Below, one piece after another: positions 1 to 64,000 of a stretch of 64,000 nucleotides of DNA. Location: assembly GCF_000242595.2 (NCBI RefSeq), contig NC_017098.1, positions 2,871,501-2,935,500 on the forward strand. Direction: 5' to 3'. Positions within the stretch are counted from its first letter, which is position 1. Each line of letters starts with the position of its first letter. The position numbers and the translations under genes were made by a program. Source of the stretch: Spirochaeta africana DSM 8902. GTDB lineage: Bacteria; Spirochaetota; Spirochaetia; DSM-27196; DSM-8902. Under the pieces are notes generated by a model. It searched no databases and was not told where the DNA came from. It was given only the letters and a program-made list of their open reading frames with translations.

Positions 1-2710
1 GGAAATGCGCCAGAACCTGGTCATTTTCGGCCCCCCAGTTCATAAACGATCGCGTCCCCTGGTCATTGTCGGAGCCGGTCTCGCCAAACGGCCGGGCTGT
101 CTCATCACCGTAGAACACCTTTACCCCACCCGGGGCAAGCAGCAGGTTGGTCCCGCCGTTGATCAGGTTATGGCGATCATGCAGATGGGTATCATGCTGA
201 CTGATGTAGCTTAATGCATTGAATCCCGGATCGCTGTTAATCGCAGCGGCATAGCCGGCGTAGGTATTCTCCATCTGGGTGGGATGGTTCTCGGCCGGAC
301 CGCCGCCATGCTGCCCCTGAAAGGTAAAGTTGATAACCGAGTCAAAGCCGTAATCGAACCAGTGACTGCGACCTACCCCATGCCCCCACACCTCAGCGGT
401 CATCCAGAAGTCATCGGTCCAGTCTGCCCCGGGTGCATTCGGGTTGTTGGCACGCCAGGTCCAGAGGGCATCATTGGCGGCCTGCTTGAGCTGAGCCCAG
501 CGGAAGGGTTCAACATGCTTTACCGTGTCGGCCCGGAACCCGTCTATGCCGAACTCCTCGACCCAGGCAGCCAGCCATTTCACGATATAATCAGCCGGGG
601 CCACTCCGATATCCTGTCGCAGGCCGTCTGCCGCAGGGAGACGCCAGGGATCATACTCGCCCCCGGACTCCATGGCCCATTTGGTTTGCAGCAGCGGGGG
701 GAGCCCGACACTGTGGGTAGTTTCAGTCTTGAAATCCGGCAGATACGCCAGGTTCATGGTCAGGTCATCTCCGCCACCTTCCTGGTATCCCGGCAGACCG
801 GCGCGAACCCAGTCAGATCCCCAGTAGCCGTCCCACATTGCGGAATTGGTGTAATCCATCGAGCCGTCATCGTTATAGCTGAACCAGTTCTGACCGCCAG
901 AGGGCGACCAGCTGTGCGCCTCGGACAGACTCATATGGGTCCCGAAACCGTAGCGGGCCCCATCTGCAAGGGTTGGGTAGCCAGGATGGTTCATGACCAC
1001 ATCCAGGATTACCCGGATCCCCTGCTCGTGCGCAGTGTCGACAAAGCTGCGCATCTCTTCGACGGTACCGATATTCCGGTCCATCATGGTGTAGTCCAGG
1101 GCATAGTAGCCGTGATAGCCATAATGGGCAAAATCCCCATCGTTGCCGCCGCCGACAAACCCGTGTACCTGCTCATAGGGCGCGGTAATCCAGATAGCGG
1201 TAATCCCCAGATCCTCAAAGTAGCCTTCATCCAGTTTCTGCGTCATTCCGATTATGTCGCCACCATGGAAGGTACCGATACTGCTGCCGGTAGCATCCAC
1301 CGAGGGACGCCCGTAGGAGTTGTTATTGCTCGGGTCACCGTCGAGAAAGCGGTCAGTCATTGCAAAGTATACGGTGACATTGTCCCAGCTGAAATCGCTT
1401 TCTGTCTGGGTTCCGCGACGATACAAAAACGGACCGGCAGTGGTGGATCCAACCGAGTTGTCCGCACGAACCTCCAGCGAAACCGACCCATCCTGGGGCA
1501 GCTGCAGCCCGACGCCGGTACCGGACAGGCTGTTCCAGCTGCCGCCGTCAACGCGGTACTGCAGCGAGGTAACCGGTGCATCCTCGTGGGCGGTCGCCTC
1601 GATCTGAACGGTAACCGAGTCGGCATCCCCGAATACACCGCCAGCCGGGGAGACCGAAATCTCGGGGGCTGCCGGATCATCAGGTCCGTCAGGATCGCTG
1701 TCGTACCAATCGCCATCACGATACCACCACTCGCCTGATTCCCGGCTCAGATCTGCGGTTTGCCCGCCGCCGTTGTTGCTGAATATCAGATTGGCGGAGT
1801 CCGCATCGGGAAAATCGTAATACATCCAGCCCGAGCTGTGATCCTGCAGGGCTACGCCAGGCCAGGAAACAATCTCAATCTCCGGCACAACGCTCCAGAA
1901 ATAGATGTGGCTGTAGCCCTCGGTATACACCCGGATACCCTCGCCTGGTTCCGGTTCGGGCTCCGGTTCGGGGTCAGGGCCGATTAACTCCCAACTGCCG
2001 TCGAAGCGTGCTGAACGATCTACCGGGCCGTCAAGTCGGGTCTCGACCCGGTCTCCGGTACCGTTAAAGATAAAACTCAGGTCACCCTCCAGCGGGTAGT
2101 ATTCGCCAGGGATGGTGTAGGACCACCAGCCATCACCGGCGTCACTCATCTGCGGGCCGGGCCAGCTGTAGCCCTCGAGCTCGAAAATGGCATCTCCGTC
2201 AGTTTCCCACATCCAGATGGTTGGCTGGCTGTCAGCCGCGTACAGAATCCGGATATCATCACCGGGTTCGGGTTCAGGATCGGGCTCGGGTGTTTCCATC
2301 TCCCACTCACCGTCATACCAGGCCGATGCTTCTACCGGCCCCGACAGGGTTGTTTCTACCCGTTCACCATTCCCGTTAAAAATGAAATTCAGATCCAGCT
2401 CGAGTGGATAGTAGCTTTCCGGGATTGTATACGACCACCAGCCATCACCGGCATCGCTCATCTGCGGGCCGGGCCAGCTGTAGCCCTCGAGTTCGAATAT
2501 GGCATCACCGCCAGCTTCCCACATCCAGATGGTTGGCTGACTGCTGCTCTGAAAATAGATAGTGATGGCATCACCGGATGCGGTGCGAGCCGAAGCCTCG
2601 GCTGTTCGATCATCACCACCAAACGGATTGCTGCAGCCGGCCAACACCAGCGCAGCTGCCAGCAGTGCTGCCGGGGCTAACCTGCCCAGCAGTCTGGTAA
2701 ACTTCCTCAT
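1..2710 (-). CDS. Secreted alpha-amylase lipoprotein, GH13 MalS-like, with N-terminal starch-binding modules (C-terminus cut by window edge)
   Basis: Endo-acting alpha-1,4-glucan hydrolase, probably tethered outside the cytoplasm. The start at 2710 has an AGGAGG nine bases upstream and begins a lipoprotein signal (MRKFTRLLGR..., lipobox LAGC). Residues about 49-136 and 154-241 are two near-identical CBM26-like modules (motifs PTIWMWE, WPGPQMSDAGDGWWSYTIP), a third diverged module lies near 257-338, then an Ig/Fn3-like linker to about 434. The GH13 barrel starts near 436 (FAMTDRFLDGD, GGDIIGMTQKLD). The catalytic triad is visible as Asp728 in GFRADTVKHV, Glu773 in AEVWGHG and Asp840 in SQHDTH. 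The layout resembles E. coli periplasmic amylase MalS (GH13_19). Asp/Pro/Glu-rich linkers separate the modules. 903 codons are present without a stop, so the 3' end lies beyond base 1. It sits downstream of a second amylase, behind that gene's terminator. Family is clear; the subfamily is an inference. Confidence 0.9.
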   Translation of the reverse strand, partial: MRKFTRLLGRLAPAALLAAALVLAGCSNPFGGDDRTAEASARTASGDAITIYFQSSSQPTIWMWEAGGDAIFELEGYSWPGPQMSDAGDGWWSYTIPESYYPLELDLNFIFNGNGERVETTLSGPVEASAWYDGEWEMETPEPDPEPEPGDDIRILYAADSQPTIWMWETDGDAIFELEGYSWPGPQMSDAGDGWWSYTIPGEYYPLEGDLSFIFNGTGDRVETRLDGPVDRSARFDGSWELIGPDPEPEPEPEPGEGIRVYTEGYSHIYFWSVVPEIEIVSWPGVALQDHSSGWMYYDFPDADSANLIFSNNGGGQTADLSRESGEWWYRDGDWYDSDPDGPDDPAAPEISVSPAGGVFGDADSVTVQIEATAHEDAPVTSLQYRVDGGSWNSLSGTGVGLQLPQDGSVSLEVRADNSVGSTTAGPFLYRRGTQTESDFSWDNVTVYFAMTDRFLDGDPSNNNSYGRPSVDATGSSIGTFHGGDIIGMTQKLDEGYFEDLGITAIWITAPYEQVHGFVGGGNDGDFAHYGYHGYYALDYTMMDRNIGTVEEMRSFVDTAHEQGIRVILDVVMNHPGYPTLADGARYGFGTHMSLSEAHSWSPSGGQNWFSYNDDGSMDYTNSAMWDGYWGSDWVRAGLPGYQEGGGDDLTMNLAYLPDFKTETTHSVGLPPLLQTKWAMESGGEYDPWRLPAADGLRQDIGVAPADYIVKWLAAWVEEFGIDGFRADTVKHVEPFRWAQLKQAANDALWTWRANNPNAPGADWTDDFWMTAEVWGHGVGRSHWFDYGFDSVINFTFQGQHGGGPAENHPTQMENTYAGYAAAINSDPGFNALSYISQHDTHLHDRHNLINGGTNLLLAPGGVKVFYGDETARPFGETGSDNDQGTRSFMNWGAENDQVLAHF
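2116..2538 (-). repeat. Direct DNA repeat encoding duplicated CBM26 modules, 311 bp period
   Basis: Bases 2427-2538 and 2116-2227 are nearly identical over about 110 bp, and similarity continues more weakly on both sides. They encode equivalent parts of two adjacent starch-binding modules, so this is a recent in-frame tandem duplication inside the amylase gene. Confidence 0.8.
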
Positions 2711-2735
2711 TCCTCATATCCTCCTGTATCGCTGA

Positions 2736-2768
2736 AACAAAAACGGCCTGCCGGTTCTGGCAGGCCGT
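2736..2768 (-). terminator. Rho-independent terminator of the second amylase gene
   Basis: On the minus strand a perfect 10-bp stem (arms 2743-2752 and 2759-2768, acggcctgcc/ggcaggccgt, 6-nt loop) is followed by a T-rich tract (2736-2742). It lies 30 bp after the stop of the upstream amylase gene. Confidence 0.88.
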
Positions 2769-2798
2769 GTCTAAATCACGGGTGATTCTGACCTGCGC

Positions 2799-4904
2799 TT
2801 ACCAGCCCTGATGAGCCGGATGCAGGTTTTCGTGGGTGTGATTCCCACCGCTTTCCCAACCCTGGCCTTCGCCGCCAGTGGGCCCGATACGGGTTTTCCA
2901 CTCAAAGCTGCCAGGATCATTGATGGTAACCTCCCAGACATTGCCGCTGGTCCAGGTTCCCTCAACACCGGTGCCCCAGTTGGAGAGTTCCTCGGTGCTG
3001 CCGGTAAAGTACAGCGAGTTGCCATGGCCGACATCTACCGTCATCCGCAGGGTAATCTCATCACCCGGGTCCACAATCGGGTCATCGTTTTCCTGCAGCT
3101 CGATACTGATATCGGTGGTGCTGTCGTTAAAGGTAATTACGTAGGTCCCGGCGGTCTCGATCAGGTAGTCCTGCTCAGGGTAGTTCTCGGTCCAGTCGCC
3201 AAAGCGGTCGATCTTGAAGCGAGGATTCTCCTGACCGGTAAAGTCAGCGGTGACCTGCCATACCCCGGGGCTGACCTGTTCCATATCGGTGGTACCCCAG
3301 CTGTTCGGGGTGCCACGGAAATAGGCCTGTTCCCAGCCAATACCCGGTTCCGGATCGGATCCCTGTCCATCTACCGGCACCCATACCGACCAGCCAGTGC
3401 TTTCGCTCATATTCACGCGGAAATTGGCATAGCCGTCGCCGTTGGTGGTGATGGTGCCGTCAACATTGCCGGTATAGTCGTAGAACTCGGTGTTCGGCTG
3501 ATGGGCGTTGATCCAGAACTCCTGCTGCCCGCCCCAATCACGGCCGCTGATCAGCATAACCAGACCGGTACCCGGCACGTCGGCCAGACCTTCACGAACA
3601 TAGGTGTAGACTGCATCGGTGTTGGCGCTGGTCTCATGTCCCGGGCCGTAGGCAAAATAGCGGCGAGCCTCGACCAGCCGGGACAGGGTCGGAGCCATAC
3701 CGAACTCGTCCCAGTCGCGGGCAAATACCGTGGGAACCCCGTGCTCACGCATCAGGATGTAGGCATAGGCCTGATTCTTGTAGTTGATAACCTGCGGCAT
3801 ACCGTAGGGGTTGCCGGCACGGCTGGTGTCATGGTTGTCGATAAAGGTTACTGCACGTCCGGCATGGTGGCTGTTTGCCAGGCCGCCCCACCAGCGCATG
3901 TCCTTGCTGCCGCTGCTCAGGTTTACAAAGTCTTCGCGCAGATTGAAGTCAAAGGCCATCAGGTGGGGGGTGTTTACCGCATCAAGGTAGCCGCTGATGT
4001 CGCCAACCCAGGCCTCGGCTACGAAAAACACATCGTCTTCGGTAGCCCACTGTACATGGTTGATCCAGTTGCGGGTGAAATCGGTGTCGACATGGGCAAT
4101 TGCGTCCATGCGGAACCCGCTGAACCCGATGTCATCGATGATCCACTCACCCCAGGCCTTCATCTCGTGACGAACATCCTGGCGATTGTAATCCACGTCG
4201 TTGCCCATCAGATAAGGAAAATGAAAGGTATTGCCCCACCATTTATCGGGGAAGAGCTGTCCATCAAGACCGTTAAATGCAGTCCAGTCCCAGGCAAAAT
4301 CATGGTACAGGTAGCCCCAGCGCTCAGGGGTGTAGTGCACCTGTCGGCCATGCAGATCAAACTGTGTCCAGCGCTCCCCGATACCGGGAACATACTGCTG
4401 ACTGTCGGCACCCATACGGTGATTGAACACAACGTCGTAATAGGCATCGATTCCAAGGCCGTCCAGGGCGGACAGGGCATTCTCCAGCTCCGCGCGGGTT
4501 CCATAGCGGGTCGGCACGGTGCCCTTCTGATCAAACTCGCCAAGGTCCCAGAAGTCATAGACATCGTACCCGACGCTGAAGGTGCCGTTCATGGCCTTGG
4601 CCGCTGGCGGCAGCCACATCGAGGTAATCCCTGCCTCGGCTAACGGCTGTGCCATTGCCGGCAGGTCGCTCCACAGACCCGGGTAGGAATCCCAGTAGAA
4701 AATCTGATACATGGTGTTGTTCACCATGTGCTCGGGTACCTGTGGCAAGTCTCCTGCTGCTGCAGAGCGCTGCTGTGCGGATGCTGCAGGGCCCGTATCT
4801 GCGGTCTGACCGGCTTCCTGCATCGGGTTCCCGCATGCGACAAGCAGTACCGCTGCCACCGAAGTAACAGCAATGATCTTGCTGAAGTGCCGAAATATTG
4901 ACAT
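2799..4904 (-). CDS. Secreted alpha-amylase lipoprotein, GH13 liquefying type, with C-terminal starch-binding domains
   Basis: Extracellular alpha-amylase of 701 aa. I place the start at 4904 (GGAGG six bases upstream) rather than at an upstream ATG, because MSIFRHFSK begins a lipoprotein signal ending in the lipobox LLVAC. The barrel starts near residue 68 (MYQIFYWDSYPG) and matches the bacterial liquefying subfamily (GH13_5-like). Catalytic residues are Asp267 in GFRMDAIAHVD, Glu297 in VAEAWVG and Asp359 in DNHDTS. After the barrel, residues about 525-600 (YFRGTPNSWG) resemble an X25/CBM48-like beta-sandwich and about 615-701 a CBM20-like module with Trp-rich binding sites. It is transcribed alone from the divergent region near 5000 and ends at a strong terminator. 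With the neighbouring MalS-like enzyme it indicates starch use. Family confidence is high; the module classes are judged by eye. Confidence 0.92.
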   Translation of the reverse strand: MSIFRHFSKIIAVTSVAAVLLVACGNPMQEAGQTADTGPAASAQQRSAAAGDLPQVPEHMVNNTMYQIFYWDSYPGLWSDLPAMAQPLAEAGITSMWLPPAAKAMNGTFSVGYDVYDFWDLGEFDQKGTVPTRYGTRAELENALSALDGLGIDAYYDVVFNHRMGADSQQYVPGIGERWTQFDLHGRQVHYTPERWGYLYHDFAWDWTAFNGLDGQLFPDKWWGNTFHFPYLMGNDVDYNRQDVRHEMKAWGEWIIDDIGFSGFRMDAIAHVDTDFTRNWINHVQWATEDDVFFVAEAWVGDISGYLDAVNTPHLMAFDFNLREDFVNLSSGSKDMRWWGGLANSHHAGRAVTFIDNHDTSRAGNPYGMPQVINYKNQAYAYILMREHGVPTVFARDWDEFGMAPTLSRLVEARRYFAYGPGHETSANTDAVYTYVREGLADVPGTGLVMLISGRDWGGQQEFWINAHQPNTEFYDYTGNVDGTITTNGDGYANFRVNMSESTGWSVWVPVDGQGSDPEPGIGWEQAYFRGTPNSWGTTDMEQVSPGVWQVTADFTGQENPRFKIDRFGDWTENYPEQDYLIETAGTYVITFNDSTTDISIELQENDDPIVDPGDEITLRMTVDVGHGNSLYFTGSTEELSNWGTGVEGTWTSGNVWEVTINDPGSFEWKTRIGPTGGEGQGWESGGNHTHENLHPAHQGW

Positions 4905-4994
4905 AAAAATCCTCCATCGTATTGAAATCAGGGTCATCACACCATTCGCACAGCAGTAAAACGGTTTTGTAAATCGGTTTGACAACCTGTAATT

Positions 4995-5023
4995 ATGCTA
5001 CCACCGCTTTGCGGATACCGCAA
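4995..5023 (-). promoter_or_regulatory. Putative promoter of the 2799-4904 amylase gene
   Basis: Minus-strand TTGCGG (5018-5023), a 17-nt spacer and TAGCAT (4995-5000). It would give a leader of about 85 nt before the SD at 4911-4915. The -35 box is one arm of the palindrome at 5009-5023, so a bound regulator could block it. Confidence 0.45.
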
Positions 5024-5119
5024 GAAAAAAGTATAACAATTTACAATTTACGCTGCTGCAATAATTTAGTCGATTATTCCTGTGTCATTCAGGCAGGTTT
5101 GACCTTGCGTTTCCCGCAA
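5009..5119. promoter_or_regulatory. Pair of 15-bp palindromic candidate operators between amylase and GNAT genes
   Basis: ttgcggataccgcaa (5009-5023) is a 15-bp palindrome with an unpaired centre. ttgcgtttcccgcaa (5105-5119) shares the TTGCG-N5-CGCAA frame. They are 96 bp apart in the 236-bp divergent intergenic region. Matching spaced dyads suggest a dimeric regulator; its identity is not known. Confidence 0.45.
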
Positions 5120-5140
5120 AAATCCGGGAGAGTATGTACC

Positions 5141-5623
5141 ATGGAAGACACCACAATCGATATCAGACCAGCCGGGATAGATGACCTGGCGGCGGTATTC
5201 CACCTTGGCGAACGTCTGTTCACCTCACAGCAGTACTCCAACCTGTATCGTACCTGGGATCAATACGAGGTAACCGGGCAGTTCAACCTGGAACCGGACA
5301 ACTTCCTGATAGCGGAACAGAATGAGCAGGTAGTAGGCTTTGCTATCGGGTCGGTCATCGAAAAGGCCCGTTCAGCCTGGACCTATGGCCATCTGGTATG
5401 GCTGGGGATTGATCCGGATGTATCCCGACAGGGCATTGCGACACGCCTGTTTGACCGGTTCGTAGAGATCATGCAGGATCAGGGTGTACGGATGCTGCTG
5501 GTCGATACCCAGGCAAACAACGAACCGGCACTGGCGTTCTTTCGGGAGAAGGGATTCGGCAATCCGGTCGAACATGTATACCTCACCCTCAATCTCGACT
5601 CGATTCGTACCAGCAAGGAGTAG
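5141..5623 (+). CDS. GNAT-family N-acetyltransferase
   Basis: A 160-aa single-domain acetyltransferase expected to move an acetyl group from acetyl-CoA to an amine. The start at 5141 is the first ATG that leaves a complete GNAT fold (MEDTTIDIRPAG), with GGGAG ten bases upstream. The acetyl-CoA pyrophosphate loop is visible as VSRQGIATRLF near residues 90-100, followed by the NEPALAFFREKGF segment typical of RimI-like members. The substrate cannot be read from sequence. The M20 peptidase gene follows three bases after the stop, so the two are co-transcribed; an acetylase and a deacylase-type hydrolase side by side suggests action on related amino-acid or peptide substrates, but this is only inference. 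Confidence 0.85.
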   Translation: MEDTTIDIRPAGIDDLAAVFHLGERLFTSQQYSNLYRTWDQYEVTGQFNLEPDNFLIAEQNEQVVGFAIGSVIEKARSAWTYGHLVWLGIDPDVSRQGIATRLFDRFVEIMQDQGVRMLLVDTQANNEPALAFFREKGFGNPVEHVYLTLNLDSIRTSKE

Positions 5624-5626
5624 CCG

Positions 5627-6787
5627 ATGCCGGAACACCATCACGAGACCCGACTGCGCCGCCTGGTACAGGACATGGTGAACATATACAGTCCTTCCGG
5701 CAAGGAACAGGAGATTACCGAATATCTCTTTTGCCTTCTGCAGCGACAGCTGGAGCCGTACGGCTGCCGTATCAGTCTGCAGCCGGTTGATGAATCCCGC
5801 AGCAATATACTGGTGGAGACCCCCGGGCAGCCGTCGGCGTCACCCCACCCCGCCCTGGACCGGATGCTGTTTCTGGGCCACATTGACACCGTACCTGCGT
5901 ATGATATCGAGAATTACCAGCTGTCACCGCAGGGCGATCTGTTGTACGGGCTGGGAACCTCGGACATGAAAAGCGGCTGCGCGGCCATGATAGAGGCCTT
6001 CTGCCGCAGCAGCGCTGCCGGGGATTTACCGGAAAACACCATGCTTGCCCTGGTTGTCGGTGAGGAGGAAACCGGGGACGGCACCCTGGCGTTGTTGAAC
6101 GAATACCGTTTCCACAGCGCCCTGGTAGCTGAACCCACCGGCCTGATTCCCTGCAGCAGGCATTATGGCTATGTAGAGATGTTGGCCCGGGCGTTCGGGT
6201 ATCGCCGCCATGCCGCCATGTCAGGTCGGGATACCAACGCCATCCGGGCGATGCTGCGGTTTCTGCTGCAGATAGAGGACCGGGTGGAGCTGCATGAACC
6301 GGATACCGTGCTGAACATCCGCGACCTCTACAGCTCTGAATCCGGGTTCGCCGTACCGGATCGCTGCACTGCCAGTGTCGACCTGCACCTGCCTCCCGGA
6401 ATCGACACCGTCGCCTACGCAGAACGTCTGCGGGAGTTCGGCAGCACCGTGCTGGAGGACAGCCGCTGCACGGCCTATGAGCTGGAATTCCCTACCCTGG
6501 CCGACGGCTACTGCCTGGCAGAGGATGCACAGCTGCTGAGCCAACTGCGACAGGTATTCACCGACAGCGGCCTGAAATGGCAGCCCGGTGCCTTTACCAG
6601 TCATTCGGATGCGAATCTGCTGCACGCAGCCGGCTGCAGCCCCGTCATTCTGGGACCGGGAGAGCTTGCCAAGGCTCACACCCGGGACGAGGCCGTCAGC
6701 TATACCCAGATAACGGCTGCCGCCGACCTGTACACACGCCTTCTGCAGCAACTGCGATCGGATCAGACATCTCCGGATTCAGACTGA
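5627..6787 (+). CDS. M20-family metallopeptidase/deacylase (ArgE/DapE-like)
   Basis: A 386-aa dizinc amidohydrolase of the M20 family. Metal and catalytic residues are all visible: His85 and Asp87 in LGHIDTVP, Asp113 in GTSDMKSG, the Glu146-Glu147 pair in GEEETGDG, Glu169 in AEPTG and the final His351 in AKAHTRDE. Residues about 178-290 form the dimerisation insert. Family members cleave acylated amino acids or small peptides (ArgE, DapE, CPG2, LysK); the exact substrate cannot be assigned. It is coupled to the GNAT gene upstream with a 3-nt gap and converges with the EAL gene 5 bp downstream. No signal peptide is present, so it is cytoplasmic. Confidence 0.85.
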   Translation: MPEHHHETRLRRLVQDMVNIYSPSGKEQEITEYLFCLLQRQLEPYGCRISLQPVDESRSNILVETPGQPSASPHPALDRMLFLGHIDTVPAYDIENYQLSPQGDLLYGLGTSDMKSGCAAMIEAFCRSSAAGDLPENTMLALVVGEEETGDGTLALLNEYRFHSALVAEPTGLIPCSRHYGYVEMLARAFGYRRHAAMSGRDTNAIRAMLRFLLQIEDRVELHEPDTVLNIRDLYSSESGFAVPDRCTASVDLHLPPGIDTVAYAERLREFGSTVLEDSRCTAYELEFPTLADGYCLAEDAQLLSQLRQVFTDSGLKWQPGAFTSHSDANLLHAAGCSPVILGPGELAKAHTRDEAVSYTQITAAADLYTRLLQQLRSDQTSPDSD

Positions 6788-6792
6788 CCCGA

Positions 6793-7851
6793 CTATCCGG
6801 CCAACGGATTCAGCGAAGGCCGGGCGAAATAGTATCCCTGCAGCAGATCGGCACCATTTTCCTGAAGCCAGCTGCACTCAGCTGCGGTTTCAACCCCTTC
6901 GGCAATGGTAGTAATCTCAAGACGTGCGGCTAACTCAAACAGATTGGCCGCAATCCGTTCCTTGTAAGGGTCGCTGTCGACATCCCGAATCAGCTCAAGG
7001 TCGAGCTTGACGTAGTCGGGTTTAAGCTTGCCCAGCATGGTCAGAGAGCTGTAGCCGGCCCCCAGATCATCCAGTGCCACGCCGAACCCCTGGACCCGGT
7101 AGTACTCCAGGATACGCAGGAGGTGGTCCACATCCTCGATGCTGTCGCTCTCCACGACCTCAAAAACCACATCCTGCGGCCGCAGGCCGGCAGCGGCGAT
7201 AGCATCCATGGTGGTGATCAGACAATGCTCGGGACGATACACTGCAGTCGGATTAAAGTTTACAAACACCTTGCCGGCAAGCCCTTGCCCTGCAAAGTTG
7301 CGGATAGAGGTGAGCCGGGCCTCCCGATCCAGATAGAACAGTATGCCGGCAGCGCGTGCCGCTGCAAACATTCTGCCAGGGGGCACCAGCTCCTGCTGCT
7401 GATCATACCCGCGGGTCAGGCATTCATAGGCGTACACCTGCGAGGGATCATGAGCCTGCACGATTGGCTGGAAGGCGGTAGTGATGCGCTGCTGCTGCAG
7501 CAAATCCCGCAGCCAGCGGCTGTCATATTGTGCCAGCAGCCGTGACAATGGCTCCATATGCGCCAGCTGGCGGATCTGCGGTTCAATCCCGGGCGGCAGA
7601 AACATGGCCTTGGTGTCGCGCAGCTCCTGCATACTGAAGCTGCAGTCGGATCGGGTAAACAGATCGGCAATATCCGCCAGCGCTGCCTCGGCGCGCAGAA
7701 TCCCGGGATACGGCCGCGCCAGTGCCGGATCCAGGCGCTGCAGACAGCCGGCCATACGTTCGACAGAGTTATTCATGGGGGGTACGGCGTACAGAACTCC
7801 GACCCCGGGGAGTTGTTCAGGCAGCTGTTCACAGGATGTACAGAGACTCAT
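6793..7851 (-). CDS. EAL-domain cyclic-di-GMP phosphodiesterase
   Basis: Predicted c-di-GMP-specific phosphodiesterase of 352 aa. The start MSLCTSCEQL (7851) has AAGGA upstream and avoids overlap with the divergent mltG promoter. The EAL domain occupies about residues 115-345. The catalytic signature appears intact: ECLTRG in place of EALLR, the Asn of FVNFNP, the Glu of FEVVES, LDDLGAGYS with both Asp, Lys in VKLDLE, Glu in AEGVET and Gln-Gly-Tyr-Tyr-Phe near the end. The first 110 residues are an unassigned region starting with a CTSC pair, with no recognisable PAS, GAF or REC fold. No membrane segment is seen, so the enzyme is cytosolic. It likely lowers c-di-GMP and thereby affects motility or surface behaviour (family knowledge). 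Confidence 0.88.
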   Translation of the reverse strand: MSLCTSCEQLPEQLPGVGVLYAVPPMNNSVERMAGCLQRLDPALARPYPGILRAEAALADIADLFTRSDCSFSMQELRDTKAMFLPPGIEPQIRQLAHMEPLSRLLAQYDSRWLRDLLQQQRITTAFQPIVQAHDPSQVYAYECLTRGYDQQQELVPPGRMFAAARAAGILFYLDREARLTSIRNFAGQGLAGKVFVNFNPTAVYRPEHCLITTMDAIAAAGLRPQDVVFEVVESDSIEDVDHLLRILEYYRVQGFGVALDDLGAGYSSLTMLGKLKPDYVKLDLELIRDVDSDPYKERIAANLFELAARLEITTIAEGVETAAECSWLQENGADLLQGYYFARPSLNPLAG

Positions 7852-7930
7852 TGGCGTTCCTTTCGTAAAAAGTGTAGTCCAACCCTGTCGATATTTCAAT
7901 TCCAGCCCGCGGGATTCGCCCCTGCTGTTG

Positions 7931-7959
7931 TTGACCCGACTGCCGCATCCTGCTATTTT
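7931..7959 (+). promoter_or_regulatory. Promoter of mltG
   Basis: TTGACC (7931-7936), 17-nt spacer, TATTTT (7954-7959). The -10 box ends 10 bp before the ATG and no Shine-Dalgarno sequence is present, so the mRNA would have a leader of only a few bases. Confidence 0.6.
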
Positions 7960-7969
7960 TCTGTCCACT

Positions 7970-8980
7970 ATGAAACGATTACTGTTTGGCTGTATCACCG
8001 TTCTTGGTGTTGCAGTACTGCTGGCCATTGGAACTGCTTTTTGGGCATTATCCGGTAGCCCGGTCAGCTTCCAGGACGACATCATTATATCCATTGAACG
8101 CGGACAGGGCACCCGTTCCATTACCCGGATGCTGCAGTCAGAAGGGGTAGTCCGCCATGCGCGACTTACCGAGCTGTACGCCAGGGTGACCGGTACCGAT
8201 ACCGGCCTGCAGGCCGGTCGCTATCTGATTCCTGCCGGCATGCCGGCAGCCGAGATTATGCGCAAGATCCACTCCGGTGATGCGGTATTCGAGCATATCC
8301 GGGTGACCATTCCCGAGGGATGGATGATCAACGAGATCGATGCGCATCTTGCCGGACTCGGGATCTATGCCGACGGTGATTTTATCCGGGCTGCCGAGGA
8401 CTATGCCCGGGATCCGCAGCGCTTCCCGCTGCTGGCCTATATCCCGCCGCAGGTTTCAATCGAGGGATACCTGTTCCCCCAGACCTACTTTATTCTTGCC
8501 GAAACAGAACCCGCCGAGCTGATTGACCGAATGCTGGCCGAACTGCACCGCAGTCTGCCAGCGGATATAGAGGAGCGAGCAGCTGAACAGGGGATGACAG
8601 TCCACGAGGTACTGACCCTGGCCTCTATTGTCCAGAAGGAAAGCCCGGCCGGCGACAAGCACGGTATTGCGGGGGTATTCTGGAACCGGCTGCAGCGACG
8701 GATCCGTCTGGAATCCGATGCTACCGTTAACTATGTGCTGGGAACCCGGAACCTGCAGCCAACCTTTGCCGATACAGCCGTACAGCATCCCTACAACACC
8801 TATCGTAATTTCGGCCTGCCGCCAGGACCGATCGGCAACCCCGGACTGGAGGCAATCGAGGCAACACTGGATCCGGATGAACACGACTACCTGTTTTTCC
8901 TGCACAAGCCGACGCGCGAGACGGTATTCAGCTACACCTTTGCCGAACATCTGGATGCCAAGCGCAGGTATCTGGATTAG
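7970..8980 (+). CDS. mltG: Endolytic murein transglycosylase MltG (YceG-like)
   Basis: Inner-membrane lytic transglycosylase that cuts nascent glycan strands and ends their elongation. The 336-aa protein has one N-terminal membrane anchor (about residues 5-27), a LysM-like region (IERGQGTRSITRMLQSEGVV) and the YceG catalytic domain. The catalytic Glu224 lies in LASIVQKES, matching Glu218 of the E. coli enzyme. Conserved C-terminal features PYNTYRNFGLPPGPIGNPG and YLFF are present. The start follows a good promoter so closely that the message would be nearly leaderless. The downstream gene is convergent, so mltG appears monocistronic. Assignment is firm. Confidence 0.95.
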   Translation: MKRLLFGCITVLGVAVLLAIGTAFWALSGSPVSFQDDIIISIERGQGTRSITRMLQSEGVVRHARLTELYARVTGTDTGLQAGRYLIPAGMPAAEIMRKIHSGDAVFEHIRVTIPEGWMINEIDAHLAGLGIYADGDFIRAAEDYARDPQRFPLLAYIPPQVSIEGYLFPQTYFILAETEPAELIDRMLAELHRSLPADIEERAAEQGMTVHEVLTLASIVQKESPAGDKHGIAGVFWNRLQRRIRLESDATVNYVLGTRNLQPTFADTAVQHPYNTYRNFGLPPGPIGNPGLEAIEATLDPDEHDYLFFLHKPTRETVFSYTFAEHLDAKRRYLD

Positions 8981-9014
8981 TGTGGGTAATTCGGCATTTT
9001 CCGGAAGGGGCTGA

Positions 9015-9452
9015 TCAGGCGTAGGAACTCAACACGGCACCGGTTTCCGCGATACCGGTGCCAACGGCATATCCAACCTGATCCAGCTGCATCGCTGCAG
9101 CCCGCACCTGTCGTTCGTAGTTGTCGATCATCATATCGACAGCATCTTCACTGCGGGGTGCCCGCAGAGCATCGGTCATCTGATCATCGCTGCGCATACT
9201 CTTGAGTCGATCAATCAGGGTATCAAGCATTCTCAGCTTGTACAGCGGATAGCCCTCGCCCTCGCCACGGGCAGGCACCCCCTGAATGTACTTGAAGCGC
9301 ATGTACATGCCCGGCTGAGCAAGCGGCAGATTTACTCTGCCGCTGGAGGTCTGAGCCCGTACCACCGTCGATAGCTGTACCGACGGGCTGAATCGTGTGT
9401 CCAGCTGAGCCTGGCGGGATTGCTCGTAGTAGGCGGTATGTGCAGTGTCCAC
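9015..9452 (-). CDS. Conserved-looking hypothetical protein, 145 aa
   Basis: I do not recognise a family. The 145-aa product starts with GTG (9452), without a clear SD. It is soluble, with no signal peptide, a mixed N-terminal half (FSPSVQLSTVVRAQTSSGR) and a helical C-terminal half (LYKLRMLDTLIDRLKSMRS, then a long amphipathic helix ending near the C-terminus). It is 51 bp downstream of the DksA-like gene on the same strand, suggesting co-expression, and converges with mltG. The open frame, codon usage and lack of a better opposing frame support a real gene; function unknown. Confidence 0.65.
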   Translation of the reverse strand: MDTAHTAYYEQSRQAQLDTRFSPSVQLSTVVRAQTSSGRVNLPLAQPGMYMRFKYIQGVPARGEGEGYPLYKLRMLDTLIDRLKSMRSDDQMTDALRAPRSEDAVDMMIDNYERQVRAAAMQLDQVGYAVGTGIAETGAVLSSYA

Positions 9453-9503
9453 ATACCGAATTTCGGCTAAACCCTGTCAGCAGTTTAGTGTTTTATCGTA
9501 CGA

Positions 9504-9860
9504 TCAGCGGGTACGGCGCTCGAGTTCATTCTGGTATTCAATGCAGTACAATGCGTACGGGATTGCCTCCAGTCGCTCTTTGGGGATCGGCTTGCCGGTA
9601 CCAAGACAGACACCGTAGTGATTGTTCTTGATTCGGGACAGGGCGGCCTCGATCAGCCGAAGCCGACGAACCTCCTGACTACCCAAGGTACTCAGCATTC
9701 GCTTGTCAATATCGGTACTGGCAATGTCGGCAATGTCCTTGCCCTCGCCGGCACTGATAATTTCATCGAAATCCTTGTTCTCCGCAGCCAAGTTCTCGAG
9801 AATCTCGGCTTTCATTTGAAGGAGCTTTTCGTGCATTCGCTCAGTAAATTCTCTATCCAT
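9504..9860 (-). CDS. DksA/TraR-family protein with a two-cysteine finger
   Basis: A 118-aa member of the DksA/TraR family, which reaches into the RNA polymerase secondary channel to tune transcription initiation. I chose the start MDREFTERM (9860), preceded by GGGGTG. Residues 1-80 form the coiled-coil, with ENKDFDEIISAGEGKDIADIAS near the tip. The C-terminal finger YGVCLGTG...YCIEY keeps Cys85 and Cys106 but has Thr88 and Tyr109 where canonical DksA has Cys, so zinc binding is doubtful. P. aeruginosa DksA2 is a known two-cysteine form that works under zinc limitation (family knowledge). The gene diverges from infA and shares its control region. Confidence 0.88.
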   Translation of the reverse strand: MDREFTERMHEKLLQMKAEILENLAAENKDFDEIISAGEGKDIADIASTDIDKRMLSTLGSQEVRRLRLIEAALSRIKNNHYGVCLGTGKPIPKERLEAIPYALYCIEYQNELERRTR

Positions 9861-9925
9861 TACCGCACACCCCGGCCAAAAATGATTGTGCAACCATGAC
9901 GAAAACCCGGTAAAATGTCAACATC

Positions 9926-9954
9926 TTGACACGGTGCCATCCATTATTTATGGT
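9926..9954 (+). promoter_or_regulatory. Promoter of infA, embedded in a TGTCAA-N4-TTGACA dyad
   Basis: TTGACA (9926-9931), 17-nt spacer, TATGGT (9949-9954). The -35 box is half of the inverted repeat 9916-9931, so a minus-strand TTGACA faces the DksA-like gene. Its 17-nt-spaced -10 would be a poor CATGGT. Confidence 0.65.
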
Positions 9955-9987
9955 GTTGGTTCAAGTATATACCCCTCAGGAGGTCAT

Positions 9988-10206
9988 GTGGCGAAAGAAG
10001 AAGCCATTGAAGTTGATGGCGTAGTGAAAGAATCACTGCCGAATACCATGTTTCGGGTCGAGCTGAAGAACGGTCACGTTATTCTCACCCATCTGTCAGG
10101 CAAAATGCGCAAGCACTATATCCGAATTGTTCCCGGCGACAAGGTAAAGGTCGCACTGTCACCGTACGACCTTACCCGCGGCCGCATTATCTATCGGGAG
10201 CGCTGA
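9988..10206 (+). CDS. infA: Translation initiation factor IF-1
   Basis: Small OB-fold protein that occupies the 30S A site during initiation. Exactly 72 aa, the usual length, with the classic segments [22 protein letters not shown] and [12 protein letters not shown]. The start is GTG at 9988 with AGGAGG at 9978-9983; an ATG two bases earlier is out of frame. It has its own TTGACA promoter and overlaps the convergent Smr gene by 16 bp at its 3' end. Unlike in many bacteria it is not inside a ribosomal protein operon here. Confidence 0.98.
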
Positions 10207-10589
10207 CGCACAACCGCCCAGACAGCTCCCGTCCCGCCTTCTGTTCGTTTGGGGATACCAAGCTCACCAGCCAGTGGATGTTTCTCGAGAAACTGCCGGA
10301 TCTCCCGGCGAAGGGTACCGTCGCTCTGGCTGTGACTGCCTTTCCCGTGAATAACCAGGATCTTGCGCATACCCCGCTCATGGGCACTGCGCAGAAAATC
10401 ATCCACGGCTGACTGGGCCTGCTCCAGATTCAACCCGTGAAGATCCAGAGAATCCTCGATCGGCAGGCGCTTTGCGCTGATGCGATGCACAGACTCCTGT
10501 TCCTCGATTGCTTCCGGTTTATCAACAACCGCGGTCGCGCCGTGATTACTTTCCCAGGCCTCAAGTATTTCGCCAAAATCTGTTGCCAT
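10191..10589 (-). CDS. Smr-domain protein
   Basis: A 132-aa protein consisting of a short N-terminal region and an Smr (small MutS-related) domain at about 45-130. The nuclease-associated motifs are present: [20 protein letters not shown] and GGTGAVWAV. Stand-alone Smr proteins are nucleic-acid nicking or mRNA-cleaving enzymes in rescue of collided ribosomes or in DNA metabolism (family knowledge); which applies here is unknown. The start at 10589 is preceded by a GGGGGG stretch. It is 54 bp downstream of batD on the same strand and its last codons overlap infA on the opposite strand. Confidence 0.9.
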
Positions 10590-10643
10590 CGATTCCCCCC
10601 GTTAGATCTGTTTTTATGCAAAAGCTCCCGAACGAACAAAAGG

Positions 10644-12626
10644 TTACAGTCCCAGAATCACGTCCTGCAGCACCCACCCCTGAACCCCGGGTCCCGTTTC
10701 AACCAGATAGTACCCGCCGGATATATCCAGCAGCCGGACTGCTGTTCCCGACGGCAGCTGCATCCAGTGATCGACACCATCTACCGGTATCCGGTAGACC
10801 GATACCCCTGCTGCATCCTGCTGCAGCACACCGATCGGTCGATCGGCATCACGTAGACCACGCAGTGCCCCGCCAAGCGTAACCAGCAGCAGCAGTCCCA
10901 TAGTCAGAAACACAACCGCAACACCGCCTTTCCGACGAACCCGATAGAACAGCCACAGCATACCCATCAGGTTCAACAGGACAACCGCGCCGGCAATCAG
11001 CAGCGGCGGACTGACGGCGGATGGCGGGGGCACCTGGGCTATCAGCTCCAGACCTGCCTCTACCCACCCCAGAGCTTCACGGATGACCGGCTCGTCCGGG
11101 CGACGGCTGACAGCTTCGCGCAGCAGATATACGGCCTGTACTGGCTCACCGCCCCGAAAGGCCGCCAGACCGGCGTTATACCACACCCCGGCAAGATAAT
11201 CGTGTTCTTGCAAAACGTCCACATAAAACTGCCGGGATTCTGCATATTCCCCTGCAAAGAAATGCTGCTCGCCCGCCGAGAGATCCACATCTGCATACGG
11301 CAGCGGTGCCGAGACCAGCAGGGTCATGGAGGCAATTCCCAGAAAGACCGCACGGCCAGCACGACCGCTGACAAGTTTTCGCAGTATCAGAGCAACAGCC
11401 GCTGGCAGGAGCCATACCAGCACCCGGGAGAGTGGCACCGATCGGATATCGTGCATCTGTCGGGCCTTTTCCTGCGCCATCAGCCCCAGCCGGGCGCTGC
11501 GTGAGTCGCCGCTGCCCAGCGGAACCGGCAGCACCTCGACCGACAGCGACTCGGCCGCACGGGACACCACCCGCCCCTGTTCCGGTGAGTACCAGGCAAA
11601 CCCCGGCACATCTACCTGGAATCGCCCTACATCACGCGTACTCAATCGGTGCGTGACGGTGCGGGTACCCATGAACCCGTTCTGGGTCGGCTGAACTCGC
11701 TCAGTTTCCTGTGAACCGGTCAGCAGAAGGTTTTCCGCCCGCGGACTCGGCAGCTGCAAATACGGCAGATTACCCTGACCCTCTATGCGTATCTGAACCT
11801 CGACAACCTCGCCCTGAAAAACCTGCCGCGGTGATACCTGCAGCATGTACTGGAATTCGCCAACAGCCCCGCTCTCGCCGATTTGGGACGGGGCACCACG
11901 TACGGTGAAGGATTGTGCAGGGACCTGTACAGTAGCGGAACCAACCCGTGCTGTTGCTGCCGGCACGGTAAACTCGCCACTGCTGGTCGGGGTGGCGGCA
12001 TAGGTCAATACCGGAACCGAATACAGTATTCCGGTGCTGTACCTGGTACTGGTAATCTCGCCAACTCCGCTGACCTCCTGGAAATCGCCCCAATCCGGTG
12101 GAGAAAACTGCACCTGGTCGGGCAGCTCAGGTGAATTCGGCGTCTGCAGTACCAGCGAAATCAACACTGTCTCGCCGGCTACCGGTTCGGGGCGACTGAT
12201 GATCCACTCACCCTCGACCGGCACATCACCCCCGCCAGCCGGGTGCACCTGAATCAGGATTGCTCCGGAAGACATCTCTCGTCCTGCCGCCGATACCCGC
12301 AGCGCCGGGAGTTCAAAAAATCCGGAACGCTGCGCGCGGACCCTGGTAATAAATCGAGAACCTCTGGCGTCATCTCCCATCCGCTCGACATAGCTTTCCA
12401 CCAGCTGCAGACCGGAGGGAAGCTCGACGGGCATCCGTTCAACCTGGTACGGCAGTACGTCAGGGATTTCCAGCGCGAGTTGAAATATATCCCCCTCGGC
12501 AATAATCGAGGGGGAGACCTGAATCGGCGCCTGTACCTGGGCGACTGCTGGCAGCCCCGTCAGGATCAGCAGCAGTGCTGCTACCAGTCCAGCACCGGCG
12601 CTTCGTTTTGCTGTGGTCGATCCCAC
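10644..12626 (-). CDS. batD: BatD-type oxygen-tolerance protein with BatE-like TPR and SH3-like tail
   Basis: A 660-aa exported membrane protein, last in the moxR-bat operon. A signal peptide (residues 1-29, GLPAVAQ) is followed by BatD-type Ig-like repeats to about residue 385 (PIQVSPSIIAEGDIFQLALE). Then come membrane segments near 405-440, a TPR-like block at about 450-530 (AGVWYNAGLAAFRGGEPVQA), two more membrane helices and a terminal SH3b-like domain (GTAVRLLDISGGYYLVE, GWVLQDVI). The second half resembles BatE, so it appears to be a BatD-BatE fusion. The GTG start (12626) has AGAGG upstream and lies inside the end of batC (46-bp overlap). Bat proteins are implicated in aerotolerance and envelope stress; the molecular role is not established. 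Confidence 0.85.
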   Translation of the reverse strand: MGSTTAKRSAGAGLVAALLLILTGLPAVAQVQAPIQVSPSIIAEGDIFQLALEIPDVLPYQVERMPVELPSGLQLVESYVERMGDDARGSRFITRVRAQRSGFFELPALRVSAAGREMSSGAILIQVHPAGGGDVPVEGEWIISRPEPVAGETVLISLVLQTPNSPELPDQVQFSPPDWGDFQEVSGVGEITSTRYSTGILYSVPVLTYAATPTSSGEFTVPAATARVGSATVQVPAQSFTVRGAPSQIGESGAVGEFQYMLQVSPRQVFQGEVVEVQIRIEGQGNLPYLQLPSPRAENLLLTGSQETERVQPTQNGFMGTRTVTHRLSTRDVGRFQVDVPGFAWYSPEQGRVVSRAAESLSVEVLPVPLGSGDSRSARLGLMAQEKARQMHDIRSVPLSRVLVWLLPAAVALILRKLVSGRAGRAVFLGIASMTLLVSAPLPYADVDLSAGEQHFFAGEYAESRQFYVDVLQEHDYLAGVWYNAGLAAFRGGEPVQAVYLLREAVSRRPDEPVIREALGWVEAGLELIAQVPPPSAVSPPLLIAGAVVLLNLMGMLWLFYRVRRKGGVAVVFLTMGLLLLVTLGGALRGLRDADRPIGVLQQDAAGVSVYRIPVDGVDHWMQLPSGTAVRLLDISGGYYLVETGPGVQGWVLQDVILGL

Positions 12627-13159
12627 GACTGCACCTCTCTTCTTCGGATAAACTCGAGTATGCGACGGTCCTCTGCGCCGAGCTCGCGGCTCGGCGCAGA
12701 GGCCGACTCTGCGGTATCACCGCGCACGGCACTGGTGCTACTCATACGCTCATAGGCAAGTTCCAGGTTGAGCTTGGCATCAACCGAGCGGGGATTGATC
12801 CGAACCGCATCGCGAAACGCACGATAGCTTTCCTGATAGCGGCCGGACTCGTACATCAGCACACCGCGGTTGAAATGCACCGCAAACTGGACCTCGGTCG
12901 ACTCGGCCGTCAAGGCTGTTTCCCAGGCATCGGTAGCCGCATCCGCCTCACCCAATGCATGATATACATTCCCCAGATTATACTGGATTATATCGGTGTG
13001 GGAGTCATGCGACAGCGCCCGCAGATACGAAACCGTAGCTGCCTGAAAATCGCCGCGACCGAAGGCATAATTGCCCTGAAAAACCGACAGATGCGGCTCT
13101 CCCAATGCACAGCTGCTCAACAGTACCACAGAGGCAAGCAGGACAGTAGTAATGCGCAT
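12581..13159 (-). CDS. batC: BatC-like TPR lipoprotein
   Basis: A 192-aa lipoprotein with a signal ending in the lipobox LLSSC. The start ATG (13159) overlaps the batB stop as TGATG. Residues about 25-140 hold three TPR-like repeats (NYAFGRGDFQAATVSYLRAL, QYNLGNVYHALGEADAATDA, FNRGVLMYESGRYQESYRAF). The C-terminal tail carries RRILEFIRRRE, the short motif seen in Bat TPR proteins before the end. It probably scaffolds the BatA/BatB complex at the membrane surface, by analogy with other bat clusters. Confidence 0.8.
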   Translation of the reverse strand: MRITTVLLASVVLLSSCALGEPHLSVFQGNYAFGRGDFQAATVSYLRALSHDSHTDIIQYNLGNVYHALGEADAATDAWETALTAESTEVQFAVHFNRGVLMYESGRYQESYRAFRDAVRINPRSVDAKLNLELAYERMSSTSAVRGDTAESASAPSRELGAEDRRILEFIRRREVQSWDRPQQNEAPVLDW

Positions 13160-14145
13160 CAAAAAACCCCCTTCCAGCGGATAACCCGAACCATCTCGCC
13201 ACACATCAGCAGCAGAAGCCCCACAGCGACCAGCAGCCGTGTACGCGGCACATCCACCAGGCGAAATCCGTGTCCCTGAACCTCGAGATCCTCCATAAAG
13301 GAAATGAGATTCCCCAGCGATCCGGGCTGGTTGGCATCTACCAGGATCCCGCCGGATGCATCGGCAATACCCTGCATCAAGGAGCGGTCAGCTCGCGTCA
13401 CCACAACCTGATCGCGGGCATCGCGCAACGGCGAGCCATCAGGACCAATCGGTATAAGCGAGCCGTCTGCGGTGCCGGTAAGGACCGCGACAACCGGGAT
13501 ACCGCTGCGCCCAAGCTCGGCAGCGATTGGCTGCACCGACCGTCCGTGGTTCTCACCATCGGAAAACAGTACCAGCACCTGGTTCCGGCTTGAGCCGGGA
13601 GGAAACGCCTGCGCACCAGCCTGCAGCCCTCGATCGATATGGGTCCAGGGTGTTGTGATTATAGCTGGATCAAGCAGTCGCTCCAGGGCATCGAACACAT
13701 AGCGATTCTCGGTAACCGGAATTACCGTAGTGCCCTCTCCCTTGAATGCGGTAACCCCGAAACGTGCCTGGGGCAACCCGTTAATCACCCCCCGGACAAG
13801 CTCGACAGAACGAGCCAGCCTGTTCGGCGACACATCCTCTGCCAGCATACTGTTGGAAACATCCACCACAAACACAATCTCAAGCTGCTCCCGGTTGTCC
13901 TCGATCGGTTGCTGTCCCCAGCTTATCCCGGTCAGCGCCAGGATAAAGAATACCATGGCTGCCAGGAAGAACACACTGGAAAAGAACCATTTTACATAGT
14001 ACACCGTCGCCAGTTTGTCAGGCAGGCTGCCGCCGTACAGGCGCTGCAGGGCCTTGCGTCCACTGTGATGCGCCCGCAGCAGCACCACCCCGATCGGCAG
14101 CAGCAGCAGCAGTCCCCACAGGAATTCCGGATACTGCAGGCTCAT
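13159..14145 (-). CDS. batB: BatB, membrane-anchored VWA-domain protein
   Basis: A 328-aa protein with two N-terminal membrane segments (about 8-24 and 54-74), a von Willebrand A domain (about 88-290) and a final C-terminal membrane helix (LLVAVGLLLLMCGEMV). The MIDAS metal site starts at Asp95 (DVSNSM), with DGEN downstream. BatA and BatB are paired VWA proteins of the aerotolerance cluster and are thought to act with the MoxR ATPase in metal-dependent assembly or folding at the membrane. It overlaps batA by 4 nt and batC by the TGATG junction. Confidence 0.9.
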   Translation of the reverse strand: MSLQYPEFLWGLLLLLPIGVVLLRAHHSGRKALQRLYGGSLPDKLATVYYVKWFFSSVFFLAAMVFFILALTGISWGQQPIEDNREQLEIVFVVDVSNSMLAEDVSPNRLARSVELVRGVINGLPQARFGVTAFKGEGTTVIPVTENRYVFDALERLLDPAIITTPWTHIDRGLQAGAQAFPPGSSRNQVLVLFSDGENHGRSVQPIAAELGRSGIPVVAVLTGTADGSLIPIGPDGSPLRDARDQVVVTRADRSLMQGIADASGGILVDANQPGSLGNLISFMEDLEVQGHGFRLVDVPRTRLLVAVGLLLLMCGEMVRVIRWKGVF

Positions 14146-15140
14146 AGCACCTCCCGCAACAGCATTTTTCTGATCCCGAAATCCAGCAGCAGCAACAGGA
14201 GTGCCGCCAGCAGCCAGTATCGACTCATGGATTCTGTTGCTACCGATACCCGGATTCTGCGCTCAACCGCCTCGAGCGAATCGATCTCGTTCAGGACTGA
14301 GGTCAGCACCCCGGGACTGCCGGCGGTATACACCCTGCCCCCGGCCCGCTCGGCCATGTCATTCATCAGCTCAAGGTTGTAGGCGTCTGCCATGGTTCCT
14401 CGATAACGGGTGCCGGTCTCGGGATATACAAACTCGATCGGCGCCGGGGCTTCGTTGCCTATACCGATAACATACAGTCCGATACCAGCCCGGCCAATCA
14501 GGTCTGCTGCTGCCTGAGGGCTGACCTGACCGGCATTGTTGTCGCCATCGGTAATCAGGATGATCACCTGATGATCGGCAGTGCTGTGCTCCATATGCAA
14601 GGCGGCCACCGACAACCCGAGCCCGATGGCAGTCCCGTCGCCGTGATCGAATATCTGCAGCTCGTCGAGTGTCTGCAGAACGGTGTCGTGCTGGATAGTC
14701 GGGGACAGACGCAGGGCAGCATCACGCCCGAAGGCGACAACACCGATCGCATCGTTCTCGCGGGAGCTCACAAAGCGCTGCAGCAGCTCCCGTGTTGCCT
14801 CCAGCCGGTTTTCCCTGCCGAAATCCTGTATCGCCATGGTTGGCGATACATCCACTACCAGCATTATATCAATCCCGCGCCTGAGGTATACCCGCTCACG
14901 CTGCGCAGTGCCGGGTCCGGCCAGTGCCACAATGAGAGCTGCGACCCCGAGCCAGAAACTCAGGTGGGTAACGGCCAGGACTACCCTGAGCCTGAAGGGT
15001 GCCTTCGGCCCATCTCCGGACCACACCCGGATGGGAAACGCAATTCGCCCGCCGCGACGCGGTGAGAGATGGCGCAGATACACCCCGGTCGGGATAATCA
15101 ACAGCAGCAGCAGGTACAACGGAGCTTCAAGTATGAACAT
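14142..15140 (-). CDS. batA: BatA, membrane-anchored VWA-domain protein
   Basis: A 332-aa paralogue of BatB with the same plan: N-terminal membrane helices (about 5-22 and 55-75), a VWA domain (about 90-290) and a terminal membrane segment. Its MIDAS starts at Asp97 (DVSPTM, with Thr at the third ligand position), followed by DGDNNAG. The substrate-facing loops differ from BatB, consistent with a heteromeric pair. Its stop overlaps the batB start (ATGA) and its start lies 14 bp inside the DUF4381 gene, so translation is coupled through the operon. Confidence 0.9.
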   Translation of the reverse strand: MFILEAPLYLLLLLIIPTGVYLRHLSPRRGGRIAFPIRVWSGDGPKAPFRLRVVLAVTHLSFWLGVAALIVALAGPGTAQRERVYLRRGIDIMLVVDVSPTMAIQDFGRENRLEATRELLQRFVSSRENDAIGVVAFGRDAALRLSPTIQHDTVLQTLDELQIFDHGDGTAIGLGLSVAALHMEHSTADHQVIILITDGDNNAGQVSPQAAADLIGRAGIGLYVIGIGNEAPAPIEFVYPETGTRYRGTMADAYNLELMNDMAERAGGRVYTAGSPGVLTSVLNEIDSLEAVERRIRVSVATESMSRYWLLAALLLLLLDFGIRKMLLREVL

Positions 15141-16032
15141 GGCGCATCACCTGAGGGGGGAGATCGGGTTCTTTCTGCTCGATAACCGCAGCAACACGGA
15201 AAACCTTGGCAAGGTGCTGGCGTCGCACATCGACGGGCGCCGCCGCCCCGGCAAACTTGACCAGGTCGCCATACCGAAACACCTCCTGCAATTCGCGCAC
15301 CGCATCCGGGTTGTCGGTAAGCGTGTCCAGGATGCGTGACACCTCATAGGTCGTCGCTGACATGCAGTCCTGTCCGGTTTTCTCTGAAAAGTACTGCCGC
15401 AGTGACGAGAGCAGCTCGATGTAAAAATCCTTTGCCGACAGGGAATCAAGGTTCCTGGCGAGTCGGCGCAAACCGGATCGCAGCCGGCGATAGGGGCGGA
15501 TAGCCGAGAGTCTGGCAGATACCGCAGCCAGCCAGTTGTGACCATAGTGGGAGATCATCAGCCAAAACAGCGGCAGCAGCACCACCACTGCCGAGATCAG
15601 CCACAGCGACAAGGTCGTACCGGGCAGCAGCAGCTGATCGCGGGCCTCGCGCAGCTCATTGCCATACTCCGGCTGGAGCGACCGGACCAGCACCTCACGC
15701 CCCCGCAGGGTCTCAGGGCCCAGGTTGATAGCCGGCAGCGTCAGGGTACCAGGTACAAAGGCCGAAAACGACATACGGATCTCGGCGGTGTCGCGCCCGG
15801 GATGGGGCTGTACCTGCAGCGAGTGAATCTCGACCCACTGGGACACCGGCAGCTGCTCAGGTTCCCTCAGGTGCTCAGCCCGCTCGCTGCGCACAATCAA
15901 TACATGCTCTACCCTGTCGCCGACAAAGAACTGCGGCGGAAAGTAGGTGGATTCCAGCACCTGCAGCGCAGAGATTCCGGAGAATCCTGCCCCCAGCAGC
16001 AGCAGTGCAGCAACACAGCTCCATCGTTTCAT
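15127..16032 (-). CDS. DUF4381-like membrane protein of the moxR-bat operon
   Basis: A 301-aa protein with a signal peptide (1-22), a periplasmic beta-rich domain of about 115 residues (FFVGDRVEHVLIV...), one membrane span near 143-163 (LWLISAVVVLLPLFWLMIS) and a cytoplasmic helical domain to the end. The topology and gene position match the DUF4381-type protein normally found between DUF58 and batA. The role is unknown; it may link periplasmic sensing to the cytosolic MoxR ATPase. Close overlap with batA (14 bp) and a 2-bp gap to DUF58 mean co-translation. Confidence 0.75.
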   Translation of the reverse strand: MKRWSCVAALLLLGAGFSGISALQVLESTYFPPQFFVGDRVEHVLIVRSERAEHLREPEQLPVSQWVEIHSLQVQPHPGRDTAEIRMSFSAFVPGTLTLPAINLGPETLRGREVLVRSLQPEYGNELREARDQLLLPGTTLSLWLISAVVVLLPLFWLMISHYGHNWLAAVSARLSAIRPYRRLRSGLRRLARNLDSLSAKDFYIELLSSLRQYFSEKTGQDCMSATTYEVSRILDTLTDNPDAVRELQEVFRYGDLVKFAGAAAPVDVRRQHLAKVFRVAAVIEQKEPDLPPQVMRHVHT

Positions 16033-16034
16033 CC

Positions 16035-16913
16035 TCAGCGCCTCCTGCGACGAAAGAACTGGATCAGCTTGAGCGCCGGATCATCCTGTGTACTTATTTC
16101 GAGCAGCGACACCCGACGCCGCCGACAATTTGCCCGCCACTGGTGCCAGTGCGAATCCCAGAACTCCTGGTACTCGCGCCGATAGGTCCGCGACCTCCCC
16201 AGCACCGGCTGGCTCTGGCCAGTTTCCTGGTCCATGACATACATCAACCCGCCCTCCAGCACACCGCGGGTACTGTCGTCGGTAATGCGACAGGCGATTA
16301 CATCATGCTTGCGGCTGAGCAGTGACAGGTCACGCCAATATCCCTCGGTCTTGAAGTCGGACAGCACGATACAGATACCACGATGATTCAGGGTTTCGGC
16401 GGCGGTACGTAACGCCAGGGACAGGTTGGAGCCAACCCCGGCAGGCTCCAGCCGCAGGCCGTCCTGCAGTAGTCGCAGGGCATGCTTCTTTCCCTTGGCC
16501 GGGCGGACAAAGGCCTCGATGCCGTCGGAGAAAAATATTGCACCAAGCTGGTCGTTGTTGCGAACCGCCGCGAATGTCAGCAAGGCCGTCAGCATGGATT
16601 GTACCCGACGTCGTTCTCCCGCTACCTCACCGCCAACGACCGAGGCTGAGAGATCGACGATCAGAAACAGTGTCAACTCGCGTTCCTCGCGAAAGGTTTT
16701 GGTGAAGGGAGCACCCAGCCGGCCGGTAACATTCCAGTCGATCATGCGGGCATCGTCACCGTAGACATAATCCCGGACCTCATCGAACTCTATCCCCAAC
16801 CCTTTGAACACCGAACGGTAGTTTCCGGACAGCAGGTCTTCTACGAGTCGGTCGCTGTACAGCTGGAGCCGCTTGATTTGTGTGTGCAGTGAATGCAGGG
16901 TTCGATCGTCCAT
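16035..16913 (-). CDS. DUF58-family protein (VWA-like), MoxR partner
   Basis: A 292-aa cytosolic protein of the DUF58 family. The diagnostic block EFDEVRDYVYGDDARMIDWN lies at about residues 41-60, followed by TKTFREERELTLFLIVDLSAS, where DLSAS resembles a MIDAS metal site. DUF58 proteins are adaptors or substrates of MoxR ATPases in the bat cluster (family knowledge). It follows moxR by 8 bp with no obvious SD of its own at the gap, suggesting coupling to moxR translation. Confidence 0.88.
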   Translation of the reverse strand: MDDRTLHSLHTQIKRLQLYSDRLVEDLLSGNYRSVFKGLGIEFDEVRDYVYGDDARMIDWNVTGRLGAPFTKTFREERELTLFLIVDLSASVVGGEVAGERRRVQSMLTALLTFAAVRNNDQLGAIFFSDGIEAFVRPAKGKKHALRLLQDGLRLEPAGVGSNLSLALRTAAETLNHRGICIVLSDFKTEGYWRDLSLLSRKHDVIACRITDDSTRGVLEGGLMYVMDQETGQSQPVLGRSRTYRREYQEFWDSHWHQWRANCRRRRVSLLEISTQDDPALKLIQFFRRRRR

Positions 16914-16921
16914 CGGCAGAT

Positions 16922-17920
16922 TTACGGCACCGGAACGGCGGTCAGCAGATGCTGCAGCACCTCATCCACATGCAGCTCCTCGGACTCCGCTTCGTAGGAC
17001 AGTACCAGACGATGACGCAGAACGTTCAGCGCTACGGCTTTTACATCCTCCGGCACTACAAAGCTGCGTCCGTTCATCATGGCGTGGATCCGGCTGCAGC
17101 GCAGCAGTGCCAGACTGCCGCGTGGGGATGCCCCGAACTCGATGTAGCGCGACATCCCATGCACGGTACGCCGTGTTTCGCGTGTTTTCTGCACCAGGGT
17201 AACGATATACTCCTGAATCCGTTCGTCCACCGCTATGGAATGTGCCAGATCGCGCAGTCGTTTGATATCCTGCTTGAACAGCACCCGCTTTACCTGCACA
17301 TCCCCCTCGTTGCCGATCAGCGACAGCACCCGCATCTCTTCCTCGAAACTCGGGTAGTCAACCGAGAGCTTGAGCATAAAACGATCAAGCTGGGCTTCCG
17401 GCAGGGGATAGGTCCCCTCCTGCTCAATCGGGTTCTGGGTTGCCAGGACAAAAAACGGATCCGGCAGGGGATAGGTATTATCACCAATGGTTACCTGATG
17501 TTCACCCATGGCTTCCAGCAGTGCGGACTGAACCTTTGCAGGGGCCCGGTTCACCTCGTCGGCAAGTACGATATTCGAAAACACCGGTCCCTTGCGGGGC
17601 AGAAACTCACCGGTTTGCTGCCGATACACCATGGTACCAATCAGGTCTGCCGGCAATAAGTCCGGGGTAAACTGTATTCGCTTGAAACCGGCGTCAATTA
17701 CCTCGGACAGGGTTCGTACGGTAAGGGTCTTGGCAAGTCCGGGGACCCCTTCCAGCAGAACGTGGCCGCCCGCGATAATCCCCATCAGCAGCCCGTCTAT
17801 CATGGCGTCCTGACCGACAATCTGTTTGCCGATCTCTTCTCTGGCGCGCTGCAGCAGCTCGCTGGCACGCGCGATCTGCGCATCAATCTGCGAGGTGTCC
17901 TTTACCCGTTCTTCCGTCAC
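16922..17920 (-). CDS. moxR: MoxR-family AAA+ ATPase
   Basis: First gene of the bat operon, 332 aa. It has Walker A (LEGVPGLAKT), Walker B (NIVLADEVNRAP), sensor 1 (FVLATQNPIEQEGTYPLPEA) and an arginine finger region (LDRFMLKL). MoxR ATPases act as chaperone-like machines that activate VWA-domain partners, here DUF58, BatA and BatB. The start is GTG at 17920, with GGGAGG five bases upstream; this is the best SD in the operon and marks its beginning. The argJ stop is 48 bp upstream, so read-through from argJ is possible. Confidence 0.95.
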   Translation of the reverse strand: MTEERVKDTSQIDAQIARASELLQRAREEIGKQIVGQDAMIDGLLMGIIAGGHVLLEGVPGLAKTLTVRTLSEVIDAGFKRIQFTPDLLPADLIGTMVYRQQTGEFLPRKGPVFSNIVLADEVNRAPAKVQSALLEAMGEHQVTIGDNTYPLPDPFFVLATQNPIEQEGTYPLPEAQLDRFMLKLSVDYPSFEEEMRVLSLIGNEGDVQVKRVLFKQDIKRLRDLAHSIAVDERIQEYIVTLVQKTRETRRTVHGMSRYIEFGASPRGSLALLRCSRIHAMMNGRSFVVPEDVKAVALNVLRHRLVLSYEAESEELHVDEVLQHLLTAVPVP

Positions 17921-17968
17921 AATGCCTCCCTTTTGCCTGCTGTTGTCTGTAGGTGACCGGCGATCCGC

Positions 17969-19243
17969 TTACGTCCGGTAATCCGCATTTTCGGTAACGT
18001 ATTCATGCGACAGATCCGTGCCGAGCACAGATTCCTGCACATCGCCCATGCCAAGATCGATGTGTATCCTAACGCAGTCATCGTTTTGTGGATACCCGGT
18101 AATTCGCGGGTTCATACTGGCAGCCGTCAGGCGTTCGCTCAACTGCTGCTCCACCGCCGAGGAGAGCCGAAACGCTCCCTCCTGGAAAACCGGTACATCT
18201 TCTACCAGAATACGCACCGCCTCCGGCACTATCGGTATCCCGCTATTGCCGCAGTGGTCTCCCAGGGCTGCTACAATACGGCCAACATTCGGATCATTAC
18301 CGTAGATGGCAGTTTTGACCAGCGGAGAATTGACGATAGCCTTGCCACAGTCACGCGCCTCGGCAGAGCTTCGTGCCCCGGAAACCGTTACCTCTATAAC
18401 ATGGGCAACCCCCTCTCCGTTACGCACAATATCCTGTGCCAACCCCTGACAGACCTCGGCAACCATAGAGGAGAACTGTTCATAGGCAACCGTGCCACCC
18501 TTGCCGGAGCTCAGCAGCAGTGCCATGTCGGAGGTACTTTGATCGGAATCCACCGAGATGCGGTTAAAACTGGTCTCTACCGCGGCCGACAGGGCACGCT
18601 GACAGTCTTCCCTGCTTACCTCGAGATCCGTCACCAGAAACACCAGCATGGTGGCCATATTCGGCTCAATCATCCCGGCTCCCTTGGCGATACCAAGAAC
18701 ACTGCCCACTGCGCACCGGGCTGCACGGAGCTTGGGAAAGCTGTCGGTTGTCATGATTGCCCTGGCAACATCGATGGGCTGTGCCGATGTCTGCAGCAGC
18801 TGCGGCATGGCAGCCGTTATCTCCTGCAGCGGGAGGCTCCAGCCGATAATCCCGGTAGAAACACAGAACAATCCCTCGGGTGATGCACCGGACAGCCGCC
18901 CCAATTCCTGCTGCAACGCGGTGATATCCTGAAGGCCGGAGGGAGAACACACATTCGCGATACGATTGTTAACCAGTATGCCGCTTGCAGCTGCATGCTG
19001 CAGGATCTGCCGCCCGGAGATAACCGGGGCACCCGGAAAGCGGTTGCGGGTGAACACCCCGGCGAACGCTGTAACCGGTTGATCCGGCAGAATTGCTGCC
19101 AGATTCATGCGATACGGCTCCAGACCGGGCCGCTCGGACGGAACAAAGGTAAGCGTGGTCCAGCGGCCGGAAAACCCGGCCGGCCAGTCGCCGCGCTGCA
19201 TCAGTTCATCATGGTAGGCTTGAATAGAGGCGGTGTGCTGCAT
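17969..19243 (-). CDS. argJ: Bifunctional ornithine acetyltransferase / N-acetylglutamate synthase ArgJ
   Basis: Arginine biosynthesis enzyme that recycles acetyl from N-acetylornithine to glutamate, and in bifunctional forms also uses acetyl-CoA. The 424-aa precursor shows the self-cleavage motif KGAGMIEPNMATML with nucleophile Thr198, which splits alpha and beta chains. Other conserved parts are STGIIGWSLP, the DSDQSTSD block and the KTAIYGNDPNVGRI segment. The start ATG follows TGGGGG and a TATAAA box only six bases upstream, so it may be transcribed as a near-leaderless mRNA. It lies 14 bp after DUF1007. Mono- or bifunctionality cannot be told from sequence by eye. Confidence 0.95.
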   Translation of the reverse strand: MQHTASIQAYHDELMQRGDWPAGFSGRWTTLTFVPSERPGLEPYRMNLAAILPDQPVTAFAGVFTRNRFPGAPVISGRQILQHAAASGILVNNRIANVCSPSGLQDITALQQELGRLSGASPEGLFCVSTGIIGWSLPLQEITAAMPQLLQTSAQPIDVARAIMTTDSFPKLRAARCAVGSVLGIAKGAGMIEPNMATMLVFLVTDLEVSREDCQRALSAAVETSFNRISVDSDQSTSDMALLLSSGKGGTVAYEQFSSMVAEVCQGLAQDIVRNGEGVAHVIEVTVSGARSSAEARDCGKAIVNSPLVKTAIYGNDPNVGRIVAALGDHCGNSGIPIVPEAVRILVEDVPVFQEGAFRLSSAVEQQLSERLTAASMNPRITGYPQNDDCVRIHIDLGMGDVQESVLGTDLSHEYVTENADYRT

Positions 19244-19257
19244 CCCCCATTTATACC

Positions 19258-19854
19258 CTAATCCCAGCGGATATGGAACATCTCGGGCACGATCAGGTTG
19301 AAGTAGTAGCGGCGGTCGGGGCGCTCACGGGTTTCACTGCGAGTCCCTGCCGGGACATCACCGCGAAAGGAAACCGGCTGCTGCGGGTAGTCAAAGTAGG
19401 AGTAGTAGGAATCGTCATATACGCCGACGACTATCTCCCGCACCCCTCTCAAAACTGCGGCATCCGGGCCATCAGGCTGCGGCAGAGGTACACGAAAGGA
19501 ATATACCAGGGTTCTGCCATCGACCTCAGCATGGAAATCCCGCACCTCGGTAATCGGAACCTCCTGGCCATCGACCAGGATATGCAGGAAATAATTGTAA
19601 TGGGAAAGGTTATCGAAGGCTCCGCTGCGAATATCCGCTATCTGGCGGCTGTTAAGCGAGGAACTGCCGCCGGCGAAATCCAGCAGTATCATCCGACTGA
19701 AGAAATCATCGAACTCCCAGCGGGTGTGAACCGCCGTCGGGACATCGTCGGTAAATTCAACCTCGGCCCTGGCCGAGATAAATACGTGCGGGTGGGCACT
19801 GATATTCAAGGTAATGCCGGCGAGCACCGCCGACAAGCAGAGTAATCTGCGCAT
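19258..19854 (-). CDS. DUF1007-family exported protein
   Basis: A 198-aa exported protein with a signal peptide (MRRLLCLSAVLAGITLNISA) and the DUF1007 hallmark HPHVFISARAEVEF right after the cleavage site. DUF1007 proteins are the periplasmic components of putative nickel/cobalt uptake or efflux systems, often next to RcnA/NicO-like permeases; no such permease is next to it here. The long upstream extension of the frame is discarded because the signal peptide starts at 19854 and a promoter (TTGTTC-N17-TACCAT) ends six bases before that ATG. Confidence 0.82.
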   Translation of the reverse strand: MRRLLCLSAVLAGITLNISAHPHVFISARAEVEFTDDVPTAVHTRWEFDDFFSRMILLDFAGGSSSLNSRQIADIRSGAFDNLSHYNYFLHILVDGQEVPITEVRDFHAEVDGRTLVYSFRVPLPQPDGPDAAVLRGVREIVVGVYDDSYYSYFDYPQQPVSFRGDVPAGTRSETRERPDRRYYFNLIVPEMFHIRWD

Positions 19855-19860
19855 ATGGCT

Positions 19861-19889
19861 ATGGTACTGAGAAAAACCCTTTTGAACAA
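19861..19889 (-). promoter_or_regulatory. Promoter of the DUF1007 gene (minus arm of overlapping divergent pair)
   Basis: Minus-strand TTGTTC (19884-19889), 17-nt spacer, TACCAT (19861-19866), then six bases to the ATG. The -35 box overlaps the opposite-strand -35 of the lipoprotein gene by four bases. Confidence 0.5.
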
Positions 19890-19910
19890 CCTCGGTGCGT
19901 GTGCTACTAT
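19882..19910 (+). promoter_or_regulatory. Promoter of the 19918 lipoprotein gene (plus arm of overlapping divergent pair)
   Basis: TTGAAC (19882-19887), 17-nt spacer, TACTAT (19905-19910), then seven bases to the ATG with no SD; transcription should start at or next to the start codon. Confidence 0.65.
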
Positions 19911-19917
19911 CATCGGT

Positions 19918-20301
19918 ATGAAGACCACGATAACCGTATTGAGCGCCGTACTGCTGACCATTCTGGCAATCGGCTGCCAGACAGTTCCCTCGGATATCCC
20001 TGAGGATCTGACACCGATGGAGTACTTTCAGCGAGGCCAGGACGAGGTTGATCGCCGGAATTTTCGCGGCGGGCTGGCATATTACGAAACATTTCTGGAG
20101 CGCTACCCGGATGACATCGAGAATGGGGTAGTTGCCGAGTACTGGGTAGCCTTTATCCATCATAAAATGGGCGAGCGCGAAACGGCGATTGCCGGCTTTA
20201 CCGAACTGCTGGCCCAGGAAGACGAACTGCAGGGGCGGGTTCCCGAGTGGCCCTTCATTCTGTCACGTCGTGTACTGGAAGAGATGGGCGAGGAGTCCTG
20301 A
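19918..20301 (+). CDS. Small TPR-like lipoprotein
   Basis: A 127-aa lipoprotein: signal peptide MKTTITVLSAVLLTILAIG and Cys in AIGCQTVP. The mature part holds one or two TPR-like helical pairs (EYFQRGQDEVDRRNFRGGLAYYETFLERYP, split here as a description of residues about 38-67; then AEYWVAFIHHKMGERETAIA). Such small YfiO/TPR lipoproteins sit on the envelope as adaptors, but no specific partner is evident. An ATG 63 bases upstream is rejected because it lies before the promoter -10 box. It is monocistronic; the next gene is convergent and 152 bp away. Confidence 0.78.
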   Translation: MKTTITVLSAVLLTILAIGCQTVPSDIPEDLTPMEYFQRGQDEVDRRNFRGGLAYYETFLERYPDDIENGVVAEYWVAFIHHKMGERETAIAGFTELLAQEDELQGRVPEWPFILSRRVLEEMGEES

Positions 20302-20453
20302 TCCCGGCAGAGCATCTTTCGGGAACGGCTCTGCAGACAACAGGCACAGGCGCACTGGCGGCAGCTCCGCCGGCAAAGACACCGGCAGACACCGGAGCGC
20401 GCCTGCCGTGATCCTGCGCGGATTCAGCAGAGCGCACCCGCTGTTAGTAGTGT
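20302..20453. other. Convergent intergenic spacer with a small hairpin
   Basis: A 7-bp stem gcagagc/gctctgc (20307-20313 and 20328-20334) follows the lipoprotein stop but lacks a T-run. The rest is GC-rich with short repeats of ggcagacaccgg type and no convincing ORF. Confidence 0.35.
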
Positions 20454-21599
20454 TCAGTAGGGCGCAACCAGCACCGGATGTATCTGCACCCCGAGTTCTG
20501 CGGCAGCCTCCATCACCATCGACTCGTCTACGTGGCCTCGGGGCCGGGGGTGCGGCGGTGCATCCCCAACCAGGATGATACGTCGCTCCTCGGCCTGCCA
20601 CTCATACCCCATCAAGGCTGCATACAAGCCCTCGTACACCGCTTCCGGAATATCCCTGCCCCCACGGGCAACGGCGCGGTTGATGTAATTCTGTACTGCC
20701 GACATATCATCAGTCATGGGGAATTTCCTGGTCAGATACTCCTCCATGTAATCACGAAAGAACACCACGCCGATTCGCCATTCCGGAAATCTGTCGGTCG
20801 CTTCCTCCAGCATTGGCACCAGATCCTGCTGCAGCTGCGGCATGTAGGGATACATACTCTGGGTAGTATCCAGCACCAGTGCAATCTCCAGCCCCACCGG
20901 GGGAGCCTCGTCCAGCACCTCCTGCAGGGCAGCGGTTATGTCCTGCGGATCCTCTACATATCGCATCCGGGTTTCCGTCTGCTCGGCCAGCCTGGAAAAG
21001 GTTTCGTCGGCAATGGGATGAAATGGTCCATCCTCGGTTGGGGGCGTAGTAGGCTGCTGCACCGTATCCTGGGTAACCCGGATACGGAAGGGATTGTCCA
21101 GAAATGCACCACGGTAATCTGCAAATGGCAGAGCAAAGGTACGAATGTTAATGTAGGTTCCATCCCGGATCTCCAGTTCACCGCTGCGGCTCCACGGATA
21201 GCCATATACCGTGATATAGGGGATAAAAACCCGGAATGCCTGCCCGAACTCCGGATCCTCCCTGATGGTACTGGAGACCAGGCTCTGACCGCGAGTTTCC
21301 TCAAGCGGTTCTCCATCCAGCAGTCGCACCTCGCCCCGATTGGCCGGATGATTCCCCGGATCCCGCAAGGCATAACTGGCAGCAGCCCGCTCGGGATGCT
21401 CCGTCGACTCAACGATCAGCACCGAGCCGACATCCTCGTGAGCCCGGATATAGAGGTAAAAACCGCCATCCAGGCTCTCCTCTATCCGGACATCATCCGG
21501 TGTCAGCTCCATTGCATGTATCCCGCCGCCGATAACCGCCAGCAGGCACACAACCACACAGCCGTACCCCCGGCGCCACACACTTTTTTTGCCGCTCAT
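20454..21599 (-). CDS. Exported VWA-domain protein
   Basis: A 381-aa exported protein. After a signal peptide (about 1-29, GGGIHA) comes an N-terminal beta-rich region of about 170 residues, then a von Willebrand A domain in the last 150 residues with MIDAS DTTQSM and a late GDAPPHPRP loop. It resembles vWFA proteins that pair with small exported proteins and may act in envelope protein-protein contacts; no catalytic role is suggested. It follows the 21632 exported protein by 32 bp and lies at the end of the glmS transcript. Confidence 0.78.
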   Translation of the reverse strand: MSGKKSVWRRGYGCVVVCLLAVIGGGIHAMELTPDDVRIEESLDGGFYLYIRAHEDVGSVLIVESTEHPERAAASYALRDPGNHPANRGEVRLLDGEPLEETRGQSLVSSTIREDPEFGQAFRVFIPYITVYGYPWSRSGELEIRDGTYINIRTFALPFADYRGAFLDNPFRIRVTQDTVQQPTTPPTEDGPFHPIADETFSRLAEQTETRMRYVEDPQDITAALQEVLDEAPPVGLEIALVLDTTQSMYPYMPQLQQDLVPMLEEATDRFPEWRIGVVFFRDYMEEYLTRKFPMTDDMSAVQNYINRAVARGGRDIPEAVYEGLYAALMGYEWQAEERRIILVGDAPPHPRPRGHVDESMVMEAAAELGVQIHPVLVAPY

Positions 21600-21631
21600 G
21601 ATGTATCTATCGGCGAAAGATTATGGTCGAA

Positions 21632-22114
21632 TTAGCGCGGCATCGGCAGCAGTGCCGGAAAGGGATCACGGTTAAAATCTGGCTGCCCGCGCAAGGCGGC
21701 CATTTCGACCATGAGCAGGCCAAGGAAGCTGCAGCCGGTGGATGCAGTGTAGCTTTCAGCAGGAAACCAGATAAGCAGATCGGCTTGTTCGACCGGCACC
21801 AGGAACACCAGCCCGTACCGGGTGGCAGAATAATACTCATGACCGTTGCAGGCACGCCGTTCCCAGCTGCCCTGGCGGATACTTCCCTGCAGACGTTCTG
21901 TATCGGCCAGAGCAACCTCGACACTGCCGCCCGCACCACGGTACACCGCATAGAGGTATTCGGAGGTATCACGATTCGATACCGGCAGTCCCTGACGAGG
22001 CAGCGGTCCGCGCTGCAGGACAAACTCTACCGGCGCGGAGATGGCAGGCAGGGCGGCCGCGGCAAGCAGCACCCCTGCCAGCAGCATCACCCGGAGCAGA
22101 CCTCCTCCCTGCAT
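21632..22114 (-). CDS. Exported hypothetical protein
   Basis: A 160-aa secreted protein with signal peptide ending near LPAISA, and no recognised family. It has two features worth noting: a Cys in WERRACNGHEYY and a second in TGCSFLGLL, which could pair in the periplasm. The ATG at 22114 overlaps the glmS stop as TGATG, the same junction as batB/batC; a GTG one codon earlier is also open. Co-expression with glmS and the downstream VWA protein suggests an envelope role, but function is unknown. Confidence 0.7.
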   Translation of the reverse strand: MQGGGLLRVMLLAGVLLAAAALPAISAPVEFVLQRGPLPRQGLPVSNRDTSEYLYAVYRGAGGSVEVALADTERLQGSIRQGSWERRACNGHEYYSATRYGLVFLVPVEQADLLIWFPAESYTASTGCSFLGLLMVEMAALRGQPDFNRDPFPALLPMPR

Positions 22115-23937
22115 CACTCTACCGTTACACTTTTTGCCAGGTTGCGCGGCTGGTCCACATTATGCCCCAGAATCAGCGCCATATAGTACGACAGCAGCTG
22201 CATTGGCACCATAAGCAGGAACGGGTACACAATCGGAGAGGCATTCGGGACAAAAAAAACATCGTCCGCGATTCCGGCAACCTCCCGGTCACCCTCGACC
22301 GCGATTGCAATCACCGGCCCCTTCCGCGCCTTGATCTCTTTCATGTTGGACAGAACCTTGTCGCGCAGCGGATCGTTTGGAACCAGGAAAAGACTCGGGG
22401 TTTCCTCATTGACCAGGGCGATCGGACCGTGCTTGATTTCGGCGGCACTGTAGCCCTCGGCATGAATATAGGAGACCTCTTTCAGCTTGAGAGCTCCTTC
22501 CAGGGCAACCGGATAATTGATACCTCGCCCCAGAAACAGGAAACTGCGGGCATAGCTGTACTTTTCCGCAAGCTCCTGAATGCTGTCAGCGCGGGAAAGG
22601 ACCTGCTGCAGCAGCGCTGGCACCCCGTCCATAGCCTGTACCAGCGCCAGCCCTTCCTCGAAGGACATATGCCGCATGCGGGCCATAAACAGGGAGAACA
22701 GATACAGCACCGTCAGCTGGCTGGTAAATGCCTTGGTTGATGCTACCGCAATCTCGGGCCCGGAATGGGTATATACCCCCCCGTCAGACTCACGCGGAAT
22801 GGTAGCACCAACCACGTTGCAGATCCCCAGGACCTTGGCTCCCTTGCGCTGCAGTTCACGCATCGCATACAGGGTGTCGGCTGTCTCACCGGACTGGGAG
22901 ACCACAAAATACAGGGTGTTACGCTCTACGATAGGATTGCGATACCGCAGCTCGCTGGACAACTCCGCGGTACAGGGGATCCGGGCCAGCTGCTCCAGCA
23001 GATAGGCCCCCACCATGCCGGCATGATAGCTTGTTCCGGACGCAACGATCTTTACCCGTTCAATATTGAGCAGCTCCTGGCGGTCAAGGTTCAGCCCGCC
23101 CAGGTGAGCAGTCGCATTTTCGAACTCTATCCGCCCCTGCATAGCGCGCAGAATCGACTCCGGCTGTTCGAATATCTCTTTCTGCATGAAGTGCGCAAAG
23201 CTGCCCTTCTCGATCTCCTCGAGCTCCCAGCTGACTACATCGATCTGCTTGGTAATAACATTGTCTCGCAAATCGGTAGTGCGGTAGCCCTCGGGGGTAA
23301 TTACGGCAACCTCGCCATCCTCAAGATAGACCACCTGCTTGGTATGCCCCATGATAGCTGTCACATCCGAGGCGAGAAACACCTCATCCTCGCCAATCCC
23401 CAACACCAGCGGCGAGCCGTTGCGGGCGCCCACAATAAGATCAGGCTGATCGGTGTGCATTACCAGTACCCCGTAGGTTCCGCGCAGCAATGACAGAGCC
23501 TGTTTTACCGCCCGCTCCAGGTCGCCATCATAATATGAGGCAATCAGGTGTACGATTACCTCTGAATCGGTTTCACTGCGAAAAGAGACACCCTGCCCGA
23601 TCAGTTTTTCCTTGAGGGCCGAGTGATTCTCGATGATACCATTGTGCACCACGGCGATCCTGCTGGCGGCATCCAGGTGCGGATGGGCGTTCAGGTCGTT
23701 TACCTCTCCATGGGTTGCCCACCGGGTATGGCCGATGCCCCACTGCCCGGGGAGCACCTCAGGCACCTCGCGACGAAGATCCGCTATCTTGCCGGTCTTT
23801 TTGACCAGCTGCAGCCGCCCTTGATGGCCGACACACAAACCGGCGGAGTCATACCCGCGATATTCCAGCCGTTTCAGCCCTTCAAGAATAACATCAACGG
23901 CCGGTTTCGGCCCACAATAGCCAATAATTCCACACAT
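22114..23937 (-). CDS. glmS: Glutamine-fructose-6-phosphate aminotransferase (isomerizing) GlmS
   Basis: Makes glucosamine-6-phosphate from fructose-6-phosphate and glutamine, the first step to UDP-GlcNAc for peptidoglycan and glycans. 607 aa, the normal length. Cys2 of MCGIIGY is the glutaminase nucleophile; residues about 1-240 form the Ntn amidotransferase and 290-607 two SIS isomerase domains (SGTSYHAG, SQSGETADT, ending in NLAKSVTVE). No SD precedes the ATG; a TATGTT box ends six bases upstream, so the mRNA is probably leaderless. There is no room for a glmS ribozyme. Confidence 0.97.
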   Translation of the reverse strand: MCGIIGYCGPKPAVDVILEGLKRLEYRGYDSAGLCVGHQGRLQLVKKTGKIADLRREVPEVLPGQWGIGHTRWATHGEVNDLNAHPHLDAASRIAVVHNGIIENHSALKEKLIGQGVSFRSETDSEVIVHLIASYYDGDLERAVKQALSLLRGTYGVLVMHTDQPDLIVGARNGSPLVLGIGEDEVFLASDVTAIMGHTKQVVYLEDGEVAVITPEGYRTTDLRDNVITKQIDVVSWELEEIEKGSFAHFMQKEIFEQPESILRAMQGRIEFENATAHLGGLNLDRQELLNIERVKIVASGTSYHAGMVGAYLLEQLARIPCTAELSSELRYRNPIVERNTLYFVVSQSGETADTLYAMRELQRKGAKVLGICNVVGATIPRESDGGVYTHSGPEIAVASTKAFTSQLTVLYLFSLFMARMRHMSFEEGLALVQAMDGVPALLQQVLSRADSIQELAEKYSYARSFLFLGRGINYPVALEGALKLKEVSYIHAEGYSAAEIKHGPIALVNEETPSLFLVPNDPLRDKVLSNMKEIKARKGPVIAIAVEGDREVAGIADDVFFVPNASPIVYPFLLMVPMQLLSYYMALILGHNVDQPRNLAKSVTVE

Positions 23938-24018
23938 AGAGGCAACATAGCATGCTTTTCCATGAATTTCTATTGCGCAGGTGATGCAAACCGCGCTTTT
24001 GCTGCTGTATTACCAGGT

Positions 24019-25071
24019 ATGAAGACTATGTTCAGCCACCATTCACCACACGCGGCACTGCTGTCGAAGGTATCCCTGTGCTGGTTCGGCTTGCTTGTCG
24101 CGGCATGCAGCCCCTACGGAGATGTACAGATGTTTCTGACCGACGGCCTGCGCCCTCCGGTGGTCACCACGGTACGATTCACCTCTGCCACCCGTATAGA
24201 GATCAGTTGTGACACCCCGCTGCAGCGGGCCGCCCTGAGAACAGACCCCCCGACGGTGATCAGTGACAGCGGGATCGAGGGAGATATGGCCTGGTTCGAG
24301 CTTGCCGAGGAGGTAGCAATTGGCAGCCGCTACGCCCTGTTCGCAGCGCTGCAGGGTCGCAACGGCCATTCAGCCCAGGTGATGAGGTGGGCGTACGGCT
24401 ACAACCCCCGTCCGGTAGACATGATCCTGAACGAGGTGATTATGCGAGGATCCGGCAACAATCCGGACTGTCTGGAATTTCTGGTTCGAAGCGGCGGCAA
24501 TCTCGGTGGTACGGCCTGGTATCTCGGCACCTCTGCGGTGCACGACGCTGCCTACATCTTTCCTGCCGTAGAGGTTGCTGCCGGCGACTATATTATCCTG
24601 CATGTCCGCCCCGAAGGGCTGCCGGAAGAGCAGGATGAACTGGGTGCCGACCTCGCCCTCTCCGGCGGCAAGCAGAGCCATCCGCAGGCGCGTGACCTGT
24701 GGCTGCCAGAGGCGGTCGGACTGCCCAGCAACAACGGGGTCCTTACCCTGTACAGCAGCCCCGACGGGGAACTTCTGGATGCCCTGCTGTACAGTAACCG
24801 CAGCAGCGCATCCGACACTGCCTACCGCGGATTCGGCACCACCAAAATGCTGGGCTGGGTCGACTCTCTGGCCGAACAGGGTGGCTGGATCGGCGAATAC
24901 GAATTGCTGAGACCGGAAGACGCGGTATCCCCGGAGGGCTCTACCGGAACCCGCTCCGTCAATCGCCGCTACCCGCCTGTGGTTACCCGCAGCCGCAGCG
25001 ACTGGCATATCGTTCCTACCCTTGGCGCTACCATGGGATCACAGAACAGCAATGAGATATACGAGCCGTAG
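24019..25071 (+). CDS. Lamin-tail-like lipoprotein
   Basis: A 350-aa lipoprotein: signal sequence with lipobox LVAAC, then a beta-rich N-terminal domain (about 35-120) and a lamin-tail-like (LTD) Ig-fold domain starting at MILNEVIMRGSGNNPDCLEF, with the typical later YIILHVRPEG strand. LTD domains occur in secreted proteins linked to nucleases or surface adhesion; this one has no enzymatic partner domain. The start ATG at 24019 gives a complete signal peptide; earlier in-frame codons lie inside the glmS promoter region. It converges with thioredoxin, stops 4 bp apart. Confidence 0.7.
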   Translation: MKTMFSHHSPHAALLSKVSLCWFGLLVAACSPYGDVQMFLTDGLRPPVVTTVRFTSATRIEISCDTPLQRAALRTDPPTVISDSGIEGDMAWFELAEEVAIGSRYALFAALQGRNGHSAQVMRWAYGYNPRPVDMILNEVIMRGSGNNPDCLEFLVRSGGNLGGTAWYLGTSAVHDAAYIFPAVEVAAGDYIILHVRPEGLPEEQDELGADLALSGGKQSHPQARDLWLPEAVGLPSNNGVLTLYSSPDGELLDALLYSNRSSASDTAYRGFGTTKMLGWVDSLAEQGGWIGEYELLRPEDAVSPEGSTGTRSVNRRYPPVVTRSRSDWHIVPTLGATMGSQNSNEIYEP

Positions 25072-25075
25072 CTGA

Positions 25076-25393
25076 TTACAGATGCTTCTCCAGTAACTGA
25101 ACCAGGCTGTCCTTTGGTGCCGCACCAAGATGGCGATCCACCTCTTCCCCGCCCTTGAACACCACCATGGTCGGGATACTGATCACCTCGTACTCGGCAG
25201 CAAGATCCCCCTGGGAGTCTACATCCACCTTGGCAATCTTTACCTTGCCGGCATACGTTGCAGACAACTCCTCCAGAACCGGGGCCACCATCTTGCACGG
25301 CATACACCAGTCCGCCCAGAAATCGACCAGCACCGGGACGTCTGCCTCCAGCACCTCGGCCGCAAAATTATCCTTGGTTACTTCAATTTCCAC
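25076..25393 (-). CDS. trxA: Thioredoxin with WCMPC active site
   Basis: A 105-aa cytosolic thiol-disulfide reductase. The start is taken as GTG at 25393, which has AGGAGG five bases upstream; an upstream TTG frame is rejected for lack of an SD. The active site is FWADWCMPCK (Cys30, Cys33), with Met in place of the usual Gly of WCGPC. The cis-Pro loop ISIPTMVVF and the C-terminal helix are intact. It may be the general thioredoxin; a Trx reductase is not in the window. It is monocistronic and convergent with the lipoprotein gene. Confidence 0.93.
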   Translation of the reverse strand: MEIEVTKDNFAAEVLEADVPVLVDFWADWCMPCKMVAPVLEELSATYAGKVKIAKVDVDSQGDLAAEYEVISIPTMVVFKGGEEVDRHLGAAPKDSLVQLLEKHL

Positions 25394-25729
25394 GCAGTCC
25401 TCCTGCTGCAATCATGGTACATTCACACACGCAGGTCAAACCGTGACGCAGTGACACCATTTTTATTGGCTACCCTCTGCGGCCATCCCCTCAGGCCTCG
25501 AACAACGGAACGGGCATCAGCAGCAGTGGGCACCGGAACGCCGTGGCTTTCCCGCGCAGGCCACGGTGTTCCCGTTCGGCTGCGGCGCTCCCGCGCAGGC
25601 CACGGCTTTCCCGTTCGGCTGCGGCGCAGATTCCGCTTGACGACACCACGATGAACTGCGTACCGTTTACTGCATACAGCGAGCTGTATTATGCACCGGC
25701 TGCTGAAGGCATCCGGCAAAGGAGTTACC
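25394..25729. other. Intergenic region with tandem repeats, no gene
   Basis: This 336-bp divergent gap holds the 39-bp tandem repeat at 25551-25628 and a weak promoter candidate for the aldehyde dehydrogenase (GTTTAC 25665-25670, 16-nt spacer, TATTAT 25687-25692). No credible ORF or RNA gene was recognised. Confidence 0.6.
25551..25628. repeat. Two tandem 39-bp GC-rich repeats
   Basis: Units 25551-25589 and 25590-25628 differ at only about three positions and start with cccgcgcaggccacgg. A partial third copy (ccgtggctttcccg) precedes them and can pair with the ccacgg of the first unit. Confidence 0.8.
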
Positions 25730-27124
25730 ATGCCAGAGATCCCCGAGACCCCTGTCGAAACAATAGAACTGCTGCGCAGCCGCCAGCGGGAATATTATAC
25801 CAGTGGCGCGACCCGTTCCATCACGTTTCGCCGACGTATGCTGAAGCGATTGCTGGAGGGTATCAAGCAGGAGGAACAGGCATTTATCCAGGCGCTGCAG
25901 CTGGATCTCGGGAAATCAGCATTCGAGGCATATGCCAATGAAATGGGGATTGTCTACCGGGAAATCCGCCATGCCCGACGACATGTGGCCCGCTGGGCGC
26001 GCCGGACCAGCCTGCTGCCGGATTTCTACCTTCTGCCGGGGCGCGGACGGATTGTGCCCGAACCGTATGGGAGCGCCCTGATTCTGGCACCGTGGAACTA
26101 TCCGATGCAGCTGCTGTTTGCACCCCTGGTTGCCGCACTGGCAGCTGGCAACACCGCAGTGATCAAGCCGTCCGAACTGGCCCCGCACACGGCGGCTGTA
26201 AGCCAGCGGGTAATCGAAAGCTGCTTTCCCCCGGAATACGTCACAGTTGCCCAGGGTGGCCCGGAGGTCAGCCAGCATCTGATAAGACAGGGGTTTGATT
26301 ATCTGTTTTTTACCGGCAGCGTACCGGTTGGCCGGATAATAATGCAGCACGCAGCTGAGCACCTGACCCCGGTTACCCTGGAGCTCGGCGGCAAAAGCCC
26401 GGCGGTGGTAGATGCCAGTGCCGATCTTGATCTCGCTGCCCGCAAGATTGTGTGGGGGAAATACAACAATGCCGGCCAGACCTGTGTGGCGCCCGATTAT
26501 GTCCTTGCAGAGCGCAGCATTGCCGATCAACTGGTCGAGCGTATGCGCAGCACAATAACCGGCTTTTACGGTGAGGACCCGGCCGTAAGCCCGAATTACG
26601 GGCGCATTATTAACCGCAGGCATTTTGATCGGCTGGCAGCCCTGCTGGACGCTGCCCCGATTATCCAGGGAGGGAACACCAACCCTGATGAACGCTATAT
26701 AGAACCCACCATCATGTACCCGGCGGACTGGGAGTCTGCGGTAATGCAGGATGAGATATTCGGGCCGCTGCTGCCGGTTATCCCGTTTGATACCCTGAAC
26801 GACGCCATTGCGCGCATTCGTGAACGTGATCGCCCGCTGGCGTTGTACGCCTTTACCCGCTCCGCCCTGGCGCAGCGCCGCCTGACCGAGGAGATCAGCT
26901 TTGGCGGCGGCGGTATTAACTGTACCATCATGCATGTTGCCAGCACCAAACTACCGTTTGGCGGGGTGGGCAGCAGCGGTATGGGTGCGTATCACGGACG
27001 GGCCGGATTCGAGACCTTCAGTCATCGGAAAAGCATCCTGCAGCAGCCGGCAAGGTTTGATATACCGATCGCCTACCCCGGCAAGCAGATCAGCATGCGC
27101 CTGCTGCGCAGGATTCTACGCTGA
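25730..27124 (+). CDS. Aldehyde dehydrogenase, class 3 type
   Basis: NAD(P)-dependent aldehyde dehydrogenase of 464 aa, similar to the class-3/fatty-aldehyde family (short N-terminus, as in B. subtilis YwdH). Visible sites: cofactor-binding APWNYP, general base Glu in LELGGKSP, nucleophile Cys in NAGQTCVAPDY and the structural EIFGPLLPV. The hydrophobic C-terminus (YPGKQISMRLLRRILR) is like membrane-anchoring tails of this class. The start (25730) has AAAGGAG five bases upstream; a 39-base upstream ATG overlaps a -10-like TATTAT. It likely oxidises medium or long aliphatic or aromatic aldehydes; the substrate is not determinable. Transcribed alone. Confidence 0.92.
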   Translation: MPEIPETPVETIELLRSRQREYYTSGATRSITFRRRMLKRLLEGIKQEEQAFIQALQLDLGKSAFEAYANEMGIVYREIRHARRHVARWARRTSLLPDFYLLPGRGRIVPEPYGSALILAPWNYPMQLLFAPLVAALAAGNTAVIKPSELAPHTAAVSQRVIESCFPPEYVTVAQGGPEVSQHLIRQGFDYLFFTGSVPVGRIIMQHAAEHLTPVTLELGGKSPAVVDASADLDLAARKIVWGKYNNAGQTCVAPDYVLAERSIADQLVERMRSTITGFYGEDPAVSPNYGRIINRRHFDRLAALLDAAPIIQGGNTNPDERYIEPTIMYPADWESAVMQDEIFGPLLPVIPFDTLNDAIARIRERDRPLALYAFTRSALAQRRLTEEISFGGGGINCTIMHVASTKLPFGGVGSSGMGAYHGRAGFETFSHRKSILQQPARFDIPIAYPGKQISMRLLRRILR

Positions 27125-27172
27125 TCCGACACCCCCGATCAGCACCGGATCCTGACCAGCTGTCGGCATGGC

Positions 27173-27916
27173 TCAGCGCAGCAGGCTCCGCAGAAACTCC
27201 TCAAGCCTGCTGGCTACATTCTGCGGGGTGCTGTCTGCAATGATCTCGACAAATGCCGAGCCTATCACCACCCCGGCAACATGGGGGGCCAGGGCCTGCA
27301 CCTGATCCCGCTCCCGGATGCCGAAGCCGGCAAACACCGGGGCACCGAGGTCATGCAGCTGATCCAGAAAACGGAGATTGTCCTGCCCGATCTCGGTGCG
27401 GGATCCGGTGATCCCGGCCCGCAGAGCCGCGTAAACCCCGCGCGGCTTTACCTCTTGTATCAGGGCAATCCGCTCCGGCGGTGTGTTCGGCACGACTACC
27501 GGCCACACCTCCAGGCCGGCTGCGCCGGCGGCCGCATACAATCCTTCGTCGGCATCGACCGGCAAGTCCGGCACAATCAGGCCGGTTACCCCGGCTGCCC
27601 GTGCATCCTGCACAAATCGCTCAACCCCCCTCGCATACACCAGCGATGCGTAACTCATGATAAACACCGGCACATCGTGGGCCGCAGCCGCCCGACGCAC
27701 AAACCGGAACCCTTCATCGACCCGAAACCCCTGCCCCAGGGCGCGCGAGCAGGCAGCCTGGATGGTCGGTCCATCAGCCGTGGGATCCGAAAAGGGAAAC
27801 TGCACCTCAATGTGAGTAGCCCCGCCGGCGACCAGCCCGGCAACCGCTGCCTCAGCTGTCTCCTGATCCGGGTAATACGGGATCATATGGGCCATTACCT
27901 GCAACTGCTTACTCAT
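27173..27916 (-). CDS. trpA: Tryptophan synthase alpha subunit
   Basis: Splits indole-3-glycerol phosphate to indole and glyceraldehyde-3-phosphate, passing indole to TrpB. 247 aa, a compact member. The catalytic acids are in THIEVQFPFSDPTADGPTIQ (the Glu and Asp of the family consensus). The N-terminus VMAHMIPYYPD replaces the usual YLTAGDP, typical of a divergent TrpA group. It is the last gene of the trp operon, overlapping trpB by 8 bp. A 48-bp gap to the convergent aldehyde dehydrogenase has an imperfect inverted repeat but no clear terminator. Confidence 0.95.
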   Translation of the reverse strand: MSKQLQVMAHMIPYYPDQETAEAAVAGLVAGGATHIEVQFPFSDPTADGPTIQAACSRALGQGFRVDEGFRFVRRAAAAHDVPVFIMSYASLVYARGVERFVQDARAAGVTGLIVPDLPVDADEGLYAAAGAAGLEVWPVVVPNTPPERIALIQEVKPRGVYAALRAGITGSRTEIGQDNLRFLDQLHDLGAPVFAGFGIRERDQVQALAPHVAGVVIGSAFVEIIADSTPQNVASRLEEFLRSLLR

Positions 27917-29150
27917 CTATGTCCTCCTCACGGGAAATGTGACTGGCCTCGCTCAGCAGAAATTCCCGCCAGCGCCGGGGGTCCAGCTCCTTGGCGGTAA
28001 TAAACAGGTCCTTGTCGCCCCGTCCGCTCATGTTGATTACCATAACGGTATCTGATGGCAGCTGCGGAGCCAGCTTGAGTGCTGCCGCAGCCCCATGCGC
28101 CGACTCCAGGGCAAAAATCACCCCCTCGTTGCGGGCCAGCTGCTGCAATGCCACCAGCGCCTCGGCATCCGAGGCCTGCAGGAACTCAACCCGTCCGACA
28201 GCCCCGAGATGCGCCAGCTGTGGTCCGATACCGGCATAATCCAGCCCGGCGGATATCGAGTGGGTATGCTGAACCTGTCCGTCGTCATCCAGCAAAAACA
28301 GGCTTTTATAGCCCTGGACAATCCCGACACTCCCGGTACCGTGCATCCTGGCAGCATTCTCCCCGATTCCCGGCCCCGACCCGCCGGCCTCGACCCCGAT
28401 CAGACGAACCCCGGCATCATCAAGAAACGGCGCGAACATCCCGATCGCGTTCGATCCCCCGCCAACACAGGCGACCAGAACATCAGGATGCAGATTGCGT
28501 GCAGCAGCCTGAGACTGAATCTCTCGACCGATAACCGACTGAAACTCGCGTACGATATCGGGAAACGGGGCCGGCCCCAGCGCCGACCCGAGCAGATAGT
28601 GCGTGTCCTGAAAGCTCCCGGCCCAGTCACGCAACGCCTCGTTCACTGCGTCCTTGAGGGTACGGCTGCCGCTGACTACCGGCACGACCGTTGCACCGTA
28701 CAGCTCCATACAGTACACATTCGGTCGCTGCCGCGCGATATCGACCTCACCCATGTAGATCGTACAATCAAGCCCCAGCTTGGCACAGACAGCCGCAGTT
28801 GCCAGGCCATGCTGTCCGGCTCCGGTTTCGGCGATAATCCGGCGTTTGCCCATATGCTTGGCAACCAGCGCCTGCCCCAGGGCATTGTTGATTTTATGCG
28901 CCCCGGTATTAGCAAGCCCTTCCAGCTTGATGTAGATCTGCGCCCCGCCAAGCTCGCGGGTGGTGTTCTCGGCAAACAGCAGTGGTGTCGGGCGACCGAC
29001 ATAATCCTGCAGCAGCCGCTGATACTCTGCCTGGAATTCCTCACTGTCGGCACACACCAGAAACTCCCGTTCCAGCTCTATCAGTGCCGGGCGTAATACC
29101 TCGGCAACATAGGCGCCCCCGTACTCGCCAAACACTTTATGCAGTTTCAT
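27909..29150 (-). CDS. trpB: Tryptophan synthase beta subunit
   Basis: PLP enzyme that joins indole and serine to make tryptophan. 413 aa. The PLP lysine is in TGAHKINNALGQA, the phosphate-binding loop in GGGSNAIGMF, and the catalytic Glu region in AETGAGQHGLAT. Its length and motifs match the TrpB1 type that forms the alpha2-beta2 channelling complex with TrpA. The start is 14 bp inside the 3' end of trpCF and the stop overlaps trpA, supporting coupled synthesis of equal subunits. Confidence 0.97.
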   Translation of the reverse strand: MKLHKVFGEYGGAYVAEVLRPALIELEREFLVCADSEEFQAEYQRLLQDYVGRPTPLLFAENTTRELGGAQIYIKLEGLANTGAHKINNALGQALVAKHMGKRRIIAETGAGQHGLATAAVCAKLGLDCTIYMGEVDIARQRPNVYCMELYGATVVPVVSGSRTLKDAVNEALRDWAGSFQDTHYLLGSALGPAPFPDIVREFQSVIGREIQSQAAARNLHPDVLVACVGGGSNAIGMFAPFLDDAGVRLIGVEAGGSGPGIGENAARMHGTGSVGIVQGYKSLFLLDDDGQVQHTHSISAGLDYAGIGPQLAHLGAVGRVEFLQASDAEALVALQQLARNEGVIFALESAHGAAAALKLAPQLPSDTVMVINMSGRGDKDLFITAKELDPRRWREFLLSEASHISREEDIDE

Positions 29151-30609
29151 TGATTACCTCCTGGATAAAATCCCTGATCTTGCGGGGATCCTTCTTCCCC
29201 GGATGCGATTCAAGCCCGCTGGATACATCCACCAGCTCCGGACGGAACTCACGCACCGCCGCAGCAACATTCTCCGGATTCAGTCCACCGGCAAGCCACA
29301 GCGGGCGACCCGCAGCCGCGACCAGCTCGGCAGGAATCCGGTGCCCGCTGCCGCCATACTCCCCTCCCGGGGCGCGGGCATCTATCAGCACCCGCGGGCA
29401 GCGATATCGGCGGATCAGCTCAAGATCATCCTCGCTTCCCAGCCGTACCGCTTTGTAATATGGAAAGGCCTGGGGGTAGCACTCGTCAGGGGCCTCGTCT
29501 CCGCTGAACTGCAGTGCATCAAGGTGGCCGTCCTGCAACAGCTGCAGCACCTGATCCGGGACAGTCTTGCCCTGGCCGGGAGAGGTCACCACCACCCCAA
29601 CCTTAAGCGCCCGGGTCGCCCCCAGCCTGGCGACCATTGCCGGATCGGCGCGGCGCGGGCTGTCGGCAAACACAAACCCGAGCAGGTCTGCACCGGCCTG
29701 ATCGGCGAGCCGCACATCCTCCTGCCAGGTCAGGCCGCAGATCTTGATCAGTGGCCGCCGGCTGCTTGCCTCCCGCTCCGGGGCCGCGGCTGCCGGCATC
29801 TCTCCGGTATCTGCGGCAATCCGTGACCAGAACACCTGGTCACCTGGCTGCCGCTGCAGCCCCTGCTGTATCCCGGTGATTCTCTGGGGGCGATGCATTA
29901 CCGCTTCGCCCACCAGCACCCCATCAAAGCCATACTCTGCTGCAAGGGCCGCATGCTCCTCCTCAAACACCCCGGACTCGAAAACCCAGCGTGCCTGCCA
30001 GTCCCCATACGCCCGAAGCCGCAGTGGAACCAGCGCATCCATGGTAAAGCTGCGCAGATCGCGCGAGTTCACCCCGACCAGCGCGGGCTGGAGTGCCCGC
30101 ACTGCCTCCAGTTCATCCCGGGAGTGCAGCTCTACTAGTGCCTGCATACCCAGCTCGAGCGCACGGGCATGCATCCGCGCAAGCTGCTGCGGTGCCAGGA
30201 TTGCGGCAATCAGCAGCACGGCATCGGCACCGGCCTGCCGGCTGACCTCGATATCCTCTACATCCAGGAGAAAGTCCTTGCGGAGCACCGCAACCTGGGG
30301 GTACTGCTGCTTTACCCGGATCAGATCCTGCAACGACCCGCCAAAGTATTCCGGCTCGGTGAGCACCGATATCGACTGCACCCCTCTGCTGACATATTTG
30401 GCGGCCTGGAGCACCGGGTCGGCGGCTGCGCTGATCGCGCCGCGACTGGGACTGCGCCGCTTTATCTCACAGATAACGAAAGGGTCACGATCAAAGGGCA
30501 CCGGAACTGGCGGCCCGGCTTCAGGCAGGGTTTCTCCCTGGGCATGGCCAAGCCGGTCAATCCTGGCCCGGCGATCAGCAACTATCCGGTCAAGAATGGT
30601 ACCGCTCAT
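29137..30609 (-). CDS. trpCF: Fused indole-3-glycerol-phosphate synthase / phosphoribosylanthranilate isomerase
   Basis: One 490-aa chain carrying two consecutive steps of the pathway. Residues about 1-255 are the TrpC barrel ([30 protein letters not shown]) and about 290-480 the TrpF barrel ([13 protein letters not shown] with the catalytic Cys, [20 protein letters not shown]), joined by a short linker of charged residues. The order is as in the E. coli fusion. The start overlaps trpGD by 4 nt. Confidence 0.96.
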
Positions 30610-32255
30610 GCCGCACCACCGTCTGTAGTTGTACTGCCAGCTGACCCAGAATCGCGATGCGGGATCTCGTTTGTCAGGCGGATGGTGTCCTCGAGCTTCT
30701 GTCGGGCCTGACCGTTGTCGATGACCTCTCGCGCCAGACGATACCCCTCGGCAATATCACCGGCTATACCGTATATCCACAGGGCAGCCCCGGCATTCAG
30801 GGCAACCGAGTCGGCAACCGCCATTGGCCCTTTTCCGGCGAGCACACTGCGGGCGATGTCGGCGTTGTCGTCGGCCTTGCCGCCGATAATATCCTCCAGT
30901 TTGTATGCCGGCAGTCCAAGCTCGCGCGGATCGACGACAATCCGTTCCAGCTCCTTCCCGGCCTCAAACCGCACCAGGGTACTGGGGGCGGAAACCGACA
31001 GCTCGTCCTGTCCATCATGCCCATATACCACCGCCCCGCGCTGCACACCAAGCAGCTGGGCTGCGCGGGCCATGGTCTCTACCAGTTCCTCGCTGTACAC
31101 CCCGATTATCTGGTACTCCGTACCAGCCGGGTTCACCAACGGTCCCACCAGATTCATGATGGTCTTGATCGACATAGCCTTGCGTGCCGGTGCCGCAAAT
31201 CGCATTGCGCTGTGGTACAGCGGTGCATACAGAAAGGCAAAGCCGTTTTCCTCCAGCACCTGACGTGCATCCTCCGGTTTCAGATCGATCTTGATCCCGA
31301 GAGCGGTATAAAACTCGGCGCTGCCGCTGCGGCTGGACACGGCGCGATTGCCATGCTTTGCCACCCGGGCACCGGCAGCCGACGCCACCAGTGCCGTCAG
31401 GCTGGAAATATTGAAGGTTCCCTTGCCGTCCCCGCCGGTGCCACAGGTATCAATCGCCGGACCACTCAGCTGCAGGCGGATACGTTTGCGCTGCAGCACC
31501 TCGGCACACCCGGCGATCTCCTCCGGGGCAGCCCCCTTGGTCTGTATTGCCGCCAGAAAGGCTGCAATCTGGGCATCGTTCAGGTTGCCCTCGGTCAGCT
31601 CCTCCATAAAGGTTGCTGCCTCATGCTGGCTCAGATCCTGGCCGGCGGTCAGCTTGCCAAGATACTGCTTGGGATCAAACGGCTCGCGGCGATACTGCAG
31701 GAAATGCCGCAGCAGCTGCTTGCCGGTCTCACTGGCAATCGACTCGGGATGAAACTGTACCCCTTCGATATCCAGCTCCCGGTGGCGCACCCCCATAATC
31801 TCCCCGTCTTCGCTCCAGGCGGTCACCTCCAGACAGGAAGGCAGGGTCTCCGGCTTGATAACCAGGGAATGATACCGGGTAAACACCGCAGGACTGGATA
31901 TTGACCGGAACAGCCCACGGCCATCCAGCTGCATCGGCTCAGCCTTGCCATGTACGATACGCCCCGCCTGGACAATATCTCCGCCGTAGGCATATCCGAT
32001 AGCCTGGTGACCAAGACAGACCCCCAGAATCGGCACCCGGCCGGCAAACTGTTTGATCAGTGCTACCGATATCCCTGCATCCTCCGGACGACCGGGGCCG
32101 GGCGAGATCACAATCCGGTCAGGGGCCAGGTTTTCTACCCCGGCCACGGTTATCGCGTCGTTGCGAATTACCTCGATCGGCTCATCGGTAATCTCGCTCA
32201 GATACTGATACAGGTTATGGGTAAAGGAATCGTAATTATCCAGCAATAGAATCAT
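30606..32255 (-). CDS. trpGD: Fused anthranilate synthase glutaminase / anthranilate phosphoribosyltransferase
   Basis: A 549-aa fusion of TrpG and TrpD. Residues 1-190 are a class I glutamine amidotransferase ([19 protein letters not shown], nucleophile Cys in [10 protein letters not shown], and the HPES triad element). Residues about 200-540 are TrpD ([32 protein letters not shown]). TrpG gives ammonia to TrpE; TrpD attaches PRPP. Start overlaps trpE by 4 nt (ATGA), so TrpE and TrpG are made in register. Confidence 0.96.
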
Positions 32256-33661
32256 GACTGTACCTCCAGACCCAGCGCCCGCATGAGCGCCGAGAGTTTT
32301 TCTTCGGTTTCCTGATATTCCCGCTCGGGGGTCGAATCAAACACCACCCCGGCGCCAGCCTGCAGATAGAAGTTGCCGTCCCGGCACAGTGCGCTGCGAA
32401 TGGTAATGCAGGTATCAAGATTACCCTCCGGCTCCATGTACCCGACCAGGCCGGCATAAAACTTGCGCTGAATCGGTTCGATGCCGTCAATAATCTGCAT
32501 AGCGCTTATTTTGGGGGCACCGCTTACGGTACCTGCCGGAAAGGTAGCCCGGATTGCCTCTACCCCGGTCTTGCCGGGCAGCAGCCTTCCCTTGACCTTG
32601 GATACAATGTGCATTACCCGGGAAAACCGCTCGATGGCCATGTTCTCGACAACCTCTACACTGCCCGGTTCACACACCCGGCCGATATCATTCCGTGCCA
32701 GATCGATCAGCATCAGGTGCTCGGCCCGCTCCTTTTCATCCCCCAGCAGTTCCTGTGCCAGTGCCTCGTCCTGTGCCTGATCCTCGCCGCGCCGCCGGGT
32801 GCCGGCAATCGGGCGGATGGTAACCTCATCCTCCTTTACCTTGACATGCATCTCCGGGCTGGAGCCAAACAGCTGATACTCATTGAAATCGATGTAAAAC
32901 AGGTACGGGCTGGGGTTGGTGGTCCTCAGGCGGCGGTAGGCCTCCAGGGCATCCATGTCGGTTTTAACCTGGACCCGACGCGACAGCACCCCCTGCAGCA
33001 GATTACCGCGGATTATCTCCTGCCGCACTTGCCGCACCCCGGCCAGATAGTCTTCCCGGTCTGCTCCGGGGTTCACCACCTCGGCCGTGTAGCTGCGCTC
33101 GTCCTGTTGGAGATAGGTGAAATTGAGATCATTGATCCGGGCCTCCACCTTGGCCACTGCAGACGGCAGATCCACCTCGTGCTCAGCATAGTTCAGCCCG
33201 ATCAGATACAGCAGATCTGTGTAGTGGTCAAAGATCACAAAGACATGCCCGAACAGAAAACTCGCATCCGGCAGATCCAGCGGATCACGCTTTTTGCGAA
33301 ACTGCACCGAGTCACACATACGCGCGAACTCATAGCTCAGGTAGCCAACCCCACCGGCCGGGTAGGGAAAATCCTGATGCAGCGGTGTATGCTGATCGGC
33401 AAAATACCGCAGCACCCCAAGGATATCCCTGGCAGAACTGCGAATCCGGGACACCTGATCACCGCAGCGAAACAGCACCTTGCTGCCGCGCTGTTCGACT
33501 CGAAACGCCTCGTCTACCATCAGCACACTGTAGCGCTCCCTGCCGCGCTGATATGACGATGACTCCAGCATTGCCCGGGCCGACAGTTTTTTTGCCAGCC
33601 CGAACGGGGTAAAACGTTCACCAGGCATAATCTTTACTATACCGTCCTGACGCTTCTGCAT
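32252..33661 (-). CDS. trpE: Anthranilate synthase component I
   Basis: Converts chorismate and ammonia to anthranilate, the committed step. 469 aa. The start is ATG 33661 with GGAGGAGG six bases upstream, not the open TTG five codons earlier. The N-terminal [15 protein letters not shown] is the tryptophan feedback-binding motif, distinguishing TrpE from PabB. The chorismate site is visible as [30 protein letters not shown] and the late [11 protein letters not shown]. Expression is probably controlled by the terminator-containing leader directly upstream. Confidence 0.96.
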
Positions 33662-33716
33662 TGTTTCCTCCTCCAAGGATTATCTGCAGCCTTGCGTCCC
33701 GGCACGGCATAAAAAA

Positions 33717-33738
33717 AGCCGCGCTGGGAAGCGCGGCT
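33717..33738 (-). terminator. Attenuator-type terminator in the trp leader
   Basis: Minus-strand stem agccgcgc/gcgcggct with a 6-nt loop, followed by seven T residues (33711-33717). It lies between the promoter and trpE, 50 bases before the SD, so it can only act as a conditional terminator of the trp operon. Confidence 0.8.
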
Positions 33739-33740
33739 TT

Positions 33741-33818
33741 CTATTCCGGCACAGGCTTCCACAGCAATAACTGTGAAGGCCTGGCATACACGGGGCGGGC
33801 CTTCACACTGAAGGCCAC
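33741..33818 (-). CDS. Candidate trp leader peptide, 25 codons, one Trp codon
   Basis: A GTG-started ORF with GGGGAG a few bases upstream. Codon 20 is TGG (LLLWKPVPE) and the TAG lies two bases before the terminator stem. Only one Trp codon is present, so classical ribosome-stalling attenuation is uncertain. The start codon and SD spacing are weak, and the ORF may be chance. Confidence 0.4.
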   Translation of the reverse strand: MAFSVKARPVYARPSQLLLWKPVPE

Positions 33819-33828
33819 CAGCTCCCCG
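33754..33828 (-). promoter_or_regulatory. Competing hairpins of the trp leader
   Basis: Arms ggccttca (33809-33816 region) and tgaaggcc (33798-33805) form a perfect 8-bp stem, extended by CGGGG/CCCCG (33824-33828 with 33791-33795). A second hairpin pairs 33771-33781 with 33754-33764. Because GGCCTTCA occurs twice, the tgaaggcc arm can pair with either copy. The GGAAGC of the last arm also complements GCTTCC in the terminator, giving a possible antiterminator. Confidence 0.6.
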
Positions 33829-33831
33829 AGA

Positions 33832-33859
33832 AATGTATTGCAGTCGTAATCTGGTTCAA
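33832..33859 (-). promoter_or_regulatory. Putative trp operon promoter
   Basis: Minus-strand TTGAAC (33854-33859), 16-nt spacer, TACATT (33832-33837). The start would fall near 33825, at the foot of the first leader hairpin. Confidence 0.5.
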
Positions 33860-33921
33860 TTTCATTACCAGAAACTTAGCGGTTTATTCAGTTCCAAGTC
33901 AATACTCGAAACCAATTTTTT

Positions 33922-34320
33922 TTAAAGTGCTGCTACCAGGGCTTCCTCCTCAACATCGGCTGACTCGGTGCTGTCCTCATCCTGCGGTCGGGAGAACTGC
34001 GGCTTGAACTCGACATGATCTGCCACAATCAGAACCCGCGAGCGGTTGCTGCCATCGGTTGCAACCCAGCGATTCTGTTTGAGCCGTCCAATCACCCGTA
34101 CACCGCGACCCTTGGCTAACTCCCCGCCACAGCGCTCGGCCACCTTGTTCCAGGTCTCCACATCAAAAAACGAAACCTCCTTCTGAAGCTCATCGTCCAT
34201 CCGATAGAACCGGTTCGATGCCACCGAGAATTCACAGACCGGGCTGCCTTTCGGGGTTTCCTTCAGGACCGGATCCCGTGTCAGGTTTCCCTCCAGCAGA
34301 ATGGAATTCAGACTGTTCAT
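33922..34320 (-). CDS. ssb: Single-stranded DNA-binding protein
   Basis: A 132-aa SSB with one OB fold at about residues 1-108 (NSILLEGNLTRDPVLKETPKG, VSFFDVETWNKVAE, GRLKQNRW). It protects single-stranded DNA in replication and repair. The acidic tail is short (DEDSTESADVEEE) and ends in ALVAAL, without the DDDIPF-type tip that recruits partner proteins in most bacterial SSBs. The start has a strong AAGGAGGT six bases upstream. It lies downstream of topA behind that gene's terminator. Confidence 0.92.
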   Translation of the reverse strand: MNSLNSILLEGNLTRDPVLKETPKGSPVCEFSVASNRFYRMDDELQKEVSFFDVETWNKVAERCGGELAKGRGVRVIGRLKQNRWVATDGSNRSRVLIVADHVEFKPQFSRPQDEDSTESADVEEEALVAAL

Positions 34321-34408
34321 CAGCTACCTCCTTGCCTCTAACATGTCCTCATTCCTTATTACCGCAGGCCCGGTCAAAAAATGTACAACTCGGCACGATA
34401 TTTTCCCC

Positions 34409-34438
34409 AAAAAAAACGGCCGCCCGCATGGACGACCG
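34409..34438 (-). terminator. Rho-independent terminator of topA
   Basis: Minus-strand 9-bp stem (34430-34438 with 34417-34425, two G-U pairs, 4-nt loop) followed by eight T residues (34409-34416), 25 bp after the topA stop. Confidence 0.85.
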
Positions 34439-34462
34439 CTGTATCACCGGACAGGGCATCTG

Positions 34463-37018
34463 TTATTTTCCGGCAGCGTCGACTATCTCGACCACCTGCT
34501 CCAGGGTAAGCTTGTCTTTGGCCACATCCGGATCCTTGAACTGCTCCGGCAGCCCGATATTTTTGGCTCCATGCTTGATAAACGGGCCGTACTTGCCATT
34601 GTAGACAGAAAGCTTCTTGCCGCTCTTGGGGTGCTTGCCGAAGTCACGCAGCTGGATCGACCCGCCACGACCGCGTTTCGGCTGAGAGAAAATCTCCAGT
34701 GCCTGCTCAAGGGTAACCGTATACAGATCATAATCCTTGCCCAGTGATCGAAAATCCCCGTCGTGCACCACATATGGCCCGAAACGCCCGTTGTTGGCGC
34801 GGATCGGCTTACCGGTTTCGGGATGTGGCCCCAGTTCACGCGGCAGAGACAGCAGCCTGACCGCTTCCTCCAGGGGCACATTCTTGGGATCCATATCTCC
34901 CGGCAAGCTGGAGCGCTTCGGCTTGGGATTGTCATCGGTCTTCTCACCCAGTTGCAGGTACGGCCCGTAGCGGCCCATCAAGCAGTAGATATTTTCCCCG
35001 GATTCCGGATGCTGCCCGATCGGGGTCGGCCCGTTCTTCTGCAGCTCTACCAGTTCGCGGATGTCATCGGGGGTAATATCCGCCGGCGCCTTCTCCTCCG
35101 GCACCGATGAATGAATCTCCTGCCCGTCCTCATGCAACACTATATAGGGGCCATACTTGCCCACCTTGATGTCGGTTACATCCTGCAGATGCGGGAGCTT
35201 GATGCTCCGGCTTTCATCCGGTTTGATGTTCCCCTCACGAGCCTCGACCTGATGCTTCAGCCCGTCCTTGCCAAGGTAAAACTCCTGCAGATAATCCAGC
35301 CGCTTGATCTTCCCGTCCGCCACCGCGTCCAGGGCATTCTCCATATCAGAGGTAAAACTGTACTCGATCAGATAATGAAAATGCTGCTCCAGCAGCTGAA
35401 TGACCGCAAACCCGGTAAAAGTCGGCACCAGGCTGGTACCCTGCTTGCGAATATAGCGGCGCTCGTACAGGGTATTGATGATCGAGGCATAGGTAGACGG
35501 CCGCCCTATCCCGGCCTTTTCCAGCCCCTGTACCAGCGATGCCTCGGTATAGCGTGCCGGCGGCTTGGTCTCGTGATACACACTCTCGACCTCAACCGGC
35601 TCGAGCTGCTGCCCCTCGGTCAGCGACGGCAGAAAGGTCTCCTTGTCATCCAGGGCTGCATCGGGGTCATCCTTGCCTTCAACATAGGCCCGGATAAATC
35701 CGGGGAATACGATCCGGGTACCTGCAGCGGTAAAACGCGCCGGCCCGGCGGTGATCTTGGCGGTAACAGTAGCCTTCTGGGCATCGGCCATCTGGGTAGC
35801 CATGGTACGGCTCCAGATCAGTCCGTAGAGGGCCTTCTCGCGCCCGGTCAGTCCCGTTTTGTCGGGATGCTGAAACTCGGTGCCGGCCGGACGGATTGCC
35901 TCGTGCGCCTCCTGGGCGCCTCTCCCCTTGGCTTTGTACTGTCGCGGCTCGGGCGAGAGGTATTCCTCACCGTAGAGACTGACGACACTCTCGCGAGCGG
36001 CGGCAATAGCCTCGGAACTCAGCATCGGGGAGTCGGTACGCATATAGGTGATAAAACCCTGCTCGTACAGACGCTGTGCGGTGCGCATTGTCTCGCGCGC
36101 CGACAGGCCAAGTTTCCGGTTACCCTCCTGCTGCAATGTCGAGGTGATAAAGGGCTGACTGGGCCGATTCGTGGTCTTTTTCTCTACTACCGAGGCGACC
36201 TGCCAGTCCTCGCGCCGCAGGGCATCGCGCAGATCGTCGGCCTGCTGCTGGGTCAGCACCAGAGAGTCCCGCTCCGGCAGCGGCTGCCCGGTGGTGGAAT
36301 CGAAATCCTTGCTGCCGGCGATCCGGGTACCATCGAGCTGCTCGAGTCTGGCGGTAAAGGCCTGATCTGCCGCATCTGCGGGAGACAGCACCGCCTTCAG
36401 ATCCCAGTATTCGCTTTTGCGAAACCGCATCCGCTCGCGCTCGCGCTCCACGATCATGCGCAGGCCGGGGCTCTGGACACGCCCGGCAGACAGTCCGTAG
36501 GCAATCTTCTTCCAGATCAGGGGGCTGATGGTATACCCGTACAAGCGATCCAGAATACGGCGGGTTTCCTGGGCGTTTACCAGATCCATGTCGATATCGC
36601 GCCCTTCATTCAGCGCTTTGGTAATAGCACCCTTGGTAATTTCATGGAACACCATGCGTTGGACCGGCACCTTGGGTTCCAGCAACTGCACCAGATGCCA
36701 GCTGATGCTTTCCCCCTCGCGGTCTTCATCGGTTGCCAGCAGCACACGATCAGCTGCCTGCACCTTCTTCTTCAGATCACGTACAATCTTCTTTTTTTCT
36801 TTGGGGATTATGTACAAGGGAGCGAAGTCATTCTCGACATCGATACCCAGTCGTGACCATGGTTCCGACTTCAGATCCTTGGGGACATCACCGGCGGTCT
36901 GCGGGAGATCGCGGATGTGTCCGATACTTGCCTCCACCACGAAATCCTTGGGCAGGAACTTCTTGATCGTCTTCGCCTTGGTTGGAGACTCAACAATAAC
37001 CAGGGTGTTACTGGACAT
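34463..37018 (-). CDS. topA: DNA topoisomerase I
   Basis: Type IA topoisomerase that relaxes negative supercoils. 851 aa. The TOPRIM domain is at the N-terminus (VIVESPTKAKTIKKF, DEDREGE), and the active-site Tyr is in GFITYMRTDSP. HEAIRPA and the GRPSTYASI motif complete the core. In place of C-terminal zinc fingers there are four TopA C-terminal repeats (GKYGPYIV, GRYGPYLQL, GRFGPYVV, GKYGPFIK), as in actinobacteria and cyanobacteria. It is the second gene of a two-gene unit with the Arg-rich protein upstream (27-bp gap), and an AAGGAT precedes its start. Confidence 0.97.
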   Translation of the reverse strand: MSSNTLVIVESPTKAKTIKKFLPKDFVVEASIGHIRDLPQTAGDVPKDLKSEPWSRLGIDVENDFAPLYIIPKEKKKIVRDLKKKVQAADRVLLATDEDREGESISWHLVQLLEPKVPVQRMVFHEITKGAITKALNEGRDIDMDLVNAQETRRILDRLYGYTISPLIWKKIAYGLSAGRVQSPGLRMIVERERERMRFRKSEYWDLKAVLSPADAADQAFTARLEQLDGTRIAGSKDFDSTTGQPLPERDSLVLTQQQADDLRDALRREDWQVASVVEKKTTNRPSQPFITSTLQQEGNRKLGLSARETMRTAQRLYEQGFITYMRTDSPMLSSEAIAAARESVVSLYGEEYLSPEPRQYKAKGRGAQEAHEAIRPAGTEFQHPDKTGLTGREKALYGLIWSRTMATQMADAQKATVTAKITAGPARFTAAGTRIVFPGFIRAYVEGKDDPDAALDDKETFLPSLTEGQQLEPVEVESVYHETKPPARYTEASLVQGLEKAGIGRPSTYASIINTLYERRYIRKQGTSLVPTFTGFAVIQLLEQHFHYLIEYSFTSDMENALDAVADGKIKRLDYLQEFYLGKDGLKHQVEAREGNIKPDESRSIKLPHLQDVTDIKVGKYGPYIVLHEDGQEIHSSVPEEKAPADITPDDIRELVELQKNGPTPIGQHPESGENIYCLMGRYGPYLQLGEKTDDNPKPKRSSLPGDMDPKNVPLEEAVRLLSLPRELGPHPETGKPIRANNGRFGPYVVHDGDFRSLGKDYDLYTVTLEQALEIFSQPKRGRGGSIQLRDFGKHPKSGKKLSVYNGKYGPFIKHGAKNIGLPEQFKDPDVAKDKLTLEQVVEIVDAAGK

Positions 37019-37045
37019 AGGGTATCCTTTTTTGTTGCACTGGGC

Positions 37046-37570
37046 TTATTTGCGGCGCCCCTCGTTGGTGCTGTTCATGTTCTGCGCCAGGAGGGTCGGA
37101 GCATGGTACTCCCACTCCCGCATTTCCTCGGGAGAGTACAGATCGTGGATCGGCTCCGGCTGCGGAGGATAATCCCGACTGATACCGGGGCTCAATTCCT
37201 TGCGCCACTCGGTTCGGTGATGTGACTCCTCGAACTCGATGCGACGCTTGATAATCGGGAACCCGCCTTTGGGATTGTCCTCAGCCACGGCAAATGTGCC
37301 ACTGCCGATATAAATTATTCGTTCATTCTCACTGATATTCTCGCGCCGGGCCAGTTTTTCCAGTACCGCCTCAAAACGGGCAGGCCGGCCGGTGTCCGGA
37401 TCATCTACCGCCGCATAAATATCGTCGATCGGCTCATGCGAGATCGGGCACTCACTATACTCACGTTCCGGTACCGGATCGGGCATAGTAATAAACTCGG
37501 GGTTGATGCGCTGTTCCAGTCGCTTGCGCCCGCCGCGGCGGCCGCGTCTTTTTCCTCGTGGTCGTGCCAT
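37046..37570 (-). CDS. Hypothetical protein with Arg-rich N-terminus
   Basis: I do not recognise a family. 174 aa; the first 20 residues are almost all Arg, Lys and Gly (MARPRGKRRGRRGGRKR), a likely nucleic-acid-binding tail. A segment ECPISHEPIDDIYAAVDD with Cys and His follows, then a folded part (GSGTFAVAEDNPKGGFPI, RRIEFEE) and an acidic-aromatic C-terminus. It lies directly upstream of topA and is co-transcribed, hinting at a DNA- or RNA-related role. No SD is clear before the ATG. Confidence 0.7.
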   Translation of the reverse strand: MARPRGKRRGRRGGRKRLEQRINPEFITMPDPVPEREYSECPISHEPIDDIYAAVDDPDTGRPARFEAVLEKLARRENISENERIIYIGSGTFAVAEDNPKGGFPIIKRRIEFEESHHRTEWRKELSPGISRDYPPQPEPIHDLYSPEEMREWEYHAPTLLAQNMNSTNEGRRK

Positions 37571-37601
37571 AGCAGTAACCTACTTCCAGCCTATAGGGTT
37601 G

Positions 37602-37901
37602 TCAAGCCTGATAATCGACAACAGCTCGCTCTGATACCAGCGACTGAATCAGCTCGGCAACCTTCTGGTGCGCAGGATGGACCCGATATGCATCCAGATC
37701 CTCCAGCGAATCAAAACGGGAGTACAGCGCCACATCGAATCCAGCCGGGCTTGTGCTCAGATTTGGCGCACCTACCTCAAAGCTGCGAATCTGAGGCACC
37801 GTTCCCGGAAGGCTCTCCAGAGCCCCGATGATATGCTTGAGTGCATCCTGCTTGTCGTCCAGATCCGGTTTAAGCCGCCACATTACTATATGAACTATCA
37901 T
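37602..37901 (-). CDS. Dabb-family (stress-responsive A/B barrel) protein
   Basis: A 99-aa ferredoxin-like barrel of the Dabb family, recognisable by the N-terminal MIVHIVMWRLKP, the central FEVGAPNLSTSPAGFDVALYS and the HPAHQKVAELI end. Family members range from stress proteins to small-molecule cyclases; no function is assigned here. The start (37901) has AGGGGAG seven bases upstream; a long upstream extension overlaps the rpmJ promoter and is discarded. Confidence 0.88.
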   Translation of the reverse strand: MIVHIVMWRLKPDLDDKQDALKHIIGALESLPGTVPQIRSFEVGAPNLSTSPAGFDVALYSRFDSLEDLDAYRVHPAHQKVAELIQSLVSERAVVDYQA

Positions 37902-37913
37902 CACAGACTCCCC

Positions 37914-37942
37914 TTGACCGAGTTGGTCGAATTGTGTACGAT
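37914..37942 (+). promoter_or_regulatory. Promoter of rpmJ
   Basis: TTGACC (37914-37919), 17-nt spacer, TACGAT (37937-37942), giving a leader of about 50 nt to the GAGGAG SD. It overlaps the upstream region of the divergent Dabb gene. Confidence 0.65.
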
Positions 37943-37998
37943 CGCGGTCACTGTAGTCAACCCTGTGCACGCAGCGTGTAATAACCGAGGAGTAATAT

Positions 37999-38124
37999 AT
38001 GAAAGTCGTACGATCCCTGAAATCCGCCAAGAAGCGGCACAAAGACTGCCAGGTAATCCGTCGCCACGGCAAGGTTTACGTTATCTGCAAGTCCAACCCC
38101 CGCATGAAGGCACGTCAGAAGTAA
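37999..38124 (+). CDS. rpmJ: Ribosomal protein bL36, type B (zinc-free)
   Basis: A 41-aa large-subunit protein. The sequence [20 protein letters not shown], then [19 protein letters not shown], matches the longer type-B form (as YkgM) rather than the Cys3His zinc form; only Cys17 and Cys30 remain, so no zinc ribbon is possible. GAGGAG is six bases upstream. It is a single-gene transcript with its own promoter and a very strong terminator, outside any ribosomal operon. The missing zinc site is paralleled by the two-cysteine DksA homologue in this window. Confidence 0.95.
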
Positions 38125-38179
38125 ATTCCCTGCAGTAATGCAGCCGCTGTACAGCGAGATTTCGCCCGGCGGCATACAG

Positions 38180-38218
38180 AGAGGTTGTCTTTTCCAAAGA
38201 CAACCTCTTTTTTTTTTT
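38180..38218 (+). terminator. Strong rho-independent terminator of rpmJ
   Basis: A perfect 13-bp stem (38180-38192 with 38196-38208, 3-nt loop) runs into a continuous T tract to about 38218. Confidence 0.95.
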
Positions 38219-38251
38219 GCAGCAGCCCACTCAGTGGGCTGTTCTGCAGAT

Positions 38252-38554
38252 CTACTGTGCCCCCGTGGGCTCGTCATCATCATGGTCGAAGTCATCCGGA
38301 GACCCGCTGCGCTCCACCTCGATGGTGTAGTTCATTCCCATTGCCACCAGCGCGCCGAGGGCTGCCAGCCACGGCACCAGCATGAATGCCAGCCCGCTGA
38401 CCGCGACCCCCGCGGTCAGGGTAATCTCTTTCAGCACCTCACCGTCGGGTTTCCGGATAATAATCCGACGGACATTGCCTTCCTTTACCAGCTGCTTGAC
38501 CCGGTCAACCACCCGATTACCAGCTACCTGGAATTTCTCTGTCCATGTTTCCAT
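38252..38554 (-). CDS. DUF4342-family protein
   Basis: A 100-aa protein of the DUF4342 family: METWTEKFQVAGNRVVDRVK, then LVKEGNVRRIIIRKPDG, and a hydrophobic segment at about 48-75 (TAGVAVSGLAFMLVPWLAAL) that could insert in the membrane. An acidic tail ends it (DDFDHDDDE). Function is unknown for the family. AGGAGAG lies upstream of the start. Confidence 0.85.
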   Translation of the reverse strand: METWTEKFQVAGNRVVDRVKQLVKEGNVRRIIIRKPDGEVLKEITLTAGVAVSGLAFMLVPWLAALGALVAMGMNYTIEVERSGSPDDFDHDDDEPTGAQ

Positions 38555-38591
38555 ACTGTCTCTCCTGCCTGCCTTTTGCTATACTCTGCTC

Positions 38592-39239
38592 ATGCAGTTT
38601 CAATTTTACTCCCTGGAGCTCGACTCCGTCCAGACAGCCTTCGCTCCCGACCCACCGCTGCATGCCCCGGTGCAGGCAGAACTGCGCCCCGGGAAGTGGC
38701 TTGCCCTGCGAGGGCCATCGGGCACCGGAAAAACCACCCTGCTGCGTTCCGCACTCGGCTTCAGCGAGGACTATACCGGCAGCATCCGTATGAACGGAGA
38801 GCCGCTGCAGCGACACACCGCCGCCCTGCTGCGATCGGTCTCCGGATATCTGCCGCAGCGCCCGTACCTCGGTCAGGGCACCACGGCAGAGGTCTGCCGT
38901 GACCTGCTGCGCACGGCAGTGGAACACCAGCGACTCGAGGAACTGTTCCCCAGACTGGGATTAAGCCCGGGGATTCGCGACACCGCTGCCGAGCGGCTCT
39001 CCGGCGGCGAGCTGCAGCGCCTGGGCCTGGCACTGCTGCTGGCCCGCCGGCCGCAGCTGCTGGTACTCGACGAACCAACCTCCGGGCTGGACGATGGTTC
39101 GTGCGCGCAGTTCCTTTCACTGCTGGATCAGATGCAGATTGGCGGAATATTCAGCTCACATGACAGCCGACTGCTGCAGCTCGCCGACCATACGGTCGTG
39201 CTGGAACCTGTGGCAGCACCCCCGGAGGCAACACCATGA
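38592..39239 (+). CDS. fetA: ABC transporter ATPase, FetA-like
   Basis: A 215-aa ATPase with Walker A (GPSGTGKTT), Q-loop region (SGYLPQRPYLG), signature LSGGELQRLGLA and Walker B (LLVLDEPTSGLDD), plus the H-loop (SSHDSR). It pairs with the FetB-type permease overlapping it by 4 nt. E. coli FetAB exports iron and raises resistance to peroxide stress; that role is inferred here from the partner. TATACT ends six bases before the ATG and no SD is visible, so its mRNA may be leaderless. Confidence 0.85.
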   Translation: MQFQFYSLELDSVQTAFAPDPPLHAPVQAELRPGKWLALRGPSGTGKTTLLRSALGFSEDYTGSIRMNGEPLQRHTAALLRSVSGYLPQRPYLGQGTTAEVCRDLLRTAVEHQRLEELFPRLGLSPGIRDTAAERLSGGELQRLGLALLLARRPQLLVLDEPTSGLDDGSCAQFLSLLDQMQIGGIFSSHDSRLLQLADHTVVLEPVAAPPEATP

Positions 39240-40042
39240 CGGTCACCACCCTTTCACCACTGGCCCTGGCCTTGCTGGGCCTGTTGATTCCGGCAGGGAT
39301 GATAGTTGCCGGCGTTCTGCGGCTCAGACTGAACCAGGACATTGTAGTTGCCCATACCAGAATGGTACTGCAACTCACCGCGGTCGGCTTCTTTCTGGAA
39401 TGGCTGTTCGGTTTTTCCGGGGTCCTGCCAGGCCTGGTCTGGTTTGCGGTAATGACCATTACCGCCGGCTTTGCCATCCTGCGCTCAAGTCGATTGCGCA
39501 TGCGTTTGCTGATTCTGCCGGTCGGGCTGGGTGTCGGTATAACCGCGTTTCTGCACCTGTACCTTTTCCTGCTGGTTGGCGGACCGGAAATCTGGCAGGC
39601 ACAAGGGATTGTACCGATTGGCGGCATGCTGCTGGGCAACACCATGGGCAGCATAATTATCGGATTGCGGGAGTTTTTTGATGGCATGCATGACCGGGTA
39701 GAGCTGTACGATTTTCGCCGATCGCTGGGCCACTCCAGTCTGCGGGCCGCACTCCCCTTTATTCGCACCGGGCTGCAGCGCTCAATGGCGCCGCAGCTGG
39801 CAACCGTTGCCACCATCGGGATTGTGTCACTGCCAGGGATGATGACCGGACAGATACTGGGCGGTTCCTCCCCGCTGACAGCGGTCTCCTACCAGATAGC
39901 GATCATGATCGCTATCTTCTCCACCCGTCTGCTTGGCACAACCGCCGTGATCCTTGCGGGGCTGCAGTTTGGCACCACCCCGCTGGGCAACCTGCACCCA
40001 CAGGTTCTGACCGACCGGTCCCGGGACATCAGCCGGAAATAA
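39236..40042 (+). CDS. fetB: FetB-like ABC permease (UPF0014)
   Basis: A 268-aa membrane protein with about seven hydrophobic segments (AILRSSRLRMRLL, GGMLLGNTMGSIIIGLREFF, SLPGMMTGQILGGSSPLTAV). The GMMTGQILGG loop and the UPF0014 pattern identify FetB. The start overlaps fetA by 4 nt, and its last 14 bp overlap the convergent M16 protease gene. Probable substrate is iron (export), by homology only. Confidence 0.9.
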   Translation: MTVTTLSPLALALLGLLIPAGMIVAGVLRLRLNQDIVVAHTRMVLQLTAVGFFLEWLFGFSGVLPGLVWFAVMTITAGFAILRSSRLRMRLLILPVGLGVGITAFLHLYLFLLVGGPEIWQAQGIVPIGGMLLGNTMGSIIIGLREFFDGMHDRVELYDFRRSLGHSSLRAALPFIRTGLQRSMAPQLATVATIGIVSLPGMMTGQILGGSSPLTAVSYQIAIMIAIFSTRLLGTTAVILAGLQFGTTPLGNLHPQVLTDRSRDISRK

Positions 40043-43010
40043 TCCTGATCTGATTTTCGGCAGCCAGCCGCAGCAGCTGCGCTGCCGGGTCCTGCGTATC
40101 GGCTGGCAGCTGCTGCAGGGCATCCTGAGATGAAACCATACTGACCACCGCCTGCTGCAGAGCCTCTCCCAGCGACTGCAGCTGTTCAGTAACCTGACCC
40201 GGGGTCAAACCCAGCAAGCGATCCCGGTTCTCCTGCCGCAGCTCATCAGTAATCCCGAACTTGCGCCGCCGGTAGGCAATCAGTCCCTGTGCCCCGGGGC
40301 TGAGCGGCCGAAGCTCCTTGCCAACCAGGGCAATTACCGCTGTTTCGATGAGTTCCGGATCCAGGCCGTCGGTCTCCAGGCCGGAAAATGCCTCGAGAAA
40401 CGCCTGCAGGCTGGCGGTAGTCTGCGGATCACGATAGGTCACAAACCGGAAGATTCCACTCAACCCGTTCAGGGAAGCCGAGGCACCATAGGCCCCACCC
40501 TGCATGCGGCATCGCTCCCAGAGATAACTGGTGCTCAAGAGATGCGAGATCAGGGTCTGGGCCGCAAACTCCGGCTGGAACACCAGGCTGCCCGGCAGCG
40601 CCATCGCAATAAAATTCACGGTGGTCGAGGTTACCAGTGCCTCGGGTCTACCGACTGCCGGCAGGGCCGGTTCCCGGAAGTCACGGGCCAGTACGATATC
40701 CGGCAGGGTGCTGTACTCGCGTGCCCACAACCCGCCAAGCTGACGGGGAATGCGCGATGTCAGATCCCCAACCAGTCCGGGATCGCAGGTCAACTGAAGT
40801 TCGGTCCGGCAGCGACGCACCACGGTATCGTGCAGGCGTTCCAGTCCGGCCCGCACCGCTTCAATCGGCTGCTGCAGCAGGGCATCAAGATAGAGATACT
40901 GGGTGATACCCTTTAACCGTTCCTCCTTGAGCTCGATCTGCGACAAACCGGCATCGGCGCGCAGCCCGGCAAATCCGGAGCCATTATGGATTATCGAGCT
41001 GCGATAGTCGTTACGCTGCTCTACCAGCATCTCCCGCAATCGGGCGGTATCCGAAAAATCAGCACGACACAGCACCTGATCGATCAGGTCAAGTGCTTCA
41101 TCGGCATACTGGGCCAGGAACTTGGTACGCAACCACAGGATGGCATGCGGCTGCTGGGTTTCTGCATGATCGGTCACCTCGATATCCGAGCGAAATCCGC
41201 CAAACACCAGCCCGATGCGGTGGCTCATCTGGTCATAGGGAATCCCCGGGACACCCAGCCCGGTCATAGTGGCGGACAGAAACGGCAGTAGCAGTTCAGC
41301 CTCGCCGTCCAGATCGCCAACCTCAAGGGCAATATTCAGATAGACAATACCGCGACTGTCAATTGCGGTCGTGCAGCATGAAACCCCGTCGCGCAGCTGC
41401 AGGACCTCCTGTGGGATAACCCGGATTTCTCGCGGAACATCATCAAGCTCCAGCCGCGGCAAGGCGGCGACAGCCTCCGGTGGATCGGGCTGCTCCTGAA
41501 AGCGCCGTAGATCCTCTTCCTCCCGCAGAATCCGCTCACGATCATCGGGACCATGTCCTGCCTCAAGCTCCGCAAGATACTGTCTTCTGCGATCGGCATC
41601 CTCCTGCTCTCTGGCGGGATCCGGGACAACCGCAACCGTCAGGCGATGCGGATTATCCAGCAGATATTCCTGCAGCAGTGTGCCGAGGTAGCCCGGCTCC
41701 TGTGCTATCCGCTGCCGAAGCGCAGCGAACACCCGGGAAAACTCCAGGGTCTCCCACGGGGTTGCCCCATGCATCCAGCCCTGATATGCCCGCCGCATCA
41801 GATGCAGACCGACATTGCCCCCACTGCCAAGTTCGCGCGTACGAAACTCGAAGCGTCGCAGGGTTCCTTCCACCAGATCAGGATCGAACCCCTGCTGGAT
41901 AATCTCGGCAATACTGTGCAGCACAAAGGCCTCAATCTCTTCAACACGGCGGGCCGAGGTACCGCGCAGACCTACAGAGAATGTGGTTTCAAAGATCTCG
42001 GATTCATACCCGGAGGGGCTGCTCAAATCCTCTCCAAGGCCGGACTCAAGCAGGCGTTTCTGCAGCGGCGACCCGGGGGTACCCAGAAGAATCTCCGAAA
42101 GTACCTCAAAAGCCATTACCCGCTCGGCATCTACCGCAGGGAACAACAGCCAGTTCAGGGTCACCGAGGCAGTGGCCTCGGGATCGCCCTGCCCGGGCAC
42201 GCGCTGGACAATCCGTCGCGGCTCGCTCCAGCGGGGCTGGCTGCCAATCGGGTTCGGGGCGCTGCCGCTTTCGAAATGCTGCAGGAATTCCTCCTGCAAA
42301 AACTCCAGATATCGCTCGGCCGGGATGTTGCCATACAGAAAGACCCGTGCATTCCGTGGATGATAGTGGGTGCGATGAAACTCCACAAACTCCTGGTAGT
42401 TCAGATGCGGGATACTGTCCGGATCCCCCCCCGATTCATGCCCGTAGGCAGTATCCGGAAACAGCCCGTTCAGACACAGGCGCATCTCTACCGACTCCTG
42501 GCTGGAAAAGGCCCCCAGCATCTCGTTGTACACCACCCCGGAGATACCCAGGGCACCATCGAGATCGTACACCAGACGATGCCCCTCCTGGCGAAACATT
42601 GCGGGGTCCAGCAGCGGAAAAAATACGGCATCACCATACACACTCATAAGGTTGAACAGATCCTTCTCGACGGTGCTGGCAGCGGGGTATACGGTTTTAT
42701 CGGGAAAGGTAAAGGCATTCAAAAAGGTGTTCACGCTGCTCTGCAGCATCCGTAAAAACGGATCCTTCAGGGGGTAGCGCCGGGAACCGCACAATACGGT
42801 GTGTTCAAGGATATGGGCGACCCCGGTCGAGTCGGCAGGCACGGTAGGAAATCCGAAGGCAAACATGTTTTCCGGATCATCGCAATGCAGATGGAAAACC
42901 TCACATCCGGTTGCCTCATGCTGCCACCACGTTCCGGTTGCCTGGAACTCCGGCATTTCTACGGTATCCTGCAATCTGAATCCTGCAGTCAGCTGTTTCC
43001 CCGTGCTCAT
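40029..43010 (-). CDS. M16-family zinc metalloprotease (PreP/M16C type)
   Basis: A 993-aa peptidase with four M16-type domains in one chain. The inverted zinc motif is HILEHTVLCGS (His66, Glu69, His70), with a further Glu in VVYNEMLGAFSS. Length and the early FPTVPADSTGVAHILEH fit the M16C/presequence-protease group, which degrades unstructured peptides inside a closed chamber. No signal peptide is seen, so it is probably cytosolic. AGGAG precedes the start; the promoter candidate is at 43126-43131. Confidence 0.9.
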   Translation of the reverse strand: MSTGKQLTAGFRLQDTVEMPEFQATGTWWQHEATGCEVFHLHCDDPENMFAFGFPTVPADSTGVAHILEHTVLCGSRRYPLKDPFLRMLQSSVNTFLNAFTFPDKTVYPAASTVEKDLFNLMSVYGDAVFFPLLDPAMFRQEGHRLVYDLDGALGISGVVYNEMLGAFSSQESVEMRLCLNGLFPDTAYGHESGGDPDSIPHLNYQEFVEFHRTHYHPRNARVFLYGNIPAERYLEFLQEEFLQHFESGSAPNPIGSQPRWSEPRRIVQRVPGQGDPEATASVTLNWLLFPAVDAERVMAFEVLSEILLGTPGSPLQKRLLESGLGEDLSSPSGYESEIFETTFSVGLRGTSARRVEEIEAFVLHSIAEIIQQGFDPDLVEGTLRRFEFRTRELGSGGNVGLHLMRRAYQGWMHGATPWETLEFSRVFAALRQRIAQEPGYLGTLLQEYLLDNPHRLTVAVVPDPAREQEDADRRRQYLAELEAGHGPDDRERILREEEDLRRFQEQPDPPEAVAALPRLELDDVPREIRVIPQEVLQLRDGVSCCTTAIDSRGIVYLNIALEVGDLDGEAELLLPFLSATMTGLGVPGIPYDQMSHRIGLVFGGFRSDIEVTDHAETQQPHAILWLRTKFLAQYADEALDLIDQVLCRADFSDTARLREMLVEQRNDYRSSIIHNGSGFAGLRADAGLSQIELKEERLKGITQYLYLDALLQQPIEAVRAGLERLHDTVVRRCRTELQLTCDPGLVGDLTSRIPRQLGGLWAREYSTLPDIVLARDFREPALPAVGRPEALVTSTTVNFIAMALPGSLVFQPEFAAQTLISHLLSTSYLWERCRMQGGAYGASASLNGLSGIFRFVTYRDPQTTASLQAFLEAFSGLETDGLDPELIETAVIALVGKELRPLSPGAQGLIAYRRRKFGITDELRQENRDRLLGLTPGQVTEQLQSLGEALQQAVVSMVSSQDALQQLPADTQDPAAQLLRLAAENQIRIISG

Positions 43011-43125
43011 CTACTCCTGCTCCTTTTCCGGCGACACCGGGTAGCCTGGCTGCCCGTGCAGACTGCGGCGTACGCCTGCTGCCTGCCCGGACGGCATTAC
43101 CCGCGTTGGTAAATCGTATATGCCG

Positions 43126-43131
43126 GTTATA
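43126..43131 (-). promoter_or_regulatory. Putative extended -10 box of the M16 protease gene
   Basis: Minus-strand TGCTATAAC includes an extended -10 (TGn plus TATAAC); the -35 region 17 nt upstream (TATCAA) is weak. Confidence 0.35.
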
Positions 43132-43162
43132 GCACAAATACAGTAAAGTTGATACGTCTGTC

Positions 43163-43852
43163 CTAACGGTCGGCCATAAACCGGTTACCGGCAGCATCCA
43201 GCACCGCCGCTGTCAGCTGCTGGATACGCTGGCCCGCCCTAGGCAGGAATCGCCAGAAATCAACCCTGGCAGAGCCGTCGGCGGTATCGGAGATAACCCG
43301 CAGCACCAGGTGCGGGATATTGTTGCAGACACATACCTGGGCTACCGCAGCGCTCTCCATGTCTACTGCATCACCATTCAGCTCATCCACCAGATAGCGA
43401 TGCTGCTGTTGGGCGGCGCGTGACATAAACTGATCCCCGGTCAGAATACGTCCGGCGTGCAGCTGCACTGGCTGCCCGGCCTCGTTTTTGCCGGGCAGGA
43501 TGGTGTGCTTCGCTGCCTGCAGCAGCTGTTCGTCCCCTGCCAGCCAGCGATATCCGGTAAACGGCACGGTACCCCGAGGTATGCCGAGCGCGGTTACATC
43601 CAGATCATGCTGCAGTGTTTCTGCACCAACGACCACATCCCCGATGCTCAGACGGGGATTCAGTCCACCGGCAACCCCGACCATAAGAACCGCCTGCGGC
43701 GCAAGCTCATCGATTATTCTCTGGGTTGTCATTGCCGCCATTACCTTGCCGACCCCGGTAACCCTGGTCTGCAGCGCCGGCCGCCAGCCATGCTCCTGCG
43801 CCTGTACAATACCATCCAGCTCCTGCTGCATTGCAGCGAGTACCACCACCAT
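43163..43852 (-). CDS. mtnN: 5'-methylthioadenosine/S-adenosylhomocysteine nucleosidase
   Basis: A 229-aa nucleosidase that removes adenine from MTA and SAH, freeing the methionine salvage and methyl cycle from inhibition. Visible motifs: MVVVLAAMQQEL with catalytic Glu11, VGVAGGLNPRL, GDQFMSRA, VDMESAAVAQVC and the catalytic Asp in RVISDTADGSA. It starts directly after the C-S lyase stop, with GGAGG inside the end of that gene, so the two are translated together. This pairing fits sulfur amino-acid recycling. Confidence 0.93.
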   Translation of the reverse strand: MVVVLAAMQQELDGIVQAQEHGWRPALQTRVTGVGKVMAAMTTQRIIDELAPQAVLMVGVAGGLNPRLSIGDVVVGAETLQHDLDVTALGIPRGTVPFTGYRWLAGDEQLLQAAKHTILPGKNEAGQPVQLHAGRILTGDQFMSRAAQQQHRYLVDELNGDAVDMESAAVAQVCVCNNIPHLVLRVISDTADGSARVDFWRFLPRAGQRIQQLTAAVLDAAGNRFMADR

Positions 43853-45076
43853 TCAAACCTCCGTCGCGGTCGCTTCCAGTACAGCGGCAATGCGATCCAG
43901 TGCATCCTGCAGTATTGCCGGGGAGGTTGCTACATTGCAGCGCAGAAAACCGCGCCCAAAGGCAACCGGCGCCTGGTCCGCATCCAGGTGTCCCGGCAGT
44001 GTCGTAAAGTCCTCACCGTCGCTCAGCCACACCCCGCATGCTTTCCGCAGCCGCCGCGCAAAACCCGGTCGCTGCCAGTACAGACCCGAGTCGCGAAAAT
44101 CCAGCCACACCACATAGGTGCCATCCTGCCTGGCGCAGCGTACACCGCGGGCTGTTGCCCAGCCCTGCAGGGTTGTATAGTTTTCCCGAATCACCGCCAA
44201 CACCTGATCAAGCCAGGGGCCTCCCTCACGATAGGCAGCCTCGGCCGCTGTCAATGCCAACAGGTTGGGCAGCTCAAGAGACCGCCGCTCCAGCGCCCGG
44301 GACAGGCGACGCCGCAGCGCTGCCGAGCGAATCCTGGCAATGCCGCAGGGCAAACCCGGGATATTGAAGGTCTTGCTTGGTGCGGTAACGCTGATCATCC
44401 GCTCGTCCAGATCGCCCAGCCCCTGTTCATCCGCCACCTGCCAGACCGAACAGAATCGACTACCAGGAAACAGGATATCCTGATGAATCTCGTCAGCCAG
44501 CACCGTAACACCGGCTGCATCTGCCAACCCAAGAACCCGCGACAGCTCGCCGGAAGTCCAGACCCGGCCGACCGGATTCTGGGGGCTGCACAGCAGCAGG
44601 ACATCCGCCCCTTGCAGTGCCAATTCCAACGCGTCAAAATCAAATTCCCAACGCTGACCGGGGTCCGGAGTCAGCGGAACCGCTACCAGTTCAAGATCGT
44701 TATCGCGCACCGCCGAAAAGAAGGGGTAATACACCGGTTCTGGCACCACAACCCGGCCACCAGCCGGAACAAGCAGCCTGAGTGCCAGCCTCAGCATTGG
44801 CATGACACCCGGGACGTACATGAGTTCCGCAGGTGGTGCATCAATACCATGCCGGGTGTACATCCATTGCTCAAAGGCGGTAAAAAGGGATTCCCCCGGG
44901 ATGGTATACCCGAACACCCCATGCGATACTCGCTGCTGCAGTGCATCCAGCACCGCCGGCGGTGCCGTAAAGTCCATATCAGCGACCCAAAGCGGCAGCA
45001 CGTCCGGCTGTCGGCTCAAATCCCATTTCAAACTGTTGGTGCCCCGTCGCGGCGGAACCGAATACAATTCCTTCAT
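43853..45076 (-). CDS. patB: PLP-dependent C-S beta-lyase (MalY/PatB type)
   Basis: A 407-aa fold-type I PLP enzyme. The N-terminal WDLSRQPDVLPLWVADMDF is typical of MalY/PatB, and the Schiff-base Lys is in SVTAPSKTFNIPGL. Also present: SPQNPVGRVW, LADEIHQDILF and RCNVATS. It likely cleaves cystathionine or cysteine conjugates to give homocysteine, pyruvate and ammonia; an aminotransferase activity is possible. The following nucleosidase gene supports a role in methionine metabolism. AGGAAG precedes the start; it diverges from epmA. Confidence 0.9.
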   Translation of the reverse strand: MKELYSVPPRRGTNSLKWDLSRQPDVLPLWVADMDFTAPPAVLDALQQRVSHGVFGYTIPGESLFTAFEQWMYTRHGIDAPPAELMYVPGVMPMLRLALRLLVPAGGRVVVPEPVYYPFFSAVRDNDLELVAVPLTPDPGQRWEFDFDALELALQGADVLLLCSPQNPVGRVWTSGELSRVLGLADAAGVTVLADEIHQDILFPGSRFCSVWQVADEQGLGDLDERMISVTAPSKTFNIPGLPCGIARIRSAALRRRLSRALERRSLELPNLLALTAAEAAYREGGPWLDQVLAVIRENYTTLQGWATARGVRCARQDGTYVVWLDFRDSGLYWQRPGFARRLRKACGVWLSDGEDFTTLPGHLDADQAPVAFGRGFLRCNVATSPAILQDALDRIAAVLEATATEV

Positions 45077-45138
45077 ACGCTTCCTGTTTCCTGCTGTCAG
45101 GCTTTATCTGCCGGCGGCATATTGTGTACTCTGTGCCA

Positions 45139-46134
45139 ATGATGCTTATGCAAGACATCCGCTGCTGCGTTCAGGATCTGCTGCGCACCTTCTTCCGGCA
45201 ACGCGGCTACCGTGAGGTGGAAACCCCCTCGCTGGCACCAGCCGTTATCCCGGAAGCTACCATTCAGCTGTTCGAAACCCGCTGCACCGGATATCACGGC
45301 AGCCTGCCGCTGTTTGCGCTGCCCAGCCCGGAGTATTACATGAAGCAGCTGCTGGCTCAGGGCAGCGGCAGCATCTTTCAAATTAGCAGATGTTTCCGCA
45401 ATGCGGAAGTCCTGACCCGACAGCATAATCCGGAGTTCAGCATGCTGGAATGGTACACCGTAGACCAGGACTATCGATACAACCTGTCGCTGCAGCAGGA
45501 TCTGATCCGGTTCCTGTGTGACAGCCGCAAGCTGTGGGAGCTCATTGCACAGCTGCCGGCCAGCAGTTCCGGCAGACTGCTTACCCGCGAACTGCGCCAA
45601 CGACTGCAGCAGCCAATTGCCGAGTTTTCTCTGCAGGAGGCCTTCCGGCGCTGGGTCGGCATAGACCTGGCAGCCAGCCTGAAGCGCGGCTATCTTGACC
45701 CCGACCGACCTGAGGAGCCACTTGAGGATGCCTTCCATCGACTGCTGGTCGACTGCGTTGAACCCTGTATACCGGCAGACCGACCGGTTGCACTGATCGA
45801 TTACCCGGCGATCGTACCGACTACCGGACGACAAAAACCTGGCACCCCCTGGACCGAGCGCTGGGAACTCTATATCGGCGGCATGGAGATTGCCAACTGC
45901 TACACCGAAGCTCCGGCTGTAGAGATGGAGAAATACATTGCCGGTGAATCCGCAGCCATCGCTGCCGCCGGCAGACAGGGCCAGGCCGATACCGGCTATG
46001 CCGATAAAATCCGGGCACTGCCGGCCTGTTCCGGCAATGCCCTGGGAATAGACCGCCTGCTGATGCAGCTGACCGGAGAAAGAAGCATCGAAGGGGTGAT
46101 TTTATTTCCCCTGCATGCTACTATCCTGCCATGA
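45139..46134 (+). CDS. epmA: Elongation factor P-lysine ligase EpmA (PoxA/GenX)
   Basis: A 331-aa class II lysyl-tRNA-synthetase-like enzyme without the anticodon-binding domain. It attaches beta-lysine (or lysine) to a lysine of EF-P. Motif 2 (FQISRCFRNAE, HNPEFSMLEWY) and motif 3 (GNALGIDRLLM) are intact, and GYREVETPSL opens the core. The start is uncertain: GTG 45124, ATG 45139 or 45142 are all in frame. I chose 45139 because TACTCT ends six bases before it, as in other genes here. Its stop overlaps efp as ATGA, a direct functional pairing. The partner EpmB is not in the window. Confidence 0.92.
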   Translation: MMLMQDIRCCVQDLLRTFFRQRGYREVETPSLAPAVIPEATIQLFETRCTGYHGSLPLFALPSPEYYMKQLLAQGSGSIFQISRCFRNAEVLTRQHNPEFSMLEWYTVDQDYRYNLSLQQDLIRFLCDSRKLWELIAQLPASSSGRLLTRELRQRLQQPIAEFSLQEAFRRWVGIDLAASLKRGYLDPDRPEEPLEDAFHRLLVDCVEPCIPADRPVALIDYPAIVPTTGRQKPGTPWTERWELYIGGMEIANCYTEAPAVEMEKYIAGESAAIAAAGRQGQADTGYADKIRALPACSGNALGIDRLLMQLTGERSIEGVILFPLHATILP

Positions 46135-46694
46135 TCAAAGCAGGAGCAATCGAAAAGGGACACTGCCTTCTTATCAAGGGTGATCCCTATCTCGTCACGG
46201 AACGGGAGTTTGTTAACCCGGGGAAAGGCGCTGCCTTTTCCCGCGTAAAACTGAAGAACCTCAAGACCGGCCAGGTCTTGAAAGAAACCATCAAAACCTC
46301 GGAAACCGTCGAGGAAGCCGATGTATACGACCGACAGGTCCAGTACCTGTACCAGGACGGCGAAGCGGTACATGTCATGGACACCGATACCTACGAGCAG
46401 TTCGAGGTACCCATGGCCGGGCTTGAAGAGAAGCTGCAGTACATTAAAGAGGGCGAAACCTATACCCTGGTCATATGGAACGAGCAGCCTATCGACATCA
46501 AACTGCCAACCAAAATCGTGTACGAGGTAACCGAAGCCCCGGATGCCGTCAAAGGCGACACCGTGACTGGCGCAACCAAGATGGTTACCATCGAAACCGG
46601 CGTGCAGGTAAAGGTGCCGATCTTTATCAAGACCGGAGAACGCATTATGGTGAACACCGAAACCGGCGAGTACGTCGAACGCGTCAATTCCTGA
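46131..46694 (+). CDS. efp: Elongation factor P
   Basis: A 187-aa translation factor that relieves ribosome stalling on consecutive prolines. Three beta domains are evident. The modification loop is EFVNPGKGAAF, with Lys32 at the tip, the site of the EpmA reaction in the E. coli type. The other domains show the TVTGATKM and VPIFIKTGERIMVNT blocks. It overlaps epmA by 4 nt, and a TACTAT box ends six bases before its ATG inside epmA, so it may also be made from its own leaderless transcript. A strong hairpin follows the stop. Confidence 0.97.
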   Translation: MIKAGAIEKGHCLLIKGDPYLVTEREFVNPGKGAAFSRVKLKNLKTGQVLKETIKTSETVEEADVYDRQVQYLYQDGEAVHVMDTDTYEQFEVPMAGLEEKLQYIKEGETYTLVIWNEQPIDIKLPTKIVYEVTEAPDAVKGDTVTGATKMVTIETGVQVKVPIFIKTGERIMVNTETGEYVERVNS

Positions 46695-46708
46695 TCTCTT
46701 CTTCGGAT

Positions 46709-46735
46709 GCACAGGATACCCCCGGTATCCTGTGC
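46709..46735 (+). terminator. Perfect hairpin after efp, without T-run
   Basis: gcacaggatacc (46709-46720) pairs fully with ggtatcctgtgc (46724-46735) around a 3-nt loop. The next bases are C-rich, so classic rho-independent termination is uncertain; it may instead stabilise the mRNA end. Confidence 0.5.
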
Positions 46736-46788
46736 CCCGACACACCCCGCCAGCGACCTTTTTCCGATCATTTTTTATCGAATACTCT

Positions 46789-46816
46789 TTGCCCTCTGTA
46801 CTAAATGTGATACAAT
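46789..46816 (+). promoter_or_regulatory. Promoter of the rrf2 gene
   Basis: TTGCCC (46789-46794), 16-nt spacer, TACAAT (46811-46816), then an AT-rich leader with GAGAGG before the ATG at 46843. Confidence 0.6.
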
Positions 46817-46842
46817 TGGTAGCAATAATAGAGAGGTAAACC

Positions 46843-47220
46843 ATGAGAATAACCACGAAAGGCCGGTATGCCATTCGCGCGATCACCAACCTTGCAATGG
46901 CAAACTCCGATAAACCGAAGCCAATCAAGGCAATTGCCGAAGAAGAGGGGATTTCACCGGAATTCCTCGAGCAGATCTTTTTCCGGCTCAAGAAGACCGG
47001 GATGATCAGCAGTGTTCGTGGTCCCGGCGGTGGATTCCGACTGGCACGCGACCCCAAGGACATCAGCGTGAAAGAGATCTTCAATGCCGTAGGGGAAGGG
47101 ATCGATCTTACCCCCTGTACCACCATGTGTGAAGAAGACGATGCGCTGCCCAAAAACCCCAACGCCTATACCGCATCTGGCTGTGAGCGTACCGCTGAAT
47201 GCCTGGTCCATGATATCTAG
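46843..47220 (+). CDS. Rrf2-family transcriptional regulator, cut short by in-frame TAG
   Basis: A 125-aa winged-helix regulator of the Rrf2/IscR family. The DNA-binding part (MRITTKGRYAIRAITNLAM, ISPEFLEQIFFRLKKTGMI, SVRGPGGGFRLARD) is intact. A cysteine-rich loop follows (Cys92, Cys96, Cys114, Cys120), which could hold an Fe-S cluster. The frame then meets TAG at 47218-47220, where homologues continue with a Trp and the C-terminal helix. Coding resumes unchanged for 34 codons to a second TAG (47325). The short form would lack the helix that normally completes dimerisation. GAGAGG precedes the ATG. Its targets are not evident from neighbours. Confidence 0.85.
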   Translation: MRITTKGRYAIRAITNLAMANSDKPKPIKAIAEEEGISPEFLEQIFFRLKKTGMISSVRGPGGGFRLARDPKDISVKEIFNAVGEGIDLTPCTTMCEEDDALPKNPNAYTASGCERTAECLVHDI

Positions 47221-47325
47221 CAGCAGGCCTCCAACCATATCAACGAGTATTTCGAGCGCATGACCCTGGACAAAATCCTGAACTCGGTTGATGCCGATAA
47301 ACTCGAAGCAGCACTGCAGCAGTAG
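47221..47325 (+). pseudogene. In-frame C-terminal remnant of the rrf2 gene
   Basis: Same frame as the rrf2 ORF after TAG. Reads QQASNHINEYFERMTLDKIL, then a short helix ending in ALQQ and TAG. It matches the usual end of Rrf2 proteins, so one base (TGG to TAG) likely separates it from an intact gene. No separate start or SD is present. Confidence 0.75.
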
Positions 47326-47340
47326 ATGCCGCCAGGCAGG

Positions 47341-48495
47341 CTACTCACCTGCGCCAGGGACCGGGTCACCTCGACCCGGTAGATGCAGATCCAGCTGGGG
47401 AAAGGGAATCTGAATGCCGCTGCCCCGAAACTCCCGCCAGATCTCCAGGTTTACCCAGGAGTGGGCCGCCATCTTGTCATACACCGTACGGATCCAGGTT
47501 CGCAGTTCTACGGTTATCCCGGAATCATCAAAGCTTTTGACATACGCCTGATGGGTCTGCCCACGCAATGCATACGGATTGCGCTCAGGAATACGTCGCA
47601 GCACCTCCAACACCAGATCCAGATCCGATTCATAGCTGACCTGCACCTTGTTCACCAGGATGATTGCCGGTGAGTCATAGGAAAAATTGTACACCTCTTT
47701 GTTGATAAGGCTACTGTTCGGCACAATTATTGTTTCGTTGGTCAGGGTATTGATAGCCGTGTTCAGCAGGCGGATATTTACCACATTTCCTTCGAACTGC
47801 CCGGCCAGCACCCGATCTCCCTCCTTTATCGGGCGGGCCATAATGATTACCAGTCCGGCGAACATATTGGCAATTACATCCTGCAAGCCAAACCCGATCC
47901 CGATACCCAGAACCCCGAACAACACCGCCAGGCTGCTCAGATTGATGCCCAGCATCGAAATGCCCACGATCAACACCGTGATCGCCGTGGCATATCGCAG
48001 CAGATCAGCTATGGTGCTCTGTCGCTCCAGATCAAGCCGGGCAAGGAAGGTGCGCTTGGCATACTGTTTTACGGCAAGCCCGACCTTGCCGGCTATCAGA
48101 ATAACCGGGACCACCAGCAACAGGGTAACTATCGAGATCCGGGTGGACCCGGACTCAATCAGCGGCTGATTCAGTATCCGCCCTGCCTCAAGGAAGGTGG
48201 CTGCGATCTCGGCACCCAGGAGCCTCCCGATCAGAACCGCCCCCAGAATCAGGCCGACACTACGCAGCACACGACCGGATACGCGCCGAACCTGCTCCCT
48301 GGCCTGCGCCTCCCAATCTGCCCGCTGCTGCCAGCGAGACACGGCCCGTCTTATCACGTGCGCTACACCGATATACACCAGCACCGGCAGCAGAAGCTCC
48401 AGCAGGACCTGCAGCAGGGTAAACCGAAAGGCAATACCGCCCAGACTGATCCGGGTTGTCATGATCACCCCGAGGCTCTCCAGCAGCTCACTCAT
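47341..48495 (-). CDS. MscS-type mechanosensitive channel
   Basis: A 384-aa small-conductance-type channel that releases solutes on osmotic downshift. Several N-terminal membrane helices (about 22-45, 75-100, 120-140, 165-195) lead into the pore helix GVLGIGIGFGLQDVIANMFAG, rich in Gly and Ala. The beta domain follows (ARPIKEGDRVLAGQFEG, INTLTNETIIVPNSSLINKEV) and a C-terminal alpha/beta part. GGGGG precedes the start. It is 12 bp downstream of pyrFE. Confidence 0.92.
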   Translation of the reverse strand: MSELLESLGVIMTTRISLGGIAFRFTLLQVLLELLLPVLVYIGVAHVIRRAVSRWQQRADWEAQAREQVRRVSGRVLRSVGLILGAVLIGRLLGAEIAATFLEAGRILNQPLIESGSTRISIVTLLLVVPVILIAGKVGLAVKQYAKRTFLARLDLERQSTIADLLRYATAITVLIVGISMLGINLSSLAVLFGVLGIGIGFGLQDVIANMFAGLVIIMARPIKEGDRVLAGQFEGNVVNIRLLNTAINTLTNETIIVPNSSLINKEVYNFSYDSPAIILVNKVQVSYESDLDLVLEVLRRIPERNPYALRGQTHQAYVKSFDDSGITVELRTWIRTVYDKMAAHSWVNLEIWREFRGSGIQIPFPQLDLHLPGRGDPVPGAGE

Positions 48496-48507
48496 ATTTC
48501 CCCCTGC

Positions 48508-49986
48508 CTATATCGACTCGGTAAATCTGCGCATCTCCTGCTCAGCCTCCGGGGTGATAATCCCGGCTGTCCGGCAGTAGGCAAACAGCTCATCTACCTG
48601 GGCACAGGCGTGCAGCTGTATACCGGCAGCCTGCATCTCACGCCGGCCCTGGCCGCCGCGCTCCAGCAGCACCACCAGATCCTCTACCACCAGACCGGCC
48701 TCCCGCAGGATCTCGACAGCCTCGATCTTGCTGCCGCCGGTGGTAATCAGATCATCCAGCAGCAGCACCCGTTCTCCCGGCTGCCAGCCCCCCTCGATGC
48801 GATTGCCGGTACCGTGCTTTTTCTTCTCCATACGGGGATAGATCATCGGAACCCCGATTTCCATGGACAGGGCCGTTGCCAGTGGCAATGCCGCTACCGG
48901 GATACCGGCGATCTTGTCGAAACTGAGTCCCTGAACTGCCTTGGCGTACGCCCGAGCAGTCTGACGCAGCAGGTCGGGACTGCTTACCACGCGACGCAGA
49001 TCGATGTAGTAAGGGGAAACGATCCCGGATTTCAGGGTGAACTCGCCAACGCGGAAACACTCCTGTGCCACCAGCCCCGCAAACATTCGCTCGTGCCCCG
49101 GCCCTGCCTGTCCGGCCGCAGCTGCCGGCCGGGCAGCCTTGGCCGCCCGGATAGCATCACGGTAATCACGCGCTGCCGCCCCCGGATCATCAGCCCGGGT
49201 AATCCCTCGAGCAACCACCGGGAGTATTCCCTGCCCATCATTGCGCAGCGCCGCGGCCAATGACTGTTCAAGTGAACCACCCTGGGCACCAATCCCCGGG
49301 CAGAGTATCCACATATCCGGGTACCGGGAGCGGATGGCATGCAGGGCTTCGATATCGGTCGCCCCGACAACCGCGCCAAGCGCCGGCGACCAGTCAGCAA
49401 TGCGTTCGGCGATGCGTTCAAACAGGCGCTCCGAGCCGGCAGACGGGGTACCGCCGGCAAGCTGCAGCTGCTGAAAGTCTTCGGAGCCAGGGTTGGAGGT
49501 TTTGATCAGTACGAAACCACCCTTGCGGCTATCCTGCAGAAATGGCTGCACCGCATCCCACCCCATGTAGGCATTCAAGGTAACCGCATCGGCGCGTAGA
49601 CTGCCGTAGGCAGCCGCTGCGTAGGCCTGGGCGGTTGCCCCGATATCCCCGCGTTTGCAGTCCAGAATCACCGGGACTTCGGCGGGAATGGCAGCGATAA
49701 TCTTTTCCAGCGCCGCTACCCCGGAGGCGCCAAAGGCCTCGTAGAAGGCAGCATTCGGCTTGTAGGCGGCTGCATACGGGAGGGTCTTTTCAATGATACC
49801 GGCGGCCCAGTCCACCAGACGACTGGTGATTTCGCTGCCGTTGTCGGGCAGAGGTGTATCGCGCTCGGAAAACTGCCCGTATCCATCCAGTCCGATATCG
49901 CCGGGACGGGGATCCAGTCCGATACACAACAGGGAATCTGCCGCTGCTACTCGCTGTTCCAGCCGCTCAAAAAAACCCGCACTCAT
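48508..49986 (-). CDS. pyrFE: Fused orotidine-5'-phosphate decarboxylase / orotate phosphoribosyltransferase
   Basis: A 492-aa enzyme for the last two steps to UMP. Residues about 1-275 are OMP decarboxylase of the PyrF2 type (CIGLDPRPGD, PNAAFYEAFG, ILDCKRGDIGATAQAY with the catalytic Lys). Residues about 300-490 are PyrE (FTLKSGIVSPYYIDLRR, IYPRMEKKKHG, PRPP loop LLLDDLITTGGSK). This PyrF-PyrE order is opposite to the eukaryotic UMP synthase. GAGGAG upstream of the ATG gives a good start. Confidence 0.95.
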   Translation of the reverse strand: MSAGFFERLEQRVAAADSLLCIGLDPRPGDIGLDGYGQFSERDTPLPDNGSEITSRLVDWAAGIIEKTLPYAAAYKPNAAFYEAFGASGVAALEKIIAAIPAEVPVILDCKRGDIGATAQAYAAAAYGSLRADAVTLNAYMGWDAVQPFLQDSRKGGFVLIKTSNPGSEDFQQLQLAGGTPSAGSERLFERIAERIADWSPALGAVVGATDIEALHAIRSRYPDMWILCPGIGAQGGSLEQSLAAALRNDGQGILPVVARGITRADDPGAAARDYRDAIRAAKAARPAAAAGQAGPGHERMFAGLVAQECFRVGEFTLKSGIVSPYYIDLRRVVSSPDLLRQTARAYAKAVQGLSFDKIAGIPVAALPLATALSMEIGVPMIYPRMEKKKHGTGNRIEGGWQPGERVLLLDDLITTGGSKIEAVEILREAGLVVEDLVVLLERGGQGRREMQAAGIQLHACAQVDELFAYCRTAGIITPEAEQEMRRFTESI

Positions 49987-50064
49987 ATATACTCCTCGAT
50001 TCGATTAATAGCTTCGCCATCTTACCCTAATGCAATACCGTATGTCATGCGCTATACTCACTGC

Positions 50065-50841
50065 ATGAGTGAAATGCACAGCGATTCCCGAATGCAGCAG
50101 GCAGCCCAGGTAATTGCCGATTCACACCATCTGATCGCCTTCACCGGGGCCGGCATTTCTGCCGAAAGCGGGATACCAACCTTCCGTGGTGACAACGGTA
50201 TCTGGCAGCGCTACGATCCGCGGGTGCTGGAGACCGGTTTTTTCAGGCAAAACCCTGCCGAGTCCTGGCGCGCCATCAGGGATATCTTCTATGCAACCGC
50301 CGCCGATACCAGGCCAAACCCCGGCCATCATGTCCTCGCTGACTGGGAGCAGCACGGGCTGCTGCACCACATAATCACCCAGAACATAGATGATCTTCAC
50401 CACCGTGCCGGAAGCCGATCCGTCAGCGAGTATCACGGCAGCATCCGGTTTCTCCGCTGCCAGAAGACCGGCAAAACCGTGCCGTTTACCGAGCAAACGC
50501 TGGAGGAGTCCATGGATGACCGGGGAGTTCCTGTCAGTCCCTGGGGCGGGATTCTGAAACCTGACTTTGTGTTTTTCGGTGAAGGGATTCCCCTGAAGGC
50601 CGCATCGCGATCCGAACTCGAGGCTCGCAACTGCGATGTCATGCTGGTAATCGGGTCAACCGGTGAGGTGTACCCGGCAGCGCAGCTCCCCGAGATTGCT
50701 GCCAAAGGCGGTGCCTGGATTATCGAGATTAATCCCCAGCGCAGCAATTTTACCCCGTGGATTACCGATATCTACCTCCCCTATCCTGCAGGCGAAGCAC
50801 TTCCCGCCCTGGCTGCCCTGATTGGCGGTTTGCGCAGCTGA
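50065..50841 (+). CDS. Sirtuin (Sir2-family NAD-dependent deacylase), zinc site degenerate
   Basis: A 258-aa Sir2-family enzyme that removes acyl groups from lysine using NAD+. NAD-binding motifs FTGAGISAESGIPTFRG and TQNIDDLHHRAG and the catalytic His of EYHGS are intact; GSTGEVYPAAQLPEIAAKGG closes the Rossmann fold. The small domain shows only one Cys (RCQKTGK) where canonical sirtuins have four, so zinc binding is unlikely. The start at 50065 follows TATACT by six bases; an earlier in-frame ATG (50047) lies before that box. No SD is present. Confidence 0.9.
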   Translation: MSEMHSDSRMQQAAQVIADSHHLIAFTGAGISAESGIPTFRGDNGIWQRYDPRVLETGFFRQNPAESWRAIRDIFYATAADTRPNPGHHVLADWEQHGLLHHIITQNIDDLHHRAGSRSVSEYHGSIRFLRCQKTGKTVPFTEQTLEESMDDRGVPVSPWGGILKPDFVFFGEGIPLKAASRSELEARNCDVMLVIGSTGEVYPAAQLPEIAAKGGAWIIEINPQRSNFTPWITDIYLPYPAGEALPALAALIGGLRS

Positions 50842-50857
50842 GGCTTTACCGTATACT
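50830..50857 (+). promoter_or_regulatory. Promoter of the thioesterase gene
   Basis: TTGCGC (50830-50835), 16-nt spacer, TATACT (50852-50857), seven bases before ATG; it lies in the last codons of the sirtuin gene. Confidence 0.6.
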
Positions 50858-50864
50858 GGCCGAC

Positions 50865-51287
50865 ATGGATACCTCTCAGTTCCCCCCGTATACCGTGCCG
50901 GTTCATATGCGCTTTCGCGATCTGGATGCATACGGTCATGTGAACAATGCCGTCATGTTCAACTACCTGGAAGAGGCCCGTATCTCCCTGCTGGGCCAGA
51001 GATTCTACGCTGCCGATGCACAGCAGGACATCCAGTTTCTGGTAAGAAAGGCTTCCTGCGAATATCTGCGCCCGCTGCTGCTTACCGGGCCTGAAGTGCT
51101 GATTACCATGCGTATTTCCGAGATGCGCGGTGCCAGCTTTCTGCTGGACTACGCGATCCACGATAACGAAGGAACCGAGTATGCCCGGGCAGAAACCCTG
51201 ATGGTGTGCTTTGATCCGGTACGTAACCGACCGGCCCGCATCCCGGCCTGGTTTCTGGAACACCTGGCGCAGAACACTGGTGGTTAG
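50865..51287 (+). CDS. Hotdog-fold acyl-CoA thioesterase (4HBT type)
   Basis: A 140-aa thioesterase of the 4-hydroxybenzoyl-CoA/YbgC group. The catalytic segment FRDLDAYGHVNNAVMFNYLE carries the conserved Asp, His and Asn. It hydrolyses short or aromatic acyl-CoA esters in the cytosol; the exact substrate is unknown. No SD is seen and the promoter -10 box ends seven bases before the ATG. The stop overlaps the convergent permease gene by 4 bp. Confidence 0.88.
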   Translation: MDTSQFPPYTVPVHMRFRDLDAYGHVNNAVMFNYLEEARISLLGQRFYAADAQQDIQFLVRKASCEYLRPLLLTGPEVLITMRISEMRGASFLLDYAIHDNEGTEYARAETLMVCFDPVRNRPARIPAWFLEHLAQNTGG

Positions 51288-52114
51288 TCCACAGATCCCA
51301 TCAATAAACCCGATGACAGATGTCGCGATGCCAGGGCAAACACTATCATGCTGGGAACACCCACCAGGATGCCGCCGGCAGCAAACTCACCCCATGCTAC
51401 CAGATACTGCCCCTGCAGCTGCATCAGCCCGACCGGCCAGGTAAGCAAATGAGGCCGGGCCAGTATCAGTCTGGCCAGCATGAATTCACTCCATATGCCC
51501 AGAAAACTCAATACAAAAACTACTCCCAGTATCGGCGCAGCAATAGGCAGCACAATATGCACAAGCGACTGCAGCATGGTAGCCCCATCTACCAGCGCAG
51601 CCTCCTCCAATGCCGGATCGATGTTCGCAAAGCTGCCGCGCAGTATCCAGATGCTGAACGGCGCTGCACCGATGGTGTACGCGATAACCAGACCAAGATA
51701 GGTATTTACCAGTCCCAGCCGGATAATCATCAGGTATGTCGCCATTGCTGCCGCAGCTCCTGGCACCAGCTGCACTGCGAGCAGACCGATCAGCATCTGT
51801 CGGCGCCACGGAACGCGCATACGCGCCAACGCATAGGCAGCTGAGGCAGTCAGCATTACCCCGATCAGGGCAGTCGGCACGGTTATCATGATCGAATTTG
51901 TTACCCACAACAGCAGATCGCGGTTGCGCAGAACACTGATATAGCTCTGCAGGCTGGCTCCCGCCGGGATCAGCCGTAAAGAGGTCGAGAACAGGCGATT
52001 ACCCGGACGCAGCGAGACTGCCAGTACTCTCAGCACCGGATACACCGCAACCACCGACATGACTGTTAAGAAAAGATATGATGCCAGCTTTACCTGCAGT
52101 TTGGGTTTTCTCAT
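51284..52114 (-). CDS. Sugar ABC transporter permease, MalG type
   Basis: A 276-aa inner-membrane permease with six hydrophobic segments, starting MRKPKLQVKLASYLFLTVMS. The EAA loop that docks the ATPase is EEAALVDGATMLQSLVHIVLP at about 190-210, shown in part as EAALVDGATMLQ. It pairs with the MalF-type permease overlapping by 4 nt. The substrate is probably an oligosaccharide, as for MalFG; no ATPase gene is in the window, so a shared MsmK-type ATPase is likely. Confidence 0.9.
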   Translation of the reverse strand: MRKPKLQVKLASYLFLTVMSVVAVYPVLRVLAVSLRPGNRLFSTSLRLIPAGASLQSYISVLRNRDLLLWVTNSIMITVPTALIGVMLTASAAYALARMRVPWRRQMLIGLLAVQLVPGAAAAMATYLMIIRLGLVNTYLGLVIAYTIGAAPFSIWILRGSFANIDPALEEAALVDGATMLQSLVHIVLPIAAPILGVVFVLSFLGIWSEFMLARLILARPHLLTWPVGLMQLQGQYLVAWGEFAAGGILVGVPSMIVFALASRHLSSGLLMGSVD

Positions 52115-53097
52115 TCAATAATCTCCTTGGGAAGAACACGTCCGAATCGTATCAATCCCAGCAACATGCACCCCATAACCAGCGAAAACAGCCAGCCGGC
52201 CATTGCCGATCTGGCATACTGCCCCGACCGCAGAGCAAGCTCCAGAATCACCACCGATATCAGTTCATTCCCTTGCGCGGCCATCAGATACGGCAGGTCA
52301 AAAGTACTGAACAGCCCCAGAAGGCTGAACAGCACCGGCGGCCACAGAACCGGCGAAATTATCGGCAGGGTAATGGATCGCAAACGGCGGAATGGCCCGG
52401 CGCCATCCAGCTCAGCGGCCTCCAGATAGGATGGCTGCATCCCGCGCAGCGCGCCTTCGATCACCAGGGTATAGTACGGGATGGCAAGATACAGACCAAC
52501 CATATGCATGGAGATCAGATTCCAGAACCGGTCCTGATTCCAGCGAATACGGATTCCCATCAGATTGTTCAACAGGTTGTTAACAAACCCGAACTCGTAA
52601 TGAAACTCGGTTCCCAGGCTGAGAATCAGTATGATTCCCGGCATTGCCCACGGCAGAAGCAGAAGGAACTTGAACAGCGCGCGCAGCCGCAGCGGCTGGA
52701 CCAGCGCCAGGGCGAGCAGCAAACCTGTGCCAAACCCCAGGCCAAGCTGGAACAAGGCCCAGACAGCCGTCCTTGCCATGGCTGCCGGAAACCCCTGCGC
52801 TGCCCTGGCCTCAAACATTAACCAGCGAAAGTTCTCCACATAATGCGCCAGCGAAAAGCTGTGATCCAGAACACGGCGCATCGACAGATTCGTCCCGGCA
52901 AGATAGATCGAGAACAGCAACGGAAAACCAACCAGCACTGCAGTGCCGATTATCCCCGGCGCCAGGAAAACCGCTGCCTGCCGCCACCGGCGAACCCTTC
53001 CCCAGGAAAAAGCGATGTAGGCAACCGCCAGCATTACCAGAATAAAGATGCCCAGCCCGATAAATGCTGCCGCAGCCTGAAGAATTCGCGTACCCAT
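52111..53097 (-). CDS. Sugar ABC transporter permease, MalF type
   Basis: A 328-aa permease with about eight hydrophobic segments, starting with a long N-terminal helix (MGTRILQAAAAFIGLGIF). The EAA loop is seen as YLEAAELDGAGPFRRLRSIT. Together with the MalG type partner it forms the channel. It follows the sugar-binding-protein gene by 192 bp, a gap containing a large stem-loop that may reduce permease expression relative to the binding protein. No strong SD precedes the start. Confidence 0.9.
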   Translation of the reverse strand: MGTRILQAAAAFIGLGIFILVMLAVAYIAFSWGRVRRWRQAAVFLAPGIIGTAVLVGFPLLFSIYLAGTNLSMRRVLDHSFSLAHYVENFRWLMFEARAAQGFPAAMARTAVWALFQLGLGFGTGLLLALALVQPLRLRALFKFLLLLPWAMPGIILILSLGTEFHYEFGFVNNLLNNLMGIRIRWNQDRFWNLISMHMVGLYLAIPYYTLVIEGALRGMQPSYLEAAELDGAGPFRRLRSITLPIISPVLWPPVLFSLLGLFSTFDLPYLMAAQGNELISVVILELALRSGQYARSAMAGWLFSLVMGCMLLGLIRFGRVLPKEIIE

Positions 53098-53165
53098 ACC
53101 CGGGAGTGTAGCGCCGCTCCATCACCACGGCAAGAGCTATTTGAGATAGTTAATTGTTTAACCTT

Positions 53166-53255
53166 TAAAGAAAAGCACCGGCAGTGCCACATGTGCAAAC
53201 GAACTCCGTTATGCGGCTCATTTCTGCAGGATGGTATCCGCAGCACTACCGGTGC
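53166..53255 (-). terminator. Intercistronic stem-loop between binding-protein and permease genes
   Basis: Arms 53175-53187 and 53243-53255 (gcaccggcagtgc/gcactaccggtgc) form a 13-bp stem with one G-U pair and a 55-nt loop, followed on the minus strand by CTTTTCTTT. It is probably a partial terminator or mRNA-stabilising element. Confidence 0.55.
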
Positions 53256-53289
53256 GCACATTCAGTGCGGCAGGTTTTTTCCCAGCAGC

Positions 53290-54612
53290 TTATGGCCAGC
53301 TGGCATCGATGTCACGCAGAACAGCATTCAGATCCTTGCCGTTCACGTAGTTCACCATCTCGGTCCAGAACGATCCGGCACCAACCGGCCCCGGCATAAG
53401 GTCAGACCCGTCGAAGCGGAAGGTATCCGCATCGCGAATGATCTCGGCGTAGCGGCGATCAGCCTCGGTGGTATACCAGTCCAGCGGGGTGTCGGCATGC
53501 GGGGATACGAATCCGCCGGCCTCTACCCATGCCTTGGTCGAGATACCCTGGGTCATAAAGCGAGCCAGTGCGCGTACCTCGGGGCGATCGTTGAACACAC
53601 CATAGATATCGCCGGCACCCAGTACCGGGCTGCCGAATTCCTCGTCGATCGGCGGCAGGTAAAAGAAATCCACATCCTCGCCGACAACTGCACCCTCGGG
53701 AAAGAATGCCGGAATAAAGCTGGCCTGGCGGTGCAGCCATGCTGCCGGAGGATCTTCGAACAGGGCATTCGGGGCATCACCAAACGGTACCAGCAGGATT
53801 GCGTCGGTGCCGCCCAGTACATAGTCCTCGTTGAACCAGATATCGCTCATGATCTCGAAGGCACGGCGCACTTCCGGGCTGTCGAAGGGATGCTCGCCCA
53901 CAGTCCAGGCATCATACACCTCTACCGGCGCGGTGCGCAGCAGGATGTCCTCGATCCAGTCGGTACCAACCCAGCCGGTAGCACCGGCACTCTCGATCCC
54001 GATGCTCCAGGGAACATCACCGTCGGCAACAATCTGGTCACTCAGGGCAATCAGCTCGTCCCAGGTTTCGGGGATCTGGTAGCCGCGCTCCTCGAACGGT
54101 CCCTTGGGGTACCATACCAGCGACTTTACGTTGGCCCGGTGCCAGAAACCCGACATGATCCCGTCCATGGTAGCCATGTCCAGCCAGCTCTGATCGTACT
54201 GCTGCTGCAGATAGTCCATGCTGAACCAGTCGTTCAGGTCGATTACCTCGCCGCCAGCCACAAAGTCGCCCAGCAGGCCCGGCTGCGGGAACGCACCCAT
54301 ATCTGGCGGGCTGCCGCCCTCTACACGTACGGTAATCAGCGACTCGAAGTCACCAGAACCCTCGTACACTACGCGAATACCGGTCTGTTCCTCGAAGATC
54401 CGCATGCTTTCGCGGAAGCGGCGTGCGTCTTCATCTACAAACGCACCGAATACATCGACACGTCGTCCCGACAGATCCTGTCCGTCAGTCCATGGATTGT
54501 CGGTAAAGTCCCGATCGGCTACCGCCGCATCCTGCTGGCCTGCAGCAAACAGCCCGACCGGCATGGCAAGCAGGACTGCCGTCAGCACAAGTAAACACTT
54601 GCTTCGATTCAT
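53290..54612 (-). CDS. Sugar ABC transporter substrate-binding protein
   Basis: A 440-aa MalE-type periplasmic binding protein, with signal peptide (about 1-24, GLFAAGQQ). Residues such as FEEQTGIRVVYEGSGDFES and LITVRVEGGSPPDMGAFPQP follow the family 1 pattern, and the rest forms two lobes. It should bind an oligosaccharide, perhaps a maltodextrin from the amylases, but the specificity cannot be read. GAGGAGGAAA upstream of the ATG is a strong SD. The promoter is at 54666-54694 with a candidate operator at its start site. Confidence 0.92.
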   Translation of the reverse strand: MNRSKCLLVLTAVLLAMPVGLFAAGQQDAAVADRDFTDNPWTDGQDLSGRRVDVFGAFVDEDARRFRESMRIFEEQTGIRVVYEGSGDFESLITVRVEGGSPPDMGAFPQPGLLGDFVAGGEVIDLNDWFSMDYLQQQYDQSWLDMATMDGIMSGFWHRANVKSLVWYPKGPFEERGYQIPETWDELIALSDQIVADGDVPWSIGIESAGATGWVGTDWIEDILLRTAPVEVYDAWTVGEHPFDSPEVRRAFEIMSDIWFNEDYVLGGTDAILLVPFGDAPNALFEDPPAAWLHRQASFIPAFFPEGAVVGEDVDFFYLPPIDEEFGSPVLGAGDIYGVFNDRPEVRALARFMTQGISTKAWVEAGGFVSPHADTPLDWYTTEADRRYAEIIRDADTFRFDGSDLMPGPVGAGSFWTEMVNYVNGKDLNAVLRDIDASWP

Positions 54613-54650
54613 AGTTTCCTCCTCGTATTTCAGCCACTGCGTGACTGATT

Positions 54651-54665
54651 CGTGTTACTAACGCG
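54651..54665. promoter_or_regulatory. Candidate operator of the sugar transporter
   Basis: cgtgttactaacgcg is a 15-bp near-palindrome (12 of 14 positions symmetric) exactly at the expected transcription start of the binding-protein gene, a typical repressor position. Confidence 0.4.
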
Positions 54666-54694
54666 ATTCTACGACGAGTTCTGAGGGAGCGCAA
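54666..54694 (-). promoter_or_regulatory. Promoter of the sugar transporter operon
   Basis: Minus-strand TTGCGC (54689-54694), 17-nt spacer, TAGAAT (54666-54671), about 50 nt before the SD of the binding-protein gene. Confidence 0.6.
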
Positions 54695-54809
54695 CAATTT
54701 TTCTTTAGACCACGAAATAAAAACGGTTTACCGGGACCCATGACGATCCCAGTCACGACTGCAGAACCAAATACTGGCAATCCTGCAGCGGTCACAGTAT
54801 AGTGAAGGT

Positions 54810-55223
54810 ATGAAAACACGCTGTGCTATAGCAATTATTGTATTGGCCGTTGCGGCAGCTCTGCCGGCAACAGCCCAGGAGTTTGATGTCCAGGGAGACT
54901 GGACAGCCTATGCGCCAACCCAGCTTCCCAACTACAGCCTGCGAGAGCATCAGAACCCGGGCAGCGGCGGCGACATGGCGCTGGGCGAGATCTCTTTTGC
55001 CGGAGATGGCGCCTTGCAGACCGACTTTCTGCCCTATACCGAGTGGCAGGAAAGCACCGGATTTCTGGTGTTACAGGACGGGGATCGCCAGAGCTTTTTT
55101 GCGGTTCGCGAACTCACCCCGGAAGTACTGGTGCTGGTAAACCTGACCGTAACCGAACAAAACCGGCGTATCATCAACATCCGGGTGCATCGCCCCGAAA
55201 GCCTGCTGCTGATACGCCAGTAG
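54810..55223 (+). CDS. Small secreted hypothetical protein
   Basis: A 137-aa protein with a clear signal peptide (MKTRCAIAIIVLAVAAALPATAQ). The mature part is a beta-rich domain beginning EFDVQGDWTAYAPTQ and ending in RVHRPESLLLIRQ; it resembles small lipocalin-like or beta-sandwich exported proteins, but no family is recognised. TATAGT ends six bases before the ATG (GAAGGT between is a weak SD). It converges with ftsH, 30 bp apart. Confidence 0.72.
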   Translation: MKTRCAIAIIVLAVAAALPATAQEFDVQGDWTAYAPTQLPNYSLREHQNPGSGGDMALGEISFAGDGALQTDFLPYTEWQESTGFLVLQDGDRQSFFAVRELTPEVLVLVNLTVTEQNRRIINIRVHRPESLLLIRQ

Positions 55224-55253
55224 TGCTGTCGAAGCAGCTGTCGCGACAGCTGC

Positions 55254-57392
55254 TTACTCGCGATCGGTATCCGGCGGTGTATCTACGGTGTCTCCGGCAG
55301 ATGCCGGATCGGCACCTGGATCGGCGGCGCCCGGATCAGTAGCTGGATCGGCGGCACCTGACTCAGTACCCGGATCGGCCGAAACGGGCTTGTCCAGCGG
55401 ATGCCGCTCCTCAGGCTCCTCACCCAAGAGCTCGATAAACTGGTCACGGCTCAGCACTTCGTGCTCGAGCAGGTGATCGGTTATCGAGTCGAGCAACTCG
55501 CGGTGCTTCTGCAGAAACTCGATGACCTTCTCGTACCGCTCTCCCACCAGACGGGCAATCTCTTCATCAATATACTGCTGGGTACTCTCCGAGTACTCCC
55601 TGCTTGACAGCGAGACCTCATTGTCAAGATAGGTGCCACCGCCGCCTTTTGGCAGGTACACATTATGAAACTTCTCGCTCATCCCGAATTCGGTAATCAT
55701 ACGGCGCACGATGTCGCCGGCCTTGCTCAGGTCATTGCTGGCTCCGGTGGAGATATCCCCGTACACCACCTTCTCGGCTGCCCGGCCACCCAACAGGACA
55801 TCCACCTTGCCGATGAGCTCGTCCTGTGTCATCAGAAAACGATCCTCGATCGGGACCTGCAGGGTATATCCCAGCGCACCATAGCCACGCGGCACGATCG
55901 AGATCTTTTCCACCGGATCTGCACCGGTAGTATAGTGGGCAACCATGGCGTGCCCTACCTCGTGGTATGCAATACGCCGCCGCAGCTCCGGATTGATCGC
56001 CCGGTTTTTCTTCTGCAGCCCGGCCATAACCTTCTCGATGGCCTCTTCCAGGTCTTCCTGGATGACCACATCGCGATCCGCCCGAACAGCCAGCAGGGCT
56101 GACTCATTGATGATGTTGGCAAGATCCGCCCCGGCCAGTCCGGCGGTTGCGCGGGCAATCCGCGCCATATCTACCTGCGTTGAAAGCTTGACGCCCTTGG
56201 CATGAATCTCCAGAATCGCCTGCCGCCCGTCAAGATCGGGTTTATCGACCAGGACCTGACGATCAAAACGGCCCGGCCTCATCAGGGCTGGATCCAGGGT
56301 CTCCGGACGGTTGGATGCGGCCAGCACGATTACCCCGCTGCGCGCATCAAACCCGTCCATCTCTACCAGCAGCTGGTTCAGGGTCTGTTCACGTTCATCA
56401 TTGGTCGACATCCGCGACCGGCTTTTCCCGATAGCATCAAGCTCATCGATAAAAATGATGGAGGGCGCCTTTTCCCGGGCCTGCTTGAACAGGTCGCGTA
56501 CCCGGCTGGCTCCTACCCCGACAAACATCTCTACAAAGTCTGAGCCGCTCATACGAAAGAACGGCACCCCTGCCTCGCCGGCTACCGCCCGAGCCAGCAG
56601 GGTTTTACCGGTACCCGGAGGCCCGATCAGCATGACCCCCTTGGGAATCTTGCCCCCGATAGCCAGATAGCGCTCCGGCTTCTGTAAAAAATCCACAACC
56701 TCTTCCAGCTCGGCTTTGGACTCATCCGCGCCGGCTACATCGGTAAACTTGACCCCGGTGTCACCCTCTACCGCTACCTTGGCATTGTTCTTGCCAAAGT
56801 TCATAAGCCCGCCAGCCCCGCCCATGTTCCCGAGCCGACTGAACATGATTCGCCAGAAGATCAACAGGATAGCAATCGGAATGATCCAGCTCAGCAGCAG
56901 GCTCAACAGGGGCCGTTCCTCGGGAAACACCCCGGAGAACTCCACCCCCTGCGCCATCATCAGATCGATCAACTCGGCGTCGCTGTGCGAAGGTATACGG
57001 CTGGCGATGTAGGTCCAGGGACTGGTCTGCTGCAGAAGTCCCTCGGCAGCCGGTGCTTGCCGGGAGGTACTGCGGCCGCGCAGGGCCTGCTGCGATATCT
57101 GGACCTGCTGAATCTCACCGGACTCAATCTTCTGTACGAATTCGCGATATGATATCTCGTTCTCTGAGGGCTGAGCCTGAAACAGATTCATAACCAGCAT
57201 CAGCACGATGGCGATGATCAGGAAGAGAAAAGGAAAATTCATTCCACCCTTAAAGAAATTGCCGAAACCGGGGAACTGACGGTTCTGATCATCATCACCG
57301 GAGTCAGAATCCTTTTTGCCACCCCACGGGTTGGATGGATCGGGTTTGGAATCAGGGTTGTCGGATCCCGACATATACACCCATCTAAGCAT
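55254..57392 (-). CDS. ftsH: ATP-dependent zinc metalloprotease FtsH
   Basis: Membrane AAA+ protease of 712 aa that degrades membrane and regulatory proteins. Two membrane segments (about 56-75 and 157-177) flank a periplasmic domain. Walker A is GPPGTGKT, Walker [10 protein letters not shown], the SRH is [17 protein letters not shown], and the zinc site is HEVGH at 477-481. The start at 57392 has GGAGG nine bases upstream; MSGSDN at 57374 is an alternative. A Pro/Asp/Ala-rich tail of about 40 residues with repeated GAADP-like units is unusual and absent from E. coli FtsH. Confidence 0.97.
55290..55390. repeat. Short imperfect repeats encoding the FtsH C-terminal tail
   Basis: A ggatcggcggcacc-like unit recurs several times in 55310-55385, giving a Pro/Asp/Ala-rich, low-complexity tail. 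Confidence 0.6.
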
Positions 57393-57446
57393 AAACTACA
57401 GCCTCCGTCCCTGAATATACCAAGGATTCGTGTTCCGGGAAACCAG

Positions 57447-58964
57447 CTAAAACAGATACTCCAGTGCAAACCGCCAGGAGGCATCATATCCCAGGGGATC
57501 GCCCTGCAGCGGTTTCACCCAACGTCCGTGGTGTAGCAGGTGCCAGCGAAACGGCCCCGGAATTCGGGCTCCTATGCCGGCTTGCCAGGACAACACATGA
57601 TCAAGCCCGGTATCAAGCTGATCGGTACTGGTGAAGGGACGATTCTGCTCAGTGCTGCTGCCGGCAGCCGCCTGCAGCAGTATTCTGTCGGTTACATGCA
57701 GGCGGTAACGCAGCTCGGCGTTGAATACATGCTGAGGAATAAACGGACGCAGTGTACGAGGCACACTGTAGCGCAGCTCCAGTACCGACGACGGGATATC
57801 GCGCATCCGCCGCGGATGTATCCAGAATCCGGAGATGGCGAATTCCCGCAGTGCATCACTGCCCAGCTCCTCCAGGTCTTCGTTGCTGGTGCTCATCCAC
57901 CGGTTCCAGTCCCAGGTGATGCCGGCTCCCCACAGTGCCCCGCGCCCGTATGCCAGTGCAGCCTCCTGACGAATCGCAGTCTGCCGAAACTGGCCTGAGG
58001 TCCGACGGGACTCCACACTAGTTACCCCACGCAGGTAGATATCATCGAACAGCCCCTCGGCCCGCAGACTCCCGGCATGCCAGGGACTGCGCTGAAAACC
58101 GGCGGCCCCGATCTCAAAGCCTGGTTCCCACCGCAGGCCGAAATGCTGTGTAGGGGTACGCAAGGCAACTATATCCAGCGCCCGCTCCCAGTTCACCCCG
58201 CTGCCGGCTGCCGGTGCAGAGCTGCGGCGGGTGTCGCCGGGGCCACCTGTCCAGTCGGCCGCAACCGATGCGGTGGTTACAAACGCCACCGATTCCTGCA
58301 GCAGCTCGCGAGGCGGGATCTGATGACCGCCGCGATAGGTGCGAAACATGGTCTCGATCCCTTCATCATCCAGCAGGGCATGGGCGCGTTCAATACCCAA
58401 TGAGCGATTGGTATCCTCCCGATCACCGATCAAAAAGGCACCGCGATAGCCATTAGCACTGAGGTTGCGTCGAGACCCCTCGGTCATAGGATAGCTCGCC
58501 CGCGTGCCGGCCATGACCGCACCGGCAAAGCGCTGCGGGTTCCGTGCCGTCAGGGCCCAGCCAAGATCCCCTCCCAGAGAATAGCCGGCCAGATAGACAC
58601 GATCGGGATCTATAGAGATGTTCTGCTTGGCGGTATCAAGATCCTGCAGCAAGCGCTCCTCGAACCACTCGACAAACTGGATAAAGTTTGGCAGATAGTC
58701 ATCCCGGGTAAACCGCCCTGCTGGCAGGATAACCACAAACTGATCCTGCTCACCCGGCGGAATACCAAAAGAGCGTGCCTGGGCAGCCGCGGTACCGGTG
58801 GTGTACGGCAGGAACACAATTGCCGGATAGCGGCGACTGGAATCGTAATCGCGCGGCGGAACGATCTGTGCCGGCTGATCGAAATAACGGGAGCGCGCCT
58901 GACCAAAAACCGGCAGAACTGCACATATCATCAGAACAGCCGCCGCTGCTCGCATTGTCCTCAT
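57447..58964 (-). CDS. Secreted alpha/beta-hydrolase (esterase) fused to outer-membrane beta-barrel domain
   Basis: A 505-aa exported protein. After a signal peptide (about 1-22) residues 25-235 form an alpha/beta-hydrolase of the esterase/depolymerase kind: nucleophile Ser129 in LAGYSLGG, acid among Asp181-Asp184 (IGDRED) and His214 in RGGHQIP. From about 260 the sequence changes to alternating aromatic/polar strands (WEPGFEIGAAGF, AGITWDWNRWM, SWRFALEYLF) and ends with Phe, the signature of outer-membrane barrels recognised by BamA. This suggests a surface-anchored esterase, though the barrel order (enzyme first) resembles but is not the classic autotransporter. AGGAGG gives a strong start. 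The fusion is unusual; function is inferred. Confidence 0.75.
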   Translation of the reverse strand: MRTMRAAAAVLMICAVLPVFGQARSRYFDQPAQIVPPRDYDSSRRYPAIVFLPYTTGTAAAQARSFGIPPGEQDQFVVILPAGRFTRDDYLPNFIQFVEWFEERLLQDLDTAKQNISIDPDRVYLAGYSLGGDLGWALTARNPQRFAGAVMAGTRASYPMTEGSRRNLSANGYRGAFLIGDREDTNRSLGIERAHALLDDEGIETMFRTYRGGHQIPPRELLQESVAFVTTASVAADWTGGPGDTRRSSAPAAGSGVNWERALDIVALRTPTQHFGLRWEPGFEIGAAGFQRSPWHAGSLRAEGLFDDIYLRGVTSVESRRTSGQFRQTAIRQEAALAYGRGALWGAGITWDWNRWMSTSNEDLEELGSDALREFAISGFWIHPRRMRDIPSSVLELRYSVPRTLRPFIPQHVFNAELRYRLHVTDRILLQAAAGSSTEQNRPFTSTDQLDTGLDHVLSWQAGIGARIPGPFRWHLLHHGRWVKPLQGDPLGYDASWRFALEYLF

Positions 58965-58986
58965 ACAGACCTCCTACGCAAACCAT

Positions 58987-59523
58987 CTACAGAAGGATTA
59001 CCCCGGCCAACCCGGCAGCCAGTACCACCAGCACTGGATGAAGTCGCCTGAAGGATATCAGCAGCGCAAAACCTGCCAGGGCGATACCGCCCGTTACAAA
59101 GCCGCTGATGGCACTGCTGCCAATCGACCACACCGCAAACAGAATCATGGCAAATATTCCGGGTTTCAGGCTATGCTTGATGCGATCGCCTACCTGGTCG
59201 TTACCACCATCGGTAAAATGCGCATGCAGCTTTACCAGCAGTACAAAGGCAGTCAGCGCCAGCAGGGGCGGGGTAATAACCCCGAGGGTAGCTGCCGCTG
59301 CCCCCGGCACCCCGGCGACCCGATACCCGACAAAGGTGCCGGAGTTGATGGCGATCGGGCCAGGAGTCATCTGCGAAATGGCGATCACCTCGTTCATTTC
59401 AGCCGGGGTAAGCCAGCCGCGGGCCTGTACCACCTCATGGATAATCAGCGAAACCGCGGCTATCCCGCCGCCGAATGCCCCGGCACCGATCACAAAAAAG
59501 GTTTGAAAGAGTTCAAACAGCAT
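58987..59523 (-). CDS. chrA: Chromate transporter half, second
   Basis: A 178-aa membrane protein of the short CHR family. The N-terminal FFVIGAGAFGGGIAAVSLI motif and MTPGPIAINSGTFVGYRVAGV are diagnostic. It overlaps the other CHR gene by 11 bp, so a two-protein transporter is formed. Chromate or sulfate-like anion export is inferred from family; the substrate here is not proven. Confidence 0.88.
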   Translation of the reverse strand: MLFELFQTFFVIGAGAFGGGIAAVSLIIHEVVQARGWLTPAEMNEVIAISQMTPGPIAINSGTFVGYRVAGVPGAAAATLGVITPPLLALTAFVLLVKLHAHFTDGGNDQVGDRIKHSLKPGIFAMILFAVWSIGSSAISGFVTGGIALAGFALLISFRRLHPVLVVLAAGLAGVILL

Positions 59524-60100
59524 CGGAGCCCCCTGTCACCGGTGGTTTGCGGTGATACGGCAGCAGCATCCGCAGACCGAGCCCCGTCAGCAAGCCAGCC
59601 AGGGGATGCCACCCCAGTCCGAACAACAACCCGCCAGCGGCAGCGGCTGCCAGCAGCGACCAGCGATCATGCATGATCTGGCGCAGGAACAACAACGAAG
59701 AAAACGCCAATTGTGCCGCTACCCCGGCAGCTGCACCGCGCAGAAACCGCGATGCCACCGGATGGGTAATAAAATCACCCGCAAGGGAAACAATCAGCAG
59801 GATGATGCAGAAGGATGGCAGCACAACCCCGAGAACCCCGGCCACCGCACCGGGCAACCCGCACAAACGGCGCCCCTGCATATACGCAACATTTACCGCA
59901 ATCACCCCGGGGAACGAGGTTGCCACCGTCACCTCGTCCCAGAACTCCCGATCGCTCAGCCAGCCGTGTTTTACATGCAGCTCGTACCGGATTACCGACA
60001 GCATTGCAATCCCGCCACCGAAGGTCAGCATGCCGATTCTGAAGAACACCCGGAACAGGAGCCAGGCAGAAACACTGGATTCAGCGGGAGAATCATCCAT
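59513..60100 (-). CDS. chrA: Chromate transporter half, first
   Basis: A 195-aa short CHR-family membrane protein. MLTFGGGIAMLSVIRYEL and TSFPGVIAVNVAYMQGRRLCG are the first-half motifs. The start MDDSPAES (60100) is preceded six bases upstream by TATACT with TTGAGC 17 nt before, so it is likely leaderless; an earlier ATG (60124) lies upstream of that box. With the next gene it makes a heterodimeric anion transporter of the type in many spirochaetes and Bacillus. Confidence 0.88.
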   Translation of the reverse strand: MDDSPAESSVSAWLLFRVFFRIGMLTFGGGIAMLSVIRYELHVKHGWLSDREFWDEVTVATSFPGVIAVNVAYMQGRRLCGLPGAVAGVLGVVLPSFCIILLIVSLAGDFITHPVASRFLRGAAAGVAAQLAFSSLLFLRQIMHDRWSLLAAAAAGGLLFGLGWHPLAGLLTGLGLRMLLPYHRKPPVTGGSDAV

Positions 60101-60106
60101 GCCGGC

Positions 60107-60135
60107 AGTATACTCTGCGGACATGGCCTGCTCAA
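60107..60135 (-). promoter_or_regulatory. Promoter of the chrA pair
   Basis: Minus-strand TTGAGC (60130-60135), 17-nt spacer, TATACT (60107-60112), six bases before ATG at 60100. Confidence 0.6.
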
Positions 60136-60177
60136 GCCGTGACCGGGGGTCTCGAGATTCGATCGTGCAGCTTCAGA

Positions 60178-60206
60178 TTGACGACCGGTTTGTTTTTCCC
60201 TATAGT
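60178..60206 (+). promoter_or_regulatory. Promoter of the mgtE leader and mgtE
   Basis: TTGACG (60178-60183), 17-nt spacer, TATAGT (60201-60206). It gives a leader of about 170 nt before mgtE. Confidence 0.75.
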
Positions 60207-60237
60207 AGAAACAGATTACGCACGAAAGGAGGAAGGT

Positions 60238-60336
60238 ATGATTTTGTCGGTAGTTGACGATCAACCTCCGCAACCTATCAGTACCCTTTCCCGTTTAGTA
60301 GTAAACCGGACGGGCGTAATCGAGCGGTCGGGCTAG
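60238..60336 (+). CDS. Candidate MgtE leader peptide, 32 codons
   Basis: ATG with AAAGGAGG five bases upstream, the best SD in the leader. The peptide begins MILSVVDDQPPQPIST, with Asp7, Asp8, Pro10, Pro11 and Pro13, and ends in a TAG at 60334-60336, eleven bases before the hairpin that hides the mgtE SD. The CCTCC of codons 10-11 complements its own SD and the mgtE SD. Acidic/Pro-rich N-terminal segments in leader peptides such as E. coli MgtL sense Mg2+ by destabilising ribosomes; function here is inferred. Confidence 0.6.
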   Translation: MILSVVDDQPPQPISTLSRLVVNRTGVIERSG

Positions 60337-60346
60337 ATCGCTCCCT

Positions 60347-60379
60347 GCGCCTCCCGGACACCCACAGCACTGGAGGCGC
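60347..60379 (+). promoter_or_regulatory. Hairpin hiding the mgtE ribosome-binding site
   Basis: GCGCCTCC (60347-60354) pairs perfectly with GGAGGCGC (60372-60379), 17-nt loop. The 3' arm contains the GGAGG SD of mgtE, six bases before its ATG. A ribosome ending at 60336 would reach the 5' arm and could open it. Confidence 0.7.
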
Positions 60380-60382
60380 CCT

Positions 60383-61759
60383 ATGGATACAACCTTTACC
60401 CCCAGCCTGGTTCATGAGCTGATCGAAACCGAGAACTACATTGAACTGGTACGGCTGAGCAACTCTATTCACCCGATAACCATTGCCGAGGCCCTGATCG
60501 AGCTGGAGCCCGAGGATATCTGGAAGGTTCTGACCCACCTGCCCCCATCAACACGAGCCGAGGTCTTTGTGGAGATGGAGGAACAGGACCAGCTTGATAT
60601 CCTGGAGACACTGTCAGCGCGCGAACTGACCCAGCTGTTTAACCAGATGTCACCGGATGACCGCGCCGACCTGTTTAACAAGCTGGACGAGGCAACCCAG
60701 AACGAGGTTCTGCGCAGCCTCGCCCAGGCTGAACGCGAGGATATCCGACGACTGAGTTCCTACGAGGAAGGCACCGCCGGTTCAATCATGACCTCGGACT
60801 ATATCTGCCTTGCCCCGGAAACCACTGCCGGCGAGACGATTCACCGGCTGCGCACCCAGGGCCCCAAACGCAAGAGCCTGTACTACATCTACGTGGTGGA
60901 CAAGGAACGCCGTTTGCTGGGGTTTGTCTCCTTGCGCGATGTAATCCTGGCACCGCAGTACAAGAAACTCGGGGACATGACCCATCGCGACATCATCGTT
61001 GCCCATGTACAGGACGACCAGGAGGACTCGGTCCAGAAGATCGCCAAATACGACCTGATGGCCATCCCGGTTGTGAATGAGCAGGAAATCCTGGTCGGGG
61101 TTATCACCTCGGACGACGCGATCGATGTCATGCAGCAGGAAAACACCGAGGATATCGAAAAACTGATGGCTATCTCCGGAAGTCACAGCGACACCAGCTA
61201 CCTGAACACCCCTATCTGGGAGCATTTCAAGCGTCGGGTTCCCTGGATTGTTGCTCTGTCCTTTGTCGGGCTGCTGGCCGGGATAGTGGTGGAGACCTTC
61301 GAGGATGCGCTTACCGCGGTGAGCCTGCTGGCGGTCTACATGCCGATGGTTGCCGATACCGGCGGCAACACCGGCAGTCAGTCAGCATCGCTGATCATCC
61401 GCTCACTGGCGCTGCAGCAGCTCAAGTCCAGAAACATTCTGCGGGTACTGCTGAAGGAACTCAGTATCTCGCTCCTGCTTTCTGCCGTCATCGGAATCCT
61501 GGTGTACAGCAGTGTCGTACTGCGCTCACCCACCGGTGTGCCGGATCACATGTCGCTGAATGCCCTGGGAATGGCGATCGCCCTTGCCTTGAGTGTGCAG
61601 GTGGTAAGTGCCACCCTGATCGGCGCAATCCTGCCGCTCACTGCCAATGCCCTGAAATTCGATCCGGCCGTAGTGGCCAGCCCGGCGCTCACCACCACCG
61701 TGGATATAACCGGGCTGCTGATCTACTTTTTTACCGCCAAAACCATTCTGGGATTGTGA
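60383..61759 (+). CDS. mgtE: Magnesium transporter MgtE
   Basis: Mg2+-gated Mg2+ channel of 458 aa. The N domain (residues about 5-130) and two CBS domains (about 135-260) form the cytosolic Mg2+ sensor; GSIMTSDYICL opens the CBS pair. Five membrane helices follow from about 285, with the conserved pore element YMPMVADTGGNTGSQS. The SD GGAGG is at 60372-60376 inside a hairpin. Expression is probably tied to the upstream leader peptide. It ends near a bidirectional hairpin before mcp. Confidence 0.95.
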   Translation: MDTTFTPSLVHELIETENYIELVRLSNSIHPITIAEALIELEPEDIWKVLTHLPPSTRAEVFVEMEEQDQLDILETLSARELTQLFNQMSPDDRADLFNKLDEATQNEVLRSLAQAEREDIRRLSSYEEGTAGSIMTSDYICLAPETTAGETIHRLRTQGPKRKSLYYIYVVDKERRLLGFVSLRDVILAPQYKKLGDMTHRDIIVAHVQDDQEDSVQKIAKYDLMAIPVVNEQEILVGVITSDDAIDVMQQENTEDIEKLMAISGSHSDTSYLNTPIWEHFKRRVPWIVALSFVGLLAGIVVETFEDALTAVSLLAVYMPMVADTGGNTGSQSASLIIRSLALQQLKSRNILRVLLKELSISLLLSAVIGILVYSSVVLRSPTGVPDHMSLNALGMAIALALSVQVVSATLIGAILPLTANALKFDPAVVASPALTTTVDITGLLIYFFTAKTILGL

Positions 61760-61789
61760 TCCCCGGGACGGGAAGTCCCGAATCACGAT
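61755..61789. terminator. Hairpin between mgtE and the chemoreceptor gene
   Basis: Core cgggac/gtcccg (61764-61769 with 61775-61780) extended by TGTGAT/ATCACG outside. No T-run follows on either strand, so termination is uncertain; it could serve both convergent genes. Confidence 0.4.
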
Positions 61790-61815
61790 CGGAACTCCCC
61801 GAGGCAGCCGGCGGT

Positions 61816-63765
61816 CTATTCAGCCGCCCGGCTGTCCTCCGTGGGCTGATCCGAGGATATAGCGGAGCTGTCCAAGGATTCGGCGGCCTCGGATACCGTA
61901 AACCGCCGGACCTGCCCGGCCAGGCGTTCCACAATATCCTGATTGCTGCCGCTGAGCTCTGACACCATACCGACGGCATTCCCCATCTCCCGAATACCTA
62001 CCGACATCTCGTCCATACTTGATTTGACCTGAGAGCTCAGATCAGCCAGTTGCTGCATTGATTCGTACAGGCTCGAGCTGCCGCTGCGGATCTCCTCTGC
62101 CCCCGTACGTACGTTGGTCATCAGCCCATTCATCTCCTCCAGAGCCTGCAGCACCTGCTGACCGGCAGAGTTCTGCTCCTCCATCGCCAGGCGGATCTCT
62201 CCACCCAGCCGGCTGACTGTCTGTACCAGCTCGCCCATGTGCTGAAAGCTGTGCTCCGCCTCCCCACTGGAGGCAGCGACACTGTCGATTACCTCCTTGA
62301 TGGCCTTGAGGCTGGCGCCGGTCTGCTTGGACTGCTCGCTGGCCTTGGTAGCCAGACTGCGGATCTCGTCGGCAACCACACTGAACCCGGCCCCGTACTC
62401 ACCGGCGTGAGCGGCCTCGATGGCAGCATTCATCGCCAGCAGATTGGTCTGGGCCGCAACCGAGGCTATCACCCGGTTGGCCTCCAGTAATGACTCGCTC
62501 TTCTCGACAACCGCCCCGATACCGGTATTTACATTGCCAAGCTTGGTGCGGCCGTCATCTGCAGCCGCAACCAGCTGCTGCACATTGTCGTCATTCTTTT
62601 CCACGTTACGCGCTACCGACTGGATATTGCCGATCATCTCCTCGATGGAGGCGGATGACTCGGTCACCGTGGCAGCCTGATGCTCGATCTCCTGCAACAG
62701 GTTCTGGATATGCCCATCCATACCCCTGGTGGTCTCGGCGGCACCGGACACCTGTTCAGTCTGGGTAGAGATAAGGGTATGTACGCTTTCAATACCGGCA
62801 GTCATCTGATTGACCGCACTGGACATCTGCGCCGAGTTGGCCGCGAGGCTCTCACCGCTGTCGCTCAGGGTGTTCGTGGTGGTGCGGATCTGGAGAACCA
62901 GCCGCTCCAGCACCTCGGAAAAGCGGTTAAAGGAATCAGCCAGTCGGGAAATCTCGGTCAGGCGGCTGGCCGGCAGCCGCTGGGTAAGATCCCCCTGCCC
63001 CTCTCCGGCTGCCTGCAGCAGCCGGATGGCAGTATTCAAAGGCTTGCTGATGCTGCGGGTCGTAACCAGCATCAGCAGGACAATACCCCCGGCCCCGCCG
63101 CCACCCAGCAGCAGCAGGATCATGGTTGCCTGCAGCTGCTGGGCACGCTGCTCGGCTGCCGCCGAAGCCATGATCGCGTCGATATCATCGGTGTATGCCC
63201 CGGTCCCGATCACCAGATCGTAGGGTTCAAAATACATCGAGTAGCCCCGCTTGGGCAGCGGGACATCCTCTCCCAGTTTGGGAAAGTAGTAATCGGTAAA
63301 GCCGCCCCCCTGCATGGCAGCAGCCCGAATGTCCTGGATCAGGTAGTTGCCCACCGCGTCCTGCAGATCATTGCGGTTGAACCCCTCAACATCCTCCCGA
63401 CCATACAGCACCACATTGGTCCCGTCCGAGGTGTCGGCCCAGAAATAGCCGTCGGCGGTATCATCGTCCGCCAGTGCATAGCGGATCTCCCGCAGCAGGG
63501 TTTCTGCCATGGCAAATGCCTGCTGCTCAGTCAGCAGACCATCCTGTTCACTCTGGTGGATCTCTTCCAGCATGGTATAGGCAGTCTCGACCTGGAAGCG
63601 GATCATCCGGTCAAAGGACTCCCGCAGCATCTCGTCCATCAGCCCACGGGTACCGGCATTTGACGCTACCATCAGTGCAACCGCTGCAACAACCGTGACT
63701 ACCGCCACCAGCACCGATACTACCCCGATGCCGCCAGCTATCCTTCTGGAAATACTTTTTGTCAT
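61816..63765 (-). CDS. Methyl-accepting chemotaxis protein
   Basis: A 649-aa transmembrane chemoreceptor. One membrane helix (about 12-34), a periplasmic single-Cache-type sensor (about 40-205; [42 protein letters not shown]), a second helix (about 213-238), a HAMP domain ([13 protein letters not shown]) and the signalling coiled coil. The hairpin tip [25 protein letters not shown], split here for length, is intact and binds CheA/CheW. No CheA gene is near; the ligand is unknown. TAAACT ends six bases before the ATG and there is no SD. Confidence 0.93.
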
Positions 63766-63801
63766 ACTGACAGTTTAGTCGGTAACGGCCAGTATTCACA
63801 A

Positions 63802-64000
63802 CTATATTTTCTTCGGTTCCTCCAGATATACCCGGGCCTCGTATGGCCGCAGCACAGTCTTGCGACCTTCGGCTGACAGGGATCGTCCGGCATCGCGATA
63901 GCGATAGTTGACAGCCGCACAGCTGAACCGCCGACGGGAAGCCCCGGCAATGCGCCGTGGCAGACGGGCCTCTGCCTGACTGCCGGTCCAGTTCACCAGC
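63802..64000 (-). CDS. C-terminal end of probable GH13 alpha-glucosidase (cut by window edge)
   Basis: The last 65 codons of a gene entering from the right. LVNWTGSQAEARLP and VLRPYEARVYLEE match the C-terminal beta domain of GH13 alpha-glucosidases and oligo-1,6-glucosidases, in which LxPYEARVY is typical. The catalytic part lies outside the window, so the class is tentative. It is co-directional with the chemoreceptor gene, which follows after 36 bp. Confidence 0.5.
   Translation of the reverse strand, partial: LVNWTGSQAEARLPRRIAGASRRRFSCAAVNYRYRDAGRSLSAEGRKTVLRPYEARVYLEEPKKI

Follow-up and report, generated by a model that had tools for sequence, protein, structure and literature searches.

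The sequence comparisons strongly support the notion that the 32-codon ORF preceding the Mg2+ transporter gene mgtE of Spirochaeta africana DSM 8902 encodes a leader peptide with a regulatory role connected to Mg2+ transport. We consider it probable, though well short of certain, that the ORF acts in cis as a leader-peptide attenuator of mgtE, where the translating ribosome would sense Mg2+ and abortion of leader translation would turn mgtE on. By analogy with enterobacterial systems, spirochaetes probably sense low Mg2+ through a ribosome stumbling on a leader peptide, since similar peptides precede three unrelated types of Mg2+ transporter across the phylum. The ribosome-based principle is known; what appears to be new is the peptide family, the fact that it is linked to MgtE, and its occurrence before MgtE, CorA, and MgtA alike in this phylum. 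Searches of the open-access literature, which omits most subscription journals, returned no account of mgtE leader peptides from spirochaetes. Enterobacteria are documented to sense Mg2+ through the stability of the ribosome; if the same holds here, the ribosome would be a recurrent, perhaps general, Mg2+ sensor. The spirochaete leaders suggest a means by which MgtE could be regulated in spirochaetes where no M-box is detected, and they form a natural set for testing the peptide and codon features that set Mg2+ sensitivity.

The leader locus upstream of mgtE

The DNA analyzed, here called the window, is a stretch of 64,000 nt from the S. africana genome, a single contig of 3,285,855 bases. The features of the locus are as follows.

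60178..60206, + strand: sigma-70-like promoter, TTGACG-17-TATAGT (consensus match only)
60225..60232, + strand: Shine-Dalgarno (SD) sequence of the leader ORF, AAAGGAGG (sequence)
60238..60336, + strand: leader ORF, 32 codons plus TAG (sequence; the same kind of ORF precedes mgtE in many relatives)
60256..60276, + strand: codons 7–13, DDQPPQP, proposed ribosome-destabilising segment (sequence; QPPxP in relatives)
60306..60318, + strand: element A, anti-anti-SD, CCGG at 60306–60309 and GGGCGTA at 60312–60318, leader codons 23–27 (predicted nascent-RNA pairing with element B)
60322..60343, + strand: 8-bp hairpin across the leader stop codon, arms 60322–60329 and 60336–60343 (MFE fold)
60346..60357, + strand: element B, anti-SD arm, of which GCGCCTCC at 60347–60354 pairs with the mgtE SD (inverted repeat, folding)
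60346..60357, + strand: segments of element B facing element A, TGCGCCT at 60346–60352 and CCGG at 60354–60357 (folding)
60372..60379, + strand: element C, the mgtE SD inside GGAGGCGC, buried in a hairpin (inverted repeat, folding, duplex statistics)
60383..61759, + strand: mgtE, Mg2+ transporter, 458 aa (TIGR00400, E 6e-106; PF01769, PF03448, and CBS domains)

The earlier note on this DNA had described a promoter, a 32-codon ORF with a strong SD and a TAG ending at 60336, and a DDQPPQP segment at codons 7–13, and all three were located where it placed them. The promoter-like halves (TTGACG at 60178–60183 and TATAGT at 60201–60206) are separated by a 17-nt spacer and match the consensus at 10 of 12 positions; shuffled regions contained a mean of 0.1 such sites each. 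The ORF runs from the ATG at 60238 to the TAG at 60334–60336 and specifies the 32-aa product MILSVVDDQPPQPISTLSRLVVNRTGVIERSG, for which no Pfam family was matched. As the leader has its own promoter-like site and the upstream gene is divergent, the ORF does not lie between two genes of an operon. On the minus strand, positions 58987–60124 hold two adjoining chromate-transporter half genes, and since these diverge from the mgtE leader, two promoter-like sites stand back to back.

Acidic leader peptides before Mg2+ transporter genes

The source genome was the sole member of its family in the genome set examined, and the genome and viral contig collections scanned held no close relative; conservation was therefore tested on homologues whose MgtE proteins, the nearest available, are approximately 50% identical. 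The survey of upstream regions covered 127 distinct mgtE loci, almost all of them in Spirochaetota. SD-led short ORFs with N-termini containing Asp/Glu, Pro, Gly, and Ser were found upstream of mgtE in many families. The leaders were distributed over 14 families (f1, f3, f4, f6, f7, f10, f11, f13, f14, f20, f50, f56, f70, and f74), of which two lie outside the class of the window. The peptides include the following.

L013 MTDSDGPGSQPPEP; L015 MNDSDGPGSSQPPEP; L017 MNDSEGPGSQPPEP; L093 MPHSDVDSSQPPEP; L094 MPDSDVDASQPPDP (all with the QPPxP of the window leader)
L086 MSDSDGSQ; L009 MSDSEGDPGP; L120 MSDSDGGGSIP; L079 MDDPDGST
L088 and L089 MSEPSRPxxEDPLLC; L099 MEAGSSxLFADPDPVP; L102 VSLREIVDTDSDPDGS
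L114 MESADPGPS; L127 MGDGSSxxxYPG

Many relatives have an N-terminus of the form MxDS[DE]G, which that of the window peptide, MILSVVDD, does not follow.

Since leader calls of this kind involve judgement, we regard a blind test as the fair one. In this test, the 300 nt upstream of each of the 127 mgtE loci and of 571 other genes were represented by the small ORF whose SD was best, regardless of its sequence; the other genes came from the window and from 400 kb of sequence of the same and related genomes. An acid next to Pro, combined with two or more acids in residues 2–19, was found at 27 of 127 mgtE loci vs 11 of 571 genes (Fisher 1.9e-13), a count that is inflated by related species, yet represents many families. 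Over the same residues, the density of acidic residues was higher at mgtE loci than at other genes (p 4e-8), and the corresponding value for Pro density was p 0.09. More than half of the sampled mgtE loci had no small SD-led ORF under the rule of this test.

A strict pattern, AGGAGG-N3-9-ATG-x-Asp-Ser-[Asp/Glu]-Gly, was then searched in 395 genomes of the window's class, with the reversed pattern as control. The results showed six matches, all six upstream of Mg2+ transporter genes, and none for the reversed pattern. This is the strongest single result, because the search was blind to the downstream gene. Three of the targets were mgtE genes whose leaders were already known, one was an MgtA-type P-ATPase, and two were CorA genes. 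The leader L159 (genome G191) precedes a magnesium-translocating P-type ATPase (TIGR01524, E 1e-143 over the 418 residues available), and L162 (G270) and L163 (G063) precede CorA (PF01544, E 1e-50); neither G270 nor G063 gave a clear MgtE match. Three further acidic leaders were found before short-type CorA genes (L229, L230/L231, and L236). Such a leader was generally missing from CorA genes of the long type and from seven further MgtA genes in other genomes.

Among the 48 listed leaders, which were partly picked for acidic and Pro residues, residues 2–16 contained an acid in all 48, Pro in 39, and Pro-Pro in six. Asp made up 13.1% of residues 2–16 vs 3.2% of the C-terminal parts, again with leaders partly picked on such residues; L100, which is unlike the other leaders, was left out of this composition count, and the doubtful L118 was kept. 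Judged by these sequences, acidic residues, not prolines, are the general feature of the leaders. The earlier note's interpretation, that Mg2+-dependent ribosome movement on the ORF controls mgtE, is partly supported: the conserved N-termini before mgtE, corA, and mgtA and the leader-specific hairpin described below point strongly to a regulatory leader connected to Mg2+ transport.

The composition also bears on the idea that the leader senses proline codons, i.e. that a shortage of EF-P or of charged tRNA-Pro makes ribosomes pause at Pro-Pro, a proposal made for Salmonella mgtP, with Mg2+ acting only indirectly. Codons 10–11 of the window leader are CCT CCG, EF-P is encoded in the same window, and in Salmonella both mgtL and mgtP are responsive to EF-P (PMC6460261). 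We nonetheless find this explanation improbable, as nine of the 48 leaders are free of Pro in residues 2–16. With acids general and Pro-Pro rare, acidic destabilisation of the ribosome fits better than EF-P-dependent stalling at Pro-Pro. Of the EpmA/EF-P pair named in the earlier note, EF-P lies at ~46332, adjoining a class II synthetase-like ORF (45124–46131) that fits EpmA; no direct link between the two and the leader was found.

Between related leaders, differences at the first, second, and third codon positions numbered 94/97/161 in codons 2–18 and 176/156/196 further on, which indicates that the N-terminus of the leader is constrained as protein and that the remainder drifts. Constraint at the N-terminus, rather than at the C-terminus, would fit early destabilisation of the ribosome over a C-terminal arrest peptide.

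In other phyla, mgtE is often controlled by the M-box, and the window leader is structured overall (z −2.25), both of which would suit a metal-binding RNA, either an M-box or a new riboswitch, as the sensor, with the ORF incidental. This is very improbable: neither the window nor any of 16 relatives matched an Rfam covariance model, M-box/ykoK included, and the feature common to the loci is a peptide with third-position substitution bias behind strong SDs.

Codon usage was also biased in the leaders. Ser after Gly is encoded by AGT in 21 of 25 cases, whereas in the C-terminal parts AGT accounts for 9 of 58 Ser codons. Of 44 leaders, 21 contain GGYAGT in their first 48 nt, vs one of 44 post-stop stretches. 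The Gly-Ser pair encoded by GGY-AGT is seen, for example, in L013, L015, L080, and L127; in the window, the motif at 60249–60254 is out of frame. A base-pairing partner for GGYAGT was sought and none was found. A bolder reading, which we put forward tentatively and regard as doubtful, would be a phylum-wide Mg2+ regulon served by one leader-peptide family that is unrelated to mgtL, corL, and mgtQ and became fixed before MgtE, CorA, and MgtA; the sensor would then be a specific nascent chain with the near-invariant Gly-Ser(AGU) pair, not generic acidic destabilisation.

Competing RNA pairings and the direction of control

The perfect 8-bp hairpin that the earlier note had seen over the mgtE SD was confirmed. 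The inverted repeat GCGCCTCC (60347–60354) and GGAGGCGC (60372–60379) forms 8 of 8 pairs and includes the SD, the hairpin forms at approximately 98% in window folding, and pairing of the SD with the stretch from the leader stop to mgtE exceeded that of 200 dinucleotide shuffles (z −3.0, p 0.005). In 34 leader loci, pairing of the SD with the stop-to-start gap gave a mean z of −1.5 (Fisher 7e-11), vs −0.07 in 65 other genes and +0.12 in 65 leaderless mgtE loci. Thus, the anti-SD hairpin is enriched solely in leader-bearing mgtE loci. The evidence for the anti-SD consists of these duplex statistics; an alignment of the g4 leaders misplaced the anti-SD in two of four sequences.

This specificity is explained by translation control, and it argues against transcription attenuation, in which leader translation would set Rho-dependent or intrinsic termination and the SD hairpin would be secondary. 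There is precedent for such a mechanism in E. coli and Salmonella, where mgtL and corL act via Rho (PMC11282234, PMC11552253). No intrinsic terminator was found in the window leader, nor by the same scan at the mgtA leader L159, and we give little credence to this alternative for the mgtE leader.

ORFs taken from other lineages were poorer pairing partners for the anti-SD than the 3' half of the leader ORF at its own locus (Wilcoxon p 0.0012), and clear pairings with the own leader were seen in L009, L010, L013, L015, L024, L038, L040, and L086. The CCTCC of the Pro codons (10–11) is complementary to both SDs, as had been pointed out, but this is not the pairing supported by relatives; according to the predicted duplexes, the competing pairing is that of the leader 3' half with the anti-SD. 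The leaders of L013 and L015 differ in their 3' halves, yet both loci carry a CCGAAATGTAA / CCGAATGTAA box just before the mgtE SD, on the side of the anti-SD.

The predicted opening of the SD was larger with the ORF bare past codon 12 (aborted) than with the ORF covered (translated; Wilcoxon p 0.048). The aborted/translated values were 0.41/0.06 for L009, 0.40/0.00 for L008, 0.32/0.00 for L013, 0.46/0.01 for L096, and 0.53/0.04 for L127. A gain of >0.1 in the aborted state was obtained for L008, L009, L013, L040, L086, L090, L091, L096, and L127, and no locus displayed an opposite shift of >0.1. On the direction of control, which the earlier note had left open, the predictions for relatives thus suggest that abortion of leader translation would turn mgtE on.

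In the window, folding of the nascent RNA up to the SD paired element A (60306–60318) with element B (60346–60357) around the stop-codon hairpin (−31.0 kcal/mol), a fold that has no clear margin over shuffles (z −1.33). At equilibrium, the B:C hairpin is approximately 12 kcal/mol better than the SD-open fold, and the predicted opening of the SD was 0.00 in both the aborted and the translated states. The ON state must therefore be kinetic or reached another way, and a switch in the window would need to act during transcription, or via a paused ribosome or polymerase.

Folding further predicted that a ribosome at the leader stop with its leading edge at +16 would itself open the hairpin, and the direction of control would then reverse. 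Translational coupling of this kind, the main rival to the attenuator, in which termination at 60336 would open the SD hairpin and full translation of the leader would turn mgtE on, suits the window, as the anti-SD begins 11 nt past the stop (at a similar distance in genus g4) and the SD opens only when the leading edge is well past the stop, e.g. at +16. We consider coupling unlikely, since the anti-SD lies 20–60 nt past the stop in several relatives, beyond the reach of a terminating ribosome, and abortion, not full translation, gives the higher predicted opening of the SD. Moreover, under coupling the importer would go off at low Mg2+ if the acid/Pro codons abort translation.

Proposed mechanism and known systems

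In the proposed attenuator, with abortion of leader translation as the ON signal, ribosomes would get through the acid/Pro codons 7–13 when Mg2+ is ample, reach codons 23–32, and cover element A; element B would then pair with the mgtE SD and mgtE would be off. At low cytosolic Mg2+, the early Asp and Pro residues of the nascent chain would destabilise the ribosome and cause drop-off. Element A, left bare, would pair with B during RNA synthesis, the mgtE SD would stay free, and the importer would be made. This order of events is proposed because of the analogy with mgtQ and mgtL and because of the computed folds. The computations show the ORF with its SD, the phylum-wide leader family before Mg2+ transporters, the SD-hiding hairpin, and the competing A:B pairing; that the ORF is translated, that ribosomes drop off in response to Mg2+, and that the switch is timed co-transcriptionally in S. 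africana are inferred.

The proposed scheme follows the logic of Salmonella mgtQ, where acidic codons impede uORF translation, the anti-RBS is taken up by an upstream stem, and mgtB is translated more (PMC8092293). The spirochaete leader resembles mgtQ, an 8-aa uORF before mgtB, in that a short acidic uORF stands upstream of an Mg2+ transporter gene (PMC8092293), a stem (3:4 in mgtQ) hides the RBS and, here by prediction, an upstream element competes for the anti-RBS and control is at the level of translation. Unlike mgtQ, the spirochaete ORF has 32 aa with Asp-Asp and Pro-Pro, lies in a 5' leader and not between operon genes, and precedes the gene of an MgtE channel, not of a P-ATPase, in a different phylum; the two are not related in sequence.

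In E. coli mgtL, ribosomes drop off at EPDP under low Mg2+, and efficient translation represses mgtA (PMC11282234, PMC11552253). In leaders of the mgtL type, drop-off is countered by ribosomal protein L31, for which the S. africana genome has one gene. As in E. coli and Salmonella mgtL, the uORF is SD-led and has early acidic and Pro residues; repression of the importer by efficient translation and mutually exclusive RNA folds, both features of mgtL, are proposed here from the predicted folds. Unlike mgtL, which works by Rho-dependent termination, the visible output is a hairpin that hides an SD. There is no peptide homology, and EPDP, the mgtL motif (PMC11282234), is absent from MILSVVDDQPPQP. 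Since peptide homology and genomic position fail, we do not claim membership of the mgtL or the mgtQ family.

E. coli and Salmonella corL is likewise a uORF before an Mg2+ channel gene, with inverse expression of uORF and gene (PMC11552253); corL, however, is poor in acidic and Pro residues and works via Rho, whereas the corA leaders of spirochaetes have the peptide type of the mgtE leaders. The M. tuberculosis pe20 Mbox with uORF2 has, like the window, a uORF in the leader, which is Mg2+-regulated there, and a competition of SD, anti-SD, and anti-anti-SD, for the window a predicted one (PMC12810186); unlike in the window, where no M-box was found, an M-box aptamer has the uORF as its output. 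The mgtE motif of Thioalkalivibrio is also a candidate regulatory RNA at the start of mgtE that includes the SD (PMC11109978), but it is reported only there, as a riboswitch candidate without a uORF.

Neither a CorA nor a P-ATPase above the MgtA cut-off was found in the S. africana genome, and its second MgtE is 29% identical and without such a leader; for these reasons, the leader-bearing mgtE is probably the regulated importer of the genome.
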